Source: Cellulomonas sp. KRMCY2 (GTDB taxonomy: Bacteria; Actinomycetota; Actinomycetes; Actinomycetales; Cellulomonadaceae). From it: a DNA stretch of 64,000 nucleotides. The notes below the pieces were generated by a model. It ran no database searches. It had not been told where the DNA came from and saw only the letters and a program-made list of their open reading frames with translations. The position numbers and the translations under genes are program-made. Shown here piece by piece: positions 1 to 64,000 of this stretch (position 1 is the stretch's first letter; every line of letters starts with the position of its first letter). The stretch covers positions 2,976,001 to 3,040,000 of the forward strand of contig NZ_JAGF01000001.1 in NCBI RefSeq assembly GCF_000526515.1, read 5' to 3'.

Positions 1-24
1 ATGACCGCGGGGTGGGTGCGGTGA
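1..24 (+). CDS. 3' end of an upstream gene (probably mtrA), partial
   Basis: The first 24 bases form an open frame that stops with TGA at 22-24, overlapping the likely GTG start of mtrB by four bases (GTGA). In actinobacteria the gene before mtrB is the response regulator mtrA, so this is probably its last codons. Seven residues are too few to identify by sequence; the call rests on gene order alone. Confidence 0.3.
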   Translation: MTAGWVR

Positions 25-1721
25 GCACGCGAACCCGGACCGTACGCCGGTCGGTCCGGCTCGCCGGGCTGAGCACGCTGCACGCCGTGCGCGGTGCATG
101 GCACCACTGGCGGGCGTCGCTGCAGATCCGCGTCATCACCTCGACCCTCGTGATCGGCATCGCGACGGTCGTCGTGCTCGGCGGCTACCTGTCCGACCGG
201 ATTCGCGACGGCATCTTCGAGCAGCGGGTCGGTCAGCTGCTCGAGGAGAGCGCCCGCTCGACCCAGCAGGCCCAGACCACCTTCGACGAAGCCCTCGTCT
301 CGACCGGCGGCCAGGTCTCGGCGCTGTTCGACAGCCTCGTGCCGAGCCTCAAGGTCGGTGGCTCGGCCGAACGTCAGGTGTTCCTGCGGCGCTCGCCCGG
401 CGAGGCCGCACCGCTCGGCGTCAACGACCGACTGACGAGCATCGAGCTCAACAACCTGATCACCCCGGAGCTGCGTGCGGCCGTGCGGTCCTCGGACGTC
501 CAGCGCTGGATGTCCGTCGGGATCCCGTCCGAGGACGGCCAGGCCGTGGAGGCCGGCATCCTGATCGGGTCGGTCGTCGACGTGCCCGCGGCCGGTCAGT
601 ACGAGCTGTACTACCTGTACAGCCTGGCCTCCGAGCAGACGTCGCTCGCCTTCATCCAGCGCGTGCTGGGCGTCGCGGGCGTCGGCCTGGTCGTCCTCCT
701 CGGCGCGATGACCTGGCTCGTGACGCGCCAGGCGGTGCACCCGGTGCGTTCTGCGGCCCGGGTGGCAGAGCGGTTGGCCGACGGGCACCTCGCCGAACGG
801 ATGATCGTCAAGGGCGTCGACGAGATGGCGACGCTCGCGCGGTCGTTCAACGAGATGGCTGAGAGCCTGCAGGACCAGATCAGCCGGATGGAGGAGCTGT
901 CCCATCTGCAGCGGCGCTTCGTCTCGGACGTCTCGCACGAGCTGCGCACACCGCTGACCACGATCCGGATGGCCGCCGAGGTGATCCACGAAGCGCGCCA
1001 GGGCCTCGACCCGGCCGCATCGCGGTCCGCCGAGCTGCTCTGCACCCAGCTCGACCGCTTCGAGGAGCTCCTGGCCGACCTGCTCGAGATCAGCCGTTTC
1101 GACGCCGGCGCCGCGATGCTCGACGCCGAGAGCAGGGACCTGCGCGACGTCGTGCTGAACGCGATCGAGCAGGCCGCTCCGCTCGCCGGTCGTCGTGGCG
1201 TCTGGCTCAGCGGTGACCTTCCCCCGAAGTCCGTCATCGCCGACGTCGACCCGCGGCGGCTGGAGCGCGTCCTGCGCAACCTGCTCGTCAACGCGATCGA
1301 GCACGGTGAGGGCCGGCCGGTCGAGGTCACGATGGCGGCTGACCCCAAGGCGGTCGCCCTGATCGTGCGCGACCACGGCGTCGGCATGACCGAGGACGAG
1401 GCCGAGCGCGTCTTCGACCGGTTCTGGCGCGCCGACCCGGCGCGCGCACGCACGACCGGCGGGACCGGCCTCGGCCTGGCGATCTCGATCGAGGACGCGC
1501 ACCTGCACGGCGGCTGGCTCGAGGCCTGGGGTCGCCCGGGGCAGGGAGCCTGCTTCCGCCTGACCCTGCCGCGGCGCGCCGGCATCACGCTCACCGGGTC
1601 ACCGCTGCCGCTCGAGCCCGACGTCCACCCGGACGCCCCCGCGGTGTCGTACTCCTCGCACGACGGCAGGCCGGGGCTGGACCCGGCCGGCGTACCCGAC
1701 CTCGACCGGCTGGAGGCCTGA
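21..1721 (+). CDS. mtrB: MtrB sensor histidine kinase
   Basis: Membrane histidine kinase of the MtrAB system, which in actinobacteria controls cell wall and division genes. Two membrane segments (about residues 37-57 and 212-237) flank an extracytoplasmic domain; a HAMP linker follows, then a HisKA box SHELRTPL with the phosphorylated His near residue 306, and a HATPase_c domain with an N box (NLLVNAIEHG) and a GTGLGL glycine motif. I chose GTG at 21 because it gives a GTGA overlap with the preceding stop; GTG at 12 in the same frame is the alternative and adds three residues. The stop overlaps the lpqB start by one base (TGATG), so the pair is probably one transcript with mtrA. Length (566 aa) is normal for the family. 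Confidence 0.93.
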   Translation: MSTRTRTVRRSVRLAGLSTLHAVRGAWHHWRASLQIRVITSTLVIGIATVVVLGGYLSDRIRDGIFEQRVGQLLEESARSTQQAQTTFDEALVSTGGQVSALFDSLVPSLKVGGSAERQVFLRRSPGEAAPLGVNDRLTSIELNNLITPELRAAVRSSDVQRWMSVGIPSEDGQAVEAGILIGSVVDVPAAGQYELYYLYSLASEQTSLAFIQRVLGVAGVGLVVLLGAMTWLVTRQAVHPVRSAARVAERLADGHLAERMIVKGVDEMATLARSFNEMAESLQDQISRMEELSHLQRRFVSDVSHELRTPLTTIRMAAEVIHEARQGLDPAASRSAELLCTQLDRFEELLADLLEISRFDAGAAMLDAESRDLRDVVLNAIEQAAPLAGRRGVWLSGDLPPKSVIADVDPRRLERVLRNLLVNAIEHGEGRPVEVTMAADPKAVALIVRDHGVGMTEDEAERVFDRFWRADPARARTTGGTGLGLAISIEDAHLHGGWLEAWGRPGQGACFRLTLPRRAGITLTGSPLPLEPDVHPDAPAVSYSSHDGRPGLDPAGVPDLDRLEA

Positions 1722-3433
1722 TGACCCGCCGTCGTCGCGTGACCCTCGTCCTCGTGGCCGCAGCGGCCGCGCTGTCGCTGGTCGGTTGCGTCGCGATCCC
1801 CATCGACGGCCCGATCCAGGAGGGCGACGTCGTGCCGGCCGAACCCGGTTCGGCGTTCCCTCAGGCGAGCGACCCGCTGCCCGGCGCGAGCCCGGTCGAG
1901 ATCGTCAACGGCTTCCTCACCGCAGGGGCGGCCGGCCTCTACGACGACTTCGCGGTGGCCCGCAAGTACCTGACCGGCTCGGCGTCGTCGGGCTGGGACC
2001 CCCGGGCCGGGGTGATCCTCTACCCGCTGCAGGAGCGCCAGCCGCGCGTCGAGGAGCGTACCGACGGCACGATCCTGGTGAGCATCCCGCTGGCCGCGAC
2101 CGTCGACGCCGCCGGCGTCTACACCGAGGCGGAGCCTGGTGCGGCCCCACGCGAGCTCGTCTTCGAGCTGATGCGCGACTCCACCGACCAGTGGCGGGTG
2201 TCCCAGCTCGACGACGGCGTCGTGATGGCGGCCTCGAGCTTCACGAACCAGTACCGGCGCACCGCTGTGTACTTCGCGAGCCCCGACCGCACCCAGCTCG
2301 TGCCCGACCCGCGGTGGTTCCCGACGGCCAAGATCGCGACCTCCGCGGTCAGCGCGCTCCTGGACGGCCCGTCCGCGTGGCTGCGCGACGCGGTCGTCAC
2401 CGGCGCGCCGGAGGGTGCCCGGCTGAGCACGCCTGCCGTCTCGGTCTCCGCCGAGCGGGTCGCCTCCTTCGACATCAGCTCCCCGGCCGGGCTCGGCGTG
2501 GCGGCCGACCGCAACCTGCTGCAGGCGCAGCTCGAGGCCATGCTCCTTCGGCTGCCCGGCACCGTCATCGACGACGTCGTCGTCACAGCGGACGGTCTGC
2601 CGTGGGAACCCACGGCGGCGACCTGGGTCCTCGACCGTGACGTCGCGCCGGCCAGCGGCCCGTACGTGCTCCAGGGGGAGCAGCTGGCGGTCCTGGACGG
2701 TGGCGAGGTCGTGCCGCTCGAGGGCGTCGCCGTGCTCAACGGCCTCGACGCGAGGGACCCGGCGATCAGCCTGGACGAGCAGATCCGGGTCGTGCTGGAC
2801 GGGACGCGCCGGCTCATGCTGCTGCCGCCCGACGGCGCGGCCCCGGTCCCGCTGCTGACCGGCAGCCAGCTGATGGCACCCTCGATCGACAGGTACGGCT
2901 GGATCTGGACCGGTGAGCAGCTCTCGAGCGGCACGCTCACCGCGGTCCGGGCCGACTCCGAGCTCGTCGAGGTCGCCGCGCAGTGGCTCGAGGGCCGCAC
3001 CGTGCGCTCGCTGCGGGTCGCTCGGGACGGCGCCCGCGTCGCGATCGTGTCGGCCGGGCCGTCCGAAGGGGACGTCACGGTCGACGTCGCCGCGGTGGTC
3101 CGCGACGAGGACGGCACGCCCCGGCTGCTCGGTGAGACCCCCCTGGTGATCGGCGCCGCACTGGTCGATGCCACCGAGGTCGCCTGGGTGGACGAGGTCA
3201 CGGTGGCGGTGCTGGGTCGCAGCGGTGCCCAGAACGTCCAGATGGTCCACCTGGTCACGCTCGGTGGGCCGACGTCCGCGCTGCCGCTCAAGGACGGCGC
3301 CACGGCCATCGCGGCGGGCCGTGGTGACCGGTCGCTGTACCTGGTCGATGCGGAAGGTGCGCTCTTCTCCCTGCAGAGCGGCAGCTGGGTGCGCGAGGCC
3401 CTCGGGGTGCGCAGTCCGGTCTTCCCCGGCTGA
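1721..3433 (+). CDS. lpqB: LpqB lipoprotein, MtrAB partner
   Basis: Secreted lipoprotein known in mycobacteria to interact with MtrB and modulate MtrA signalling. The N-terminus has a signal sequence ending in a lipobox (LSLVGC, Cys near residue 23). A GerMN-type domain lies around residues 190-290 (SALLDGPSAWLRD is typical), and the C-terminal half is the beta-propeller-like LpqB domain. It begins one base inside the mtrB stop and is 570 aa long, as expected for the family. The neighbour and the lipobox together make the call firm. Confidence 0.92.
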   Translation: MTRRRRVTLVLVAAAAALSLVGCVAIPIDGPIQEGDVVPAEPGSAFPQASDPLPGASPVEIVNGFLTAGAAGLYDDFAVARKYLTGSASSGWDPRAGVILYPLQERQPRVEERTDGTILVSIPLAATVDAAGVYTEAEPGAAPRELVFELMRDSTDQWRVSQLDDGVVMAASSFTNQYRRTAVYFASPDRTQLVPDPRWFPTAKIATSAVSALLDGPSAWLRDAVVTGAPEGARLSTPAVSVSAERVASFDISSPAGLGVAADRNLLQAQLEAMLLRLPGTVIDDVVVTADGLPWEPTAATWVLDRDVAPASGPYVLQGEQLAVLDGGEVVPLEGVAVLNGLDARDPAISLDEQIRVVLDGTRRLMLLPPDGAAPVPLLTGSQLMAPSIDRYGWIWTGEQLSSGTLTAVRADSELVEVAAQWLEGRTVRSLRVARDGARVAIVSAGPSEGDVTVDVAAVVRDEDGTPRLLGETPLVIGAALVDATEVAWVDEVTVAVLGRSGAQNVQMVHLVTLGGPTSALPLKDGATAIAAGRGDRSLYLVDAEGALFSLQSGSWVREALGVRSPVFPG

Positions 3434-3527
3434 GCTCAGGCGGGGCGCCGCGTCGTCGACCGGCTCAGCCGTGGGTCGGCCCTGTGGACGGCCCGCGTCA
3501 CGGCCGGTCCCGGGCCAGTCTTGGGGC

Positions 3528-4334
3528 ATGGACGGGGTCGCGCGCATGCTGGGCCTCGTGCCGCAGGCGGTCCGCGACGTCACCCGCCTCGTGCTGCCCG
3601 TCGAGTGCCCCGGCTGCGGCGAGCTCGACGTGCTCGTGTGCCCGGCGTGCGCGGCGGTGCTCTCCGCACCGGTCCGACGGTGCGAGCCGGACGTCCCACG
3701 GCTCGACCGGATGGACGGGCGTCCGGCGCTGCCGGTCTGGACCGTCGCGCGCTACGCCGGGCCGACCAGGGGCCTGGTCGTCGGCTGGAAGGACCACGGT
3801 CGAGCCGATCTGACCCGGCTCCTCGCGGCGACCGCCCGACGGGCCGGACGGGAGATCGCGCCCGTGCTGGGCGCGGTCGTGGGGACGTCCGAGGTCCTGG
3901 TCACGGGGATCCCGTCGTCGCCCGGCGCGCGCCGCCGTCGGGGTGCCGACCTCGTGCGTCTCCTCGCTTCCGCTGCCGCGACCGGGCTGGTCGACGGCGG
4001 GCTGAGCGCCCGGGCCGTGCCGGTGCTCGTGCGCCGGCGCGGTGACCGTGACCAGGTCGGCCTCGGCGCCAGGGCGCGTGGCCGCAACACGGCCGGCTCG
4101 CTGCGGCTGCGGACCTCCTCGGCCGGGCACGGAGCGCCGTTGCGGGGTCCAGCGCCGGCCGGTCGATGGTGCCTGATCGTGGACGACGTCGTGACGACGG
4201 GCAGCACCCTCGCCGCCGCGGACGGTGTTCTGTCCGGTTCCGGTGCACTCGTCCTGGGCGCGCTCGTGATCGCTGCGACACCCCCGCCGTCCTTCACCCG
4301 CGGCCCGCTTCTCGCATCTGCTCCGGAGGACTAA
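3528..4334 (+). CDS. ComF-family phosphoribosyltransferase-like protein
   Basis: ComF-type protein, a phosphoribosyltransferase-fold family linked in other bacteria to DNA uptake; no substrate can be read here. Four cysteines at 27, 30, 38 and 41 (CPGC...CPAC) form the usual N-terminal zinc ribbon, and the PRPP-binding loop VDDVVTTGST sits at about residues 218-227. ATG at 3528 puts the zinc ribbon near the N-terminus, as in relatives. It lies 94 bases after lpqB and before hpf, a common actinobacterial order. No other competence gene is in the window. Confidence 0.85.
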   Translation: MDGVARMLGLVPQAVRDVTRLVLPVECPGCGELDVLVCPACAAVLSAPVRRCEPDVPRLDRMDGRPALPVWTVARYAGPTRGLVVGWKDHGRADLTRLLAATARRAGREIAPVLGAVVGTSEVLVTGIPSSPGARRRRGADLVRLLASAAATGLVDGGLSARAVPVLVRRRGDRDQVGLGARARGRNTAGSLRLRTSSAGHGAPLRGPAPAGRWCLIVDDVVTTGSTLAAADGVLSGSGALVLGALVIAATPPPSFTRGPLLASAPED

Positions 4335-4337
4335 CGT
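4332..4337 (+). promoter_or_regulatory. Candidate -10 (TAACGT) for hpf leader transcript
   Basis: TAACGT fits the actinobacterial -10 pattern TAnnnT. A weak TTCTCG lies 17 bases upstream at 4309-4314. A start of transcription about seven bases downstream falls on the ATG at 4344, which would make the small open frame there leaderless. Inferred from sequence only. Confidence 0.4.
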
Positions 4338-4343
4338 CAGTCC

Positions 4344-4448
4344 ATGGAGCTGTACCCGGACGCCGACAGCCGCCCGCGAGGGCGCCAGGACGACCGGCCC
4401 GGCCCGGATGCCTCCACGAGGAGGTGGTGCTCGCCGTTCGCCCTGTGA
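4344..4448 (+). CDS. Possible 34-codon leader ORF before hpf
   Basis: A 34-codon frame from ATG to TGA lies between the ComF-type gene and hpf. Its start codon coincides with the expected transcription start of the -10 at 4332, so it could be translated from a leaderless mRNA, a common arrangement for upstream ORFs in actinobacteria. It ends 59 bases before the hpf start. I see no homology or Shine-Dalgarno support; it may be fortuitous. Confidence 0.25.
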   Translation: MELYPDADSRPRGRQDDRPGPDASTRRWCSPFAL

Positions 4449-4507
4449 GGGTGTGCCCAGCAGTCCACCGGACGGCCCGTGGGCCGTCCCACCCCAGGAG
4501 GTCAGCC

Positions 4508-5134
4508 ATGGAGATCGTCGTCGTCGGCCGTCATGCCGAGGTACCCGACAGGTTCCGCCGCCACGTCGAGGAGAAGCTCGCCAAGGTCGAGCAGCTCGCG
4601 CCGCGCGCGCAGCGCATCGACGTCGAGGTGACCCACGAGAACAACCCGCGCCAGTCCGACGTGTCGGAGCGGGTCGAGCTGACGATCCGGGGAAAGGGCC
4701 CCGTCGTTCGCGCCGAGGCGAGCGCCGACGATCCCTACGCCGCGCTGGACGCCGCGACGACCAAGGTGCTCGAGCGGTTGCGCCGTGTGCGTGACCGGCG
4801 CAAGGACCACCACAAGGACACCCCGTTGACCCCGGTCGACGTGCGACCGCCCCTGCCCGAGCCGTCGGTCGCGCCGACCCCGGCCCCGGCTCCGGGTGAG
4901 GCCGTGGAGACGGCATGGGGTGACTCGCCCGTCGTGATCCGCGAGAAGCTGCACCGGGCGCAGCCGATGACCCTCGACGACGCGCTGTACGAGATGGAGA
5001 TGGTGGGCCACGACTTCTACCTGTTCATCGACGCCGAGACCGCACTGCCCTCGGTCGCGTACCGCCGCCGTGGCTGGAGCTACGGGGTGATCCGGCTGGA
5101 CGCGCCGGTCGTCGCGACCAGCGCTGCGGTCTGA
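4508..5134 (+). CDS. hpf: Long-form ribosome hibernation promoting factor
   Basis: Long HPF/RaiA-type protein that binds the 30S decoding site and, through its C-terminal domain, dimerises ribosomes into inactive 100S particles in stationary phase. The N-terminal S30AE domain (about residues 1-105, opening MEIVVVGRHAEVPDRF) is joined by a Pro-rich linker (about 118-137) to a C-terminal S30AE-C domain ending RRRGWSYGVIRLD. ATG at 4508 has a good AGGAG site about six bases upstream. The 208-residue length matches the long form rather than short HPF. Two tandem hairpins follow the stop. Confidence 0.93.
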   Translation: MEIVVVGRHAEVPDRFRRHVEEKLAKVEQLAPRAQRIDVEVTHENNPRQSDVSERVELTIRGKGPVVRAEASADDPYAALDAATTKVLERLRRVRDRRKDHHKDTPLTPVDVRPPLPEPSVAPTPAPAPGEAVETAWGDSPVVIREKLHRAQPMTLDDALYEMEMVGHDFYLFIDAETALPSVAYRRRGWSYGVIRLDAPVVATSAAV

Positions 5135-5150
5135 CGGCGGCGTCCGGGCC

Positions 5151-5196
5151 GACCGCCTGGACCGGCGGTCCGGACCGACCGCCCGAACCGGCGGTC
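5151..5196 (+). terminator. Tandem duplicated hairpin after hpf
   Basis: Two near-identical hairpins in a row, each with arms GACCGCC and GGCGGTC around a six-base loop (5151-5170 and 5177-5196, 26 bases apart). They sit 17 bases past the hpf stop and before the next gene. There is no T-run, as is usual for terminators in GC-rich actinobacteria. Confidence 0.6.
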
Positions 5197-5243
5197 ACGC
5201 CCTCGGGTGCACGGATGTCGGTGCGGGGCGCGAGGATGGGCCG

Positions 5244-6611
5244 GTGCCCACCTCACGCCCCGCACCGCTGCTCGACGGCCCTGCCCGCGCCATGGCCCGC
5301 ACGCCCGTCGCGGGCGCTCCACGGCGCTCGGGCGTCCGGAGTCCGGTGGTCGGGGGAGACGAGCTCTCGCTCTCCGCGGCCCGACGGATCGCCTTGCGTG
5401 CGCAGGGACTGGATCGACGACGCCGTGCGGCCGACGACGGTCCGGCGCCGACGATGCGCCAGTTCCAGAACGTGGTCGATCGGCTCGGGGTGCTGCAGAT
5501 CGACTCGGTCAACGTCCTGGCCAGGGCGCAGCTCATGCCGGCCTTCTCCCGGATCGGCCCGTACGACACCGCGCTGCTCGACCGGGCGGCCGGTCGCGCT
5601 CCGCGGCGCCTGGTCGAGTGCTGGGCGCACGAGGCGTCCCTCGTCCCCCCGACGACCTACCGGTTGCAGGGCTGGCGCCAGCGCGGCTATCGCGAGTACG
5701 CCTGGGGCACGATCCGCGACGTCCCGCTGCAGCACTCCGAGATCCTGACCGAGATCCGGGCGCTGGTCGCGGCCGAGGGCCCGATCACCGCACGTGAGGT
5801 GCACGCCCGCTACGAGGCCGAGCACCCGCGGACGCGCACCGAGTGGGGCTGGAACTGGACGGTGGCCAAGCGCGTCCTGGAGTACCTCTTCTTCACCGGG
5901 GAGGTGACCTCCGCCCGGCGCAACGCGGCCTTCGAACGGTGCTACGACCTGACCGAGCGCGTCCTGCCGCCCGAGGTGCTGGCGCAGCCCGAGCCGACGG
6001 ACCAGGACGCGGTGCGCGCTCTGCTCGAGATCGGCGCCCGTGCGCACGGCATCGGGACCGCGGCGTGCTTCGCCGACTACTTCCGGATCAAGCGACCCGC
6101 GGCGGTCCGGACGGCTCTCGCCGAGCTCGTCGAGGACGGTGTGCTCCGGCCGGTCACGGTGCGCGGCTGGGGCCGGCCGACCTACCTGCACCGCCATGCG
6201 ACGCTGCCGCGGACGGCGTCCGGCCGGGCGCTGCTGAGCCCGTTCGACCCGCTCGTCTTCGAGCGGCGGCGGCTCGAGGAGCTCTTCGGCCTGCGGTACC
6301 GGATCGAGATCTACGTCCCGGCGGCCGACCGGGTGCACGGCTACTACGTCCTGCCGTTCCTGCTCGGCGAGCGGATCGCCGCGCGGGTGGACCTCAAGGC
6401 CGACCGGCAGGGCGGGGTCCTGCGGGTGCACGCGGCACACAGCGAGCCGACTGCGCCACCGTCGACAGTCACCGAGCTGGCCGCCGAGCTGGGGGAGATG
6501 GCCGTCTGGCTGGGTCTGTCCGGGGTGACGGTGCCGGATGACGCGGCGGGTGATCTCGTCGCGCCGCTGCGGCAGGTGGTCGGTCCCGGCGCCGGTGGTG
6601 CGGTCGGCTGA
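5244..6611 (+). CDS. YcaQ-like winged-helix DNA glycosylase family protein
   Basis: Belongs to the winged-helix HTH_42/YcaQ (AlkX) family, whose E. coli member unhooks DNA interstrand crosslinks. Family landmarks visible are LSLSAARRIALRAQGL near residue 42, a QIDSVNVLARAQ stretch near 90, and the C-terminal segment LLSPFDPLVFERRR. Length (455 aa) is somewhat long because of an Ala/Arg/Pro-rich N-terminus; a later start is possible, though conserved sequence begins only near residue 40. Repair activity is inferred from family membership. Confidence 0.75.
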   Translation: MPTSRPAPLLDGPARAMARTPVAGAPRRSGVRSPVVGGDELSLSAARRIALRAQGLDRRRRAADDGPAPTMRQFQNVVDRLGVLQIDSVNVLARAQLMPAFSRIGPYDTALLDRAAGRAPRRLVECWAHEASLVPPTTYRLQGWRQRGYREYAWGTIRDVPLQHSEILTEIRALVAAEGPITAREVHARYEAEHPRTRTEWGWNWTVAKRVLEYLFFTGEVTSARRNAAFERCYDLTERVLPPEVLAQPEPTDQDAVRALLEIGARAHGIGTAACFADYFRIKRPAAVRTALAELVEDGVLRPVTVRGWGRPTYLHRHATLPRTASGRALLSPFDPLVFERRRLEELFGLRYRIEIYVPAADRVHGYYVLPFLLGERIAARVDLKADRQGGVLRVHAAHSEPTAPPSTVTELAAELGEMAVWLGLSGVTVPDDAAGDLVAPLRQVVGPGAGGAVG

Positions 6612-6688
6612 GGGCTGGCTCGGGGTCCGTGCGCGGTCGGCGGACGGGCCTCGGCGGGTGCGGTGGTCATCCAGCGGCCCGCCTCGCC

Positions 6689-6694
6689 TACGAT
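6689..6694 (+). promoter_or_regulatory. Candidate secA promoter -10 (TACGAT)
   Basis: TACGAT matches TAnnnT and lies 98 bases before the secA start in the 180-base gap after the YcaQ-like gene. The -35 region is weak. No other AT-rich hexamer in the gap fits as well. Confidence 0.4.
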
Positions 6695-6791
6695 GGACGT
6701 TGGTCTGCGCTGACCGCGCGTCTCTGAGGTGTGCGGTCCGAGGCCGACCCGCCGCCGCCCGGCGCGGGAAGCTGACGAGTCTGGAGCTAGC

Positions 6792-9740
<2,949 letters not shown>

Positions 9741-9750
9741 CGCGCTGTCG

Positions 9751-9782
9751 CCGGTCGTGCCGCTCGGTGAGCGCGCGACCGG
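9751..9782. terminator. Bidirectional terminator between secA and the Rv3235-like gene
   Basis: A stem with arms CCGGTCG (9751-9757) and CGACCGG (9776-9782) encloses a second small stem CGCTC/GAGCG. It sits exactly between two convergent stops, so it can serve both strands. Confidence 0.6.
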
Positions 9783-10475
9783 TCAGCCGATCTGAAGGAC
9801 CGTCGCCCGCCAGTGGCCGCGGTGCACCTCGAGGCGCACCGCGGCGGCGCGGACGCGCGCTCCGTCGTGCACCACGACGCTTGCCTCCACCGTCGTCGGG
9901 CTGATCCACGACAGATGGGTGCGACGCACGGTCGGGTTGCGGACTGCCCTCGGCGTCGAGGTGCCGGTCGCGGTCCGGTTGCCTGCGGGTCCGGTGCGCG
10001 CGGCCCGGCTGCTCGCCGCACGGCTGCTCGCCGCACCGGAGAGGGCGGCCGGTGCTGCCCGCTCCGCGAGGGCGTCGAAGATCTCGGGGCTCACCCATCG
10101 TTGGAGCTGCGCCAGTGATCGACCACCACCCAGGGCCTGCACGGCTGCCAGGACCAGCGATCCGCACAGCCGGGTCGGGTCCGGCAGCGGCTCGCGCGAT
10201 CCGGTGGCGTGCGGAGCCGGGACCGGCCACAGACTGTCGGTCACCGGTGACAGGACGGAGCGCACCGTCGGCTGGTCGAGCGCCGCGAGGGCGGTGACCA
10301 GCGGCGCGGCCGTCGGTTCGGGGATCGGCGGCAGGAGGAGTCGTGGCGCGGTCGGGACACGTCCCGGGTCGCCCGGGGCGATCGACCTCGTGGTGGCGGG
10401 CCGCGTGGTGCCGGGCCCCGGGTCGGCGGACCGTCGGGCGGCACGGCTGGGCACGGACAGCGTCGCGGCGGTCAT
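9783..10475 (-). CDS. Rv3235-family protein of unknown function
   Basis: Resembles the small actinobacterial family typified by mycobacterial Rv3235, encoded next to secA; no function is known to me. The first 130 residues are Pro/Ala/Thr-rich and probably disordered; the C-terminal 60 residues (HLSWISPTTVEASVVVHDG to the end HWRATVLQIG) form the conserved part. ATG at 10475 overlaps the stop of the LysM gene by four bases (ATGA), so the two are cotranscribed. The protein is 230 aa with no membrane segment. Confidence 0.7.
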   Translation of the reverse strand: MTAATLSVPSRAARRSADPGPGTTRPATTRSIAPGDPGRVPTAPRLLLPPIPEPTAAPLVTALAALDQPTVRSVLSPVTDSLWPVPAPHATGSREPLPDPTRLCGSLVLAAVQALGGGRSLAQLQRWVSPEIFDALAERAAPAALSGAASSRAASSRAARTGPAGNRTATGTSTPRAVRNPTVRRTHLSWISPTTVEASVVVHDGARVRAAAVRLEVHRGHWRATVLQIG

Positions 10476-11380
10476 GGCTGCTCCTCGTCGGGTGTCGCGG
10501 ACAGGTACTCCGCCGGGACCACCAGGCACTGCCCCGGGCGGATGAGGTCGGGGTCGTCGCCGATGACGGTGCGGTTCGCGTCGTGCCAGCGCGGCCAGGC
10601 CGCCGCGATGGCGGCGTCCGAGGCGCCGGGCAGTCGGCGTGCGGCGATCGCCCACAGGCTGTCTCCGGCGGCAACGATCACGGTCGTGGACAGGGTGTCG
10701 GTGGTGTCGGTGGCGCCGGTGGCGCCGGTGGGAACGGTGGTGTCGGTGGTGTCGGTGACGCCGGTCGGCACGGCGCCGTCGGTGGCGGCCGCAGGGCCGG
10801 CCGGCGGAGGTGCTGACGGCGGCGCCGTCTCGGCAGGGACCGCGGCAGCGGACGATGCGTTGGCCGGGGACGATGCGTGGGCCGGTGGGGCGAGCGAGCC
10901 GGGGCCGGGCCGGATCGTCGCGGTGGTGATGTCGGCGGGGTCGGGTTCCGAGTCGATCGCCGCGGTGGACGCGGTCGTGATCGCCCAGCCGAGGTCGATC
11001 TCGCTCGCGGTCGCGACGCCGGAGGCAGCGGCGAGACCGAGGCCCGTGCCGACCGTCACGGCGACGGCGCGACGGAGCACCGCAGGGGTGAGCAGCGCAG
11101 CGGCCGCCTCGATGCGCCGCGCCGACCGGCCGAGCCCCGCGACGGCGGCCCCGGCGGCGAGCAGGAGGCAGCCGATGGTCAGCAGGCCGCCGGCGACCGT
11201 GCCCAGGCTCAGGACCGCGGCTGCCACGGCTGCGTCCACGGCGAGCGGTCCGCGACCTACCTGCTCGATCGCCGTGAGCGCTCCGAGCGCCAGGCCACCG
11301 GTCGCGGTGCCGGCGCTCGCCGCCGCCAGGCTCGACCGGATGAGTCCCGTCCGCGCGGTGCCCGCTGTCGTCGTCCCCAT
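10472..11380 (-). CDS. Membrane protein with C-terminal LysM domain
   Basis: Three probable membrane segments occupy roughly residues 15-125, followed by a Ser/Thr/Ala/Pro-rich stretch and a C-terminal LysM domain (VAAGDSLWAIAARRL to IRPGQCLVVPAEY) expected to bind peptidoglycan. ATG at 11380 is preferred because GGAAGGA lies eight bases upstream; an ATG at 11410 in the same frame lacks such a site. It overlaps the Rv3235-like gene. The role is unknown, but the LysM and membrane anchor suggest a cell-wall tether. A run of CATCA repeats sits just upstream. Confidence 0.8.
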   Translation of the reverse strand: MGTTTAGTARTGLIRSSLAAASAGTATGGLALGALTAIEQVGRGPLAVDAAVAAAVLSLGTVAGGLLTIGCLLLAAGAAVAGLGRSARRIEAAAALLTPAVLRRAVAVTVGTGLGLAAASGVATASEIDLGWAITTASTAAIDSEPDPADITTATIRPGPGSLAPPAHASSPANASSAAAVPAETAPPSAPPPAGPAAATDGAVPTGVTDTTDTTVPTGATGATDTTDTLSTTVIVAAGDSLWAIAARRLPGASDAAIAAAWPRWHDANRTVIGDDPDLIRPGQCLVVPAEYLSATPDEEQP

Positions 11381-11413
11381 GACGAGCGTCCTTCCGATGC
11401 CTTCGAGCATGTT

Positions 11414-11453
11414 GGCATCATTTGATGCCGTTTGATGTTGCTAGATACTGATG
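11414..11453 (-). promoter_or_regulatory. AT-rich operator candidate upstream of the LysM gene
   Basis: Contains the perfect inverted repeat GGCATCA-TT-TGATGCC (11414-11429) and, read on the minus strand, CATCA repeated in the same direction with starts 10 and 16 bases apart. It stands out in composition from the GC-rich surroundings and lies 34-73 bases upstream of the LysM gene start. Confidence 0.45.
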
Positions 11454-11478
11454 GATAGGGCGCGATCTGTCCAGACAC

Positions 11479-11528
11479 GGTGGCTGCCTGTGGACGGGGC
11501 GATCTGGTGGCTGCCTGTGGACGGGGCG
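11479..11528 (+). repeat. 23-bp direct repeat, two copies
   Basis: The 23-base unit starting GGTGGCTGCCTGTGG occurs at 11479-11501 and again at 11506-11528, a 27-base period. It lies in the gap before the 11604 gene. Neither copy is coding in a convincing frame. Confidence 0.75.
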
Positions 11529-11603
11529 TTGCGGTGGTCGTCGGGCAGTGCCGTCGCGGCCCGCCCGGCCCGTGGTGCTGGTGCACGCGGCTACGGTGTG
11601 CGG

Positions 11604-12137
11604 GTGCGCTGGGACGGGTTGTTCGCCGATCTCGAGGCGCAGCTGGGCGCCGCTGCGGTCCAGGACCGCGCCCTCGAGGTGTCCGAGCTGACCCGCGCCG
11701 AGCGCGCGACGGTGCTGCTCGTCGACCGGCTACGCGGTAGCCAGGGTGCTGTCGTCACGGTCGTGGTGCGCACAGGTGCGCGCGTGAGCGGCGTCCTGAC
11801 CGACGTCGGGTCGGCGTGGCTCCTGGTCGTGGACGGGTCCCGTGAGCACCTCGTCCCGGCCTGGGCGGTGGTGGGTGTCGCGGGTCTTCGGGACGGAGCC
11901 GCGCCGCCGGAGGCCGTCGCCCTGCGTCGGCTGGGTCTCGGTCACGCGCTGCGTGCGATCGCCCGGGACCGGAGCATAGTCCAGGTCGTGACCCTGGCCG
12001 CGACGACGCTCGGCCGGATCGACGCGGTCGGCGCCGATCACTTCGACCTTGCGGCGACCCTGGACGACTCGGGCCGCACGACCGGCACTCGGCAGGCGAT
12101 CGCCTTTGCCGGGCTAGAGCTGGTGAGCAGCGTCTGA
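11604..12137 (+). CDS. Conserved-looking actinobacterial protein, function unknown
   Basis: I do not recognise a named function. GTG at 11604 gives a 177-residue protein starting MRWDGLFADLEAQL; the N-terminal 50 residues are helical and the rest is rich in short Val/Leu beta strands (TVVVRTGARVSGVLTDVGSA, then SAWLLVVDG), giving the look of a small beta-barrel. No signal peptide or membrane segment is seen. Its 3' end overlaps the convergent HTH gene by 24 bases. Codon use is like its neighbours. An in-frame start further upstream (11451) exists but would run through the direct repeat. Confidence 0.65.
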   Translation: MRWDGLFADLEAQLGAAAVQDRALEVSELTRAERATVLLVDRLRGSQGAVVTVVVRTGARVSGVLTDVGSAWLLVVDGSREHLVPAWAVVGVAGLRDGAAPPEAVALRRLGLGHALRAIARDRSIVQVVTLAATTLGRIDAVGADHFDLAATLDDSGRTTGTRQAIAFAGLELVSSV

Positions 12138-12401
12138 GGGCTGGTGCTCGTCGACGCCGCCGAGGTCGCGCGGCCGCACGGCCTGCGCCGGTGCGCCCGG
12201 CCCGCCACCGACCCTGGACCGCGACTGCGCGTACAGCCGCTGGATGTAGGCCTCGAGCTCGGTGGCCTCGATGCGCCAGATAGCCCGTGGGCCGATCTGG
12301 ATCGCCGGGAGCTCGCCGCTGCGCACCAGGGCGTAGGCCTGGGCGGCGGAGATGTTCAGCACCTCGGTGACGTCAGCCAGGGTGAGGAATCGAGCGGCCA
12401 T
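12114..12401 (-). CDS. BldC/excisionase-like helix-turn-helix protein
   Basis: A 95-residue MerR-type/excisionase HTH protein. The HTH spans about residues 4-55 (FLTLADVTEVLNISAAQAYA, then an IGPRAIWRI wing), the same fold as BldC, and is followed by a basic Arg/Gly/Pro-rich tail. It lacks a recombinase partner nearby, so a chromosomal regulator is more likely than a phage excisionase. Its last 24 bases overlap the convergent gene at 11604. The start ATG at 12401 faces the SAF-domain gene across a 211-base divergent gap. Confidence 0.8.
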   Translation of the reverse strand: MAARFLTLADVTEVLNISAAQAYALVRSGELPAIQIGPRAIWRIEATELEAYIQRLYAQSRSRVGGGPGAPAQAVRPRDLGGVDEHQPSDAAHQL

Positions 12402-12489
12402 GGCCGAAGTCTGGCACGAGCCCCGCGCGCAGGGTGGTTGTCCACACGGGTGGGCGCCCAGGTCGTCACGAGCCCCGCACTACCGGCAT

Positions 12490-12504
12490 GATGTGGGGCA
12501 CATC
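12490..12504. promoter_or_regulatory. Inverted repeat in the divergent HTH/SAF promoter region
   Basis: Perfect GATGTG-GGG-CACATC palindrome between two divergent genes. Its position about 90 bases upstream of the HTH start makes an operator plausible; nothing identifies the regulator. Confidence 0.35.
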
Positions 12505-12612
12505 GGCCGGAACGGCACGATGCGGACACATCGACCGGGGCCGAGCGGCGACGCAGTGCGCTGCGGGCCCGCACACGCGCCCCGACGGGGCAGCAGGGGG
12601 CGGTAGACGGAC

Positions 12613-13335
12613 ATGGCCACGGTGCAGCACGCCCCCAGCCCGCCCAGCCCTCCGGCCATGCGCCTGAGGAGGCCCGGGTGGCGGGACCCGCGCCTGCTCC
12701 TCGGCATCGTCCTGATCGGAGCCTCCGTCGCGCTCGGCTCAGGGCTGGTCTCGGCGGCCGGCCGGACGACGCCCGTGTACGTCGCCGACGGTCCCCTGGT
12801 GGCAGGTGAGCCGGTCCAGGTCGACCGGCTCCTGGTCCGCGAGGTCCGACTGCAGGAGGGCCTCGACCGCTACCTGCGTGCCGACGAGGACCTGCCGGTG
12901 GACCTGGTGACGACGCGCACCGTCGGCGACGGGGAGATCGTCCCGCTGTCGGCCGTCGCCCGCGGCAGCGACCTCGACGTCCGACCCGTGGCCATCACGC
13001 CGAGCGCACCGCTGACCAGCGCAGTCGTCGAGGGTTCGACAGTCGACCTCTGGTTCGTCCCGGCGCCCGACGGGCCGTACACCGAGGGCTCCGGCGGTGC
13101 GGCCGACGGGTCGACAGCGGTGACGGACACCGCAGTACCGGCAGCCGGGCCACGCCAGCTCGCCGCCGGGCTGACCGTCGCGGAGGTCTCCGAGCCAGGC
13201 GGTGCCCTTGTCGTCGGCGCAGCGATGACGGTGCACGTCCTGGTCCCGGTCGACCAGCTGCCGGCCCTCCTGACCGCTCTGGCTGCCGACGGGTCGGTCG
13301 AGGTGGTGCACGTGCCCGGCGCACCGCAGTCGTGA
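12613..13335 (+). CDS. SAF-domain (CpaB-like) membrane-anchored protein
   Basis: After a short cytoplasmic N-terminus a single membrane segment lies at about residues 33-52 (LLLGIVLIGASVALGSGLVS), then an SAF-type beta-clip domain (PVYVADGPLVAGEPVQ) and a Ser/Thr/Gly-rich C-terminal half. SAF domains occur in CpaB/RcpC pilus assembly proteins. The stop overlaps the CpaE-like gene by four bases (GTGA), matching the CpaB-CpaE pairing of Tad systems, yet no TadA, TadB, prepilin or secretin is in the window. Function here is therefore open. Confidence 0.75.
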   Translation: MATVQHAPSPPSPPAMRLRRPGWRDPRLLLGIVLIGASVALGSGLVSAAGRTTPVYVADGPLVAGEPVQVDRLLVREVRLQEGLDRYLRADEDLPVDLVTTRTVGDGEIVPLSAVARGSDLDVRPVAITPSAPLTSAVVEGSTVDLWFVPAPDGPYTEGSGGAADGSTAVTDTAVPAAGPRQLAAGLTVAEVSEPGGALVVGAAMTVHVLVPVDQLPALLTALAADGSVEVVHVPGAPQS

Positions 13336-14714
13336 CGACCGGCGTGCTGTGCGCCGTCCGCGGCGCAGCCGAGACCGCCGTCGTGCGTGGCATCGGAGCC
13401 GGCGGTGGGCAGCTCGAGGTCACGCGTCGGTGTGCCGATCTCGCCGAGCTCCTCGCCTCGGCCGCCGCGGGTCTCGGACAGGTCGCCGTGCTGTCCGCCG
13501 ACCTGCCCGGACTCGACCGCGAGGCGGTCAACCACCTGCACGGCTCCGGGGTGTGGGTCGTCGCGCTCGCCGATCAGCACCGCGGCTGGCAGGGTGCGCG
13601 GTTGCGGCTGCTCGGCGTCGACGTGGTCCTGGAGGGTCCCGACACCGAGCAGACAGTGGCCGGAGCGGTGTCTGCGGTGATCGACGCGGCCCAGCGGGGC
13701 GTGCGTCCCGGTGGGCTGACGGTCGAGCCCGGAGCGGCGCCGGACCACCAGGAGGGCGCGACGCCCGGCGACCCGGCGCCGGCCGCACCCGGTGCTCGCG
13801 CGGGACGCCCGGCAGCCGCTGCAGGGTCACCCGGTGCGGGCGGCACGGCGGATCCGGCCTGCGAGCCGGACGCTGCGTCCCGACAGCCCGGCGTGGTGAT
13901 CGCGGTGTGGGGACCGACCGGGGCACCGGGGCGGACCACCGTCGCCCTCAACCTGGCCGCGGAGCTCGCAGCGCGTCCCGGCGGCGCCGGGGGTGCGCTG
14001 ATCGTCGACGCGGACACCTACGGCGGGACGGTTGCACAGATGCTCGGCCTGCTCGACGAGGCACCGGGCATCGCAGCGGCTGCTCGGGCGGCTGGGACAG
14101 GCCGGCTCGACGCGGTCGCCCTCGCGGGGCTCACGCCGATGCTGGACGGTGGCCTACGGGTGCTGACCGGGATCAGCCGAGCGGCCCGATGGCCGGAGGT
14201 CTCGGCGTCGAGCCTCGAGGTGGTGTGGGCGGCTGCGCGTGACCTCGCGGCGTGGACCGTCGTGGACTGCGGGTTCGGCCTCGAGCAGGACGAGGTCCTG
14301 AGCTACGACACGCGGGCTCCGCACCGCAACGCAGCAACCCTGTCGGCGCTGGCGGAGGCGGATGTCGTCGTCGTGGTCGGCGGCGGGGACCCGATCGGGC
14401 TCCAGCGCCTCGTGCGTGGCCTGGGCGACCTGACCGACGCCGGGGTGCCGTCGTTCGGTCGGTACGTGGTCGTCAACCGGGTTCGGGCGTCCGCGAGCGG
14501 ACCGCACCCGGGTGCGGCGATCCGCGACGCGCTGCTGCGGTACGCCGGCGTGACCGACGCGCACCTCGTCCCGGAGGACCGCGCCGCGTGCGACGGCGCC
14601 GTCCTCGCCGCGCGCACCCTGCGCGAGCACGCCCCGGCCTCACCGGCGCGCCGCGCCGTCGCGGCACTCGCCGGCGTGATCGCACCCGTCCGCACCGGCG
14701 TGGGGGCACACTGA
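13332..14714 (+). CDS. CpaE/MinD-like ATPase with an Arg P-loop
   Basis: N-terminal pseudo-receiver region (about residues 1-125), an Ala/Pro/Gly-rich linker, then a SIMIBI (MinD/CpaE) domain. The P-loop at residues 194-203 reads GPTGAPGRTT: the catalytic Lys of GK[ST] is Arg201 and the MinD signature Lys is also absent. A Walker B-like DAD follows (ALIVDADTYGGTVAQML). A TVVDCGFG segment near residue 310 matches the later nucleotide-site strand. GTG at 13332 overlaps the SAF gene stop. It may bind but not hydrolyse ATP, or may be a distinct actinobacterial subfamily that keeps Arg. Confidence 0.8.
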   Translation: MTTGVLCAVRGAAETAVVRGIGAGGGQLEVTRRCADLAELLASAAAGLGQVAVLSADLPGLDREAVNHLHGSGVWVVALADQHRGWQGARLRLLGVDVVLEGPDTEQTVAGAVSAVIDAAQRGVRPGGLTVEPGAAPDHQEGATPGDPAPAAPGARAGRPAAAAGSPGAGGTADPACEPDAASRQPGVVIAVWGPTGAPGRTTVALNLAAELAARPGGAGGALIVDADTYGGTVAQMLGLLDEAPGIAAAARAAGTGRLDAVALAGLTPMLDGGLRVLTGISRAARWPEVSASSLEVVWAAARDLAAWTVVDCGFGLEQDEVLSYDTRAPHRNAATLSALAEADVVVVVGGGDPIGLQRLVRGLGDLTDAGVPSFGRYVVVNRVRASASGPHPGAAIRDALLRYAGVTDAHLVPEDRAACDGAVLAARTLREHAPASPARRAVAALAGVIAPVRTGVGAH

Positions 14715-14719
14715 TCACT

Positions 14720-15190
14720 GTGCGCATCTACCTGCCGTCCACCGTGTCCGAGCTCGGTGCCAAGGGCGGCCTCGGCCCGAGGGTCGTGCATGCCGTGACG
14801 GCCGCGCTGCGTGCCGCGCTGCCAGAGGAGGACGAGGAGGGCCTGGAGTACGCGGCCCAGCTCCTCGCGGCCGATGCGAGCCTCGAACGCCTCGACGGTG
14901 CCCCTGCCGGGTCCCGGCGCCGCGTCGTGGTGGCTGCCGATGTGCCGGAGGCCGTGGTGGAGTCGATCGACGCGGACGAGGATCATGCGCCGAGCGCGGT
15001 CCGGCTGACGACCTCGATCGGCTGGGACGACGTCGCGTGCGCACACGTCGACGAGATCGCCGCGGAGCCCGACATCGTGGCGGCCCTCGCCGGAGACATG
15101 GAGGCGGCCGAGCACCTGGCCGAACGCGACATGCTCTGGTACGACGTGAGCGAGCTGGGCCGGCTAGCAGCCAAGATGGCCCGCGGCTGA
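14720..15190 (+). CDS. DUF6912-like small protein
   Basis: A 156-residue cytoplasmic protein starting MRIYLPSTVSELGAKGGLG at GTG 14720, five bases after the CpaE-like stop and so in the same operon. It resembles from memory the actinobacterial DUF6912 family, which has no assigned role. It is acidic, has no membrane segment, and ends DMLWYDVSELGRLAAKM, which looks like the conserved C-terminal part. Confidence 0.6.
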   Translation: MRIYLPSTVSELGAKGGLGPRVVHAVTAALRAALPEEDEEGLEYAAQLLAADASLERLDGAPAGSRRRVVVAADVPEAVVESIDADEDHAPSAVRLTTSIGWDDVACAHVDEIAAEPDIVAALAGDMEAAEHLAERDMLWYDVSELGRLAAKMARG

Positions 15191-15195
15191 GCCGA

Positions 15196-15227
15196 CGCGC
15201 TCCGGTCAGGCCGCGCTCCGGTCAGGC
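15196..15227. repeat. Perfect 16-bp tandem duplication
   Basis: CGCGCTCCGGTCAGGC occurs twice back to back (15196-15211 and 15212-15227) in the 51-base convergent gap before hisN. It is probably a slippage product. Confidence 0.85.
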
Positions 15228-15241
15228 CGTCGCCGCGCCGG

Positions 15242-16045
15242 TCACTGCTCGACGGTGGGTGCGAGCAGCGCGAGGACCTGGTCGTGCAGGAGGCCGTTCG
15301 TCACCAGCGCCGAGCCCCCGAACGGGCCCGGGACGCCACTGACCGAGGTGAACGTGCCGCCCGCCTCCGTCACGATGGGCACCAGCGCGGCCATGTCGTG
15401 CAGGGCCAGCTCCGGCTCGGCCGCGATGTCGACGGCCCCCTCGGCAACGAGCACATACGACCAGAAGTCGCCGTAGCCTCGGGTGCGCCACACCGAACGG
15501 GTCAGGTCGAGGAACACGTCGAGGCGACCCTGGTCCTCCCAGCCGCTCAGGCTCGAGTAGGACAGTGACGCGTCCTCGAGCCGGTCGACCTGGGAGACCT
15601 GCAGCCGGCTCGCGGCCGCGAGCGACTTGCCGGTCCACGCCCCGGACCCGTTCGCTGCCCACCAGCGGCGACCCAGTGCGGGTGCGCTGACCAGGCCGAG
15701 CACGACCTGGCCGGCGTCGATCAGGGCGATCAGGGTCGCCCAGACCGGCACCCCGCGGACGAAGTTCTTGGTCCCGTCGATCGGGTCGATGACCCACTGC
15801 CGCGGGCCGTGCCCGGTGTCCGGCAGCTCCTCGCCCATCACGGCGTCGCGCGGCCTGGTCCTGGCGAGCTGGGACCTGACGATCTCCTCGGCGTACCGGT
15901 CGGCGTCGGTGACCGGCGTGGTGTCCGGCTTCGTCTCGACCACCAGGTCCTGGGCGCGGAACCGGGACATGGTCATCGAGTCGACCTGGTCGGCGATCAC
16001 GTGGGCGAGGCGGAGGTCGTCGTCGTACCCGGAACGCACGGTCAT
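15242..16045 (-). CDS. hisN: Histidinol-phosphatase, inositol monophosphatase type
   Basis: Inositol-monophosphatase-fold enzyme that removes phosphate from histidinol phosphate, the next-to-last step family of histidine synthesis in actinobacteria. The metal-binding motifs are complete: GEELPD, DPIDGTKNFVRG (IMPase signature 1) and, toward the C-terminus, ELALHDMAALVPIVTEAGG (signature 2). At 267 aa the length fits HisN. It is followed by rsgA and aroA on the same strand, a common actinobacterial cluster. General IMPase activity cannot be excluded. Confidence 0.85.
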   Translation of the reverse strand: MTVRSGYDDDLRLAHVIADQVDSMTMSRFRAQDLVVETKPDTTPVTDADRYAEEIVRSQLARTRPRDAVMGEELPDTGHGPRQWVIDPIDGTKNFVRGVPVWATLIALIDAGQVVLGLVSAPALGRRWWAANGSGAWTGKSLAAASRLQVSQVDRLEDASLSYSSLSGWEDQGRLDVFLDLTRSVWRTRGYGDFWSYVLVAEGAVDIAAEPELALHDMAALVPIVTEAGGTFTSVSGVPGPFGGSALVTNGLLHDQVLALLAPTVEQ

Positions 16046-16086
16046 GGCTGCAACCTATCGTCCGGTGGGGTCGGGCCGGGGGACGC

Positions 16087-17169
16087 TCAGAGGGTGTCTG
16101 CCGTCCGTGCGGAGAGCAGCCGACGCATCGAGTCGACCCTGGCAGCCCTGGCGTCGAGCTGATCCGGAGCCGCCTGCGCGACCCAGTCGTCCAGGGCGCA
16201 GTCCGGCGCGTCGGCGGCGTGCGTGCACCCGCGCGGGCACAGCTCGGTCGCGACGGCTGCCAGGTCGCCGAAGGCCGCGAGCAGGCTGTCCACCTGGACG
16301 TGCGCGAGCCCGAACGACCGGACCCCTGGGGTGTCGATCACCCACCCGCTGTGGTCGGGCAGCCGGAGGGCCACGGCCGAGGACGACGTGTGCCGGCCAC
16401 GCCCCGTCACGTCGTTGACCACGCCGGTCGCACGCGCGGCGTCCGGGACGAGCGTGTTGACCAGCGTCGACTTCCCGACGCCCGAGTGGCCCACGAGCAC
16501 CGACGTCCGCCCCGCCAGGCGCCCCCGCAGGTCGTCGAGCCCGTTGATCTGGCGTGCGGCTCCCGAGCCCCGGCCGAGGTCACCGCCCGAACCGCCGGGC
16601 AGCGAGGTGACGACGACGTCGACGCCGATCGGCGCGTACATCGCCACGAGCTCGGCCGGGTCGGCGAGGTCCGCCTTGGTCAGGCACAGCAACGCGTCCA
16701 TGCCGGCGTCGTAGGCGGCGACGACACACCTGTCGATCATGCGCGTCCGGGGTTCCGGATCGGCCAGCGCGGTGACGATCACGAGCTGGTGGGCGTTGGC
16801 GACGATCACGCGCTCGACCGGGTCCGTGTCGTCGGCGGTGCGCCGCAGCAGGGTCCGCCGCGGGGTGATCCGTACGATGCGCGCGAGCGAGCCCGTGTGA
16901 CCGCTGGTGTCGCCGACGACGTCGACCAGGTCCCCGCACACGACGCGGTCACGACCGAGCTCGCGGGCCTTCATCGCCGTGACGATCCGCTCGTCGGGGC
17001 TGTCGGGTGCGACCAGGAGCGTGTAGCGGCCGCGGTCGACGCCGGTGACGAGCCCGTGGTCGGCGTCCTCGTGACCCGGTCGCTGCTTGGTGCGGGGGCG
17101 TGAGCCGTGCGGGTTCGGGCGGGTCCGGACGTCCCGCTCGTCGTACCTGCTGGAGTCCTGGCGACTCAT
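16087..17169 (-). CDS. rsgA: RsgA small-subunit biogenesis GTPase
   Basis: Circularly permuted GTPase that checks maturation of the 30S subunit. The permuted order is visible: G4 (LTKADL) precedes G1 (GHSGVGKST), then G3 (DTPGVRSFG). The zinc knuckle is CPRGCTHAADAPDC near residue 310. ATG at 17169 leaves a basic N-terminal tail before the OB domain; an upstream in-frame start would overlap aroA. The gene starts 25 bases past the aroA stop. Length 360 aa is usual for actinobacterial RsgA. Confidence 0.92.
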   Translation of the reverse strand: MSRQDSSRYDERDVRTRPNPHGSRPRTKQRPGHEDADHGLVTGVDRGRYTLLVAPDSPDERIVTAMKARELGRDRVVCGDLVDVVGDTSGHTGSLARIVRITPRRTLLRRTADDTDPVERVIVANAHQLVIVTALADPEPRTRMIDRCVVAAYDAGMDALLCLTKADLADPAELVAMYAPIGVDVVVTSLPGGSGGDLGRGSGAARQINGLDDLRGRLAGRTSVLVGHSGVGKSTLVNTLVPDAARATGVVNDVTGRGRHTSSSAVALRLPDHSGWVIDTPGVRSFGLAHVQVDSLLAAFGDLAAVATELCPRGCTHAADAPDCALDDWVAQAAPDQLDARAARVDSMRRLLSARTADTL

Positions 17170-17194
17170 CGCCGCACCACGCTCGCCCGGGTGC

Positions 17195-18556
17195 TCATCG
17201 GCGGGCCAGCATCGCGGTCCACATGGCCACGAAGTCCGGCAGGGTCTTGGCCGTCGTGGCGATGTCGACCACCGTGACACCCGGTACGCGCAGACCGATC
17301 AGCGCTCCGGCGGTCGCCATCCGGTGGTCGTGGTAGGTCTCGAAGCGGCCGCCGTGCAGCGGTCGAGGTGTGATCACCAGGCCGTCGGCGGTCTGCTCCA
17401 CCTGCCCGCCGAGGCGGGTGATCTCGGTCGCCAGAGCGGCGAGCCGGTCGGTCTCGTGACCCCTGATGTGGCCGATGCCGCGCAGGCGGGTGGGGGAGTC
17501 CGCGAGCGTCGCCAGGGCGGCGACTGTCGGTGCGAGCTCACCGGCCGCCTTGAGGTCGACGTCGATGCCGTGCACCGCACCGGTACCGCTGACTGCCAGG
17601 ACGTCGCCGTCGAGCTCGCACCGCGCGCCCATCGAGGCCAGCAGGTCGGGCAGGAGCGCGCCCGGCTGGGTGGTCCGTCGGGGCCAGCCCGGCACCCGGA
17701 CGGTTCCGCCGGCGACCAGGGCAGCGCACAGGAAGGGCGCGGCGTTGGACAGGTCGGGCTCGACCCGGACGTCGCGCGCGGCCACCGGTCCGGGGCTGAC
17801 CTGCCAGATGTCCGGCCGCGAGTCGTCCACGTGCACGCCGGCAGCGCGCAGCACCGCGACGGTCATCTCGATGTGCGGCAGGCTCGGCAGGGTCCGTCCG
17901 GTGTGCCGCAGGGTCACACCGCGCTCGAAGCGCGCCGCCGCGAGCAGGAGTCCGGAGATGAACTGGGAGGACCCGCTCGCGTCGACGTCGACCAGGCCAC
18001 CGTCCAGGGAGCCGGTCCCGGTGACAGTGAACGGCAGGGTGCCACGTCCGTCGTCGGACACGTCGGCGCCGAGGTCGCGCAGGGCCTGCAGGACCGGACC
18101 CATCGGGCGGGCGCGGGCCTGCTCGTCACCGTCGAACCGGACCGGACGGCCGAGCAGGGCAGCCACCGGCGGCAGGAAGCGCATGACGGTCCCGGCGAGG
18201 CCGCAGTCGATGTCGACCGGCGCGCTCGGCAGGCGTGCGGAGCCGAGCCCGGTCAGCGGTTCGACCGACCAGTCGGTCCCGTCCCGGAGCACTGTCGCGC
18301 CGAGGTGCTCGAGGGCCCGCGCCATCAGCAGCGTGTCGCGGGAGGCCAGCGCTCCGCGGAGCCGGCCCGGCCCGTCGGCGAGGGCCGCGAGCACGAGGTA
18401 GCGGTTGGTCAACGACTTGGAGCCCGGGACCTCGACCACGGCATCCAGCGGCCGGCTGCCGGCGAGCGGAGCGGGCCAGTCAGGTGACACCCGTGCGCCG
18501 GTGGGCACAGCAGGTGCCGGGTCGGTGCTCAGGGGCCTCAGGTGCTCGGACGACAT
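17195..18556 (-). CDS. aroA: 3-phosphoshikimate 1-carboxyvinyltransferase (EPSP synthase)
   Basis: Transfers enolpyruvate from PEP to shikimate-3-phosphate in the aromatic amino acid pathway. Seen are the phosphate-binding [18 protein letters not shown], the [14 protein letters not shown] stretch, [17 protein letters not shown], and the C-terminal [16 protein letters not shown] at 18556 gives 453 aa; the first 45 residues are poorly conserved, so the true start could be slightly downstream. It heads the aroA-rsgA-hisN run on the minus strand. Confidence 0.95.
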
Positions 18557-18599
18557 GTGTCCGAGGTTACCGGGCGTCGGGGCCCGTCCCGCCGGAGCC

Positions 18600-19124
18600 T
18601 CAGGCCGATGCGCGCCGCGCGTGCCGCAGGTCGGCCCGTGCCGCGCGCGCAGCCTCGGTGAGGGTCTCCTTGGCGTGCTTCGCGGCCGCCCGGTCGACCT
18701 TGGCATGCTCGACCCGCCAGGCGACGCCCGGCCGACCCTCACGATCGAGTCCGACGATCAGGGCCCCACCGATCATCGACAGGTTCCTCAGGAACCGCTC
18801 GCGGTACTCGGCCCGGTCCCTGCCGAAGGGGTGGTTCACGACGGCGAGCGGCACGGCGAGCGCCGCGAGTGCCAGCGCTGCGGCGCGCGGGGCCTTGCCG
18901 CTCGCGAGCATGAGGCCGGCGACGGCCGTGGTGACACCGTGCGCGCGGACGAGCGTCCGCATCCGGGCCGTCGGTGGCGGCGCGGGTATCGATGCGCGAG
19001 CCGCGAGCTGGCGCCAAGTGGTCTCGGCATGATGCACGTGCGTCTGCGGTCGCCGAGCGGCGTCGACCCCCTCCGCGACGAACCACGCGGCGAACAGTGG
19101 CCTGGCGATCCGACGGACCAGCAT
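18600..19124 (-). CDS. DoxX-like membrane protein
   Basis: A 174-residue protein with the DoxX-family layout: a start [20 protein letters not shown], then three further hydrophobic segments (including [14 protein letters not shown] and [14 protein letters not shown]) and a conserved [19 protein letters not shown]. Several DoxX proteins act in oxidative or thiol stress, and the divergent neighbour is sigR, but a link is only inference. ATG at 19124 has GGAAAGGGAG just upstream, which favours it over an earlier in-frame start. Confidence 0.75.
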
Positions 19125-19201
19125 CGGTGGCTCCCTTTCCTCGACCTGACTGCACGCTAACGCCTCGGCAGCCACAGGGCGCGGCAGTTCGACGATCCGG
19201 C

Positions 19202-19229
19202 GGGAATGGAGCGGCGTGGTCACGGCGTT
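19202..19229 (+). promoter_or_regulatory. SigR/SigH-type autoregulatory promoter
   Basis: GGGAAT at 19202-19207 and GTT at 19227-19229 with 19 bases between them fit the published thiol-stress sigma consensus (GGAAT, 18-19 bases, GTT). Transcription would begin near 19236, just before an in-frame ATG at 19239. The reading implies positive autoregulation by SigR. Confidence 0.65.
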
Positions 19230-19373
19230 CACCCTCGCATGAGCCTGTCCCTGCTGGCCCCGTGCCTGCCGTCGGACGTCGCCGAGCCTGGCGTCGTCGG
19301 GGGCATCGGCAGGGCCGCGAGCCGGGCGACGGCCACACCGTGGGGTGTGCTCCGCGGGTCGCCGGCACGACCG

Positions 19374-19401
19374 TCGACGTCGGGTGCGCGAGGGCTAGGC
19401 T
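19374..19401 (+). promoter_or_regulatory. Candidate housekeeping promoter of sigR
   Basis: TCGACG (19374-19379), 16 bases, TAGGCT (19396-19401). The expected transcription start falls at or next to ATG 19410, so basal sigR mRNA would be leaderless and encode only the short protein. Confidence 0.45.
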
Positions 19402-19409
19402 CACAGGTG

Positions 19410-20024
19410 ATGACTGAGGACACCAACCGCGCGCCGTCGGCCGAGGACGCCGCCGCCCGCGTCACCCGGTTCGAGACGGACGCACTGGTCTACGTCGACC
19501 AGCTGTACTCGGCCGCGCTCCGGATGACACGCAACCCCGCGGACGCCGAGGACCTGGTCCAGGAGACGATCGCGAAGGCCTTCGCGGCCTTCCACCAGTA
19601 CCGGCCGGGCACGAACCTCAAGGCGTGGCTCTACCGGATCCTGACGAACACGTTCATCAACACCTACCGCAAGAAGCAGCGCGAACCCCTGCAGTCCGCG
19701 GCCGAGGACATCGAGGACTGGCAGATCGCCCGAGCTGCCTCGCACACCTCGTCCGGCCTGCGTTCGGCTGAGGCGGAGGCGCTCGACAACCTGCCCGACT
19801 CGGACGTCAAGGAAGCCCTGCAGGCCATCGGGGAGGACTTCCGGATCGCCGTGTACCTCGCTGATGTCGAGGGATTCGCGTACAAGGAGATCGCCGAGAT
19901 CATGGGAACACCCATCGGAACCGTGATGTCGCGGCTGCACCGCGGGCGTCACCAGCTGCGTGAGCTCCTGACCGACTACGCGCGCGAGCGCGGTCTCGTG
20001 CCGGCCGAGGGAGCCGGATCATGA
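19410..20024 (+). CDS. sigR: SigR-type ECF sigma factor (thiol-oxidative stress)
   Basis: Group IV sigma factor that directs RNA polymerase to thioredoxin-system and repair genes under disulfide stress. Region 2 includes [18 protein letters not shown] and [19 protein letters not shown]; region 4 includes [34 protein letters not shown]. It overlaps rsrA by four bases (ATGA), the usual sigma/anti-sigma coupling. ATG at 19410 gives the 204-aa short form. The frame stays open upstream, and ATG 19239, directly after a SigR-type promoter, would add 57 residues. This mirrors the unstable long isoform of Streptomyces SigR, which carries an extension of similar size. Confidence 0.93.
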
Positions 20025-20326
20025 CCGATGCGACGCGACCGGGGCCGGCCGACGGCGGTTCGGCCGACGGCTCCGTTCCGGCCGACTGCTCCGAGGCGCT
20101 GTCCCGGCTCTTCGAGTTCCTGGACGCCGAGGTGGACGAGCTCGACGGGGACCGGATCCGGCAGCACCTCGCGGACTGCGAGCCGTGCCTGGGCGAGTAC
20201 GACATCGAGCAGCATCTCAAGAGCCTGGTGCGTCGTTCCTGCCACGACGTCGCGCCGACCGAGCTGCACCTACGGATCCGTCAGCAGCTGACGGTTCTTC
20301 GGGGCGAGGTCCAGGACCGCGGCTGA
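20021..20326 (+). CDS. rsrA: RsrA-type zinc anti-sigma factor
   Basis: Redox-sensitive ZAS-family anti-sigma factor that holds SigR until disulfide formation expels zinc. Cys23, His49, Cys53 and Cys56 have exactly the spacing (26, 4, 3) of Cys11, His37, Cys41 and Cys44 in Streptomyces RsrA. A further Cys near residue 74 (RRSCHDV) could take part in the disulfide switch. The 101-residue length is typical. It is translationally coupled to sigR, and a hairpin terminator follows. Confidence 0.92.
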
Positions 20327-20373
20327 GCAGGCTGCGTCCGTCGTCCGTCCGACCGTCCGTCCGACGAGAGTCG

Positions 20374-20402
20374 GGCGGTGGGACCCTGCGGTACCCACCG
20401 CC
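20374..20402. terminator. Terminator between rsrA and bL37
   Basis: Nine-base arms GGCGGTGGG (20374-20382) and CCCACCGCC (20394-20402) around an 11-base loop, between two convergent genes. A GTCC-rich tandem stretch lies just before it (about 20338-20364). Confidence 0.65.
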
Positions 20403-20408
20403 GACGAC

Positions 20409-20483
20409 TCACGCGTTGGGACGGTTGCCGTGATTCGCGGCGCTGCCCTTGCGGGAGCGGCGCTTACGACCGCGCTTGCTCAT
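20409..20483 (-). CDS. Small ribosomal protein bL37 (24 aa)
   Basis: A 24-codon gene starting MSKRGRKRRSRKGSAAN and ending in HGNRPNA. This matches the short basic protein seen in mycobacterial 50S cryo-EM structures and named bL37, annotated elsewhere as an AURKAIP1/COX24-domain protein. AAGGAG sits six bases before the ATG at 20483. Twelve of the first 12-15 residues are basic or small, as expected for an rRNA-binding tail. It is easily missed because of its length. Confidence 0.9.
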   Translation of the reverse strand: MSKRGRKRRSRKGSAANHGNRPNA

Positions 20484-20640
20484 GAATGCTCCTTGCTCTG
20501 ATCCGCCAGGGAGTGCTCCCGTCGGCGGCGTCCATGGTCCCACACCCCGACCCCTCGGTGCGCACCGGTCCGGCGGGACCGGGTCCCGGGCGAGAGGCCG
20601 GACGGGACTCCGGGTCCGATCCGCGCAATTCGTTCAAGTC

Positions 20641-20657
20641 CGGGCGTCCGACGCCCG
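20641..20657 (+). promoter_or_regulatory. 17-bp palindrome just upstream of the pilT-like gene
   Basis: CGGGCGTCCGACGCCCG is a perfect palindrome with 8-base arms and a one-base centre, ending 11 bases before GTG 20669. It lies between a TTCAAG (20631-20636 region) and GATCAT, the best -35/-10 candidates, so it could be an operator in the promoter spacer. Confidence 0.45.
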
Positions 20658-20668
20658 ATCATCTGAGA

Positions 20669-21757
20669 GTGACCGCTCAGCCTCAGTCCGTCATCCCGCT
20701 CCTGCACGCCCTGGCCAGCAGTGGCGGCTCGGACCTGCACTGCAAGGTCGGCTCGAGCCCGCGTCTGCGGGTCGACGGCAGGCTACGCAGGCTGCAGGTG
20801 CCGGAGCTGCGTCCGGAGGACACCCGCGCCATGGTCGCTGAGGTGCTCCCGGCCGAGCTGCGCGAGGAGTTCGACCGGACCCACGAGGCGGACTTCGCGT
20901 ACTCGCTCAGCGGTGTCGGACGGTTCCGCGTCAACACCTACCAGGCACGCGGCACGCTCGCCCTGGTCTTCCGGCGCGTCTCCGTCGGCGCGCAGACCAT
21001 CGAGGAGCTCGGCCTGCCGGGCGTCGTCGGCGAGCTGGCGCTCGAGCCGCGTGGCCTCGTGCTGGTCACCGGCCCGACGGGATCCGGCAAGACGACGAGC
21101 CTCGCCTCGATGGTCGACCTCATCAACACCTACAAAGAGGTCAACATCGTCACGATCGAGGACCCGATCGAGATCCTGCACCGCGACAAGAAGTCGATCA
21201 TCTCCCAGCGCGAGGTCCGCTACGACACGGCTGACTTCACCGCCGCGCTGCGTGCTGTGATGCGGCAGGACCCGGACGTCATCCTGGTCGGCGAGATGCG
21301 CGACGTCGAGACCGTCCGTGCGGCGCTGTCGGCGGCCGAGACCGGCCACCTGGTGCTGTCCACACTGCACACGATCGACGCCCAGGAGACGATCAACCGC
21401 ATCGTCGACTTCTTCCCGCCGCACGAGCAGAAGCAGATCCGCGGTGCGCTCGCCCAGGCGCTGCGCGGCGTCATCTCCCAGCGCCTGGTCCGCCGGCACG
21501 ACGGCTCGGGCCGGGTCGCGGTCGTCGAGGTCCTGGTCAACACCGGTCGCACCGCCGAGGCGATCCTCGACCCGTACAACTCCCCGCCGCTCGCGGACCT
21601 CATCGCCGAGGGCGAGTACTACAAGATGCAGACCTTCGACCAGCACCTGTTCCAGCTGGTCCGGGACGGGATCGTGACCTACGAGGACGCCTGCTCGGTC
21701 GCGAGCAACCCGCAGGACCTGACGGTCGAGCTGCGCGGCGCGGGGATCGCGCACTGA
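20669..21757 (+). CDS. PilT-like twitching/retraction ATPase
   Basis: Hexameric secretion-type ATPase of the PilT family. Walker A is GPTGSGKTTS, the Asp box TIEDPIEILHRD, Walker B RQDPDVILVGEMRD and the His box HLVLSTLHTIDA; the PilT-typical AIRDPYN-like segment reads AILDPYNSP. GTG at 20669 gives 362 aa, the normal PilT length. In classical systems PilT depolymerises type IV pili, but no pilin, PilB, PilC or PilM-Q gene lies in the window, so its partner genes must be elsewhere or it works in another setting. Confidence 0.88.
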   Translation: MTAQPQSVIPLLHALASSGGSDLHCKVGSSPRLRVDGRLRRLQVPELRPEDTRAMVAEVLPAELREEFDRTHEADFAYSLSGVGRFRVNTYQARGTLALVFRRVSVGAQTIEELGLPGVVGELALEPRGLVLVTGPTGSGKTTSLASMVDLINTYKEVNIVTIEDPIEILHRDKKSIISQREVRYDTADFTAALRAVMRQDPDVILVGEMRDVETVRAALSAAETGHLVLSTLHTIDAQETINRIVDFFPPHEQKQIRGALAQALRGVISQRLVRRHDGSGRVAVVEVLVNTGRTAEAILDPYNSPPLADLIAEGEYYKMQTFDQHLFQLVRDGIVTYEDACSVASNPQDLTVELRGAGIAH

Positions 21758-21854
21758 GCGCCTGAGCCGTCGCCTGAGCACCGTGCGGCGCCGAAGCCGT
21801 GCACGTGCGCGGGTCCGCCGGCCTGCGGCACACCCGCCCTTGCGTCGGCTCAAC

Positions 21855-21892
21855 TCGAGATATATCGTGTTCTAGGACGCGATATATCTCGA
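21855..21892 (+). promoter_or_regulatory. 38-bp palindromic operator of the DUF4097-padR operon
   Basis: Perfect 13-base arms TCGAGATATATCG (21855-21867) and CGATATATCTCGA (21880-21892) flank a 12-base partly symmetric centre. Each arm also contains its own CGATATATCG-like palindrome, so it could hold two dimers. It ends 15 bases before the GTG start and would cover the promoter. The PadR encoded in the operon is the obvious candidate binder. Confidence 0.75.
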
Positions 21893-21907
21893 CTTGTGGA
21901 GGCTGTT

Positions 21908-22726
21908 GTGGAAGGTGAGTCCTGGGTCGTCGCCGGCCCGCAGATCATCGAGGTCGACGATGTCCGTGACGTCCGGGTCGCACTCATCGGCGGCCGGGTC
22001 GACGTCGTCGGCCGGGACGAGCCGGGTGCCCGGATCGAGGTGCACCGGGTCGACGGACGGCCGCTCGAGGTAGGCCTCGAGAACGGCGAGCTGCGGGTGG
22101 GCTACAGCTTCACCCTCAGCGGCTGGGAGGGGTTCCTCGACAAGTTCCGCAACGTCCAGGCCAAGGACGCCGCCGACGTGCACATCGCCGTGCACCGGGA
22201 CGTCGCCGTCAAGCTCGCGACGCTCAGCGCCGAGGGCCTGCTGGCGAACATCGTGCAGAGCGCATCGGTCTCGACGGTCTCCGGCTCCGTCGTCACGGAC
22301 GGGACCTGCGGCACGCTCACGACCAACGCGGTGTCCGGTGACGTCGCTGCCCGCAACCACACCGGTGACCTGCGGTCGAACTCCGTCTCGGGTGCCGTGA
22401 CCGCGCACGGGGCCTTCACCCAGGCCGCCGTGACCACCGTCGCCGGCACCGTGACCCTCGACGCGACGAGAGCTGTGGGCGTGACCGCGCAGACCGTGTC
22501 CGGAGACGTCACCGTGCGGCTGCCGGCCGATCTCGGCGTCACGGTGTCCGCCCGCAGCGTCTCGGGCCGGGTCGTCGTGGACGGTCTGGAGCGCAGGGGT
22601 GAGGGTCCGATCCGCGGTTCGGTCGACATGGTCACCGGGGACGGCGCGTGCCGGATCGCGGTCAAGACCGTCTCGGGTCATCTCACGGTGCTCCGCGACG
22701 CGGTCCACGCAGGCGGGGTCGCCTGA
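21908..22726 (+). CDS. DUF4097 beta-helix-like protein
   Basis: DUF4097/LiaG-type protein made of repeated short strands (VSTVSGSVVTDG, TTNAVSGDVAARN, SNSVSGAVTAHG, AQTVSGDVTVRL, ARSVSGRVVVDG), each with a VSG turn, probably folding as a right-handed beta helix. No signal peptide or membrane segment is evident. GTG at 21908 is preferred because GGAGG lies five bases upstream; GTG at 21896 in frame would remove that site. Related genes often sit with PadR regulators and envelope-stress systems. Molecular function is unknown. Confidence 0.8.
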   Translation: MEGESWVVAGPQIIEVDDVRDVRVALIGGRVDVVGRDEPGARIEVHRVDGRPLEVGLENGELRVGYSFTLSGWEGFLDKFRNVQAKDAADVHIAVHRDVAVKLATLSAEGLLANIVQSASVSTVSGSVVTDGTCGTLTTNAVSGDVAARNHTGDLRSNSVSGAVTAHGAFTQAAVTTVAGTVTLDATRAVGVTAQTVSGDVTVRLPADLGVTVSARSVSGRVVVDGLERRGEGPIRGSVDMVTGDGACRIAVKTVSGHLTVLRDAVHAGGVA

Positions 22727-23334
22727 TGTCGCCGGTCTTCGCCCACGGACAGCTGCGGCTGTACCTGCTGTCGCTGCTCGACTCGGGCCCCAAGCACGGC
22801 TACGAGCTGATCACTGCGCTGTCGGACCGCTTCGGTGGCACCTACCGGCCGAGTCCCGGGACGGTCTACCCGCGCCTGGCGCGGCTCGAGGAGGAGGGGC
22901 TGGTCCGGCGCTCCGACGACGGCCGCAAGGGCACCTACGCGCTGACCGACGCCGGACGTCTCGAGCTCGCGGCGCGCAGCGACGACCTCGCCGCCCTGGA
23001 GGAAGGGCTCGCAGAGACGGTACGGAGCCTCGCAGCGGCGGTGCGCGACGACGTCCGCGGTTCCATGGCCGGGCTGCGGGCCGACCTTGCTGCGGCCGCC
23101 CAGCAGGCACGGGCCTCCGCGGTGCCGACGACGTCACCGGCGGCCGAGGCACGCGGACAGGCGCACCTGCGCCGGGCCGAGGCGGAGGTGCTGCTGCACC
23201 GGTTCCGGGACGAGCTGCGGGCCGACCTTCGCCGGGCCGAGGCGCAGGGTGCGATCGAGCAGCTCACCGTCGACACGGTGCGGACGGTGCTGGACAGCGC
23301 GCTCACGGCCGTTCGCGCGACGCTGCGGCCCTGA
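22726..23334 (+). CDS. PadR-family transcriptional regulator
   Basis: Winged-helix repressor of the PadR family. The N-terminal domain (about residues 5-85) shows LRLYLLSLLDSGPKHGYELI, then YRPSPGTVYPRLARLEEEGL and GRKGTYALTDAG; the C-terminal 110 residues are a long helical, charged region for dimerisation, longer than in small PadR-s2 proteins. Its start overlaps the DUF4097 stop by one base (TGATG). It probably autoregulates through the palindrome at 21855. The inducer is unknown. Confidence 0.9.
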   Translation: MSPVFAHGQLRLYLLSLLDSGPKHGYELITALSDRFGGTYRPSPGTVYPRLARLEEEGLVRRSDDGRKGTYALTDAGRLELAARSDDLAALEEGLAETVRSLAAAVRDDVRGSMAGLRADLAAAAQQARASAVPTTSPAAEARGQAHLRRAEAEVLLHRFRDELRADLRRAEAQGAIEQLTVDTVRTVLDSALTAVRATLRP

Positions 23335-23362
23335 CGCTCCGATCGCGTCGTGGGCGCGGCGC

Positions 23363-23971
23363 TCAGACGGCGTCGTCCGGCAGGCCGAGCCAGCGCTGCC
23401 AGCCGGTGTGCAGCACGAGCCACGCCATCAGGCCGTAGCCGGCTTGACCCGGGGTGTGCCCGTCCCCGCTCGCGAGGTCGGCGAGCCACTGCTCGTGGCG
23501 GGCCAGCGGTGCGTAGGTCTCGACGTAGGGCACCCGTCGGCGCTGGGCGACGTCGGCGAAGGCCGCGGACAGCTCCGCCTGCTGGTCCGGGTCGCCCCGG
23601 TCGCCCGGCGGCGGCCCGACCACGAAGGTGGCGAGCCGCAGGGACTCCGCGACGTCGAGGATGTTGGCCAGGTTGAGCCGACTGCGGGCCAGGGACATCC
23701 CCACCTCGAGGTCCGCGCTGCCCAGTCCGATGACGAGGTGGTGCTCGCCGTCGGCTGCCTGGGGGCCGAAGCGCGGGGAGGTCTCGGCCTCCCAGCGTGC
23801 GCTGAGTGCCGTGGTCGTCTCCTGCGGCACCGCGAGGGTCATCACGAGCGGGGCCGGGGTGAGGGGAGTACGTGCGGTCACCCGGCCGACCCAGCCGAGG
23901 GCCTTGGGGTCGCCGACGCCGGCGACGAGCTCGTCGCCGATGACGCAGATGCGCAGTGCGCGGTCCGTCAC
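23363..23971 (-). CDS. SGNH-hydrolase-fold protein lacking the GDSL serine
   Basis: SGNH/GDSL-like protein of 202 aa. Block I reads VIGDELVAGVGDPKALGW, so the usual nucleophile Ser of GDS is Glu. Block III-like GLGSADLEVG also lacks the canonical Asn (GxND). The C-terminal DGHTPGQAGYGLMAWLV keeps the block V His. GTG at 23971 has CAGGAGGA six bases upstream and no signal peptide follows, so it is cytosolic. Either it uses altered chemistry or it is a binding protein; a classic esterase is unlikely. Confidence 0.65.
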   Translation of the reverse strand: MTDRALRICVIGDELVAGVGDPKALGWVGRVTARTPLTPAPLVMTLAVPQETTTALSARWEAETSPRFGPQAADGEHHLVIGLGSADLEVGMSLARSRLNLANILDVAESLRLATFVVGPPPGDRGDPDQQAELSAAFADVAQRRRVPYVETYAPLARHEQWLADLASGDGHTPGQAGYGLMAWLVLHTGWQRWLGLPDDAV

Positions 23972-24075
23972 CAGGTCCTCCTGCAGTTCAGCGGGTTGCT
24001 GACTGCCAGTCTCCCTGACGGTGGGCTCTTGCTGCGGCACCGACGCGCGTCGCGGCCCGCGCGGGGTGCGACCGG

Positions 24076-24243
24076 TCAGCGCTCGAGCGGCTCGAACGGC
24101 GTCCCGCTGGACCAGGGCAGGTGCGAGGGCGGCGGGGACCGGTGCCCGCGGCCGTCGGCCCGGACGGACCGCACGACGACGAGGACCAGTGCCGCCAGAG
24201 CGATCACGGGGAGCGTCAGGAGGGCCAGGTCGACGACGGGCAT
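24076..24243 (-). CDS. Small single-pass membrane protein (55 aa)
   Basis: Starts MPVVDLALLTLPVIALAAL and has one hydrophobic segment (residues 4-25), then a basic, Pro/Ser-rich tail. Such short proteins are common and uncharacterised in actinobacteria. No clear ribosome-binding site precedes the ATG at 24243, so translation may be leaderless. It lies divergent from the GlxA-type gene. Confidence 0.5.
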   Translation of the reverse strand: MPVVDLALLTLPVIALAALVLVVVRSVRADGRGHRSPPPSHLPWSSGTPFEPLER

Positions 24244-24336
24244 GGCACAAAGTCTCGGACCGTTGCCTCTCCGCCACCATTGGCTGATGTGCCAGTATCC
24301 ATCGACTTCCTGCCAGTCGCGTGCGAGACTCCTCGG

Positions 24337-25326
24337 ATGCTCGACTCCGTCGCTGTGATCGTGCTGCCTGGTGTCGCCCCCTTCGAGCTCGGGGTGGTCT
24401 GCGAGGTGTTCGGTATCGACCGCCGGGACACCGGTGGGCCGGTGTTCGACTTCCGGGTGTGCACCGAGGTGCCGGGCGTCGTCGCGGCCAAGGCGGACTT
24501 CGACCTGGTGGTCCACCGCGGGCTGGACGCCGCTGCCGGCGTCGACCTCGTCGTGGTCCCCGCCTACGGGGACGACGTCGAGGTGTCCGAGGTGGTCCTC
24601 GACATCCTGCGCGACGCCGAGGCGCGGGGCGCCTGGCTGCTCAGCGTGTGCAGCGGCGCGTTCGCGCTCGGTCGGGCCGGGCTGCTCGACGGGCGGCGGT
24701 GCACGACGCACTGGATGCACACCGACGCGCTCGCCCGTCGGCACCCGCAGGCCGACGTCGACCCGGCCGTGCTGTACGTGGAGGACCGCGGCGTCGTGAC
24801 CAGCGCCGGGACGGCGGCGGGGATCGATGCGTGCCTGCACCTGGTCCGGCGCGAGCTCGGCGCGGTCGCGGCGGCGGCCATCGCCCGCCGGATGGTGGTC
24901 CCGCCGCATCGCGACGGGGGTCAGGCCCAGTACATCGACCTGCCCATGCCCAGCGGCGACGGCGAGCTCGCACCGGTGCTGGCCTGGATCGGGGCGAACC
25001 TCGAGGCCGAGATCACCGTCCCCGTCCTGGCACGCCGGGCCAGGATGTCCGAGCGCACGTTCGCGCGGCGGTTCCGCGCCGAGACCGGCACGACGCCCGC
25101 CGGCTGGACGGCCCGTCAGCGCCTGCTGCGTGCCCAGGAGCTGCTCGAACGCACCGACCTGCCCGTGGAGGAGGTCGGTCGTCGGTCCGGCTTCGGCGGA
25201 GCCGCGGCGCTGCGGCACCACTTCGCGCGGGTCCTGGACACCAGCCCGCAGGCTTACCGCAGGCGGTTCGCCTGCGTGGACGAGGCGAGCGCGGACGTCG
25301 GCGGCGCGAACGACGCTGCGTCCTGA
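24337..25326 (+). CDS. GlxA-family AraC-type transcriptional regulator
   Basis: N-terminal DJ-1/PfpI-like (class I amidotransferase-fold) domain, about residues 1-185, with the nucleophile-elbow-like SVCSGAFALGRAGLLDG; then an AraC HTH pair at about 215-320 (LARRARMSERTFARRFRAET and the second helix LPVEEVGRRSGFGGAAALRH). This is the GlxA/FtrA regulator layout, with ligand sensing by the first domain. ATG at 24337 matches the family start MLDSVAVIVLPGVAPFELG. A TGGC-tgatgt-GCCA element lies about 50 bases upstream. Its target genes are not obvious here. Confidence 0.88.
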   Translation: MLDSVAVIVLPGVAPFELGVVCEVFGIDRRDTGGPVFDFRVCTEVPGVVAAKADFDLVVHRGLDAAAGVDLVVVPAYGDDVEVSEVVLDILRDAEARGAWLLSVCSGAFALGRAGLLDGRRCTTHWMHTDALARRHPQADVDPAVLYVEDRGVVTSAGTAAGIDACLHLVRRELGAVAAAAIARRMVVPPHRDGGQAQYIDLPMPSGDGELAPVLAWIGANLEAEITVPVLARRARMSERTFARRFRAETGTTPAGWTARQRLLRAQELLERTDLPVEEVGRRSGFGGAAALRHHFARVLDTSPQAYRRRFACVDEASADVGGANDAAS

Positions 25327-25340
25327 CCGCGTCTCGTACC

Positions 25341-25370
25341 GACCGGTCCCGACCCGTCCCGACCGGTCCG
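25341..25370. terminator. 10-bp tandem repeat/hairpin between convergent genes
   Basis: Three units GACCGGTCCC, GACCCGTCCC, GACCGGTCCG in a row; the outer units contain GACCGGTC palindromes that can pair. It lies in the 63-base gap between the GlxA-type gene and kgd, so it may terminate both. Confidence 0.4.
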
Positions 25371-25389
25371 GACCCCGACGCCCTGGCCC

Positions 25390-28300
25390 TCAGCGGGCGA
25401 AAGCCTCCTCGACCAGCGCGATCTGCTCGGCAGCGTGCTTCTTGCTCGAGCCCGCCGCGGGCGACGCCGACGCGTGCCGGGAGACCCGGCGCAGCTCCCG
25501 GCCCAGCGCCGCCGGCAGGTTGAGCCGCACGAAGGTCCACGCACCCTGGTTGGCAGGCTCCTCCTGGACCCACACCAGCTCGGCGTCACCGTGCTGCGCG
25601 ATCGCATCGGCCACGTCGGCCGGGTCGAGCGGGTACAGCTGTTCCAGGCGGACGATGGCCGTCCGGGTCTCGGCAGTCGCGGCGCGGTACGCCAGCAGGT
25701 CGTAGTAGACCTTGCCCGAGCACAGCAGCACCCGGTCCACGGCCGCGGGGTCGGGCAGCGACGTGTCGGCGATCACCGGCTGGAAGGTCCCGGTGGTGAA
25801 CTCCTCGACCGACGAGGCAGCGGCCTTCAGGCGCAGCATCGACTTGGGCGTCGCGACGATCAGCGGCCGGCGCGGGCGGGCGTAGGCCTGCCGGCGCAGC
25901 AGGTGGAAGTACGACGCCGGGCTGCTCGGTGCGGCGACGGTCATGTTCTCCTCGGCGCACATCTGCAGGAACCGCTCGACGCGGGCGGAGGAGTGGTCCG
26001 GACCCTGGCCCTCGAAGCCGTGCGGCAGCAGGAGGACGACCGATGAGCGCTGCGCCCACTTCTGCTCGGCCGAGGAGATGAACTCGTCGATGATCGTCTG
26101 GGCGCCGTTGACGAAGTCCCCGAACTGCGCCTCCCAGAGCACGAGCGCATCCGGCCGCTCGACCGAGTAGCCGTACTCGAAGCCCAGCGCGGCGAACTCG
26201 GACAGCGACGAGTCGTAGATCCAGAACTTGGCCTGGTCGCTCGACAGGTACACCAGCGGGGTCCACTCGGCGCCGGTGTCCCGGTCGTGCAGGACGGCGT
26301 GCCGCTGGACGAACGTGCCGCGCCGCGAGTCCTGGCCGGCAAGGCGGACGGGGGTGCCCTCCAGGAGCAGCGAGCCGAACGCGAGCAGCTCGCCGTAGCC
26401 CCAGTCGATCCCACCGTCGCGGGACATCTGCTCGCGCTTCTCGAGCAGCTGCTGGAGCTTGGGGTGCACGGTGAAGCCGACCGGCGGGCGGACGTGGGAG
26501 CGGCCGATCCGCTCGAGCACCTCGGTGTCGACCGCGGTCCGCCAGCCGACCATGATGCCGGCGTCCTCGAGCTGGGACTCCGGCTTCTCGAGGCCCGCGA
26601 TCGGCTCGCTCGTCGGGGGCGGCGTGTAGGTGTCCTCGCGGGTCTCGGTGAACACGCGTTCGAGCTGGGTCTGGTAGTCCTGCAGGACCTGTGACGCCTC
26701 GTCGACGGTGATGTCGCCGCGGCTGACCAGCGCCTCGGTGTACAGCTTGCGCGCGGAGCGCTTGGCCTCGATCAGGTTGTACATCAGCGGTTGCGTCATC
26801 GACGGGTCGTCGCCCTCGTTGTGCCCGCGACGGCGGTAGCAGATCATGTCGATGATGACGTCGCGGTCGAACTGCTCGCGGAACTCGAAGGCGAGCTCGG
26901 CGACCCGGACGCACGCCTCCGGGTCGTCCCGTTGACGTGGAAGATCGGGACCTGGAGCCCCTTGGCGACGTCCGTGCAGTAGTACGTCGACCGTGACGAG
27001 GACGGGCCGGTCGTGAAGCCGACCTGGTTGTTGACGATCACGTGCACCGTGCCGCCCGTGCGGTAGCCGCGCAGCTGGGACAGGTTGAGGGTCTCGACGA
27101 CCACACCCTGCCCAGCGAACGCCGCGTCGCCGTGGATCAGGATGGGCAGCACGGAGAAGCCGTCGCCACCCAGGTCGATCCGGTCCTGCTTGGCCCGGAC
27201 GATGCCCTCGAGCACCGGATCGACGGCCTCGAGGTGGGACGGGTTGGCGGCGAGGTAGACCTGGGTCGTGGCCCCGGACTCGGAGGTGAACGTGCCCTCG
27301 GTTCCGAGGTGGTACTTGACGTCACCCGAGCCCTGGACGCTCTTGGGGTCGAGGTTGCCCTCGAACTCGGCGAAGATCTGGCCGTAGCTCTTGCCTGCGA
27401 GGTTGGCCAGGACGTTGAGCCGGCCACGGTGGCTCATCCCGACGCAGACCTCGTCCAGGCCGTTCTCGGCAGCCTTGGACAGCACGGCGTCGAGCAGCGG
27501 GATCAGTGACTCGCCGCCCTCGAGCGAGAAGCGCTTCTGACCGACGAACTTGGTCTGCAGGAAGGTCTCGAACGCCTCCGCCGCGTTGAGGCGGCGCAGG
27601 ATCCGGAGCTGGTCCTCACGGGGTGTCCTGGCGTACCCCGACTCCAGGCGCTCCTGCAGCCAGCGCCGCTGGCGCGGGTCCTGCAGGTGCATGTACTCGA
27701 CGCCGATGGTGCGGCAGTAGGAGTCCCGGAGCAGGCCGAGGACCTCGCGCAGCTTAGCCTTCGGCTTGCCGGTGAAGCCTGCGGTGGGGAACACCCGGTC
27801 CAGGTCCCACAGGGTCAGACCGTGGTTCTGGATGTCCAGGTCGGGGTGCTTGCGCTGGCGGTACGCCAACGGGTCCGTCTCGGCCATCAGGTGGCCGCGT
27901 GAGCGGTAGGCGTGGATCAGCTCGGCGATCCGGGCCGGCTTGGCCAGCTCGGTGTCCTGGTCGACGGTGTTGTCCCGCACCCAGCGCACCGGCTCGTAGG
28001 GGATCCGCAGGGAGGTGAAGACGCGGTCGTAGAACCCGCCCTCACCGAGCAGCTTCGCGCCGACGATCCGCAGGAAGTCGCCGGACTGCGCGCCCTGGAT
28101 GATCCGGTGGTCGTAGGTCGAGGTCAGGGTCAGGACCTTCGAGACGCCGAGGCGGGCCAGCTGCTCGTCCGACGCCCCCTGGAACTCGGCCGGGTAGTCC
28201 ATCGCGCCCACGCCGACGATCGTGCCCTGGCCCGCCATCAGCCGCGGCACCGAGTGCACCGTGCCGATCGTGCCTGGGTTGGTCAGGGAGATCGTCGTCC

Positions 28301-29255
28301 CCGCGAAGTCGTCGACGGTGAGCTTGTTGCTGCGGGTCCGGCGGACCAGGTCCTCGTAGGCGGCCACGAACTGGCCGAAGTCCATCGAGTCCGCACCCTT
28401 GATGTTCGGCACGAGCAGCTGGCGGCTGCCGTCGGGCTTGGCCAGGTCGATCGCCAGCCCGAAGTTGACCTGCCCCGGCTGGGACACGGCGGGCTTGCCG
28501 TCCAGCATCGTGTAGCCCGCGTTCATCACGGGCATGTCGGCCAGGGCCTCGACGACCGCGTAGCCGATCACGTGGGTGAAGGAGATCTTGCCGCCACGGC
28601 TGCGCGCGAGGTGGTTGTTCACGATGATGCGGTTGTCGACCATGAGCTTGGCGGGCACGGCCCGGACCGAGGTCGCGGTCGGGACCTCGAGGCTCGCCTC
28701 CATGTTCGCCACGACGCGGGCGGCCGGTCCGCGCAGCCGCTCGACGGACGGCTCGGAACGGGGCTCGGCGCGCATCTGGCGGGTCGCCGCGACCTCGGCG
28801 TACGGGGCGGTGGCCGGCTGGGCGACCGACACGGGGGCCGTGATGGACGCGTCGGGCTCACGCGGTGTGCGCGGGGTGGCCTGGGCCGGTGAGCGCTGGG
28901 CCTGCGCGTCGGGTGCCGGTCGTTCGGCCGGGTCGGTCGGCGCGGGGCTCGGGATGGCCGGCGATGCCACTGTCGGGGTGTGGAAGGCGGCACCTGCCGG
29001 CTCGGTGCCGGCGGGGATCGGACCGGTCGCCGGTCGCGGTGCCGCCGGGGCGGGCGACGCGTCGGCAAGGGCCTGGGGCCTGGTCCGAGCGGAGGACGGT
29101 GGCTCGGACCGCGAACGGTAGTCCTCGAAGAAGTCCCACCATGCGGGGTCGACCGAGTCCTTGTCCGTCAGGTACTGCTCGTACAGCTCGTCGACGAGCC
29201 ATTGGTTGGCACCGAACGCTGCACGCGCTGCGTCGTGCTCAGCCTTCTGGGACAC
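25390..29255 (-). CDS. kgd: Kgd/OdhA 2-oxoglutarate decarboxylase-dehydrogenase, frameshifted
   Basis: Fused E1/E2-type enzyme of the actinobacterial TCA cycle acting on 2-oxoglutarate with thiamine diphosphate. From GTG 29255: N-terminal tail, Pro/Ala linker, E2 acyltransferase domain ([13 protein letters not shown]), then E1 with the TPP motif GDAAFAGQG...NNQVGFTT. In the segment following IFHVNG the frame is lost and hits a stop at 26844. The remainder, from [17 protein letters not shown] to the C-terminus, is intact in the next frame and ends at 25390. One extra G in the minus-strand GGG run (26928-26930) restores a normal protein of about 1,288 aa. A sequence error is more likely than a real lesion in such a gene. 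Confidence 0.9.
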
Positions 29256-29496
29256 GCGAGGATCGCCCACTTCCACCCCGGACCTTGGACCGTTGTCACG
29301 GACCTTTCCGTGTCTCACCCTAGGCCACCTGCCGTGGTCCGCAGCGCGGTGCGCCGCAGGTCGTGGGCGTGGCACGGCTTCGGCCTGGATCGGGTCGACC
29401 GGCGGCAATGGCGACGCAAACCGGAGCCCGGCCGCACCTCAAGAAGGCCATGGGACGGTCTGCTGCCGATGGTTCAGCGGTCAGGTGCGGTCCCGG

Positions 29497-30312
29497 TCAG
29501 GTGACGTCCCGCCGGAGCCTCGTGAACCGGCCGATGGCCGAGAGGACCGCCGCATAGGCGAGGAGCACGAGGAGGCCCTGCCACCACTCGAGCAGCTGCA
29601 CCCCGCCGGCGCTCATCATCGAGTAGATGCTCCCGCCCGCGATCGCGTCACCGGCTGCCCCGGGGAGGTAGCGGGCGATCCCCTCGGTCACCGGCCACAC
29701 GGCGAGCACCAGGCGAGCGACGGGCTCGACGAGCTGGGTGAAGCCGAGGATGACGACGATCGCGGCGACCTGGTTCGGCAGGACGGCCCCGAAGCCGACG
29801 CCGACGACCGTCCAGACCGCGAGCGCGACCACGGACAGCACGATGCCGCGTCGGATCTCCGGGTCGCCGAGCAGCGTGTCGCCGCCGGCGACGGCGATCG
29901 CGCCGGCGCCGGTCGCGACGGTCGCGACGACGCCGACGACGCCGAAGACGAGCCCGATGACGAACGAGGCCCCGAGCTTCGCGAGGAGCATGATCGTGCG
30001 CGACGGCCCGGCGAGGAAGGTCGGCGTGAGGGTCTGGTACCGGAACTCGTTGGTCACGAGCAGCGTCCCGACGATGAGCGGGAAGGCGTAGCCGATCGAC
30101 GTCGCGACCCCGTAGGTCGACGAGGCGATGACGGCGTCGGTGAGCAGCAGGGGGTCGGCGCCCTGTCCGGCGCCGGTGTCCCTGGCCGTGTGCATCGAGA
30201 AGCCGAAGGCCGCCGCCGTGAACGCCACGTACCCCGCGAAGGAGATGAGCAGGATCCACCACATCCGGGTCGTGACGATCTTGCGGTACTCGCTGAGCAG
30301 GGCCGCCTTCAT
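29497..30312 (-). CDS. ABC transporter permease
   Basis: A 271-residue ABC-2 type permease with six hydrophobic segments (for example WWILLISFAGYVAFTAAAFG, LGASFVIGLVFGVVGVVATV, VLSVVALAVWTVVGVGFG) and the ABC-2 landmark TNEFRYQTLTPTFL. It overlaps the ATPase gene by four bases and is last in a four-gene operon with a two-component pair. The substrate cannot be read; bacitracin- or lipid II-antibiotic-type export is one possibility for this layout. Confidence 0.88.
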   Translation of the reverse strand: MKAALLSEYRKIVTTRMWWILLISFAGYVAFTAAAFGFSMHTARDTGAGQGADPLLLTDAVIASSTYGVATSIGYAFPLIVGTLLVTNEFRYQTLTPTFLAGPSRTIMLLAKLGASFVIGLVFGVVGVVATVATGAGAIAVAGGDTLLGDPEIRRGIVLSVVALAVWTVVGVGFGAVLPNQVAAIVVILGFTQLVEPVARLVLAVWPVTEGIARYLPGAAGDAIAGGSIYSMMSAGGVQLLEWWQGLLVLLAYAAVLSAIGRFTRLRRDVT

Positions 30313-31322
30313 GCCGCACCTCCGGTGACGTCGGTGCTCGCGGTGAGGCGAAGGAAGATCTCCTCGAGGCCGATGTCCCGGGTGGCGAGCTCATGCAGCT
30401 CGAGACCGTCCCGGAACGCCGCTGCGCCGACCGATGCCGTGTCGACGTCGTGGACGACCAGCGCACCGGGTCGTCCCGGCGCAGGGACCGACCGGCCGGG
30501 CCAGCTCGCCTCGACCAGCGCGGCGAGCCGTCCGGGGTCCGGGGAGGCGACGAGCACCTCACGCCGGGTGAGCGCGGCCAGGTCCGCGAGCGACGACGCG
30601 TGCACGAGACGTCCGTCGGCGATGATGATCACGTCGTCCACCGTCTGCTGCACCTCGGAGAGCACGTGGCTCGAGATGAGCACCGTCCGTCCCTCGCTCG
30701 CCAGGAAGCGCAGGAACGCGCGCAGCCAGGCGATCCCCCCGGGGTCGAGGCCGTTGGCCGGTTCGTCGAGCATCAGGACCCGGGGATCGCCCAGGAGGGT
30801 CGTCGCGAGCCCCAGCCGCTGCCGCATCCCGAGCGAGAAGCCGCCGGCGCGCCGGTTCGCGACGTCGGTGAGCCCGACCAGCTCCAGGACCTCGTCGCAG
30901 CGGCTGTCCGACACCCCGGCCTGCGGTGCGTAGACGCGCAGGTGGTCACGGGCGGACCGGCCGGGGTGGAAGCTCGCGGCCTCGAGCGCGGCGCCGACGA
31001 TCCGTTGCGGGCGCGGCAGGTCCCCGTAGCGGTGGCCGCCGATCGTGGCCGTGCCGGCGGTCGGGTGCACGAGGCCGAGCAGCATCCGCAGGGTGGTCGT
31101 CTTGCCGGCGCCGTTGGGGCCGAGGAAGCCCGTCACGCGGCCCGGCTGGACCGTGAAGGACAGGTCGTCGACGGCCTGGACCTCGCCGAAGCGCTTGGCG
31201 AGGTGATCGACCCTGACCACGCCGTCCGTCTCGTGCCCGGCCGAGTGCCGGGCCGACCGGGACGCTGCGGGTGGGTTCGGGGAGGCTGGATCCACCGGGC
31301 TCGGCCCTGTCTGCTCGCTCAC
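30309..31322 (-). CDS. ABC transporter ATP-binding protein
   Basis: Nucleotide-binding subunit with Walker A GPNGAGKTTT, Q-loop, signature FSLGMRQRLGL, Walker B VLMLDEPANGLDPGG and H-loop ISSH. The C-terminal 80 residues form the extra domain of ABC-2 exporter ATPases. GTG at 31322 overlaps the kinase gene by four bases; the first 40 residues are a Ser/Pro/Ala-rich tail before VVRVDHLAKRFGEVQAVDDL, so a later start is possible. It pairs with the permease that follows. Confidence 0.92.
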   Translation of the reverse strand: MSEQTGPSPVDPASPNPPAASRSARHSAGHETDGVVRVDHLAKRFGEVQAVDDLSFTVQPGRVTGFLGPNGAGKTTTLRMLLGLVHPTAGTATIGGHRYGDLPRPQRIVGAALEAASFHPGRSARDHLRVYAPQAGVSDSRCDEVLELVGLTDVANRRAGGFSLGMRQRLGLATTLLGDPRVLMLDEPANGLDPGGIAWLRAFLRFLASEGRTVLISSHVLSEVQQTVDDVIIIADGRLVHASSLADLAALTRREVLVASPDPGRLAALVEASWPGRSVPAPGRPGALVVHDVDTASVGAAAFRDGLELHELATRDIGLEEIFLRLTASTDVTGGAA

Positions 31323-32407
31323 CCGCCCACCGTAGCGGCGGGCGACGGTCCGCGTGGGTGGTCCAGCGGAAGGGTCACGCGCATGATGCACCCGGTCCGC
31401 GAGTCGGCGACGTGCACGGTGCCGCCGTGCAGCTGCACCGCCCACCGGACGATCGCCAGCCCGAGGCCGGTCCCGCCGGTGCTGACCTGGCCCGTCTGCG
31501 CCGGTGCGTTGCCGCGGGTGAACCGTTCGAAGACCCTGCGCCGGTCCGCCGGGGCGATGCCGGGCCCTTGGTCGACGACGTCGATCACGACGCCCCCGCC
31601 TGCGCGTCGGGCCTCGAGCCGCACCGTCGCCCCCGACGGCGAGTGTCGCACCGCGTTGTGCAGGAGGTTCGCCACGACCTGGTGCAGGCGCTCGGCGTCG
31701 GCCGGGACGGTCAGGTCGGTCGGCTCGACGTGCACCTCGAAGGTCAGGGCTTTGTCCGCGGCGACGGGTGCCGCCGCGGCGGCAGCGTCCTGGAGGAACG
31801 CGCCGAGCGGCACCTCGGTGATGTCGAGGCCGACAGCGCCGGCCTCGATCCGGGAGAGGTCGAGCAGGTAGCCGACCAGGCGGCCCAGCCGCTCGGTCTG
31901 GTCGAGGGCCGCCTGGAGCGTCGCCTGGTCCGGCGCGCTCACGCCGTCGACCATGTTCTCGAGCTGGGCGCGGAGCGCTGTGACCGGGGTACGCAGCTCG
32001 TGGGAGACGTTCGCGACCATCTCGCGGCGCAGCAGGTCGACGTGCTCGAGGTCGTCGGCCATCGTGTTGAACGCCTCGGCGAGCTGACCCACCTCGTCGC
32101 GGCTCGTCGCACGGACCCGCTGGGAGTAGTCACCGCCCGCCATCGCGCGGGCAGCCGCCGTCATCTCGCGCAGGGGTGAGGTCATGCCGCGGGCCAGGAA
32201 CTGCACGGCGATCACCGAGACGACCACCGCGAGCGGGAGGGTACGGCTCGGCCCCAGGTGGTAGTGCAGGCCCAGCCAGGTGATGAACGCGGCGAGCGTG
32301 ACCGTCGCGGTCACGAGCACACCGAGCTTGATCTTGATGGACGAGAGGCGGTCGAGCGGGCGGACGTCGGGCAGCCGCCCCCTGACCGCGTGCCGGGGGC
32401 TGGTCAC
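31319..32407 (-). CDS. Sensor histidine kinase
   Basis: A 362-residue kinase. Two close membrane segments (about residues 27-70: LGVLVTATVTLAAFITWLGL and TLPLAVVVSVIAVQFLA) with almost no extracellular loop, then HAMP (RDEVGQLAEAFNTMADDLEH), the His box VANVSHELRTPVTALR, an N box NLLHNAVRHSPSG and G box GTGLGL. The lack of a sensory loop suggests it senses within the membrane or through the adjacent ABC transporter, as in BceS-type systems. It overlaps the ATPase gene by four bases. Confidence 0.92.
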   Translation of the reverse strand: MTSPRHAVRGRLPDVRPLDRLSSIKIKLGVLVTATVTLAAFITWLGLHYHLGPSRTLPLAVVVSVIAVQFLARGMTSPLREMTAAARAMAGGDYSQRVRATSRDEVGQLAEAFNTMADDLEHVDLLRREMVANVSHELRTPVTALRAQLENMVDGVSAPDQATLQAALDQTERLGRLVGYLLDLSRIEAGAVGLDITEVPLGAFLQDAAAAAAPVAADKALTFEVHVEPTDLTVPADAERLHQVVANLLHNAVRHSPSGATVRLEARRAGGGVVIDVVDQGPGIAPADRRRVFERFTRGNAPAQTGQVSTGGTGLGLAIVRWAVQLHGGTVHVADSRTGCIMRVTLPLDHPRGPSPAATVGG

Positions 32408-32408
32408 C

Positions 32409-33173
32409 TCAGTCGTCGGCCGGCTCGAACGCGTAGCCCACGCCGTGCACGGTCCGGATCAGGTCGGCGCCCAGCTTGCGGCGCAGCGCCTTGACGTGGG
32501 AGTCGACGGTGCGGGTACCGCTCGCGTCGACCCAGTCCCAGACGTCGGCCAGCAGGCGCTCGCGGGTGAGCACCGTGCGGGGGCTCTGGGCGAGGGTCAC
32601 CAGGAGGTCGAACTCGGTCGGCGTCAGGTGCACCGTCTGCCCGTCGCGGGCGACGCGTCGTTGCGCGCGGTCGATCACGACGTCGCCGAGGCTCATCGCG
32701 GGCTCGGCCGTCGCCTGCTCGGCCAGCCGGGCCGAGCGCTCGACCCGCCGCAGCAGGGCCTTGGTCCGGGCGAGCAGCTCGCGCATCGAGAACGGCTTGG
32801 TCATGTAGTCGTCCGCGCCGACGCCGAGGCCCACGAGCATGTCCGTCTCGTCGTCGCGGGCGGTCAGCATGATCACGGGCACCGGACGGTCGAGCTGGAT
32901 GCGCCGGCAGACCTCCAGGCCGTCGATCCCCGGGAGCATGACGTCGAGGACGACGACGTCCGGCGCCAGGCGCGCCGCAGCGGCGACCCCGCTCAGCCCG
33001 TCGGACGCGATCTCGACGCGCCACCCCTCGGCGGCCATCCGGTGGGCGATCGCCGTGGCGATCGCCGGCTCGTCCTCGACGACGAGGACCGTGACGGGCA
33101 CCGCGTCCAGGCCGTTGTCGGAGGATGACGGGGCTCTGCCGGCGGAGGGGCTCTGGCTGGGGGTCGCTGCCAT
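32409..33173 (-). CDS. OmpR-family response regulator
   Basis: Receiver domain (about residues 28-140) with the acidic pair VEDEP, phospho-acceptor Asp in VVVLDVMLPGIDG and Lys in MTKPFSM, then an OmpR winged helix (TPTEFDLLVTLAQSPRTVL, GVGYAFEPADD). A 25-residue Ser/Ala/Pro-rich tail precedes the receiver, so the true start may be downstream. It is the first gene of the regulator-kinase-ATPase-permease operon, one base ahead of the kinase. Confidence 0.93.
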   Translation of the reverse strand: MAATPSQSPSAGRAPSSSDNGLDAVPVTVLVVEDEPAIATAIAHRMAAEGWRVEIASDGLSGVAAAARLAPDVVVLDVMLPGIDGLEVCRRIQLDRPVPVIMLTARDDETDMLVGLGVGADDYMTKPFSMRELLARTKALLRRVERSARLAEQATAEPAMSLGDVVIDRAQRRVARDGQTVHLTPTEFDLLVTLAQSPRTVLTRERLLADVWDWVDASGTRTVDSHVKALRRKLGADLIRTVHGVGYAFEPADD

Positions 33174-33373
33174 GACCCCAAGCGTGGCACACGACTCCGT
33201 TATGCTCGGTGAACGATGACCAGCTCAAGTCCGGGCCGGTGCGCGCTCGACGCCACCGGCTCACCCCAGCTCCTGACAGACGACCGGCCCCGCAGGGCGG
33301 CCACCACCCCCGCTCCGGCCCGCACGTACCGTCTCGCCGTGCGCCCGCGTCCTTCGACCAGGACGATGGCCCC

Positions 33374-34717
33374 ATGCTGAGCGACTGGCTCATGGTCCTG
33401 CTCGGCGTCGTCCTGACGATCGGCACGGCGATCTTCGTCGCTGCCGAGTTCGCGCTGGTCACGCTCGACCCGGGCCTGGTGGAGCGTGCGACGGGTCGCG
33501 ACCCGGACCGCAGGTCGCTCTCGGTGCGCAAGGCGCTGTCCCACCTGTCGACGCAGCTCTCCGGCGCGCAGGTCGGCATCACGCTGACCACGATCCTGCT
33601 CGGCTACACGACGCAGCCTGCGCTCGCAGCACTCCTCGGCGACTGGCTGGGGTCGACGGCCCTGGCGCGCGGCGCCGTCGCGGGAGTGGCCGGCGTCCTG
33701 TCCCTCGTCCTGGTCAACGGCTTCTCGATGCTCTTCGGCGAGCTCGTGCCGAAGAACATGGCACTGAGCGCGCCGCTGCCGACCGCCCGGGCCGTCGCCC
33801 CGATCCAGCGCGGGTTCACCGCCGCCCTGCACCCGGTCATCTCGGTGCTCAACGGCAGCGCCAACGCGTTGCTGCGCCGGGTCGGCGTCGAGCCGCGCGA
33901 GGAGCTGTCCGGCGGGCGGTCCGCCCAGGAGCTGATCGCCCTGGTGCGCCGCTCGGCCGAGATCGGCACCCTCGATCGCGGCACCGCGACCCTGCTGACC
34001 AACTCGATCGAGCTCGACACGCTGACCGCTGTGGACGTGATGACCGACCGGACGCGCCTCGAGGTCGTCCGGCGTGACGACACCGCGGCGGACGTCATCG
34101 CGCTGGCCCGGTCGACCGGGCACTCGCGGTTCCCGGTCATCGACACGTCGCACGACGACATCGTCGGGCTCGTGCACCTGCGCCGGGCCATCGCCGTGCC
34201 GTACGACCGACGACCCGACGTGCCGGCCGCGGCCCTGATGGACGACGCGCCCCGGGTCCCGGAGACCGTTCGGCTCGGCCCGCTGCTCGTCGAGCTGCGT
34301 GAGCACGGCATGCAGATGGCTGTCGTCGTCGACGAGTACGGCGGGACGGCCGGCGTCGTGACGCTCGAGGACGTCATCGAGGAGCTCGTCGGTGAGGTCG
34401 CCGACGAGCACGACCCACGCCGTGCCGGGGTGCACCGGACGGCCGACGGCTCGTGGAGCGTGCCAGGGCTGCTGCGTCCCGACGAGCTCGCCGAGGCGAC
34501 CACCCTGGTGGTGCCGGACGACGGCGCGTACGAGACGCTCGGTGGCCTGGTGATGGCGGGGCTCGGCCGGCTCCCGCATGCGGGGGACGAGGTCGTGGTG
34601 CCCGGCGTGGTGCTGCGGGTCGAGCAGATGGACGGCCGGCGGGTGGACCGGTTGCGGGTGCGTCCCGCCCACGTCGACGTCGGCACCGACGACGCCGGGA
34701 CGGAGGGCAGGTCATGA
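33374..34717 (+). CDS. CNNM/CBS-domain (hemolysin C-like) membrane protein
   Basis: Member of the CNNM/CorC transporter-like family tied to magnesium or cobalt export. An N-terminal DUF21 membrane domain (about residues 1-190, with FVAAEFALVTLDPGL, SLVLVNGFSMLFGELVPKN) is followed by a pair of CBS domains (DVMTDRTRLEVV; VVVDEYGGTAGVVTLEDVIE) and a C-terminal CorC-HlyC domain (GLLRPDEL to the end). ATG at 33374 opens MLSDWLMVLLGVVLTIG. It is translationally coupled to a second family member by an ATGA overlap. Confidence 0.9.
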   Translation: MLSDWLMVLLGVVLTIGTAIFVAAEFALVTLDPGLVERATGRDPDRRSLSVRKALSHLSTQLSGAQVGITLTTILLGYTTQPALAALLGDWLGSTALARGAVAGVAGVLSLVLVNGFSMLFGELVPKNMALSAPLPTARAVAPIQRGFTAALHPVISVLNGSANALLRRVGVEPREELSGGRSAQELIALVRRSAEIGTLDRGTATLLTNSIELDTLTAVDVMTDRTRLEVVRRDDTAADVIALARSTGHSRFPVIDTSHDDIVGLVHLRRAIAVPYDRRPDVPAAALMDDAPRVPETVRLGPLLVELREHGMQMAVVVDEYGGTAGVVTLEDVIEELVGEVADEHDPRRAGVHRTADGSWSVPGLLRPDELAEATTLVVPDDGAYETLGGLVMAGLGRLPHAGDEVVVPGVVLRVEQMDGRRVDRLRVRPAHVDVGTDDAGTEGRS

Positions 34718-35757
34718 GCACCGGCCTGGCGATCGCCCTCGGCATCGTCCTGCTCGCGGCCAACGCGTTCTTCGTCGGCGCCGAGTTCGCGATCATCTCC
34801 GCCCGACGCAGCTCGATCGAGCCCCTGGCGGCGGCCGGCTCGCTGCGCGCCAAGGTGGTCCTGTGGGCCATGGAGCACGTCTCGCTGATGCTCGCCTGCG
34901 CCCAGCTCGGGATCACCGTGTGCTCGACGTCGCTCGGTGTGGTTGCCGAGCCGGCGATCGCGCACCTGATCGAGGACCCGCTGGTCGCGGTCGGCCTGCC
35001 GGCCGAGGCGAGTCATCCGGTGGCGTTCGTGGTCGCGCTCGGCATCGTCGTGTACCTGCACGTCGTGCTCGGTGAGATGGTCCCCAAGAACCTCGCTGTG
35101 GCCGGCCCCGACAAGGCAGTGCTCTGGTTCGGCCCACCGCTGGTCTGGATCGCGCGGGCGGTCAGCCCGGTGATCACCGCGCTCAACTGGCTGGCGAACC
35201 ACATCCTGCGCTCGGTGGGGATCGACCCGAAGGACGAGGTGGCCTCGGCGTTCACCGCCCAGGAGGTGCAGTCGATCGTCGAGCGGTCCCAGGCCGAGGG
35301 GCTGCTCGACGACGCCCAGGGTCTGCTGGCAGGTGCGATCGAGTTCTCCGACCGGACGGCGGTCGACGTGATGATCGCGGTGCAGGACCTCGTGTCCGTC
35401 CCGCTGGGGTGCAGCGTCGCCGACGTCGAGCGTCTCGTGGCCCGGACCGGGTTCAGCCGGTTCCCGGTGACGGACCCGACCGGTGCGCCGGTCGGGTACC
35501 TGCACCTCAAGGACGTCCTGTACGCGACGGCCGACGAGCGGGACGAGGCGGTTCCGGCCTGGCGGGTGCGCGCGCTCGCGCAGGTGCAGCCGGACGACGA
35601 GGTCGAGGAGACCCTGGCGGCGATGCAGCGGACCGGCACGCACTGCGCTCGCGTGGTCGTCGACGGCGCAGCCGTCGGGGTCGTGTTCCTCGAGGACATC
35701 CTCGAGGAGCTGGTCGGCGAGGTTCGGGACGCCATGCAGCGCGGGCAGCTGCACTGA
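34714..35757 (+). CDS. Second CNNM/CBS-domain membrane protein, no CorC-HlyC domain
   Basis: Paralogue of the preceding gene: DUF21 membrane domain (NAFFVGAEFAIISARRSSIE, VVLGEMVPKNLAVAGPDKA) and two CBS domains ending in DILEELVGEVRDAM. At 347 aa it stops after the CBS pair and lacks the C-terminal CorC-HlyC domain of its partner, so the two probably work as a heteromer. Tandem pairs of this kind are common in actinobacteria. Confidence 0.9.
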   Translation: MSTGLAIALGIVLLAANAFFVGAEFAIISARRSSIEPLAAAGSLRAKVVLWAMEHVSLMLACAQLGITVCSTSLGVVAEPAIAHLIEDPLVAVGLPAEASHPVAFVVALGIVVYLHVVLGEMVPKNLAVAGPDKAVLWFGPPLVWIARAVSPVITALNWLANHILRSVGIDPKDEVASAFTAQEVQSIVERSQAEGLLDDAQGLLAGAIEFSDRTAVDVMIAVQDLVSVPLGCSVADVERLVARTGFSRFPVTDPTGAPVGYLHLKDVLYATADERDEAVPAWRVRALAQVQPDDEVEETLAAMQRTGTHCARVVVDGAAVGVVFLEDILEELVGEVRDAMQRGQLH

Positions 35758-35852
35758 TGGGCCTGAACAACGCCTGGCGCGCCTCGAACCGGGGCGGTGC
35801 CCGTTCTCCACACAACCTTGACAGCGTTCCCACGATCAGGACCTTGGACTAC

Positions 35853-35881
35853 TTGGAACCTGAGCGCTGGTCCGTTACTGT
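35853..35881 (+). promoter_or_regulatory. Candidate promoter of the vanY-like gene
   Basis: TTGGAA (35853-35858), 17 bases, TACTGT (35876-35881). The predicted start near 35888 leaves a leader of about 125 bases before GTG 36015. Confidence 0.45.
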
Positions 35882-35897
35882 TTCGTAATCACCGTAT

Positions 35898-35933
35898 GGC
35901 GTGCGTCGGGAATCCCCCTGTGCCGATGACGCC
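35898..35933 (+). promoter_or_regulatory. Stem-loop in the vanY-like leader
   Basis: GGCGT-g-CGTCGG pairs with CCGATG-ACGCC (one bulged G, one G-U) around a 13-base loop. It begins about ten bases into the predicted transcript. I compared it with the c-di-AMP riboswitch, which controls wall enzymes in other actinobacteria, and it does not fit. Confidence 0.4.
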
Positions 35934-36014
35934 TGCGGAGCGCTCCCACGGCCGCCGTGGTGGTGCACGGTCGTTGGCAGGCCCCGCGCAGGCGGGCAGC
36001 AGTCCGGAGGTCTC

Positions 36015-36815
36015 GTGGAGCAAGGTCAGGTGCGGTCACCGGAGTCATCGGTGACCTCGTTGACCTCTCGTCGAGCCCTGCGCGACCCCCAGAGCTCACG
36101 CCTCCGTTCGGGCTGGCTGGCCCGTTGGGTCCCACGGACCGCAGTGCTCGTGGCGCTGGCCTCCGCGACGATCGCGGTTCCCCTCGCCGACACGGCCTCG
36201 TCCCAGACCGACGCCTTCGCCGCGGCCGGCCCCGTCGGCTATCCCTCGGCGGTCGACGTGCTCTCCTCCGCGCAGCCGACCTCGACACCGACCTCGTTGC
36301 TCGCCGCCGTCCGCGGCGCGACGCTCGTGTCGGACACGTCGAGCCGGTCCTTCGAGCGCAACCCGCTGCCCGGCTGCGACGGCGAGGCCCGCGAGGCAGG
36401 GTCCAACGGGCAGGTTCCCGCATCGGACCTGTGCACGCTGTGGGACGGTCGCCAGATGCTGCGCGGGGACGCCGCCGTGGCGCTCGCCGAGCTGAACAAG
36501 AACTTCAACGCAGCCTTCGGCCGCGACATGTGCATCACGGACACGTACCGCACGTTGTCCGAGCAGCGACGGGTCGCTGCCACCAAGCCCGGCCTGGCGG
36601 CAACCCCGGGGACGTCCAACCACGGCTGGGGCCTGGCGATCGACCTGTGCACCTCGGAGAACCGGCTCACCTCGGTGATGTCGTGGCTCGCCGACAACGG
36701 ACCGACCTACGGCTGGGACAACCCCGACTGGGCTCGGCGTGGCGGTTCGGGCGCCTACGAGCCCTGGCACTGGGAGTACGTGCCGGGCACGACGGCCCTC
36801 GGCACCAACTACTGA
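36015..36815 (+). CDS. VanY-type D-alanyl-D-alanine carboxypeptidase
   Basis: Zinc peptidase of the M15B (VanY) type acting on peptidoglycan stem peptides. The metal site motifs are present: SNHGWGLAIDL (SxHxxGxAxD) and EPWHWEYV. A membrane or signal segment (about residues 41-60, AVLVALASATIAVPLADT) places it outside the cell, followed by a Ser/Thr-rich linker. GTG at 36015 is supported by GGAGG four bases upstream. The 266-aa length fits. Four degenerate repeats begin at its stop codon. Confidence 0.88.
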   Translation: MEQGQVRSPESSVTSLTSRRALRDPQSSRLRSGWLARWVPRTAVLVALASATIAVPLADTASSQTDAFAAAGPVGYPSAVDVLSSAQPTSTPTSLLAAVRGATLVSDTSSRSFERNPLPGCDGEAREAGSNGQVPASDLCTLWDGRQMLRGDAAVALAELNKNFNAAFGRDMCITDTYRTLSEQRRVAATKPGLAATPGTSNHGWGLAIDLCTSENRLTSVMSWLADNGPTYGWDNPDWARRGGSGAYEPWHWEYVPGTTALGTNY

Positions 36816-36871
36816 GCCGCCAGCGCTGCTGAGCTGCCCGAACACTGAGCGGCCCGAGCTACTGAGCGGCC
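36811..36871. repeat. Four degenerate 11-mers at 16-17 base spacing
   Basis: ACTGAGCNGCC-like units start at 36811, 36828, 36844 and 36861; the last two are identical. The first includes the vanY-like stop codon. They may mark local duplication of the gene's 3' end. Confidence 0.6.
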
Positions 36872-36899
36872 GGCTCCCGCGCCGCAGCCCCGCCCGGCG

Positions 36900-37871
36900 T
36901 CACAGGAGCGTCGCGCCCCAGGTGACCTCGTGCCGCTGCCCCGGTGCGAGCATGACGAGGCGCTCGCCGGTGCGGAACGCGTCGGCGATGCAGCTCATCG
37001 GCTCTGCTGCCACCCCGGTCCGCCGGTAGTCCACCGCGCCGATGTGGTCGCCGGTGCAGATCTGCCAGGTGTCCATCGACTCGTCCATCCACACGGCGGC
37101 CGTCCTGCCGTCGGGTGCGGCGACCTGGATCCAGGACAGCCCCTGCTCGTCCCGCACGACGTCGACGTACGCGTCGTCGAGATCGAGACCCCGCAGCGAG
37201 CGCGGTTCGCGCAGGTCGTACGAGCCGGTCGCCGGCGTCGTCCCGGTGGGCAGCAGTCGCTCGTCCACGGTGACCCTGGTTGCGGCGTCCAGGCGCACGG
37301 TGCAGTCGTCGAGCGAGGCGTCACCGGGGGAGAGCCACGGGTGGAAGCCGATGCCGTACGGAGCAGACCGCGTCCCGAGGTTCGTCGCGGTCGCCTGCAC
37401 GTGCAGTCCCGCGGCCGTGAGCCGGTAGGTGATCCCCAGGAGGAGGTCGAACGGGTAGCCGCCGCTCGGCGCGAGCCGCAGCTCGAGGCTGACCGCCTGG
37501 TCGGCGGCGTGCGCGGCGTCGGTCGGACCGGGGTCGACGACGCTCCAGCGCTGCCACATGGCCAGTCCGTGCAGCGCCGTGCCGAGCGCAGGCTCGCTGA
37601 TGTCCAGCTGGTGCTCGACGCCGTCGACGGTGTACCGGCCGTCGGTGATCCGGTTGGGCCAGGGGGCCAGCACGGCACCGTGGCCGGCCGGCGCCGTCTC
37701 CTCCTCGCCGAACGGCGTGAACACGTCCCGACCGCCGACGGCGTACCGCCGCACCTTGGCGCCGACGTCGGTGACCGTCAGCTCCTGGTCGTCGAGCCGC
37801 AGGTTGATCTGGTGCCCGGACAGCGGGGCAGGGGTCGTCGATGACGTCAGGGGAGAACTCACGGCCGACAC
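36900..37871 (-). CDS. Aldose 1-epimerase family protein
   Basis: Galactose mutarotase-fold enzyme interconverting anomers of free or phosphorylated sugars. Seen are GAVLAPWPNRITDGRY (substrate Arg), ALHGLAMWQRW (catalytic His), GIGFHPWL (second His) and AVWMDESMDTWQICTGD. GTG at 37871 gives 323 aa, usual for the family. It is convergent with the vanY-like gene and lies ahead of the lipoprotein gene on the same strand. Exact sugar is unknown. Confidence 0.85.
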   Translation of the reverse strand: MSAVSSPLTSSTTPAPLSGHQINLRLDDQELTVTDVGAKVRRYAVGGRDVFTPFGEEETAPAGHGAVLAPWPNRITDGRYTVDGVEHQLDISEPALGTALHGLAMWQRWSVVDPGPTDAAHAADQAVSLELRLAPSGGYPFDLLLGITYRLTAAGLHVQATATNLGTRSAPYGIGFHPWLSPGDASLDDCTVRLDAATRVTVDERLLPTGTTPATGSYDLREPRSLRGLDLDDAYVDVVRDEQGLSWIQVAAPDGRTAAVWMDESMDTWQICTGDHIGAVDYRRTGVAAEPMSCIADAFRTGERLVMLAPGQRHEVTWGATLL

Positions 37872-37930
37872 GCTATCGTCCGTGCGGACGCCGGCGCCCG
37901 CCGAACGACCCAGGCACGCCGACCCGGCAC

Positions 37931-38401
37931 TCAGCCGACCGCGTCGAGCTCGCCGGCGAGCCGGTCGATCTGGTCGGCAAGGGCCTCGAGAGCGCTCTTG
38001 ACGGCTCCCTCGGTACCGGCAGCGGCGTCGGCCAACCCGGTCCGGGCCTGGTCGAGGGATGCGCGCGCGTCGGCCACCGCTGCGTCGGCGTCGGGCCCAG
38101 CCGTCTGCGCGCTCGCCTCGACGGCCGCGCGCGCCTCGTCCAGCGCACCCGACGCGGTCGCAACGGCCTGCTCGACGGCCGCCCGTGCCTCGGCACTGAG
38201 CCCCGTGGCGTCATCGATCGTGGTCTCGGCGTCCTCGAGCGTGCCACGCGCCTGGTCGACGCCCTCCTGGACCTCCTGGGTCAGGCGGCTGAGGTCGACG
38301 TCCGGGACGTCGTCGGCCAGGCCGCACCCGGCCAGGAGCCAGATGGTCGCAGCGGCCAGGACGGCACGGGCAGGTGTGGTGGCGGTAGGTCGGGGTCGCA
38401 T
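37931..38401 (-). CDS. Putative lipoprotein with Ala-rich coiled coil
   Basis: A 156-residue protein with a signal peptide ending in a lipobox (IWLLAGC, Cys near residue 26), then about 120 residues of Ala/Glu/Asp/Gln-rich helix (for example VQEGVDQARGTLEDAETTID) that should form an extended coiled coil. A GAGGAG site precedes ATG 38401. I do not recognise a family with a known role; it may be an envelope spacer or be tied to the neighbouring adhE only by position. Confidence 0.7.
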   Translation of the reverse strand: MRPRPTATTPARAVLAAATIWLLAGCGLADDVPDVDLSRLTQEVQEGVDQARGTLEDAETTIDDATGLSAEARAAVEQAVATASGALDEARAAVEASAQTAGPDADAAVADARASLDQARTGLADAAAGTEGAVKSALEALADQIDRLAGELDAVG

Positions 38402-38495
38402 GACGCTCCTCGGAGATCGTGGGGGAGTCACAGTGTCTCCTGCTTCGTCGGCTGCTCGTCTCCTGCGCAGGGCGGCCGCGCGGCCCGGACGCAGA

Positions 38496-38525
38496 TGTGC
38501 CCGCTCGCGCGACCGAGCGGGCACA
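38496..38525 (-). terminator. adhE terminator
   Basis: Perfect 12-base arms TGTGCCCGCTCG and CGAGCGGGCACA around a six-base loop, beginning ten bases past the adhE stop on the minus strand. No T-run follows. Confidence 0.75.
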
Positions 38526-38534
38526 CCCGGTGCG

Positions 38535-41273
38535 TCAGGACGCGGAGTCAGTCTCCTGGGCGGACTGCTCCGCCACACCTGCCGCCGTGCGCCGGTAGCG
38601 CACGTCCTCCAGCGACGTCCCGTAGTACGCCGCGGTCATGAGGTCCTTCATGTCGTCGAGCATCGGCATCCGGGGGTTGGCCGGCGCGCACTGGTCCTCG
38701 TACGAACGCATCGCGAGGTCGTCGAGCTTGCCGATGAAGGCCTGCTCGGAGACACCCTGGGCTGCGAACGACTGCGGGATCCCGACGGCGTCCCGCAGCT
38801 TCTCGACGGCGAGGGCGTAGGACTCCACGCCCTCCTCGGGCGTCGAGCACGGCAGGCCGAGCATCTTGGCGATCTCGGCGAAGCGCTCGGGAGCGACGTA
38901 GTGCTCGTACTTGGGCCAGCTGGTGAGCTTCGTCGGCACGGTGCCGTTGTAGCGGATCACGTGCGGCAGGAGCGTGGCGTTGGTCCGGCCGTGCACCAGG
39001 TGGAAGGCCGAGCCGATGGTGTGCGCCATCGCGTGCACGATCCCCAGGAACGCGTTGCCGAACGCCATGCCGGCGATCGTGCCCGCGTTGTGCATCTTCT
39101 CGCGGGCGTCGACGGCGGCCTCGCCGCCCTTCACCGACTCCTCCAGGTTCTGGAAGATCAGCCGGATGGCCTGGAGAGCCATCCCGTCGGTGAAGTCGTT
39201 GGCGTAGACCGAGACGTAGGCCTCGGTGGCGTGGGTCAGCGCGTCGAAGCCTGAGTCGGCTGCGAGCGAGGCGGGCATCTTGCCGGTCAGCGCCGGGTCG
39301 ATGATCGCGACGGTCGGGGTCAGGGCGTAGTCCGCGAGCGGGTACTTCACGCCGGTCTTCTGGTCCGTGATGACCGCGAACGGCGTGACCTCGGCACCGG
39401 TGCCCGAGGTGGTCGGGATGCAGACGAGCTGCGCCTTCTCACCGAGGACCGGGAACTTGAACGCCCGCTTGCGCACGTCGAAGAACTTCTCGCGCATGTC
39501 GGCGAAGACGATCTCCGGGTGCTCGTAGCGCAGCCACATCACCTTGGCGGCGTCCATCGGGGAGCCACCACCCAGGGCGATGATCGTGTCCGGGTTGAAC
39601 TCCCGCATGAGCTCCGCGCCACGGTCGACGGTGGCGATGGACGGCTCCGGCTCGACCGAGTCGATGATCTGCAGGGCGATCTTGTTGGGGCGGCGGGACA
39701 GCACGTCGAGGATCTTGTCGACGAAGCCCAGCTTGGTCATGGTCGCGTCGGTGACGATCGTGACCCGGTTGATCCCGGCCATGTCCTCGAGGTAGCGGAT
39801 CGCGTTCGGCTCGAAGTACGTCTTCGCCGGAACCTTGAACCACTGCAGGTTGTTGTTCCGCCGGCCGATCCGCTTGATGTTCACGAGGTTGACCGCCGAG
39901 ACGTTGTTCGAGACCGAGTTCGCACCGTACGAGCCGCAGCCCAGGGTCAGCGAGGGGATGAACGCGTTGTAGATGTTGCCGATGCCACCGAGGGAGGCCG
40001 GCGAGTTCCAGATCACCCGGATCGCCTTGACGCGACCGCCGAACTCCTCGACCAGCTCTGCGTCCTCGGAGTGGATCGCTGCGCTGTGCCCCATGCCGTC
40101 GAACTCGACCATCTGCTCGGCGAGCTTGATGCCGTGCTCGCGAGACTCGGCCCGCAGGACGGCGAGCACGGGTGCGAGCTTCTCGCGGGTCAGCGGCTCG
40201 GCCGGTCCGACCTTGGAGACCTCGGCGAGGATGATCGACGTGTCGGCGGGGACGGAGAAGCCCGCGTGCTCGGCGATCCACTGCGGGCTCTGCCCGACAA
40301 CCGAGGCGTTCAGCTTGGCACCGGCGCAGTTCGCGGACTCGGCCGTGACGCCGAAGATGAACTCCTCGAGCTGGGCCTTCTCGGTCGGGCTGCAGCGGTA
40401 GGCGTGCAGGCGGTCGAACTCGGCCATCGCCGCGTCGTAGATCTCGGTGTCGAGGATCACGGCCTGCTCGGACGCGCAGACCATGCCGTTGTCGAAGGCC
40501 TTCGAGAGCGTCACGTCGTTGACCGCGCGCTTGAGCTTCGCGGTCTTCTCGATGTAGGCCGGGACGTTCCCCGCACCGACGCCGAGGGCGGGCTTGCCGC
40601 AGGAGTACGCGGCCTTGACCATCGCGTTGCCGCCGGTCGCCAGGATCAGCGCGACGCCGGGGTGGTTCATCAGCTCGTTGGTCGCACCGATCGACGGCGC
40701 ACCGACCCACTGGATGCAGTGCTCGGGGGCGCCCGCTGCGATGGCTGCGTCGCGGACGATCTTCGCTGCGGCCACCGAGCTCTGCTGGGCCGAGGGGTGG
40801 AACGCGAAGATGATCGGGTTGCGGGTCTTGAGGGCGATCAAGGACTTGAAGATCGCTGTCGACGTCGGGTTGGTCACCGGCGTCACGCCACAGATCACGC
40901 CGACCGGCTCGGCGATCTCGATGATGCCGTGCAGGTCGTCCCGGGCGATGATGCCGACGGTCTTGAGGTCGCGCATCGAGTTCGTCACGTGCTCGCACGC
41001 GAAGATGTTCTTGACGGCCTTGTCCTCGAACACGCCGCGGTGGGTCTCGGCGACCGCGAGCTTGGCGAGCTGACCGTGCTGGTTCAGCGCCGCGACGGAC
41101 GCCTTCTTGACGATGTGGTCGACGTCCTCCTGGGTGAAGGACGCGTAGGCGGCCAGCGCCTTCGTCGCGCCGGCGACCAGTGCGTCGATCGCTGAGGACG
41201 GCGTTGCCGGGGTCACCCGCTCGGCGACGGTCGCGGTCTCGGGGGTCTTCGTACGGACGGTTCGTGCGCTCAC
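38535..41273 (-). CDS. adhE: Bifunctional acetaldehyde-CoA/alcohol dehydrogenase
   Basis: Makes ethanol from acetyl-CoA in two NADH-dependent steps, the main redox outlet in fermentation; forms spirosomes in other bacteria. The N-terminal aldehyde dehydrogenase half (about residues 1-450) has the active Cys in NGMVCASEQAVI; the C-terminal iron alcohol dehydrogenase half has GGGSPMDAAKVMWL, TTSGTGAEVTPFAVITD and metal-site HAMAHTIGSAFHLVHGR. GTG at 41273 has GGGAG upstream; 912 aa is close to the family norm plus a short N-terminal tail. Its presence argues for facultative anaerobic growth. A palindrome sits in its promoter region. Confidence 0.96.
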   Translation of the reverse strand: MSARTVRTKTPETATVAERVTPATPSSAIDALVAGATKALAAYASFTQEDVDHIVKKASVAALNQHGQLAKLAVAETHRGVFEDKAVKNIFACEHVTNSMRDLKTVGIIARDDLHGIIEIAEPVGVICGVTPVTNPTSTAIFKSLIALKTRNPIIFAFHPSAQQSSVAAAKIVRDAAIAAGAPEHCIQWVGAPSIGATNELMNHPGVALILATGGNAMVKAAYSCGKPALGVGAGNVPAYIEKTAKLKRAVNDVTLSKAFDNGMVCASEQAVILDTEIYDAAMAEFDRLHAYRCSPTEKAQLEEFIFGVTAESANCAGAKLNASVVGQSPQWIAEHAGFSVPADTSIILAEVSKVGPAEPLTREKLAPVLAVLRAESREHGIKLAEQMVEFDGMGHSAAIHSEDAELVEEFGGRVKAIRVIWNSPASLGGIGNIYNAFIPSLTLGCGSYGANSVSNNVSAVNLVNIKRIGRRNNNLQWFKVPAKTYFEPNAIRYLEDMAGINRVTIVTDATMTKLGFVDKILDVLSRRPNKIALQIIDSVEPEPSIATVDRGAELMREFNPDTIIALGGGSPMDAAKVMWLRYEHPEIVFADMREKFFDVRKRAFKFPVLGEKAQLVCIPTTSGTGAEVTPFAVITDQKTGVKYPLADYALTPTVAIIDPALTGKMPASLAADSGFDALTHATEAYVSVYANDFTDGMALQAIRLIFQNLEESVKGGEAAVDAREKMHNAGTIAGMAFGNAFLGIVHAMAHTIGSAFHLVHGRTNATLLPHVIRYNGTVPTKLTSWPKYEHYVAPERFAEIAKMLGLPCSTPEEGVESYALAVEKLRDAVGIPQSFAAQGVSEQAFIGKLDDLAMRSYEDQCAPANPRMPMLDDMKDLMTAAYYGTSLEDVRYRRTAAGVAEQSAQETDSAS

Positions 41274-41319
41274 GGGGATCTCCCGGTCATGGTCGGTGAT
41301 GGAGGGGATCGCCCTTGAC

Positions 41320-41339
41320 CCACCTACGACGGTAGGTGG
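41320..41339. promoter_or_regulatory. Palindrome in the adhE promoter region
   Basis: Perfect CCACCTAC-GACG-GTAGGTGG, 47-66 bases upstream of the adhE start. On the minus strand it contains TACCGT, a possible -10, so a bound regulator would block transcription. It does not resemble a Rex site. Confidence 0.5.
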
Positions 41340-41435
41340 CTGACGTGTCCGGATCGCGTGCCAAAGGTCCTTGGGTGGCGGTGCCACGAATCGCGGTGGC
41401 TGTGCTCCCGGCTGGGCTCTGGACACCGTCGGGGG

Positions 41436-41462
41436 CTGGCACTCTCGGTAGCAGAGTGCTAA
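41436..41462 (+). promoter_or_regulatory. CIRCE operator (HrcA site) upstream of hsp20
   Basis: CTGGCACTC, nine bases, GAGTGCTAA matches CIRCE (TTAGCACTC-N9-GAGTGCTAA) in 16 of 18 arm positions, with the right half perfect. It lies 97 bases before the hsp20 start, so HrcA repression is predicted. The gene hrcA is not in the window. Confidence 0.85.
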
Positions 41463-41558
41463 GAAAGGAGTGTAGCCGCCTGGTGCGGAGGCAGTCCCTC
41501 CGCCCGGGCTGACGCCGTGCCCCGGAGGGTCCGGGGCACCTTGTGGGAGGTGATCTGC

Positions 41559-42038
41559 GTGGCTACCCGTTACGACCCGTTCGCCGACACCGCGCGCTGG
41601 ATGGACGAGATCCTCGGGTCCGTCCGGCAGGCAGCGACACCGGCTCTGCCCGGGATGCCGATGGACCTGTACCGGTCCGGCGACCACTACGTGCTGCACA
41701 TCGACCTGCCGGGCGCGGACCCGGGCAGCGTCGACGTCAACGTGGAGGACCGCACCCTGACGATCAGGGCGGAGCGGACGGCACACACCGACGCGGACGT
41801 CCAGTGGCTGGCGCGCGAGCGGCCGTCCGGCACCTACGTCCGGCAGCTGACGCTGGGCCGAGGCCTCGCTCTCGACGTGATCGAGGCCAGCTACGCCGAT
41901 GGCGTCCTGACCTTGACGATCCCGGTCGCCGAGGAGGCCAAGCCGCGGCGGATCGAGATCCAGCACGCGCCGTCCCGGACCGTGATCGGCTCGGCCGGCA
42001 CGCCGGCACCGGCGCTGGGTGAGCAGCCGACGACCTGA
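41559..42038 (+). CDS. Hsp20-family small heat shock protein
   Basis: ATP-independent holdase chaperone. The alpha-crystallin domain spans about residues 33-130 (MPMDLYRSGDHYVLHIDLPG, GVLTLTIPVAEEAKPRRIEI), with a short N-terminal arm and a Thr/Pro-rich tail. GTG at 41559 has GGGAGGTGA a few bases upstream. At 159 aa it is typical. The CIRCE element upstream predicts control by HrcA together with GroEL. Confidence 0.9.
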   Translation: MATRYDPFADTARWMDEILGSVRQAATPALPGMPMDLYRSGDHYVLHIDLPGADPGSVDVNVEDRTLTIRAERTAHTDADVQWLARERPSGTYVRQLTLGRGLALDVIEASYADGVLTLTIPVAEEAKPRRIEIQHAPSRTVIGSAGTPAPALGEQPTT

Positions 42039-42059
42039 CCAGGCCGTCGCGACCGGAGG

Positions 42060-43313
42060 TCAGGCTGAAGGGTCGAGGCAGGCGGCGATCCGCCGTCCGG
42101 CCTCGACCACCAGCGGGCGGGGCATCGCGAGGTTGAACCGGACGAAGCCCCGCCCGGCCCGACCGCAGGCCGCGCCGTCGGTCAGCGCCACCCCGGTGCG
42201 TTCGCCGATCCATCGCGCGAGGTGGTCGTGCGGCGCGTCGGGCGACGCCGCCAGTGCCGCCCGCAGGTCGAGCCAGGCCAGGTAGGTGCCCTCCGGCGGG
42301 ACGTGACCGATCTGTGGTGCCCGCTCGGCCAGGACGTCGGCCAGCGCGGCACGGTTGCCGTCGAGGTGCTCGACGAGCGCGCCGAGCCAGGGCCGGCCGT
42401 CGCGGTACGCCGCTGTGTTGGCGACCACGCCGAGCGTCGAGGCGCCATGCGTCGCGAGCATGTCGAACGACGCCCATCTCGCCTCGTCCGCGTCGTTGCT
42501 CAGCAGGATCTGCGCGCACTTGAGCCCGGGGATGTTCCACGCCTTCGACGCTGAGGTCGCGGTCACGGTGTGGGCGGCGGCAGCTGGTGAGATCGAGGCG
42601 TAGGGGATGTGCCGCGCGCCCGGGTAGACCAGCGGCGCGTGGATCTCGTCGGAGAAGACCCGCGCACCGTGCCGGTCGACGACCTCGGCCAGCGCGGTGA
42701 GCTCGCTGCGCGGGTAGACCCGACCGGTCGGGTTGTGCGGGTTCGTGAGGAGGACGAGGTGCCCGCCGGCACGGATCGCATCGGCCAGGGCGTCCAGGTC
42801 GAGAGTCGTCCGCCGGCCGTCCGGTACCAGCGGCACCTCGATGACCTCGCGGCCCCACTCCTGCGGAGCGGTGACGAACGGCATGTAGGCCGGTGTGGGC
42901 ACGATCACGGGCGAACCCGGTCGGGAGAAGTGCTCGATCGTGATGCGCAACGCCTCGAGCACGTCGGCGACCGGCTTGACCCACCGTGGTGGCACGTCCC
43001 ACCCGTACCGCTCGCTGTGCCATCGCGCGCAGGCGTCGGCCAGCTCGGCGCGCAGGGCCGGGGGGAGGTAGCCGAACGCGCCGGCCTCGGTCGCGGCGTG
43101 CAGCGCAGCGGTGACGGCCGGCGCCGTGCCGAAGTCCGACTCGGCCACCCACGCGGCGATCTCGGTCGGGAAGGCCGTCCACTTCAGGCTGCCCCGCCGA
43201 CGCAGCGCACCGGCGTCGAGCCGGTCGAGGTGATCGAGCAGCGCGAGCGGGTCGAGCGGCGCCCGTCGGTCGAACCCGTCCGGTACCTGGTCCAGCTCGG
43301 CGGATCGACTCAT
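42060..43313 (-). CDS. MalY/PatB-type PLP aminotransferase (C-S lyase)
   Basis: Fold-type I PLP enzyme of the MalY/PatB group, usually cystathionine beta-lyases. Landmarks are the family opening GSLKWTAFPTEIAAWVAESDF, the PNP-like TNPHNPTGRVY, DEIHAPLVYPG, and the PLP lysine in SASKAWNIPGLKCA; the terminal Arg motif is GRGFVRFNLAMP. Length 417 aa is normal. It converges with hsp20, only 21 bases apart. Substrate (cystathionine, cysteine or another beta-elimination substrate) is inferred. Confidence 0.87.
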   Translation of the reverse strand: MSRSAELDQVPDGFDRRAPLDPLALLDHLDRLDAGALRRRGSLKWTAFPTEIAAWVAESDFGTAPAVTAALHAATEAGAFGYLPPALRAELADACARWHSERYGWDVPPRWVKPVADVLEALRITIEHFSRPGSPVIVPTPAYMPFVTAPQEWGREVIEVPLVPDGRRTTLDLDALADAIRAGGHLVLLTNPHNPTGRVYPRSELTALAEVVDRHGARVFSDEIHAPLVYPGARHIPYASISPAAAAHTVTATSASKAWNIPGLKCAQILLSNDADEARWASFDMLATHGASTLGVVANTAAYRDGRPWLGALVEHLDGNRAALADVLAERAPQIGHVPPEGTYLAWLDLRAALAASPDAPHDHLARWIGERTGVALTDGAACGRAGRGFVRFNLAMPRPLVVEAGRRIAACLDPSA

Positions 43314-43433
43314 CCCCGCAACCTAGCCCGGCGGACGTGGTGTGCTCGAACCTCTCCGATGGGTCGAGGGCACCACAATCGACCCCGAATCACGCGCGAA
43401 CGGGTGAAAAACCCGGGAAACGCCGTCCTGGCT

Positions 43434-43462
43434 TTGCGTGGATGTCCGGATTGTGTGACCCT
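43434..43462 (+). promoter_or_regulatory. Candidate promoter of the riboswitch-bldC transcript
   Basis: TTGCGT (43434-43439), 17 bases, GACCCT (43457-43462). The expected start of transcription falls at the 5' edge of the riboswitch. Confidence 0.4.
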
Positions 43463-43464
43463 GT

Positions 43465-43545
43465 CCGTGTCAGCGACAAGGGCAAACCCACCGCGAGGTG
43501 GGGACGCAGAGCCAACGGGACCCCATGGGTCGGCCGGGCACACCG
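43465..43545 (+). ncRNA. Cyclic-di-GMP-I (GEMM) riboswitch upstream of bldC
   Basis: Matches the GEMM-I aptamer. The conserved GGGCAAACC is at 43480-43488; P2 is CCCACC/GGTGGG (43487-43492 and 43497-43502) capped by a GCGA tetraloop; then GGGACGCAGAGCC (43501-43513), one change from the consensus GGGACGCAAAGCC. P3 forms as GCC/GGC (43511-43513 with 43537-43539), CGG/CCG and GACCC/GGGTC. P1 pairs GTGT (43467-43470) with ACAC (43540-43543). The bldC Shine-Dalgarno AGGAG begins at 43552, seven bases past P1, so control of translation is the simplest model. The sign of the response cannot be read. Confidence 0.85.
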
Positions 43546-43564
43546 AACGACAGGAGCGCACATC

Positions 43565-43795
43565 ATGTCCTCACAGACCGCGCAGTCCGCAAACCGCACC
43601 GCCGCCCCCGGCGCTCTTCTCACTCCTTCCGAGGTCGCGAGCATGTTCCGCGTCGACCCGAAGACCGTGACGCGGTGGGCCAAGGCCGGCAAGCTCTCGG
43701 CCATCCGGACGCTCGGTGGCCACCGCCGCTACAGCGAGGCCGAGGTCCGCGGCCTGCTGACCGGCGTCCCGCAGCCCCGGGCCAGCGAGGACTGA
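43565..43795 (+). CDS. bldC: BldC-type MerR-like developmental regulator
   Basis: A 76-residue DNA-binding protein nearly identical in pattern to Streptomyces BldC, which binds head-to-tail on direct repeats and times development. The HTH (LLTPSEVASMFRVDPKTVTR, WAKAGKLSAIRTLGGHRRY) covers residues 17-60. No effector domain is present. AGGAG lies eight bases before ATG 43565. It is monocistronic, with a strong terminator after it and a c-di-GMP riboswitch before it. In a non-sporulating relative the role is unknown. Confidence 0.93.
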   Translation: MSSQTAQSANRTAAPGALLTPSEVASMFRVDPKTVTRWAKAGKLSAIRTLGGHRRYSEAEVRGLLTGVPQPRASED

Positions 43796-43801
43796 CAGGC
43801 T

Positions 43802-43843
43802 TGACGAGGGCCCCACCCGACTCGACGGGTGGGGCCCTCGTCA
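43802..43843 (+). terminator. Strong terminator after bldC
   Basis: A perfect 18-base stem (43802-43819 with 43826-43843) rich in GGGCCCCACCCG, with six-base loop ACTCGA, starting six bases past the bldC stop. No T-run. Confidence 0.85.
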
Positions 43844-43963
43844 TGTCCGCGCAACCGCTACGTTCGGGATGCGTCCGACGACGGAGCCGCTGCGCGCTCG
43901 CGCAGGTGCGTCGGCGCACGGACTCGCACAGGTACGCCGGCGCACGGAAGGGACGCACATCTG

Positions 43964-45088
43964 ATGCCTCGTTGCCCATCGTGTGGCGCGCATGCCGAGC
44001 CGGACGCCCGCTCCTGCGCGTCGTGCGGGTCCCGTCTGCCCGAACCGTCGGAGCCGCGCGTGGCTCCGCCTTCGCCGCTGCCGCCGGGAGCCACGCCCCG
44101 CAGCCGGGGACTGCGTCCCGCGATCGTCGTCCCGGTGCTCGTGCTCGGGGTCGCGGTGGTGGCCGCGATCGGGTTCTCGATCGCCACGGCGAACGTCCAG
44201 ACGGCCAAGCAGGACCGGTCCGACCCGTCGACCGGACCCGGGACGACGCAGGGGGCCGAGCAGCGCGGCCCCGGAGTGACGTTGCGGCCGGTCGCCGGGG
44301 ACGGGACGCAGGTCACGGGCGAGACACTCGCCCAGGCGGCGGCGGTGGTCCGACAGCGGCTGGGCGTCGCGGGCGTGACCGACGCGCAGGTCGTGGAGAC
44401 GAGCGACGGCACGATCGTCGTGAGTCTGCCGAAGGAGCCCGACCAGGCGACGATCGACATGGTGAGCAGACCGGTGCAGCTCGCCTTCCGGCCGGTGCTG
44501 GCACTGGGGTCCCCTGAGCCGGCCGAGCCAGGAGCCGAAACCGTCGAGGTGGAGCCGAAGGCGGGCCCGGACTCGCCCAGTGACGCCGCGTACTACGTCA
44601 CGGGAAGCGTCCTCGCGTCGTACGACGCGCTGGACTGCACGGACCCCGCGAACCGCCTGCCCGCCGGCGGTACGGACAGCGAGGCGCTCGTCTCCTGCGA
44701 CGGCGACGGCTCGGCGAAGTACGTCCTCGGTCCCGTGGAGATCCCTGGTTCGGCGATCGAGAGCGCGAGCGCGGGGCTGCGGGAGGGGCCGAACGGTGAC
44801 CAGACCAACCAGTGGGTGGTGACGCTCCAGCTCGGCCCAGCAGGCACGGACGCCTTCCGCGACGCAACGACCCGGCTGCAGGGACTCGTCCCACCGCAGA
44901 ACCAGATCGCGATGGTTCTTGACGGCGTGGTCGTCACCGCGCCGTCGGTCGGCACCGTCATCGCGGACGGACGGGTGGAGATGTCCGGGTCCTTCACGCG
45001 GGACAGCGCCGAGGCGCTCGCCGGCCAGATGGGCCTCGCCGCGCACGCCGTGACCTTCGAGGTGGATGACGTGACCGGCTCACGCTGA
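43964..45088 (+). CDS. Zinc-ribbon membrane protein with SecD P1-head-like domain
   Basis: N-terminal zinc ribbon (CPSCGAHAEPDARSCASCG, residues 4-22), one membrane segment (about residues 53-75), then an extracytoplasmic region like the SecD/SecDF P1 head (GETLAQAAAVVRQRLGVAGV; AIVLDG-like AMVLDGVVVTAPSV; VEMSGSFTRDSAEALAGQM). The 12-segment SecD/SecF membrane body is absent, so it is a stand-alone head-domain protein and not SecD itself. ATG at 43964 is required for the first Cys pair. Function unknown; possibly an accessory to export or folding. Confidence 0.8.
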   Translation: MPRCPSCGAHAEPDARSCASCGSRLPEPSEPRVAPPSPLPPGATPRSRGLRPAIVVPVLVLGVAVVAAIGFSIATANVQTAKQDRSDPSTGPGTTQGAEQRGPGVTLRPVAGDGTQVTGETLAQAAAVVRQRLGVAGVTDAQVVETSDGTIVVSLPKEPDQATIDMVSRPVQLAFRPVLALGSPEPAEPGAETVEVEPKAGPDSPSDAAYYVTGSVLASYDALDCTDPANRLPAGGTDSEALVSCDGDGSAKYVLGPVEIPGSAIESASAGLREGPNGDQTNQWVVTLQLGPAGTDAFRDATTRLQGLVPPQNQIAMVLDGVVVTAPSVGTVIADGRVEMSGSFTRDSAEALAGQMGLAAHAVTFEVDDVTGSR

Positions 45089-45189
45089 CGGGCCTTGACC
45101 GGCACGGCCGTCCGCCGCGCGCGACGAGACGGATCCCAGCCGTCAACCTGGGCCTGCCGATGAGGTTCCGGACGGGTCGGGGCAGCGAA

Positions 45190-45230
45190 CCCTGCGACAT
45201 CACGTCGATGTCGATGCCCTGCGACATCAC
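45190..45230. repeat. 14-bp direct repeat with internal inverted repeat next to tRNA-Arg
   Basis: CCCTGCGACATCAC occurs at 45190-45203 and 45217-45230; between them CGACATC-ACGTC-GATGTCG forms a perfect 7-base inverted repeat. The block abuts the 3' end of tRNA-Arg. It might be a scar of an integrated element; no integrase or transposase is nearby. Confidence 0.6.
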
Positions 45231-45231
45231 A

Positions 45232-45307
45232 TGGTGCCCGCGACAGGATTCGAACCTGCGGCCTTCCGCTCCGGAGGCGGACGCTCTATCCCCTGAGCTA
45301 CGCGGGC
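45232..45307 (-). tRNA. tRNA-Arg (anticodon CCG)
   Basis: A 76-base cloverleaf on the minus strand with an encoded CCA end. Acceptor stem GCCCGCG/CGCGGGC, D stem GCUC/GAGC, anticodon stem UCCGC/GCGGA with loop CUCCGGA giving anticodon CCG, and T arm GCAGG-UUCGAAU-CCUGU. It decodes CGG, a frequent Arg codon in this GC-rich genome. Confidence 0.97.
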
Positions 45308-45344
45308 GGGGTGCTGCAGAAGATTACCAGTCCTGGGCCACGCC

Positions 45345-46001
45345 TCAGATGACGTCCCCGATGAGATCGGTCAGGTAGCGGTCGATCTCCTCGACGGCCG
45401 CCTTGGCGTCGCCGGCGGCGACGGCCTCGACCAGGGCGTGGTGCGAGTCGTCGTCGTGCACCGGGTGCTCGAAGTTGAACCGGATGTTCTCGCTGATCGC
45501 ATCCTGCAGGTTCTCGTACAGGGCCAGGAGCACCGGGTTGTGCGCCGCCTGGGCGATCGTGCGGTGGAGCACGAGGTCGGCCTCGACCATGCGGTCGAGC
45601 TCGCCGCTGGCGTACGCAGCGGAGCGGGTGTCGCGCAGGGCCCGGAGCTCGGCGATCTGCTCGTCGGTGCGGCGCATCGCCGCGAGCCGGGCGGCCTCGA
45701 CCTCGAGGCTGCGGCGCACCTCCAGGACGTCGCGCTGGTGGGCGCCGGCGAGCTGGCGGCCCATTGCGTTGCCCAGCTCCGAGTCGGAGATCACGTAGGT
45801 GCCTGATCCCTGCCGCCGCTCGAGCATCCCGGCATGGACGAGGGACTGGACCGCCTCACGCACGGTGTTGCGCCCGACCCCGATGAGCTCGGTCAACGAC
45901 GGCTCGGCCGGGATGCGGGTACCCACCGCCCACGCGCCGGACGTGATCTGCTGGCGCAGACGTCCGACGGCGAGGTCGATCAGGTTCGTGCGGCGAGTCA
46001 T
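45345..46001 (-). CDS. FadR/GntR-family transcriptional regulator (FCD domain)
   Basis: N-terminal GntR winged helix (GTRIPAEPSLTELIGVGRNT, VREAVQSLVHAGMLERRQGS) and a C-terminal all-helical FCD ligand domain (about residues 80-210) with the metal-site pattern DLVLHRTIAQAAHN and DDDSHHALVEAVAAGD. At 218 aa it is typical of the FadR subfamily, whose ligands are mostly small organic acids. It is divergent from argS and has no obvious metabolic partner here. Confidence 0.88.
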   Translation of the reverse strand: MTRRTNLIDLAVGRLRQQITSGAWAVGTRIPAEPSLTELIGVGRNTVREAVQSLVHAGMLERRQGSGTYVISDSELGNAMGRQLAGAHQRDVLEVRRSLEVEAARLAAMRRTDEQIAELRALRDTRSAAYASGELDRMVEADLVLHRTIAQAAHNPVLLALYENLQDAISENIRFNFEHPVHDDDSHHALVEAVAAGDAKAAVEEIDRYLTDLIGDVI

Positions 46002-46118
46002 CCCATCTCCGGGGTGTAGGCGTGAGACGCAGTCAACACCGCCGGGGACCCTCGGCGCATCTCCCCAGGTCCGAGTTCACCCGATTCAGTCGCATCTCGT
46101 GCTCGGTAGGCTTGCGCG

Positions 46119-47798
46119 GTGACCCCTGCTGAGTTGTCCCTGGCGCTGAGCGCCGTCCTGGCCCAGGCCGTCGCCGACGGTGCTCTTCCCCTGCAGGTGA
46201 GTGATCTGCCGGCGGTCGTGACAGTCGATCGACCACGCTCACGCGAGCACGGCGACTGGGCGACGAACGTGGCGATGCAGCTCGCGAAGAAGGCCGGCCT
46301 GGCGCCCCGCGCGGTGGCCGAGATCCTCGCGGCACGGATCGCAGCGGTCCCCGGCGTCGCCACGGCGGACGTCGCGGGCCCCGGCTTCCTCAACATCACC
46401 CTCGAGACCGCTGCGGCCGGTGAGCTCGCGCGCACCATCGTCGAGGCGGGCACGACCTACGGCCGCACGCAGGTGCTGGCCGGCGAGCGGATCAACCTCG
46501 AGTTCGTCTCGGCGAACCCGACCGGACCCTTGCACATCGGCTCGGTGCGCTGGGCAGCCGTCGGCGACTCGCTCGCCAGGATGCTCGAGGCGTCCGGCGC
46601 CCAGGTGACCCGCGAGTACTACTTCAACGACGCCGGGTCCCAGATCGACCGGTTCGCCCGCTCGCTCCTGGCCCGCGCCAAGGGCCAGGACGCTCCGGAG
46701 GACGGGTACGGCGGCCAGTACATCGCCGAGATCGCCGACCAGGTGATCCTCGACGCGACCACCGCCGGCGAGCCCGATCCGCTGACCCTGCCGGACGCGC
46801 AGGCGCAGGAGGTCTTCAGGGTCCGCGGCGTCGACCTGATGTTCGCCGAGATCAAGGCCAAGCTCAGCGCGTTCCGGGTCCAGTTCGACGTGTACTTCCA
46901 CGAGGACGCCCTGCACGAGTCGGGGGCCGTCGACCGGGCCGTCGCACGGCTGCGCGAGCTCGGGCACATCTTCGAGGCCGACGGCGCGACCTGGCTGCGC
47001 ACGACGGACTTCGGCGACGACAAGGACCGCGTCATCGTCAAGTCCGACGGCGAGGCCGCCTACATCGCCGGCGACCTGGCTTACTACCTGGACAAGCGGG
47101 AGCGCGGCTTCAACCGGGTCGTGATCATGCTCGGCGCCGACCACCACGGGTACATCGGCCGGATGATGGCGATGTGCGCGGCCTTCGGTGACACGCCCTG
47201 GGTCAACCTGGAGATCCTCATCGGCCAGATGGTCAACCTGGTCAAGGGCGGCGTGCCGATGAAGATGAGCAAGCGCGCCGGCACGATCGTGACGATCGAC
47301 GACCTGGTCGACGCGGTCGGCGTCGACGCCGCGCGGTACTCGCTCGCACGTTCGTCGGCCGACCAGAGCATCGACCTGGACCTCGACCTGCTCGCCAGGG
47401 CCACCAACGAGAACCCGGTCTACTACGTGCAGTACGCCCACGCCCGGACGGTCAACGTCGGGCGCAACGCCCTCGAGCTCGGGGTCCGGCGCGAGGACGG
47501 CTTCGACCCGTCGCTGCTGGACCACGTCAGCGAGTCGACGCTGCTGGCCAAGCTCGGCGAGCTGGGCCGGGTCATCGCGCAGGCGGCCGAGCTGAGGGAG
47601 CCGCACCGGGTCGCCAGGTACCTCGAGGAGCTTGCCGGGGCCTACCACAAGTGGTACGACCAGCGCCGGGTCAGCCCGTTCGGCGACGAGGAGGTCACCG
47701 ACGTGCACCGGACCCGGCTGTGGCTCAACGACGCGACCCGCACGGTGCTCGCGAACGGTCTCGAGCTGCTCGGCGTGAGCGCGCCGGAGCGCATGTGA
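46119..47798 (+). CDS. argS: Arginyl-tRNA synthetase
   Basis: Class I aminoacyl-tRNA synthetase charging tRNA-Arg. An N-terminal Add-1 domain is followed by the HIGH motif as [20 protein letters not shown], the KMSKR-type loop ([20 protein letters not shown]) and the DALR anticodon-binding domain ([12 protein letters not shown] onward). GTG at 46119 gives 559 aa, the usual length. It overlaps lysA by four bases (GTGA), the conserved actinobacterial argS-lysA-hom order. The nearby tRNA-Arg is probably coincidental. Confidence 0.97.
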
Positions 47799-49189
47799 GT
47801 CCCGACGGCCTCGACCCTCAGGTCTGGCCGGCGAGCACAGTCGTCGGTCCGGACGGCGCGGTGAGCGTCGCCGGGGTGGACCTGCGCGCCGTCGCGGCCG
47901 AGCACGGCACACCGGTCTACGTCCTGGACGAGGACGACTTCCGGGCCCGCGCCCGGACGTTCCGGGCGGCCTTCACCGAGGCCTTCGCCGCGATCGGCAC
48001 CGAGGTCGACGTCTACTACGCCGGCAAGGCGTTCCTGTGCACCGCTGTCGCGCGGTGGGCCGTCGAGGAGGGCCTGCGCATCGACACGGCCACCGGCGGC
48101 GAGCTCGCGGTCGCGCTCCGCGCGGGGGTCCCGGGCCCCGACATCGGCCTGCACGGGAACAACAAGTCCGATGCCGAGATCGACCGGGCGCTGGAAGCCG
48201 GTGTCGGGCGCGTCGTGATCGACTCGCTGCCGGAGGTCGCCCGGGTCGCCGAGGCCGTCCGGCGGTACCGCGCGAGGCACCCGGAGGCGATGCTCCGCCG
48301 CGCGCCGGTCATGGTCCGGGTGACCACGGGTGTGCACGCCGGCGGGCACGAGTACATCTCGACCGCGCACGAGGACCAGAAGTTCGGGCTGTCCGTCGCC
48401 GGCGGCCAGGCGCTCGCCGGGCTGCGGGCCGTCCTGGACCACCCGGAGCTCGAGCTCCTCGGCGTGCACTCCCACATCGGTTCGCAGATCCTCGACCCGT
48501 CCGGGTTCGAGGTCGCAGCGCGCACCATCCTGGACCTGCGCGCCGAGCTGGCCGCAGTGACCGGGCACCTCGTCGCCGAGGTCGACCTCGGCGGCGGTTA
48601 CGGCGTCGCCTACCTGCCGGGTGAGGTGCCGCTCGACCCGTCGCGGATCGCCAAGGACGTCGCACGCGTGGTCCAGGACGCGTGCGCCGACCTGCACACC
48701 CCGGTGCCGAGGATCTCGGTCGAGCCCGGTCGCGCGATCGTCGGGCCGACGACCCTGACCCTCTACACGGTCGGCACCGTCAAGCCGGTCACCGTCGACG
48801 CCGCCGGTCCGGACGGGACCGGCAGCTTCACCCGCACGTACGTCTCGGTGGACGGCGGGATGAGCGACAACCTGCGGCCGGCCCTCTATGGCGCGCACTA
48901 CACCGCCGCCGTGGTCTCGCGCCGTGGCAGTCCCGGCACCGTCCGGGCGCGGGTCGTCGGCAAGCACTGCGAGAGCGGCGACATCCTGGTGCACGACGTG
49001 GCCCTGCCGGCCGACGTCGCGGCCGGTGACCTGCTCGCGGTCCCCGTCACGGGTGCCTACGGTCGGTCCATGGCCTCCAACTACAACCACGTCCCGCGGC
49101 CGCCCGTCGTGGCCGTCCGCGCCGGTGGGACGCGCGTCATCGTGCGGCGCGAGACCGAGGACGACCTGCTCGCACTCGACGTCGGCTGA
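47795..49189 (+). CDS. lysA: Diaminopimelate decarboxylase
   Basis: PLP alanine-racemase-fold enzyme making lysine from meso-diaminopimelate. The PLP lysine is in [10 protein letters not shown]; the glycine-rich phosphate site is [20 protein letters not shown] and [10 protein letters not shown] (substrate Arg) and the C-terminal catalytic Cys in VGKHCESGD are present. GTG at 47795 overlaps the argS stop. The 464-aa length is typical. Confidence 0.97.
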
Positions 49190-49298
49190 CCACCCGCCCA
49201 GGTGGACGACCTCGCCGACCGGACGGCGTGGTCGCCGCCGCCGAGGGTGCGCCGGACGTCCGCCGCGGACACCCGTCCCGGCCGAGGGGTCGCACCCG

Positions 49299-49304
49299 TA
49301 TCCT
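49299..49304 (+). promoter_or_regulatory. Candidate hom promoter -10 (TATCCT)
   Basis: TATCCT in the 195-base gap between lysA and hom is a good TAnnnT match; the -35 is weak. A start near 49311 would leave a 74-base leader. I found no Thr/Ile-rich leader peptide of the attenuation type. Confidence 0.4.
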
Positions 49305-49384
49305 GGGCGCGGCCTGGGGTCCTGCACGCAGACGCACGACCTGAGCAGTGCCGCACGAGCACGACGACGAGAGGCGGACCACCC

Positions 49385-50713
49385 GTGGGAGCCCATGACG
49401 GCGCAGTGCGCGTCGCCCTGCTCGGATGCGGCGTCGTCGGTACCGAGGTCGCACGACTGATGACCAGCCAGGCCACGGATCTCGCCGCCCGCGTCGGTGC
49501 GCCGCTCGAGCTCGTCGGCATCGCGGTGCGCAACCTCGACGCGCAGCGGGACCCGGTGATCGACCGTGCGCTGCTCACCAGTGACGCGGCGTCGCTGGTC
49601 GACCGCGCCGACGTCGTCGTCGAGGTGCTCGGTGGCATCGAGCCGGCCCGTTCGCTGCTGCTGCGTGCCATCGCCGGGGGAGCGGCCGTCGTGACCGCGA
49701 ACAAGGCGCTCCTCGGGCAGGACGGGCCGACGCTCTATGCCGCTGCCGACGCTGCCGGGGTCGACCTCTACTTCGAGGCGGCGGTCGCCGGTGCCATCCC
49801 CCTGGTGCGGCCGGTCCGCGAGTCCCTCGCCGGTGATCGGGTGACGCGGGTCCTGGGCATCGTCAACGGCACCACCAACTACGTGCTGGACCAGATGGCG
49901 ACGGTCGGGCTCGAGCTCGCGCAGGCCGTCAAGCAGGCGCAGGAGCTCGGGTACGCCGAGGCGGACCCCACCGCCGACGTCGAGGGCTACGACGCCGCCG
50001 CCAAGGCCGCCATCCTCGCCTCGCTCGCCTTCCACACCCGGGTGAGCGTCGACGACGTCCACCGCGAAGGGATCCTCGGCATCACGGCGGACGACGTCGC
50101 GTGGGCTGCCGAGACGGGGCACGTGATCAAGCTGCTCGCGATCGCCGAACGGGTCGGCTCGCCCGGGCACGACGACGAGCGGGACACCCGCGGGATCGTC
50201 GTGCGGGTGCACCCCGCGCTGGTTCCGCTCGGCCACCCGCTCGCGGGCGTCCGGGGGGCGTTCAACGCGGTGTTCGTCGAGGCTGAGGCCGCCGGTGAGC
50301 TGATGTTCTACGGGCGCGGTGCGGGCGGCGCGCCGACGGCGAGCGCGATCCTCGGTGACCTGGTGACCGTGGCCCGGCACCGGGTCCTCGGCGGCAAGGG
50401 TCCGGTCGAGTCGAGCTACGCCGAGCTTCCCGTGCACAGCATCGCCGAGGCGGTGACCCGCTACCAGATCCACCTGCGGGTGGCGGACCGGTCGGGTGTC
50501 CTGGCCCAGGTCGCCCAGGTGTTCGCCGGGCACGACGTGTCGATCGAGGTCGTCCGTCAGGGTCAGGCGACCGTCGCGGGCGGCGGCCAGGCCGATCTGC
50601 TCGTCGTGACGCACGCCGCACGCGACGCCGCACTGTCCGCAACCGTCGCCGACCTCGCCGGGCTGCCTGTCGTGGCCGCGGTGGTCTCCGTCCTGAGAGT
50701 CGAAGGAGCCTAG
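49385..50713 (+). CDS. hom: Homoserine dehydrogenase
   Basis: NAD(P)-dependent reduction of aspartate semialdehyde to homoserine, the branch to threonine and methionine. Rossmann motif ALLGCGVVGTEVARL, substrate region GIVNGTTNYVLDQM and catalytic-Lys region AAKAAILASLAFHTRV are visible. A C-terminal ACT domain (QIHLRVADRSGVLAQVAQVF) suggests allosteric feedback by threonine. GTG at 49385 gives 442 aa, the family norm; upstream in-frame codons are not conserved. thrC follows with no gap. Confidence 0.96.
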   Translation: MGAHDGAVRVALLGCGVVGTEVARLMTSQATDLAARVGAPLELVGIAVRNLDAQRDPVIDRALLTSDAASLVDRADVVVEVLGGIEPARSLLLRAIAGGAAVVTANKALLGQDGPTLYAAADAAGVDLYFEAAVAGAIPLVRPVRESLAGDRVTRVLGIVNGTTNYVLDQMATVGLELAQAVKQAQELGYAEADPTADVEGYDAAAKAAILASLAFHTRVSVDDVHREGILGITADDVAWAAETGHVIKLLAIAERVGSPGHDDERDTRGIVVRVHPALVPLGHPLAGVRGAFNAVFVEAEAAGELMFYGRGAGGAPTASAILGDLVTVARHRVLGGKGPVESSYAELPVHSIAEAVTRYQIHLRVADRSGVLAQVAQVFAGHDVSIEVVRQGQATVAGGGQADLLVVTHAARDAALSATVADLAGLPVVAAVVSVLRVEGA

Positions 50714-51784
50714 GTGGCCCACCAGTGGCGTGGCGTGATCGCCGAGTACGCCGACCGTCTGCCCGCACACGTGCTCGCGCACGTGGTGACCCTCGGCGAG
50801 GGTGGCACGCCCCTGGTGCCGGCGCCGTACCTGTCGGACCTGACCGGCGCCCAGGTGTACCTGAAGGTCGAGGGGATGAACCCGACGGGCTCCTTCAAGG
50901 ACCGCGGGATGACGACGGCGATCTCCGCTGCCGCCGGGCGTGGTGCGCGCGTCGTGGTGTGCGCCTCGACCGGCAACACCTCGGCGTCGGCCGCCGCCTA
51001 TGCCACCGCCGCGGGCATGACCTGCGCCGTCCTGGTGCCGGACGGCAAGATCGCGATGGGCAAGCTGAGCCAGGCCGTGGCGCACGGTGCTCGTCTGCTG
51101 CAGGTCGACGGCAACTTCGACGACTGCCTGGTCGCGGCCCGCAAGCTCGCCGAGGCGTACCCGGTCGAGCTCGTCAACTCGGTCAACCCCGACCGGATCG
51201 AGGGGCAGAAGACCGGCGCGTTCGAGATCGTCGACGCGCTGGGCGACGCCCCGGACATCCACGTGCTCCCGGTGGGGAACGCCGGCAACATCACCGCGTA
51301 CTGGAAGGGCTTCACGGAGTACGCCGCCGACGGGCCGGCCACCAGGACACCGGTGATGTGGGGCTTCCAGGCGGCCGGCGCGGCGCCGATCGTCGTCGGC
51401 CACCCGATCACCGAGCCGGAGACGATCGCCACCGCCATCCGGATCGGCAACCCGGCGTCCTGGACCCAGGCGCTCGCGGCGCGTGACGAGTCCGGTGGGC
51501 TGATCGAGGCCGTGACGGACGAGCAGATCCTCGCCGCGCACCGGATCCTGGCGGGCAAGGTCGGCGTCTTCGTCGAGCCGGCGTCGGCCGCCGGGGTCGC
51601 CGGCCTGCTCGCGCTCGCGCGGGAGGGTCGGGTACCCGCCGGCGCACGCATCACGATCACGGTCACGGGTCACGGCCTGAAGGACCCGCAGTGGGCCCTG
51701 CGCACGGCGGACGGGTCCGAGGTCCAGCCGGTCCGGGTGCCGGCGGACGTCGTGTCCATCGCCGATGCGCTCGAGCTCGACTGA
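50714..51784 (+). CDS. thrC: Threonine synthase
   Basis: PLP enzyme converting O-phosphohomoserine to threonine. The PLP lysine is in [16 protein letters not shown], the phosphate loop is [15 protein letters not shown], and [20 protein letters not shown] is the substrate-site Asn segment. At 356 aa it is the short bacterial type. GTG at 50714 directly follows the hom stop codon. Confidence 0.97.
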
Positions 51785-51797
51785 GCCGGCCACGACG

Positions 51798-52739
51798 ATG
51801 CGACTCGGCAGCGACCACGTCCGGGTGCGGGTCCCGGCGACCAGCGCCAACCTCGGCCCGGGCTTCGACGCGCTCGGTCTGGCCCTCGCCCACTTCGACA
51901 CCGTGGAGGTCAGGGCGCTGGGCAACCCCGACGTGACCGTCGAGGTGTTCGGCGAGGGCGCGACGGAGCTGCCGACGGGCGAGGACCACCTGATCGTCCG
52001 CGCCATCCGGGCGACCCTCGACGACGTCGGCGCGCCCCAGGTGGGTCTGCACCTGATCTGCCACAACACCATCCCGCACGGCCGGGGGATGGGTTCGTCC
52101 GCGGCCGCCGTCGTCGCGGGGATCCTCGCGGTGCGGATGCTCATCGGTGACCCCGAGGCGCTGAGCAACACGGCGGCGTTCCGGATCGCCTCGGCGTTCG
52201 AGGGCCACCCGGACAATGCCGCCCCGGCCATCCTCGGTGGGGCGACGATCGCGTGGACCAGCCCGGACGGACCGCATGCGACGGCCCTGCCGGTGCACGC
52301 CGACGTCGTGCCGGTCGTGCTCGTCCCGTCGGTTCGGTGCGCGACCAAGACCGCCCGCGGAGTCCTGCCGGCGACCGTCCCGCACGCCGACGCCGCGTTC
52401 AACGCCGGGCGTGCCGCGCTCCTCGTGCAGGCCCTGTGCCATCGGCCCGAGCTGCTCTTCGACGCCACCGTCGACCGGCTGCACCAGGAGTACCGGTCGG
52501 CCGTGATGCCGACCACGCTCGAGCTGGTCCGGGCGCTGCGCGCGGCGGGCCAGGCGGCGGTGGTCTCGGGGGCCGGGCCGTCGGTGCTCGTCCTCGAACG
52601 CGCGAGCGACGGCGACGCGGCAGCCCGGGTGCGGGCCGAGCTGCTCGGTGCGCCGGGCCCGGACGGGATGACCGAGTCCGGCTGGCAGGTCCTGATGCCG
52701 GGGATCGCAGCGGACGGCGCGCTGGCAGAGCGGCTCTGA
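51798..52739 (+). CDS. thrB: Homoserine kinase
   Basis: GHMP-family kinase phosphorylating homoserine. Motif 1 is VRVPATSANLGPGFDALGLA, the ATP loop is PHGRGMGSSAAAVVAG, and motif 3 is AVVSGAGPSVLVL. ATG at 51798 lies 13 bases after thrC; 313 aa is normal. Together hom-thrC-thrB complete threonine synthesis from aspartate semialdehyde. Confidence 0.97.
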   Translation: MRLGSDHVRVRVPATSANLGPGFDALGLALAHFDTVEVRALGNPDVTVEVFGEGATELPTGEDHLIVRAIRATLDDVGAPQVGLHLICHNTIPHGRGMGSSAAAVVAGILAVRMLIGDPEALSNTAAFRIASAFEGHPDNAAPAILGGATIAWTSPDGPHATALPVHADVVPVVLVPSVRCATKTARGVLPATVPHADAAFNAGRAALLVQALCHRPELLFDATVDRLHQEYRSAVMPTTLELVRALRAAGQAAVVSGAGPSVLVLERASDGDAAARVRAELLGAPGPDGMTESGWQVLMPGIAADGALAERL

Positions 52740-52782
52740 CGCTCGCAGCGGGCGGGTGTGAGCGGGTGCGGACCGGCAGTGA

Positions 52783-52788
52783 TAGCCT
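52783..52788 (+). promoter_or_regulatory. Candidate rho promoter -10 (TAGCCT)
   Basis: TAGCCT fits TAnnnT in the gap after thrB. The predicted start near 52795 gives a leader of about 200 bases before rho. Confidence 0.45.
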
Positions 52789-52863
52789 TGCGTCATCTCC
52801 CCGGTTCCCCGAGCGGAAAACGCGCTGTCATCGTTGCGCGGATCCCCGACGGTCGGAGGGGAC

Positions 52864-52912
52864 CAAGCCACCTCAAGGTCGACCCTTTCGCGTACGACCT
52901 GACTGTGGCTTG
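52864..52912 (+). promoter_or_regulatory. Two-tier stem-loop in the rho leader
   Basis: CAAGCCAC (52864-52871) pairs with GTGGCTTG (52905-52912), and inside it AGGTCG (52876-52881) pairs with CGACCT (52895-52900), separated by a symmetric four-by-four internal loop. The symmetry suggests a real RNA element. rho is autoregulated in other bacteria. Confidence 0.5.
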
Positions 52913-52997
52913 ACCAACGATCCGGGCACGGCCCGGACGTCTTCCACGCGGCCCCACCTCAGGTGAGCGGGCCGACGACGAGGGGGAAGGATCCTTC

Positions 52998-55018
52998 GTG
53001 TCAGACACCATCCAGGCTGCGACAGGCAGCCCTGCGGCATCCGCGGGCGCCTCGGACAGCACAGCCCGGAGCGGCGCACTGTCGACGCTCCGGCTGCCTG
53101 AGCTCCAGGCCCTCGCGGCCGAGCTCGGCGTCCCCAAGAACTCAGCGATGCGCAAGGGTGACCTGGTCACCGCGATCCGCGAGCACCGCTCCGGCGCAAC
53201 ACGTGCCGTGGCCGGTGGCCGGGTGGACGGCGAGTCCCGGGTGCAGGCATCCCCTCCGGTCCGGACCGCCGAGCGCGCCGTGACGAACGGCGCGCGTGAG
53301 CAGGCCGAGCACACCGTGACGACCGGCGCGCGTGAGCACACCGAGCGCCACGTGGAGCGCGGCGACCGGACGGAACGGACCGTCGGTGGCGAGAGCCCCG
53401 ACGACCGCGCTGCCCGGGCCGCAGCGGCCGCACGCGCGGTGACCGTCGAGGGTGGTCGGCGCTCGCGCCGTGCAGGGCGTCCCGAGGGCGCCCCTGGCGT
53501 CGGCGAGGGCGAGCAGCAGACCGAGTCCACCGAGCCCGTCCGCGCTCGCGACGGTGGCCAGAACCGCGACGGTGGTCAGGGCCGTGACGGTGGTCAGGCG
53601 CGTGACGGTGGTCAGGCCCGCGACGGGGGCCAGAGCCGCGACGGGGGCCAGAGCCGCGAGGGTGGTCAGGCTCGCGACGGCGGCCAGAGCCGCCAGGGCG
53701 CCCAGGGCAATCCCCGTCAGGGCCGGAACGCCGAGGCGTTCGAGGACGAGCCGGGCGGCGCCGCCGCCGCGGTCGCTACCGTGACCGTGACCGCAACAAG
53801 CGCGGGCGTGAGCGCACCGGCCCCGGCGACCTCGCCGGGTACGACGAGGTCGAGGTCAGCGACGACGACGTGCTGCTGCCCGTCGCCGGGATCCTCGACA
53901 TCAAGGACAACTACGCCTTCGTGCGGACCTCGGGCTACCTGCCGGGGGACAACGACGTCTACGTGTCGATGAACCAGGTCAAGAAGAACGGCATGCGCAA
54001 GGGTGACGCCATCATCGGCGCCGTCCGCCAGCCGCGTGAGGGCGAGCAGCTGCCCCAGGGCCGCAACAGCAAGGTCAACGCCCTGGTCCGGCTGGACTCC
54101 ATCAACGGGATGACCATCGAGGAGTCCCGCAACCGGCCCGACTTCGGCAAGCTGACCCCGCTGTACCCGCAGGAGCGCCTGCGCCTCGAGACCGCCCAGA
54201 ACATCATGACCACGCGGGTCATCGACCTGGTCGCCCCGATCGGCAAGGGCCAGCGCGGTCTGATCGTCTCCCCGCCCAAGGCGGGCAAGACCCTCGTGCT
54301 GCAGGCGATCGCCAACGCGATCACCACGAACAACCCCGAGGTCCACCTGATGGTCGTGCTCGTCGACGAGCGCCCCGAAGAGGTCACGGACATGCAGCGC
54401 ACGGTCAAGGGTGAGGTCATCGCCTCGACCTTCGACCGGCCGGCCGACGACCACACGACAGTCGCGGAGCTCGCCATCGAGCGGGCCAAGCGGCTCGTGG
54501 AGCTGGGCCAGGACGTCGTCGTGCTGCTCGACTCGATCACCCGACTGGGTCGTGCCTACAACATCGCGGCGCCGGCATCGGGCCGCATCCTGTCCGGTGG
54601 TGTCGACTCCAGCGCCCTGTACCCGCCCAAGCGGTTCTTCGGTGCGGCGCGCAACATCGAGCACGGAGGGTCGCTGACCATCCTGGCCACGGCCCTGGTC
54701 GAGACGGGCTCCAAGGCCGACGAGGTCATCTTCGAGGAGTTCAAGGGCACCGGGAACATGGAGCTCAAGCTCTCCCGGATGCTCGCGGACAAGCGGATCT
54801 TCCCGGCAGTCGACGTGGACGCCTCCGGCACGCGCCGCGAGGAGATCCTCATCCCGGCGGACGAGCTGAAGATCAACTGGAAGCTGCGTCGGGTGATGAG
54901 CGCACTCGACCAGCAGCAGGCGATCGAGCTGCTGCTCGGCAAGCTGCGCGAGACGCAGTCGAACGTCGAGTTCCTGCTCCAGGTGCAGAAGACGACGCCC
55001 GGCATGGGCAAGGACTGA
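52998..55018 (+). CDS. rho: Transcription termination factor Rho, frameshifted
   Basis: Hexameric RNA helicase that ends transcription. GTG 52998 starts an N-terminal Rho_N domain (STLRLPELQALAAELGVPKN), then a long disordered insert with RDGGQ repeats typical of actinobacterial Rho. Near 53758-53762 one C is missing: the expected run of Arg codons after EDEPGG is read in the wrong frame. The correct frame resumes at once (YRDRDRNKRGRERTGPGDL, then DDDVLLPVAGILDIKDNYAF) and contains the RNA-binding domain, Walker A SPPKAGKTLVL, Q-loop and R-loop to the stop at 55018. Restoring one base gives 673 aa. A sequence error is likely, since rho is usually essential in actinobacteria. Confidence 0.92.
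53547..53708 (+). repeat. Nine tandem 18-bp units encoding RDGGQx in Rho
   Basis: Nine in-frame 18-base units encode RDGGQ followed by N, G, A or S (one unit is REGGQA and the last RQGAQG). They lie in the RNA-rich N-terminal insert of Rho. Wobble differences between units show they are not a very recent expansion. Confidence 0.9.
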
Positions 55019-55151
55019 CCCGTTCGACCGCCGGTCCGCCCGGGAAGGTTTCGACCTCACCAGGCGTTCTGGCAGACTGTCCCCTTGGTCCCCGGTTCAC
55101 GTGTGCGAACCCGCCCACGACCCGGCGACTTCCAGATGAGGAGTAGCCCCA

Positions 55152-55373
55152 GTGAAGAAGGACATCCACCCGGCGTACGTCACCACCACGGTGACCTGCA
55201 CCTGTGGCAACACGTTCACGACGCGCAGCACCGCGACGTCCGGCCAGATCCACGCCGACGTCTGCAGCGCGTGCCACCCGTTCTACACGGGCAAGCAGAA
55301 GATCCTCGACACCGGCGGCCGCGTCGCCCGCTTCGAGGCGCGGTACGGCAAGAAGGCCGACGCCGCCAAGTAG
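55152..55373 (+). CDS. rpmE: Ribosomal protein bL31 (zinc-binding form)
   Basis: 50S subunit protein at the inter-subunit bridge. It has the four zinc cysteines C16, C18, C38 and C41, so this is the C+ form; zinc-free paralogues are the ones usually induced under zinc shortage. GTG at 55152 opens [19 protein letters not shown] with GAGGAG upstream. Length 73 aa. It follows rho by 133 bases, a common actinobacterial order. Confidence 0.97.
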
Positions 55374-55378
55374 CTCCT

Positions 55379-55454
55379 CGACGCCGGTGGGTCACGCCGC
55401 CGTCCGCCTGCGCAGCACCGCGCAGCGCCCGGACGGCACGTCCCACCGGCGTCG
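55379..55454 (+). terminator. Long three-tier terminator after rpmE
   Basis: Outer arms CGACGCCGGTGGG (55379-55391) and CCCACCGGCGTCG (55442-55454); middle arms GCCGTCCG (55399-55406) and CGGACGGC (55430-55437); inner CTGCGC/GCGCAG (55408-55413 and 55420-55425). All three tiers are nested and perfect. Confidence 0.8.
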
Positions 55455-55531
55455 TCGTCTGTCCGGAGGGCTCGGCCGCCGTGCGGGGGTCGTCGGTCTG
55501 ACAGCTGGGGTGGCGGAACGGGAGGTGGGCG

Positions 55532-56623
55532 ATGGGCGAGGCGTTCGATGCGGTCATCCCGCTGCTCTCCGAGCACGGTGAGATCGAGGCCCGTCTGGCC
55601 GACCCCGCCGTGCACGGCGACGCCGGTCGGGCCCGCGCCCTCGGGCGGCGGTACGCCGAGCTGGGTCGCGTGGTCGCCGCCTATCGCGCGTGGCAGCAGG
55701 CCACCGGCGACGCCGACGCGGCCGCGGAGCTCGCACAGTCCGATGCGGGTTTCGCCGCGGAGCTTCCGACCCTGCGCCGCGCGGCCGACGACGCCGCCGC
55801 GGACCTGCGCCGGGTGCTCGTCCCGCGTGACCCGGACGACTCCCGGGACGTCCTGCTCGAGATCAAGGCGGGCGAGGGTGGCGAGGAGTCTGCCCTCTTC
55901 GCCGGGGACCTGCTCCGGATGTACCTGCGCTATGCCGAGCGCCGCGGCTGGAAGACCGAGGTGCTCGAGGCGACGCAGTCGGACCTGGGCGGCTACAAGG
56001 ACGTGACGATCGCCGTGAAGGCGCGCGGCACAGTCGCGCCGGAGGACGGCGTGTGGGCGCACCTGAAGTACGAGGGCGGTGTGCACCGCGTCCAGCGGGT
56101 CCCGGTCACCGAGTCCCAGGGCCGGATCCACACGTCTGCCGCCGGGGTGGTGGCCCTGCCGGAGGCCGACGACGCGGCCGAGGTCGGGATCGACCCGAAC
56201 GACCTGCGCATCGACGTGTACCGCTCGTCCGGTCCGGGCGGGCAGTCCGTCAACACCACCGACTCGGCGGTCCGGATCACGCACCTGCCCAGCGGGCTCG
56301 TCGTGTCCTGCCAGAACGAGAAGTCGCAGCTGCAGAACAAGGAGCAGGCGATGCGCATCCTGCGTGCGCGCCTGCTCGCCGCCCAGCAGGAGCAGGCCGC
56401 CGCAGCGGCGTCCCAGGCGCGCAGGTCCCAGGTACGCACCGTCGACCGCTCCGAGCGCATCCGCACGTACAACTTCCCCGAGAACCGGATCGCCGACCAT
56501 CGGACCGGGTTCAAGGCCTACAACCTCGACCAGGTGCTCGACGGAGACCTCGACCCCGTGGTCCGCTCGGCGATCGACGCCGACGACGCCGCGCGGCTCG
56601 CCGAGGCGGGGGCCGGGTTGTGA
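55532..56623 (+). CDS. prfA: Peptide chain release factor 1
   Basis: Reads UAA and UAG and triggers peptide release. The PVT tripeptide anticodon is in [17 protein letters not shown], and the GGQ catalytic loop ([20 protein letters not shown]) lies near residues 236-238. Length 363 aa is normal. GTGA overlap couples it to prmC, the enzyme that methylates its GGQ glutamine. Confidence 0.97.
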
Positions 56624-57537
56624 GCGCGCCGCCGGACGGCTCCCCGGACTCGCCCTCGCTCGACAGCGCCCTGCGCTCCGGGGCGCGCGTGCTCGCCGAC
56701 GCAGGCATCGACTCCGCCCGCGCCGACGTCGAGCTGCTCGCCGCGCACGTGCTCGGCGTCTCGCGGGGTGAGGTCCGCACCGCCGCCGTTCTCGGCCGGC
56801 CCGCGCCGGCCGGGCTCGGGACGCTCGTCGCCCGGCGTGCCGCTCGGGTACCGCTGCAGCACCTGACCGGGACCGCGCCGTTCCGCACCATCGAGCTCGC
56901 CGTCGGGCCCGGCGTGTTCGTCCCCCGGCCGGAGACCGAGCAGGTCGCCCAGGCGGCGGTCGACGAGGCGGCGGCCGTCCTCGCCCGGCGGCCCGGCGTC
57001 GTCGTCGTCGACCTGTGCACGGGCTCGGGTGCGATCGCGCTCGCCGTGGCGCACGAGGTCCCGGGCGCGCAGGTCCATGCGGTCGAGCTCGACGCCGAGG
57101 CGTACCGCTGGGCTCTGCGCAACGTCGAGGCGGCGCAGGACGCCGCCGTCCACCTCGTGCGCGGCGACGCCAGGACGGCTCTGCGGACCCTGGACGGGAC
57201 GGTCGACGTCGTGGTCGCCAACCCGCCGTACATCCCGCCCGATGCCGTCCCGGTCGACCCCGAGGTGCGCGAGCACGACCCCGCCGTCGCGCTGTACGGC
57301 CTGGGCCGCGACGGGCTGACCGTGCCGGCCGGCGTCGTCGAGGCGGCGGCGAGGCTCCTGGTACCCGGCGGGTTGTTCGTCATGGAGCACGCCGAGGTGC
57401 AGGCCGAGGCGGTCCGTGAGCTCGTCCGCGCCGGCGGCGCCTTCGAGCAGGTCGAGACGCGTCAGGACCTGACCGGTCGCGACCGCATGGTCGTGGCACG
57501 GCGGAGCGGGCCCGACGTGGAAGACTCGCGGCCGTGA
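56620..57537 (+). CDS. prmC: PrmC release factor glutamine methyltransferase
   Basis: SAM-dependent N5-methylation of the GGQ glutamine in RF1 and RF2. The N-terminal helical domain is followed by a Rossmann methyltransferase with [16 protein letters not shown] (SAM loop) and the catalytic [14 protein letters not shown] matches the family substrate loop. GTG at 56620 overlaps prfA; its stop overlaps the next gene by four bases. Confidence 0.95.
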
Positions 57538-58205
57538 CCACCTCCGTCATGGACTGCACCGACCCGGGCTCGTGGGGCCCGGCGATCGACGAGGCCGTCA
57601 ACGCGGTCGCCCGCGGTGCGCTGGTCGTGCTGCCCACCGACACCGTCTACGGCATCGGCGCCGATGCGTTCAACCCGCAGGCGGTCGCGGCGCTCCTCGC
57701 GGCCAAGGGGCGGGGGCGCCAGATGCCACCGCCCGTGCTGGTCCCCGAGCTACGCACCCTCGACGGGCTGTGCGCCGACCTCCCGCCGCTCGCCCGGGAC
57801 ATGGTCGAGGCGTTCTGGCCCGGCGGGCTGACGGTCATCTGCCGCGCCCAGCCGTCACTCGCGTGGGACCTCGGCGAGACGCGCGGGACGGTCGCCGTGC
57901 GGATGCCGGACCACCCCGCGGCCCTGGCGCTGCTGCGCCGGACCGGTCCGCTCGCGGTCTCGAGCGCGAACCTCACCGGTCGCCCGGCGGCGCGGACGGC
58001 CGTGGCGGCGGCCGAACAGCTCGGGGCATCGGTGGCGGTCTACCTCGAGGCAGGTCGGAGCCCTGGCGGGGTCGCCTCGACGATCGTCGACGCGACCGGC
58101 CCGTTGCGCCTGGTCCGGACCGGCGCGATCAGCCTCGCCGAGCTCCGTCGGGTCGCAGACGTGCTGGACGTCGACGACGCCCGAGACGGCGCTGATGCCC
58201 CGTGA
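57534..58205 (+). CDS. L-threonylcarbamoyladenylate synthase (TsaC/YwlC)
   Basis: Sua5/YrdC-domain enzyme making threonylcarbamoyl-AMP for the t6A37 tRNA modification. Seen are LPTDTVYGIGADAFNPQAVA and KGRGRQMPPPVLV (nucleotide site), FWPGGLTVICRA and VSSANLTGRPA. At 223 aa it lacks the extra C-terminal Sua5 domain, so it is the short form. GTG overlaps the prmC stop; the gene order prfA-prmC-tsaC is widely conserved. Confidence 0.93.
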   Translation: MTTSVMDCTDPGSWGPAIDEAVNAVARGALVVLPTDTVYGIGADAFNPQAVAALLAAKGRGRQMPPPVLVPELRTLDGLCADLPPLARDMVEAFWPGGLTVICRAQPSLAWDLGETRGTVAVRMPDHPAALALLRRTGPLAVSSANLTGRPAARTAVAAAEQLGASVAVYLEAGRSPGGVASTIVDATGPLRLVRTGAISLAELRRVADVLDVDDARDGADAP

Positions 58206-59323
58206 GGGTCTATCTGCTCCTGATGCTCGTCGCCGCAGCGGTGACCTACCTGACCACGCCGCTCGCCCGGTGGCTCGCGCTGCGCACCGGGGCGATCACC
58301 GCGGTGCGGGAGCGCGACGTCCATGTGGTGCCCATCCCGCGGCTCGGTGGGGTCGCGATGCTGCTGGGCATGGCCGTCGCGCTGGTGCTCGCCGCGCGGA
58401 TGCCGTTCCTCCAGGGTGTGTTCACGTCGTCGAGCGCGGCGTGGGCGATCCTCGGGTCGGCGGCCCTGGTGTGCGTGCTGGGGGCCGCGGACGACATCTG
58501 GGACCTCGACTGGTTCACCAAGCTCATCGGGCAGATCCTTGCCGCCGGGCTCCTGGCGTGGGGTGGCAAGGTCCAGCTGTACGCCGTGCCGATCGCCGGC
58601 TCGACCATCGGGTCGAGCCAGCTCTCGCTCGTCGTCACGGTGCTCGTGGTGGTGGTCGCGATGAACGCCGTCAACTTCGTGGACGGTCTGGACGGCCTCG
58701 CGGCGGGCCTGATCGCCATCGGCGGCGCAGCCTTCTTCGTGTACACGTACCTGCTCTCACGTGACGCAGCGCCCGGCGAGAGCTACTCGAACCTCGCGAG
58801 CATGGTCGTGGTGGTCCTGGTCGGGGCGTGCGTCGGCTTCCTGCCGCACAACTTCTACCCCGCCCGGATCTTCATGGGGGACTCCGGCGCGATGCTCATC
58901 GGCCTGACCATCGCTGCGGCGGCGATCGTGGTGACCGGCCAGGTGAGCGCCGTCGACGTCACGGCGAGGCAGCAGTTCCCGGCCTTCCTGCCGATCGTCC
59001 TGCCGGTGGCGGTGCTGATCCTGCCCCTGCTCGACATGGTGCTCGCCGTGATCCGCCGCGTCGGAGCCGGACGGTCCCCGTTCCAGGCCGATCGCCACCA
59101 TCTGCACCACCGCCTGCTGCAGCTGGGCCACTCGCACCGCCGGGCTGTGGTGATCATGTATCTGTGGACCACCGTGTTCGCCTTCGGCGCGGCCGGCCTC
59201 GCGGTGTGGACGACGACGACGGCGCTGTGGGCGGTCGGCGTCGGCGCCGTGGTCGCCCTCGTCCTGACGCTCGGCCCGCTGCGGGGCAAGGTCCTTCGCT
59301 CACCCACCGCACGAGGAGCCTGA
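58202..59323 (+). CDS. wecA: WecA/MraY-family GlcNAc-1-phosphate transferase
   Basis: Polytopic enzyme linking a sugar-1-phosphate (GlcNAc in characterised mycobacterial WecA) to a polyprenyl phosphate at the start of wall polymer synthesis. About ten to eleven membrane segments; catalytic Asp motifs LGAADDIWDL, NFVDGLDGLAAG and FMGDSGAM, and the HHLHHRLLQLGHSH His-rich loop of the WecA group. Arabinogalactan, teichoic acid or another glycopolymer could be the product. It overlaps tsaC and precedes the atp genes, an order shared by many actinobacteria. Confidence 0.92.
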   Translation: MRVYLLLMLVAAAVTYLTTPLARWLALRTGAITAVRERDVHVVPIPRLGGVAMLLGMAVALVLAARMPFLQGVFTSSSAAWAILGSAALVCVLGAADDIWDLDWFTKLIGQILAAGLLAWGGKVQLYAVPIAGSTIGSSQLSLVVTVLVVVVAMNAVNFVDGLDGLAAGLIAIGGAAFFVYTYLLSRDAAPGESYSNLASMVVVVLVGACVGFLPHNFYPARIFMGDSGAMLIGLTIAAAAIVVTGQVSAVDVTARQQFPAFLPIVLPVAVLILPLLDMVLAVIRRVGAGRSPFQADRHHLHHRLLQLGHSHRRAVVIMYLWTTVFAFGAAGLAVWTTTTALWAVGVGAVVALVLTLGPLRGKVLRSPTARGA

Positions 59324-59325
59324 CG

Positions 59326-59778
59326 ATGGCCGACCCGAGGACCACGGGCCCCGACGGGCCGCACACGACGCCCGATCCGGTGCGGGACGTCTTCCGGCGC
59401 GCGCTGCGCGACATGCTCGTCCTGGTGGGCCTCGTCGCGGTGCTGGGGACCGGCATCGGTGCCCTGGTCGGCGGTCTGCCCGGCGTGTGGGGTGCCGTGA
59501 TCGGCGTCGCCATCGTCCTGGTGTTCAGCGGGACCACCGTGCTGGCCATGGTCCGGACGGCCGGCTCGTCGATCACGGTGGCCAGCGGGGTGCTCGTCGG
59601 GACGTGGATCCTGAAGATGGTCGTGGTGCTCGTCGTGGTTGCCGTGCTCCGCGACCAGGAGTTCTACCACCGGGGGGTCCTGGTGGCCGTCGTGGCCGTC
59701 GCGGTCCTGGGGTCCGCATTCGTCGACTTCCGCGCGGCGAGCTCCGGTCGCGTGCCCTACACCGAGCCGCGAGCCTGA
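59326..59778 (+). CDS. AtpI-like membrane protein
   Basis: A 150-residue protein with four hydrophobic segments (LVLVGLVAVLGTGIGALVGG, VWGAVIGVAIVLVFSGTTVL, VLVGTWILKMVVVLVVVAVL, VLVAVVAVAVLGSAFVDF) just upstream of atpB, the position of atpI. AtpI helps assemble the c-ring in other bacteria. Sequence similarity to canonical AtpI is weak, so the call leans on topology and place. ATG at 59326 has GAGGAG upstream. Confidence 0.7.
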   Translation: MADPRTTGPDGPHTTPDPVRDVFRRALRDMLVLVGLVAVLGTGIGALVGGLPGVWGAVIGVAIVLVFSGTTVLAMVRTAGSSITVASGVLVGTWILKMVVVLVVVAVLRDQEFYHRGVLVAVVAVAVLGSAFVDFRAASSGRVPYTEPRA

Positions 59779-59859
59779 TCGGGGACGACGGACCGTTGGC
59801 CCGGTCGTGAACCTCTGCACAAGCGTGGACGGACCGTCGGTGGGTGGGCCTCGATGGGA

Positions 59860-59865
59860 TAAGAT
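59860..59865 (+). promoter_or_regulatory. Candidate atp operon promoter -10 (TAAGAT)
   Basis: TAAGAT, close to TATAAT, is the most AT-rich hexamer in the gap between the atpI-like gene and atpB. No strong -35 is present. A start near 59872 leaves a leader of about 74 bases. Confidence 0.5.
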
Positions 59866-59945
59866 TCCGGCGATCCACCATGACCTGCTCCGAGGGCGCG
59901 CCTGTCCGCCGATGACTCGGACCACACGACCTCGGGGAGTGCGCT

Positions 59946-60758
59946 CTGATCACCGCAGCGACGAACCTCCTGCTCGCCGCATCCGGTGACGAGGGTGGGT
60001 TCCATGTTCCCTCCATCGGCGAGTTCTTCCCGCCGGCGCTGGCCTTCGAGGGCACGATCTTCGAGTTCAACCGGATCTCGATCGTCCGGCTCATCGCCGC
60101 GGTCGTGCTCTCGCTGGCCTTCTGGCTGGTCGCACGTCGCGCGACCCTCGTCCCGGGACGAGCCCAGAACATCGCCGAGATGGGCCTCGACTTCGTCCGG
60201 GTCAACATCGCCGAAGAGGTCCTGGGCAAGGTCAAGGCCCGGCCGTTCGTCCCCCTGCTGACCATGATGTTCTTCGCGATCTTCGCGATGAACATCACCG
60301 GCGTGCTGCCGTTGCTCAACATCGCCTCGACCTCGGTCGTGGCCGTCCCGCTGCTGCTCGCGGTGGTGGCCTGGGTCGCCTTCATCTATGCCGGGGTCAA
60401 GGCCCACGGTCCCGTGGGGTTCGTGCGGGGCAGCCTCTTCCCGGCCGGGGTGCCGTGGCCGATCTACATCGTGCTGGCGCCGATCGAGCTGATCTCCACC
60501 TTCATCCTGCGGCCGGCCACGCTCACCATCCGTCTCATGGCCAACATGCTCGCCGGCCACCTGCTGCTCGTGCTGTTCTTCGGCCTGACGAACTACCTGT
60601 TCGTCGAGGCCAGCGGAGCCCTCAAGGCCGTGAGCGTGCTGACCTTCGGTGCCGCCTTCGCGTTCACGCTCTTCGAGATCTTCATCGCGGCGCTGCAGGC
60701 CTACATCTTCACGCTGCTGACTGCGGTGTACATCAACCTCTCGCAGGAGGCGCACTGA
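59946..60758 (+). CDS. atpB: F0F1 ATP synthase subunit a
   Basis: Membrane stator half-channel subunit. Five to six membrane segments; the essential Arg lies in TLTIRLMANMLAGHLLL, and the final Gln/His helix is ALQAYIFTLLTAVYINLS. Conserved sequence (AATNLLLAASGDEGG, FFPPALAFEGT) begins before any ATG, GTG or TTG in the frame: from the upstream stop at 59913 to GTG 60105 there is none. I set the start at CTG 59946, which has GGGGAG six bases upstream and gives 270 aa. A sequence error at the start is the alternative. Confidence 0.9.
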   Translation: MITAATNLLLAASGDEGGFHVPSIGEFFPPALAFEGTIFEFNRISIVRLIAAVVLSLAFWLVARRATLVPGRAQNIAEMGLDFVRVNIAEEVLGKVKARPFVPLLTMMFFAIFAMNITGVLPLLNIASTSVVAVPLLLAVVAWVAFIYAGVKAHGPVGFVRGSLFPAGVPWPIYIVLAPIELISTFILRPATLTIRLMANMLAGHLLLVLFFGLTNYLFVEASGALKAVSVLTFGAAFAFTLFEIFIAALQAYIFTLLTAVYINLSQEAH

Positions 60759-60786
60759 TCCCGCCGGTTGCACCCGCGACCGTTGA

Positions 60787-61646
<860 letters not shown>

Positions 61647-61647
<1 letters not shown>

Positions 61648-62462
61648 TGCGGGGCATCAGCGCAGCGTCGCTCGACGCGGTAGCCCGCGAGTTCGAGCCC
61701 GTCCTGGTCGCGGCCGGGACGCAGGGCACCGTCCTGGGCGAGCAGCTGTTCGCCGTGGTGGACGCCCTGGACTCGTCCACGTCGCTGCGCGGTGCACTGA
61801 GCGACCCGGCACGCACCGGTGACGCGAAGGCGGGGCTCGTCGTCGGGCTGCTGTCCGGCAAGGTGGACGATCGGGTCGTCGGCGTGCTCAGCGCGTTCGC
61901 CCGGGCACGCTGGGCCTCCGAGAACGACCTGCCCGAGGCCGTCGAGCAGGTTGCCGCGGACGCTGTGCTCGCGGCTGCGCAGTCGACCGGCACGCTCGAG
62001 CTGGTCGAGCACGAGATCTTCCGGCTCGGTCGGTTGCTCGTCGGCCAGCGGGACCTGCGCAGGGCGCTCACGGACCGTGGTGCGCCGGCGGCGTCGCGCG
62101 CCGAGCTCGTGCACGGGCTGCTCGTCGGGAAGGTCCAGCCGATCACGCTGCAGCTCGTCGAGCGTGCGGCGTTCGCACCCCGCGGCCGCACGATGGCCGC
62201 GATGCTCGGGATGCTCGGCCGGCTGGCAGCCCGCAGGCGACAGCTGATGATCGCCCTGATCACCGCCGCCTCGGCGTTCTCGCCGGAGCAGGTGGACCGG
62301 CTCACCGCCCTCCTGGAGCGCACCTACGGGCGCCCGGTACAGCTGAACGTGCTGATCGACCCCACGGTCGTCGGCGGACTGCGGATGGAGGTGGGCTCGG
62401 AGGTGGTCGACGCGACCCTGCTGGCCCGCCTGGACGAGGCACGACGCAGGATGGCCGGCTGA
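61647..62462 (+). CDS. atpH: F0F1 ATP synthase subunit delta
   Basis: Peripheral stalk cap that joins subunit b to the catalytic head. The C-terminal signature VQLNVLIDPTVVGGLRMEVG is clear. At 271 aa it is longer than the E. coli protein but matches the usual length in Micrococcales without b-delta fusion. It is translationally coupled to atpF. Confidence 0.94.
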
Positions 62463-62480
62463 GACCGGCCGCAGGACACC

Positions 62481-62541
62481 TGGGCCGCCCACCGCGCGCG
62501 GCCCACGCATGACGTAGACGACAGCACCGACCGGTGCTGTC
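62481..62541 (+). promoter_or_regulatory. Two hairpins between atpH and atpA
   Basis: TGGGCCGC/GCGGCCCA (62481-62488 with 62498-62505) and GACAGCACC/GGTGCTGTC (62520-62528 with 62533-62541). The second stands 18 bases before the atpA start. They may split the operon mRNA into segments of different stability. Confidence 0.5.
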
Positions 62542-62558
62542 ACGACAGGAGAGAGACC

Positions 62559-64000
62559 ATGGCTGAGCTGACGATCAAGCCCGAGGAGATCCGGGCTGCG
62601 CTGGACAGCTTCGTGAAGTCCTACGAACCGCACGGCGCGATCCGTGAGGAGGTCGGGCGGGTCACGCTGGCCGGCGACGGCATCGCGCAGGTCGAGGGCC
62701 TTCCGGGGGCGATGGCCAACGAGCTGCTCGAGTTCGAGGACGGCACCCTCGGCCTGGCGCTGAACCTCGACGTCCGCGAGATCGGCGTCGTCGTGCTCGG
62801 CGAGTTCCGGGGCATCGAGGAGGGCCAGGTCGTCCGACGGACCGGCGAGGTCCTCTCGGTGCCGGTCGGCGACGGGTACCTGGGTCGCGTCGTCGACGCG
62901 CTGGGCACCCCGATCGACGGGCTGGGCCCGGTCGCGACCGAGATGCGCCGCGCACTGGAGCTCCAGGCTCCCGGCGTGATGGCCCGCAAGTCGGTGCACG
63001 AGCCGCTGCAGACCGGCCTCAAGGCGATCGACGCGATGATCCCGATCGGCCGCGGCCAGCGTCAGCTGATCATCGGCGACCGGCAGACCGGCAAGACCGC
63101 GATCGCGATCGACACGATCATCAACCAGCGGTCCAACTGGGAGACCGGCGACCCGAAGAAGCAGGTCCGCTGCATCTACGTCGCGATCGGCCAGAAGGGT
63201 TCGACGATCGCCGCGGTCCGTGGCGCACTCGAGGAGGCCGGAGCGCTCGCCTACACGACGATCGTCGCGGCGCCCGCGTCGGACTCGGCCGGGTTCAAGT
63301 ACATCGCGCCGTACACCGGATCGGCGATCGGCCAGCACTGGATGTACGAGGGCAAGCACGTCCTGATCGTCTTCGACGACCTGTCGAAGCAGGCCGAGGC
63401 CTACCGTGCCGTCTCGCTGCTGCTGCGGCGTCCGCCGGGCCGCGAGGCGTACCCCGGCGACGTCTTCTACCTGCACTCCCGCCTGCTCGAGCGTTGCGCC
63501 AAGCTGAACGACGAGCTCGGCGGCGGCTCGATGACCGGTCTGCCGATGATCGAGACGAAGGCCAACGACGTCTCCGCGTACATCCCGACCAACGTCATCT
63601 CGATCACCGACGGCCAGATCTTCCTGCAGTCCGACCTCTTCAACGCCGACCAGCGGCCGGCCGTCGACGTCGGCATCTCGGTCTCGCGGGTCGGCGGCGC
63701 AGCCCAGGTGAAGGCGATGAAGAAGGTCTCCGGGACGCTCAAGATCGACCTCGCCCAGTACCGGTCGCTCGAGGCGTTCGCGATGTTCGCCTCGGACCTC
63801 GACGCGGCGTCGCGCCAGCAGCTGACCCGGGGTGCGCGCCTGATGGAGCTGCTCAAGCAGCCCCAGTACTCGCCGTACCCGGTCGAGGACCAGGTCGCCT
63901 CGATCTGGGCCGGCACGAAGGGCAAGCTGGACAAGGTCGCCCTGGCCGACGTCCGGCGCTTCGAGGCCGAGATGCTCGAGCACCTGCGCCGCACCTCGAC
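62559..64000 (+). CDS. atpA: F0F1 ATP synthase subunit alpha, 3' truncated by the window
   Basis: Non-catalytic nucleotide-binding subunit of F1. ATG at 62559 follows a GACAGGAGAGAG site and opens [20 protein letters not shown]. The beta-barrel domain, P-loop ([15 protein letters not shown]) and the [20 protein letters not shown] stretch are present. About 480 codons are in the window, so roughly the last 50-60 residues lie beyond 64000. No stop is seen. Confidence 0.96.

Follow-up and report, generated by a model that had tools for sequence, protein, structure and literature searches.

The window, by which we mean the whole stretch of 64,000 nt from Cellulomonas sp. KRMCY2 that was analyzed here (positions 2,976,001 to 3,040,000 of contig NZ_JAGF01000001.1), contains a gene of the BldC family, here called bldC2, directly downstream of a c-di-GMP-I aptamer. 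The features of the locus are the following (positions are those of the window):

43434-43462, plus strand: promoter-like element TTGCGT-N17-GACCCT, seen in many but not all leaders of relatives
43468-43552, plus strand: P1-type closing pairs, UGUC (43468-43471) with GACA (43549-43552), adjoining the Shine-Dalgarno sequence; GUC/GAC paired in 97.4% of cells
43471-43547, plus strand: c-di-GMP-I (GEMM-I) riboswitch aptamer, from the RF01051 match and covariation in bldC leaders
43552-43556, plus strand: Shine-Dalgarno sequence AGGAG, 4 nt 3′ of the aptamer, read from the sequence and present at a comparable position in most of 53 relatives
43565-43795, plus strand: bldC2, a bldC paralog encoding a BldC/MerR-like DNA-binding protein of 76 amino acids, from NF033787, HTH_17, MerR, PDB 6ama, and a tree
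43802-43843, no strand assigned: perfect 18-bp inverted repeat (43802-43819/43826-43843) with a 6-nt loop, a possible transcript end, read from the sequence

The bldC2 gene starts with the ATG at 43565. Its product matched the BldC family model NF033787 with 102.1 bits (curated cut-off, 77) and also HTH_17, MerR, and, with an E-value of 3.9e-28, PDB entry 6AMA, which together with 6AMK we take to be Streptomyces BldC. Among named BldC proteins, those of A. lenta (79%) and Actinotalea sp. K2 (80%) matched best by E-value, and the divergent PatB-like neighbor of the window locus is kept in both species. A BldC study (PMC5859096) names K26, T27, T29, R30, W31, and H46-R47-R48 among the DNA-contact residues and K33 as a phosphate contact. 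K26, T27, T29, R30, W31, and H46-R47-R48 were kept in 52 or 53 of the 53 aptamer-linked BldC proteins described below, and K33 is kept in BldC2, whereas 28 of the 53 have N, Q, or T at this position. BldC2 shares with Streptomyces BldC the DNA-binding core and nearly all contact residues named there. Elsewhere in the window, 43964-45085 encodes a protein that combines a zinc ribbon with a SecDF P1-head domain and is not a full SecD, and an L31-Actinobacteria ribosomal protein leader (RF03158, 37.4 bits) lies at 55086-55129.

A search with Infernal and the Rfam model RF01051 placed the aptamer at 43471-43547 on the plus strand with 39.4 bits (gathering score, 35; E-value for the window, 3.3e-4). 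The match spans the full model (1-87), which confirms the complete GEMM-I aptamer before a bldC-family gene that the initial annotation had proposed. That annotation let the aptamer end seven bases before the Shine-Dalgarno sequence, a distance that results if the aptamer is taken to end at the final C of ACC (43544); from the RF01051 end at 43547 the distance is 4 nt. According to PMC4744006, the ligand contacts of the Vibrio cholerae aptamer Vc2 include G20, A47, and C92. In a by-eye reading of the alignment these correspond to G43481, A43508, and C43543, all kept in the window; class and contact residues are shared with the V. cholerae Vc1/Vc2 aptamers. P2 reads CCCACC/GGTGGG with a GCGA loop. 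The window aptamer thus resembles its class in the full model match, the ligand-contact residues, and the P2/P3 architecture, and differs in that its target is a BldC-family transcription factor and that it abuts the Shine-Dalgarno sequence with hardly any separate expression platform. The ATG follows 94 nt after the aptamer start and 17 nt after its end, compared with a 244-nt leader given for Vc1 in PMC4744006.

In the sequence tests made, the window aptamer behaved as an ordinary RF01051 member, with two departures: position 48 is G (43509), and the A-U pair closing P3 is changed to A-A. It also has the lowest score among the 143 RF01051 matches listed for 40 genomes and is the weakest of the nine matches in its own genome. 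Because of the low score, the change at position 48, and the lost P3 closing pair, this copy could be weakened, and one may suppose that it is a relic that has lost tight binding and left bldC2 free of c-di-GMP control while the other aptamers of the genome work. We consider this unlikely, since the score lies above the gathering score, G20, A47, and C92 are kept, and the start spacing and the Shine-Dalgarno sequence are intact. Moreover, both departures have parallels: AGA at positions 47-49 is common to the window and two other bldC leaders, and the P3 closing pair is absent in 12 of 52 distinct bldC leaders.

Across these 52 leaders the named structure forms in 93.3% of cells. Nine aptamer pairs and 60 cells were changed on both sides, compared with shuffle means of 4.5 and 15.2, and none of 500 shuffles, which ignore the relatedness of the leaders, gave values as high; slid-structure controls had two to four pairs changed on both sides. 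Pair types numbered 21, a value that 21 of the 500 shuffles also attained. RNAalifold recovered P2 and most of P3 from the bldC leaders, the closing GUC/GAC pairs being absent from its prediction. The bldC leader RNA therefore looks selected as a structure, with P2 and P3 covarying in relatives. The GUC/GAC closing pairs, which in the window stop one base before the GG of the Shine-Dalgarno sequence, are paired in 97.4% of cells of the 52 distinct leaders. Being nearly invariant, they count as conserved but give covariation hardly anything to test; AUC/GAU in locus L148 is the one case changed on both sides.

The limits of the transcript are less sharply drawn than initially annotated. A scan for the sigma-70 consensus found no site, and the consensus of the promoter annotated at 43434 is weak. 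Among the 41 of 53 leaders that were inspected, many carry TTGC...TGTCC at the promoter place, and it is missing, for example, in L134, L141, L144, and L147; in several other genera TTGCRC-N17-CATAGT lies upstream with TGTCC in the spacer, an arrangement that would start the transcript at the aptamer. Because the TTGC...TGTCC element recurs in relatives, a promoter near 43434 is plausible as a candidate despite the empty scan. At the other end, the 18-bp terminator annotated at 43802 is indeed a perfect inverted repeat, but the hairpin at 43802-43843 lacks the T-run of an intrinsic terminator, and a terminator scan of 43200-44000 found no terminator-like site. What stays of the self-contained RNA-controlled unit is thus a hairpin without a T-run and a promoter of weak consensus. 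Transcription attenuation was rejected because of the empty terminator scan.

To define how often the pairing recurs, a family sample was used in which RF01051 was found in 96 of 200 genomes and 7 of 25 genera. Forty of the 96 were compared, 19 of the same genus and 21 of the 77 others, and the coordinates of their 143 RF01051 matches were related to those of 89 BldC matches over the cut-off. A same-strand aptamer lay just upstream of 52 of the 89 BldC genes, in 39 of the 40 genomes (the exception being G022); as these genomes were picked for RF01051, the linkage rate over the whole family is lower. When a diverged gene (L148) is counted, 53 of the 143 aptamers are BldC-linked. With start codons chosen by hand, the start lies 12 to 22 nt 3′ of the aptamer in 50 of the 53 linked units, and the other three have an alternative ATG at 19 to 20 nt. 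G20 is kept in 51 of the 53 bldC leaders, the exceptions being L134 (A) and L128 (C). In all 113 leaders that were read, position 20 is A in three (L134, L217, L246) and C in L128; A20-type variants may prefer cAMP-GMP. Of the 104 family genomes without RF01051, 20 were compared: G023 has three BldC genes over the cut-off, each of the other 19 a single one. Every BldC over the cut-off is aptamer-linked in six genomes of Actinotalea (G050, G079, G089, G125, G130, G143), several of which are fragmented assemblies. An aptamer-less BldC on G053:C151 begins 98 nt from the end of its contig, which may thus be too short to include the leader. Two aptamer-bldC units, L142 and L149, stand in tandem 436 bp apart (G079:C31:119607-120301).

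The conservation across Micrococcales for which the initial annotation had asked was found within the Cellulomonadaceae. In an order sample RF01051 was present in 41 of 396 genomes (39 over the gathering score), and other families contribute 24 of these, two of them with RF01051 only below the gathering score; none of the 17 BldC genes over the cut-off in these 24 genomes was aptamer-linked. In a phylum sample with RF01051 in 155 of 396 genomes, 80 of the 155 were compared, and none of 13 BldC genes over the cut-off (in 12 of the 80 genomes) was linked to an aptamer among the best RF01051 matches listed, a restriction by which a link could be missed.

The target named bldC in the initial annotation belongs to the BldC family but is not the Streptomyces-type gene. 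A tree of 53 linked, 20 of 37 unlinked, and 17 named BldC proteins (76 columns, midpoint root) placed the 20 unlinked and 15 of the named proteins, 35 rows in all, on one side of a branch with support 97/89 and the aptamer-linked proteins on the other. The named rows on the aptamer-less side include Streptomyces, Micromonospora, and Cellulomonas, and the two remaining named rows duplicate the genes L161 and L141. Three changes of the aptamer label were counted on the tree, because these two duplicates were labelled as named, and none of 500 shuffles gave a count as low. With only 76 columns the inner forks are weak, and long rows, L148 among them, are placed with little certainty. The 35-row side also holds the aptamer-less BldC of the same genome, the canonical one at 1028694-1028837 of the contig, which has no RF01051 match; bldC2 falls outside and in this tree does not group with Streptomyces BldC. 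Judged by these sequence comparisons, the window gene is a BldC paralog, and the ortholog of Streptomyces bldC lies elsewhere in the genome. Besides its position across the supported branch, bldC2 differs from Streptomyces BldC by a longer N-terminal tail and the riboswitch leader.

The same aptamer-bldC pairing in relatives suggests that c-di-GMP sets the levels of these regulators through RNA. As there is no terminator-like site and only 17 nt separate aptamer and ATG, control would most likely act on translation, and we consider it likely that the leader is a translational c-di-GMP-I riboswitch setting the level of BldC2. The transcript would start a few bases 5′ of the aptamer, so close to it that the leader would be hardly more than aptamer and Shine-Dalgarno sequence. 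c-di-GMP, supplied by the many predicted diguanylate cyclases of the cell, would bind at G43481, A43508, and C43543, as in the family, and bound ligand would lock the aptamer and the closing GUC/GAC pairs that end at AGGAG. The BldC2 so produced may act on BldC-type sites, nearly all named contact residues being kept.

One conceivable alternative is a switch in which CCTGTC (43461-43466) pairs with GACAGG (43549-43554) in one state and sequesters the Shine-Dalgarno sequence. The 6-bp complement is present in the window, but CCTGTC is kept in L151, L152, and L165 although the Shine-Dalgarno region there is GACGAAGG, and it sits at the predicted -10 region. We rejected this switch as highly improbable. 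A search across the bldC leaders found no conserved anti-Shine-Dalgarno element or other alternative pairing, which speaks against the translational riboswitch itself and leaves its expression platform putative.

The sign of the predicted translational switch can be argued from the closing pairs. They touch the Shine-Dalgarno sequence and in some leaders are able to reach into it, which favors an off switch, in which ligand blocks ribosome entry and high c-di-GMP lowers BldC2. In a loose register search, at least six closing pairs could be formed by extension into the Shine-Dalgarno sequence in 11 of 52 bldC leaders; the mean extension was weakly above permutation (12 of 300 permutations as high), and in 60 non-bldC leaders there was no effect (142 of 300). 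L128, 1 of 113 leaders, was left out because the anchor pattern failed. Given a working switch, we regard the off sign as slightly likelier than the opposite one, in which ligand would free the Shine-Dalgarno sequence, a sign to which we would give somewhat less than an even chance. For this on switch the free RNA would pair the GG of the Shine-Dalgarno sequence with the aptamer 3′ strand near C92-C93, and c-di-GMP, by taking C92, would yield more BldC2. It is favored by the predicted pairing with the C92 region in free RNA: in 53 leaders the Shine-Dalgarno sequence spends a mean of 0.62 of 5 nt on the aptamer 3′ strand, the most of any aptamer part. More of the predicted pairing (1.13 of 5 nt) goes downstream, however, 59 non-bldC leaders behave alike (0.46 on the aptamer 3′ strand, 1.23 downstream), and the window reads CA where CU would lengthen the helix. 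Since both pairing partners are fixed for other reasons, covariation cannot test this pairing. As an account of the locus, with the need for a working switch included, we rate the on switch as possible rather than probable. Free-state folding gave a mean unpaired probability of the Shine-Dalgarno sequence of 0.53 or 0.47, depending on the chosen 5′ end, with scattered partners, and was not decisive for the sign.

Three reports on Streptomyces (PMC4151990, PMC4255298, PMC6428758) place bldC among the targets of BldD, which is active with c-di-GMP and has about 147 to 170 target units or genes. The last of these reports also describes that BldC activates the cyclase gene cdgE and that c-di-GMP (through BldD) and BldC both brake development. 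Because BldD already carries c-di-GMP to bldC in Streptomyces, a link between the two is not new, and the contrast with Streptomyces drawn in the initial annotation is softer than stated. In both systems c-di-GMP would act on a bldC gene; what differs is the means, a protein repressor at bldC as described for Streptomyces and here a paralog with an RNA aptamer in its leader. In the CC-licensed literature we found no paper joining a c-di-GMP riboswitch, or GEMM-I, to BldC or to Cellulomonas, and papers with both bldC and riboswitch concern other matters; the wiring, which the annotation had not known to be described, was thus not met there. New relative to that literature are the repeated attachment of the aptamer to BldC paralogs, the RNA route, and the riboswitch-wired paralogs. 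If true, coupling c-di-GMP to BldC paralogs by RNA would mean that a wiring similar to that of Streptomyces had been reached independently, and it would place BldC proteins in a c-di-GMP lifestyle network. To our knowledge, Cellulomonadaceae do not sporulate.

In the genome (4.5 Mb, one contig), nine matches to RF01051 exceed the cut-off, and there are 31 GGDEF matches. The genes 3′ of the nine aptamers were assigned by eye from the DNA. Three encode BldC proteins (the window, L004 = L147, and L007 = L153), and a fourth (L005 = L148, G000:C1:1537257-1537517) encodes a diverged BldC with 49.2 bits that has lost K26 and the HRR motif and is probably decayed under a well-preserved aptamer of 57.3 bits. 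The L008 aptamer precedes a GGDEF protein (GGDEF match at 3709281-3709739), that of L006 a secreted protein resembling the DUF4214 protein of L194, the latter assigned by Pfam, and those of L001, L002, and L003 small or secreted proteins. The riboswitch-bldC unit would thus have multiplied in the family, to three copies in this genome plus the one with the diverged gene. More broadly, and tentatively, an ancestral riboswitch-bldC unit of the Cellulomonadaceae may have founded an RNA-wired family of BldC paralogs with up to four members per genome, including one diverged, that replaced canonical BldC in some Actinotalea. Through near-identical aptamer-Shine-Dalgarno leaders, c-di-GMP might then adjust the amounts of several BldC-type DNA-binding proteins simultaneously, and along with them those of a cyclase and of an unnamed family of ~50-residue proteins. 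The riboswitch-linked genes would also offer candidate c-di-GMP targets in actinobacteria that lend themselves to testing.

Outside this genome, 60 of 85 non-bldC loci were read. In 21 of the 60, a protein of 47 to 63 residues, of the loose pattern PPQVLARWAA..A....LPTQ, lies directly 3′ of the aptamer (L192, L193, L197, L199, L200, L204, L206, L209, L210, L211, L221-L223, L231, L233, L234, L236-L238, L246, L248). Six proteins of this type, namely four of the 21, the one of the window's own genome, and that of L242, gave no Pfam or NCBIfam match. The gene in the own genome (L252:8828-9001, minus strand) lies within 3 to 7 kb of CheR and MCP genes. EAL-domain proteins stand under RF01051 aptamers in L224 (by Pfam) and L215 (by resemblance), and in G102 (L240:55-1005, minus strand) a sigma-70 factor containing regions 2, 3, and 4 comes after an aptamer and a small protein.
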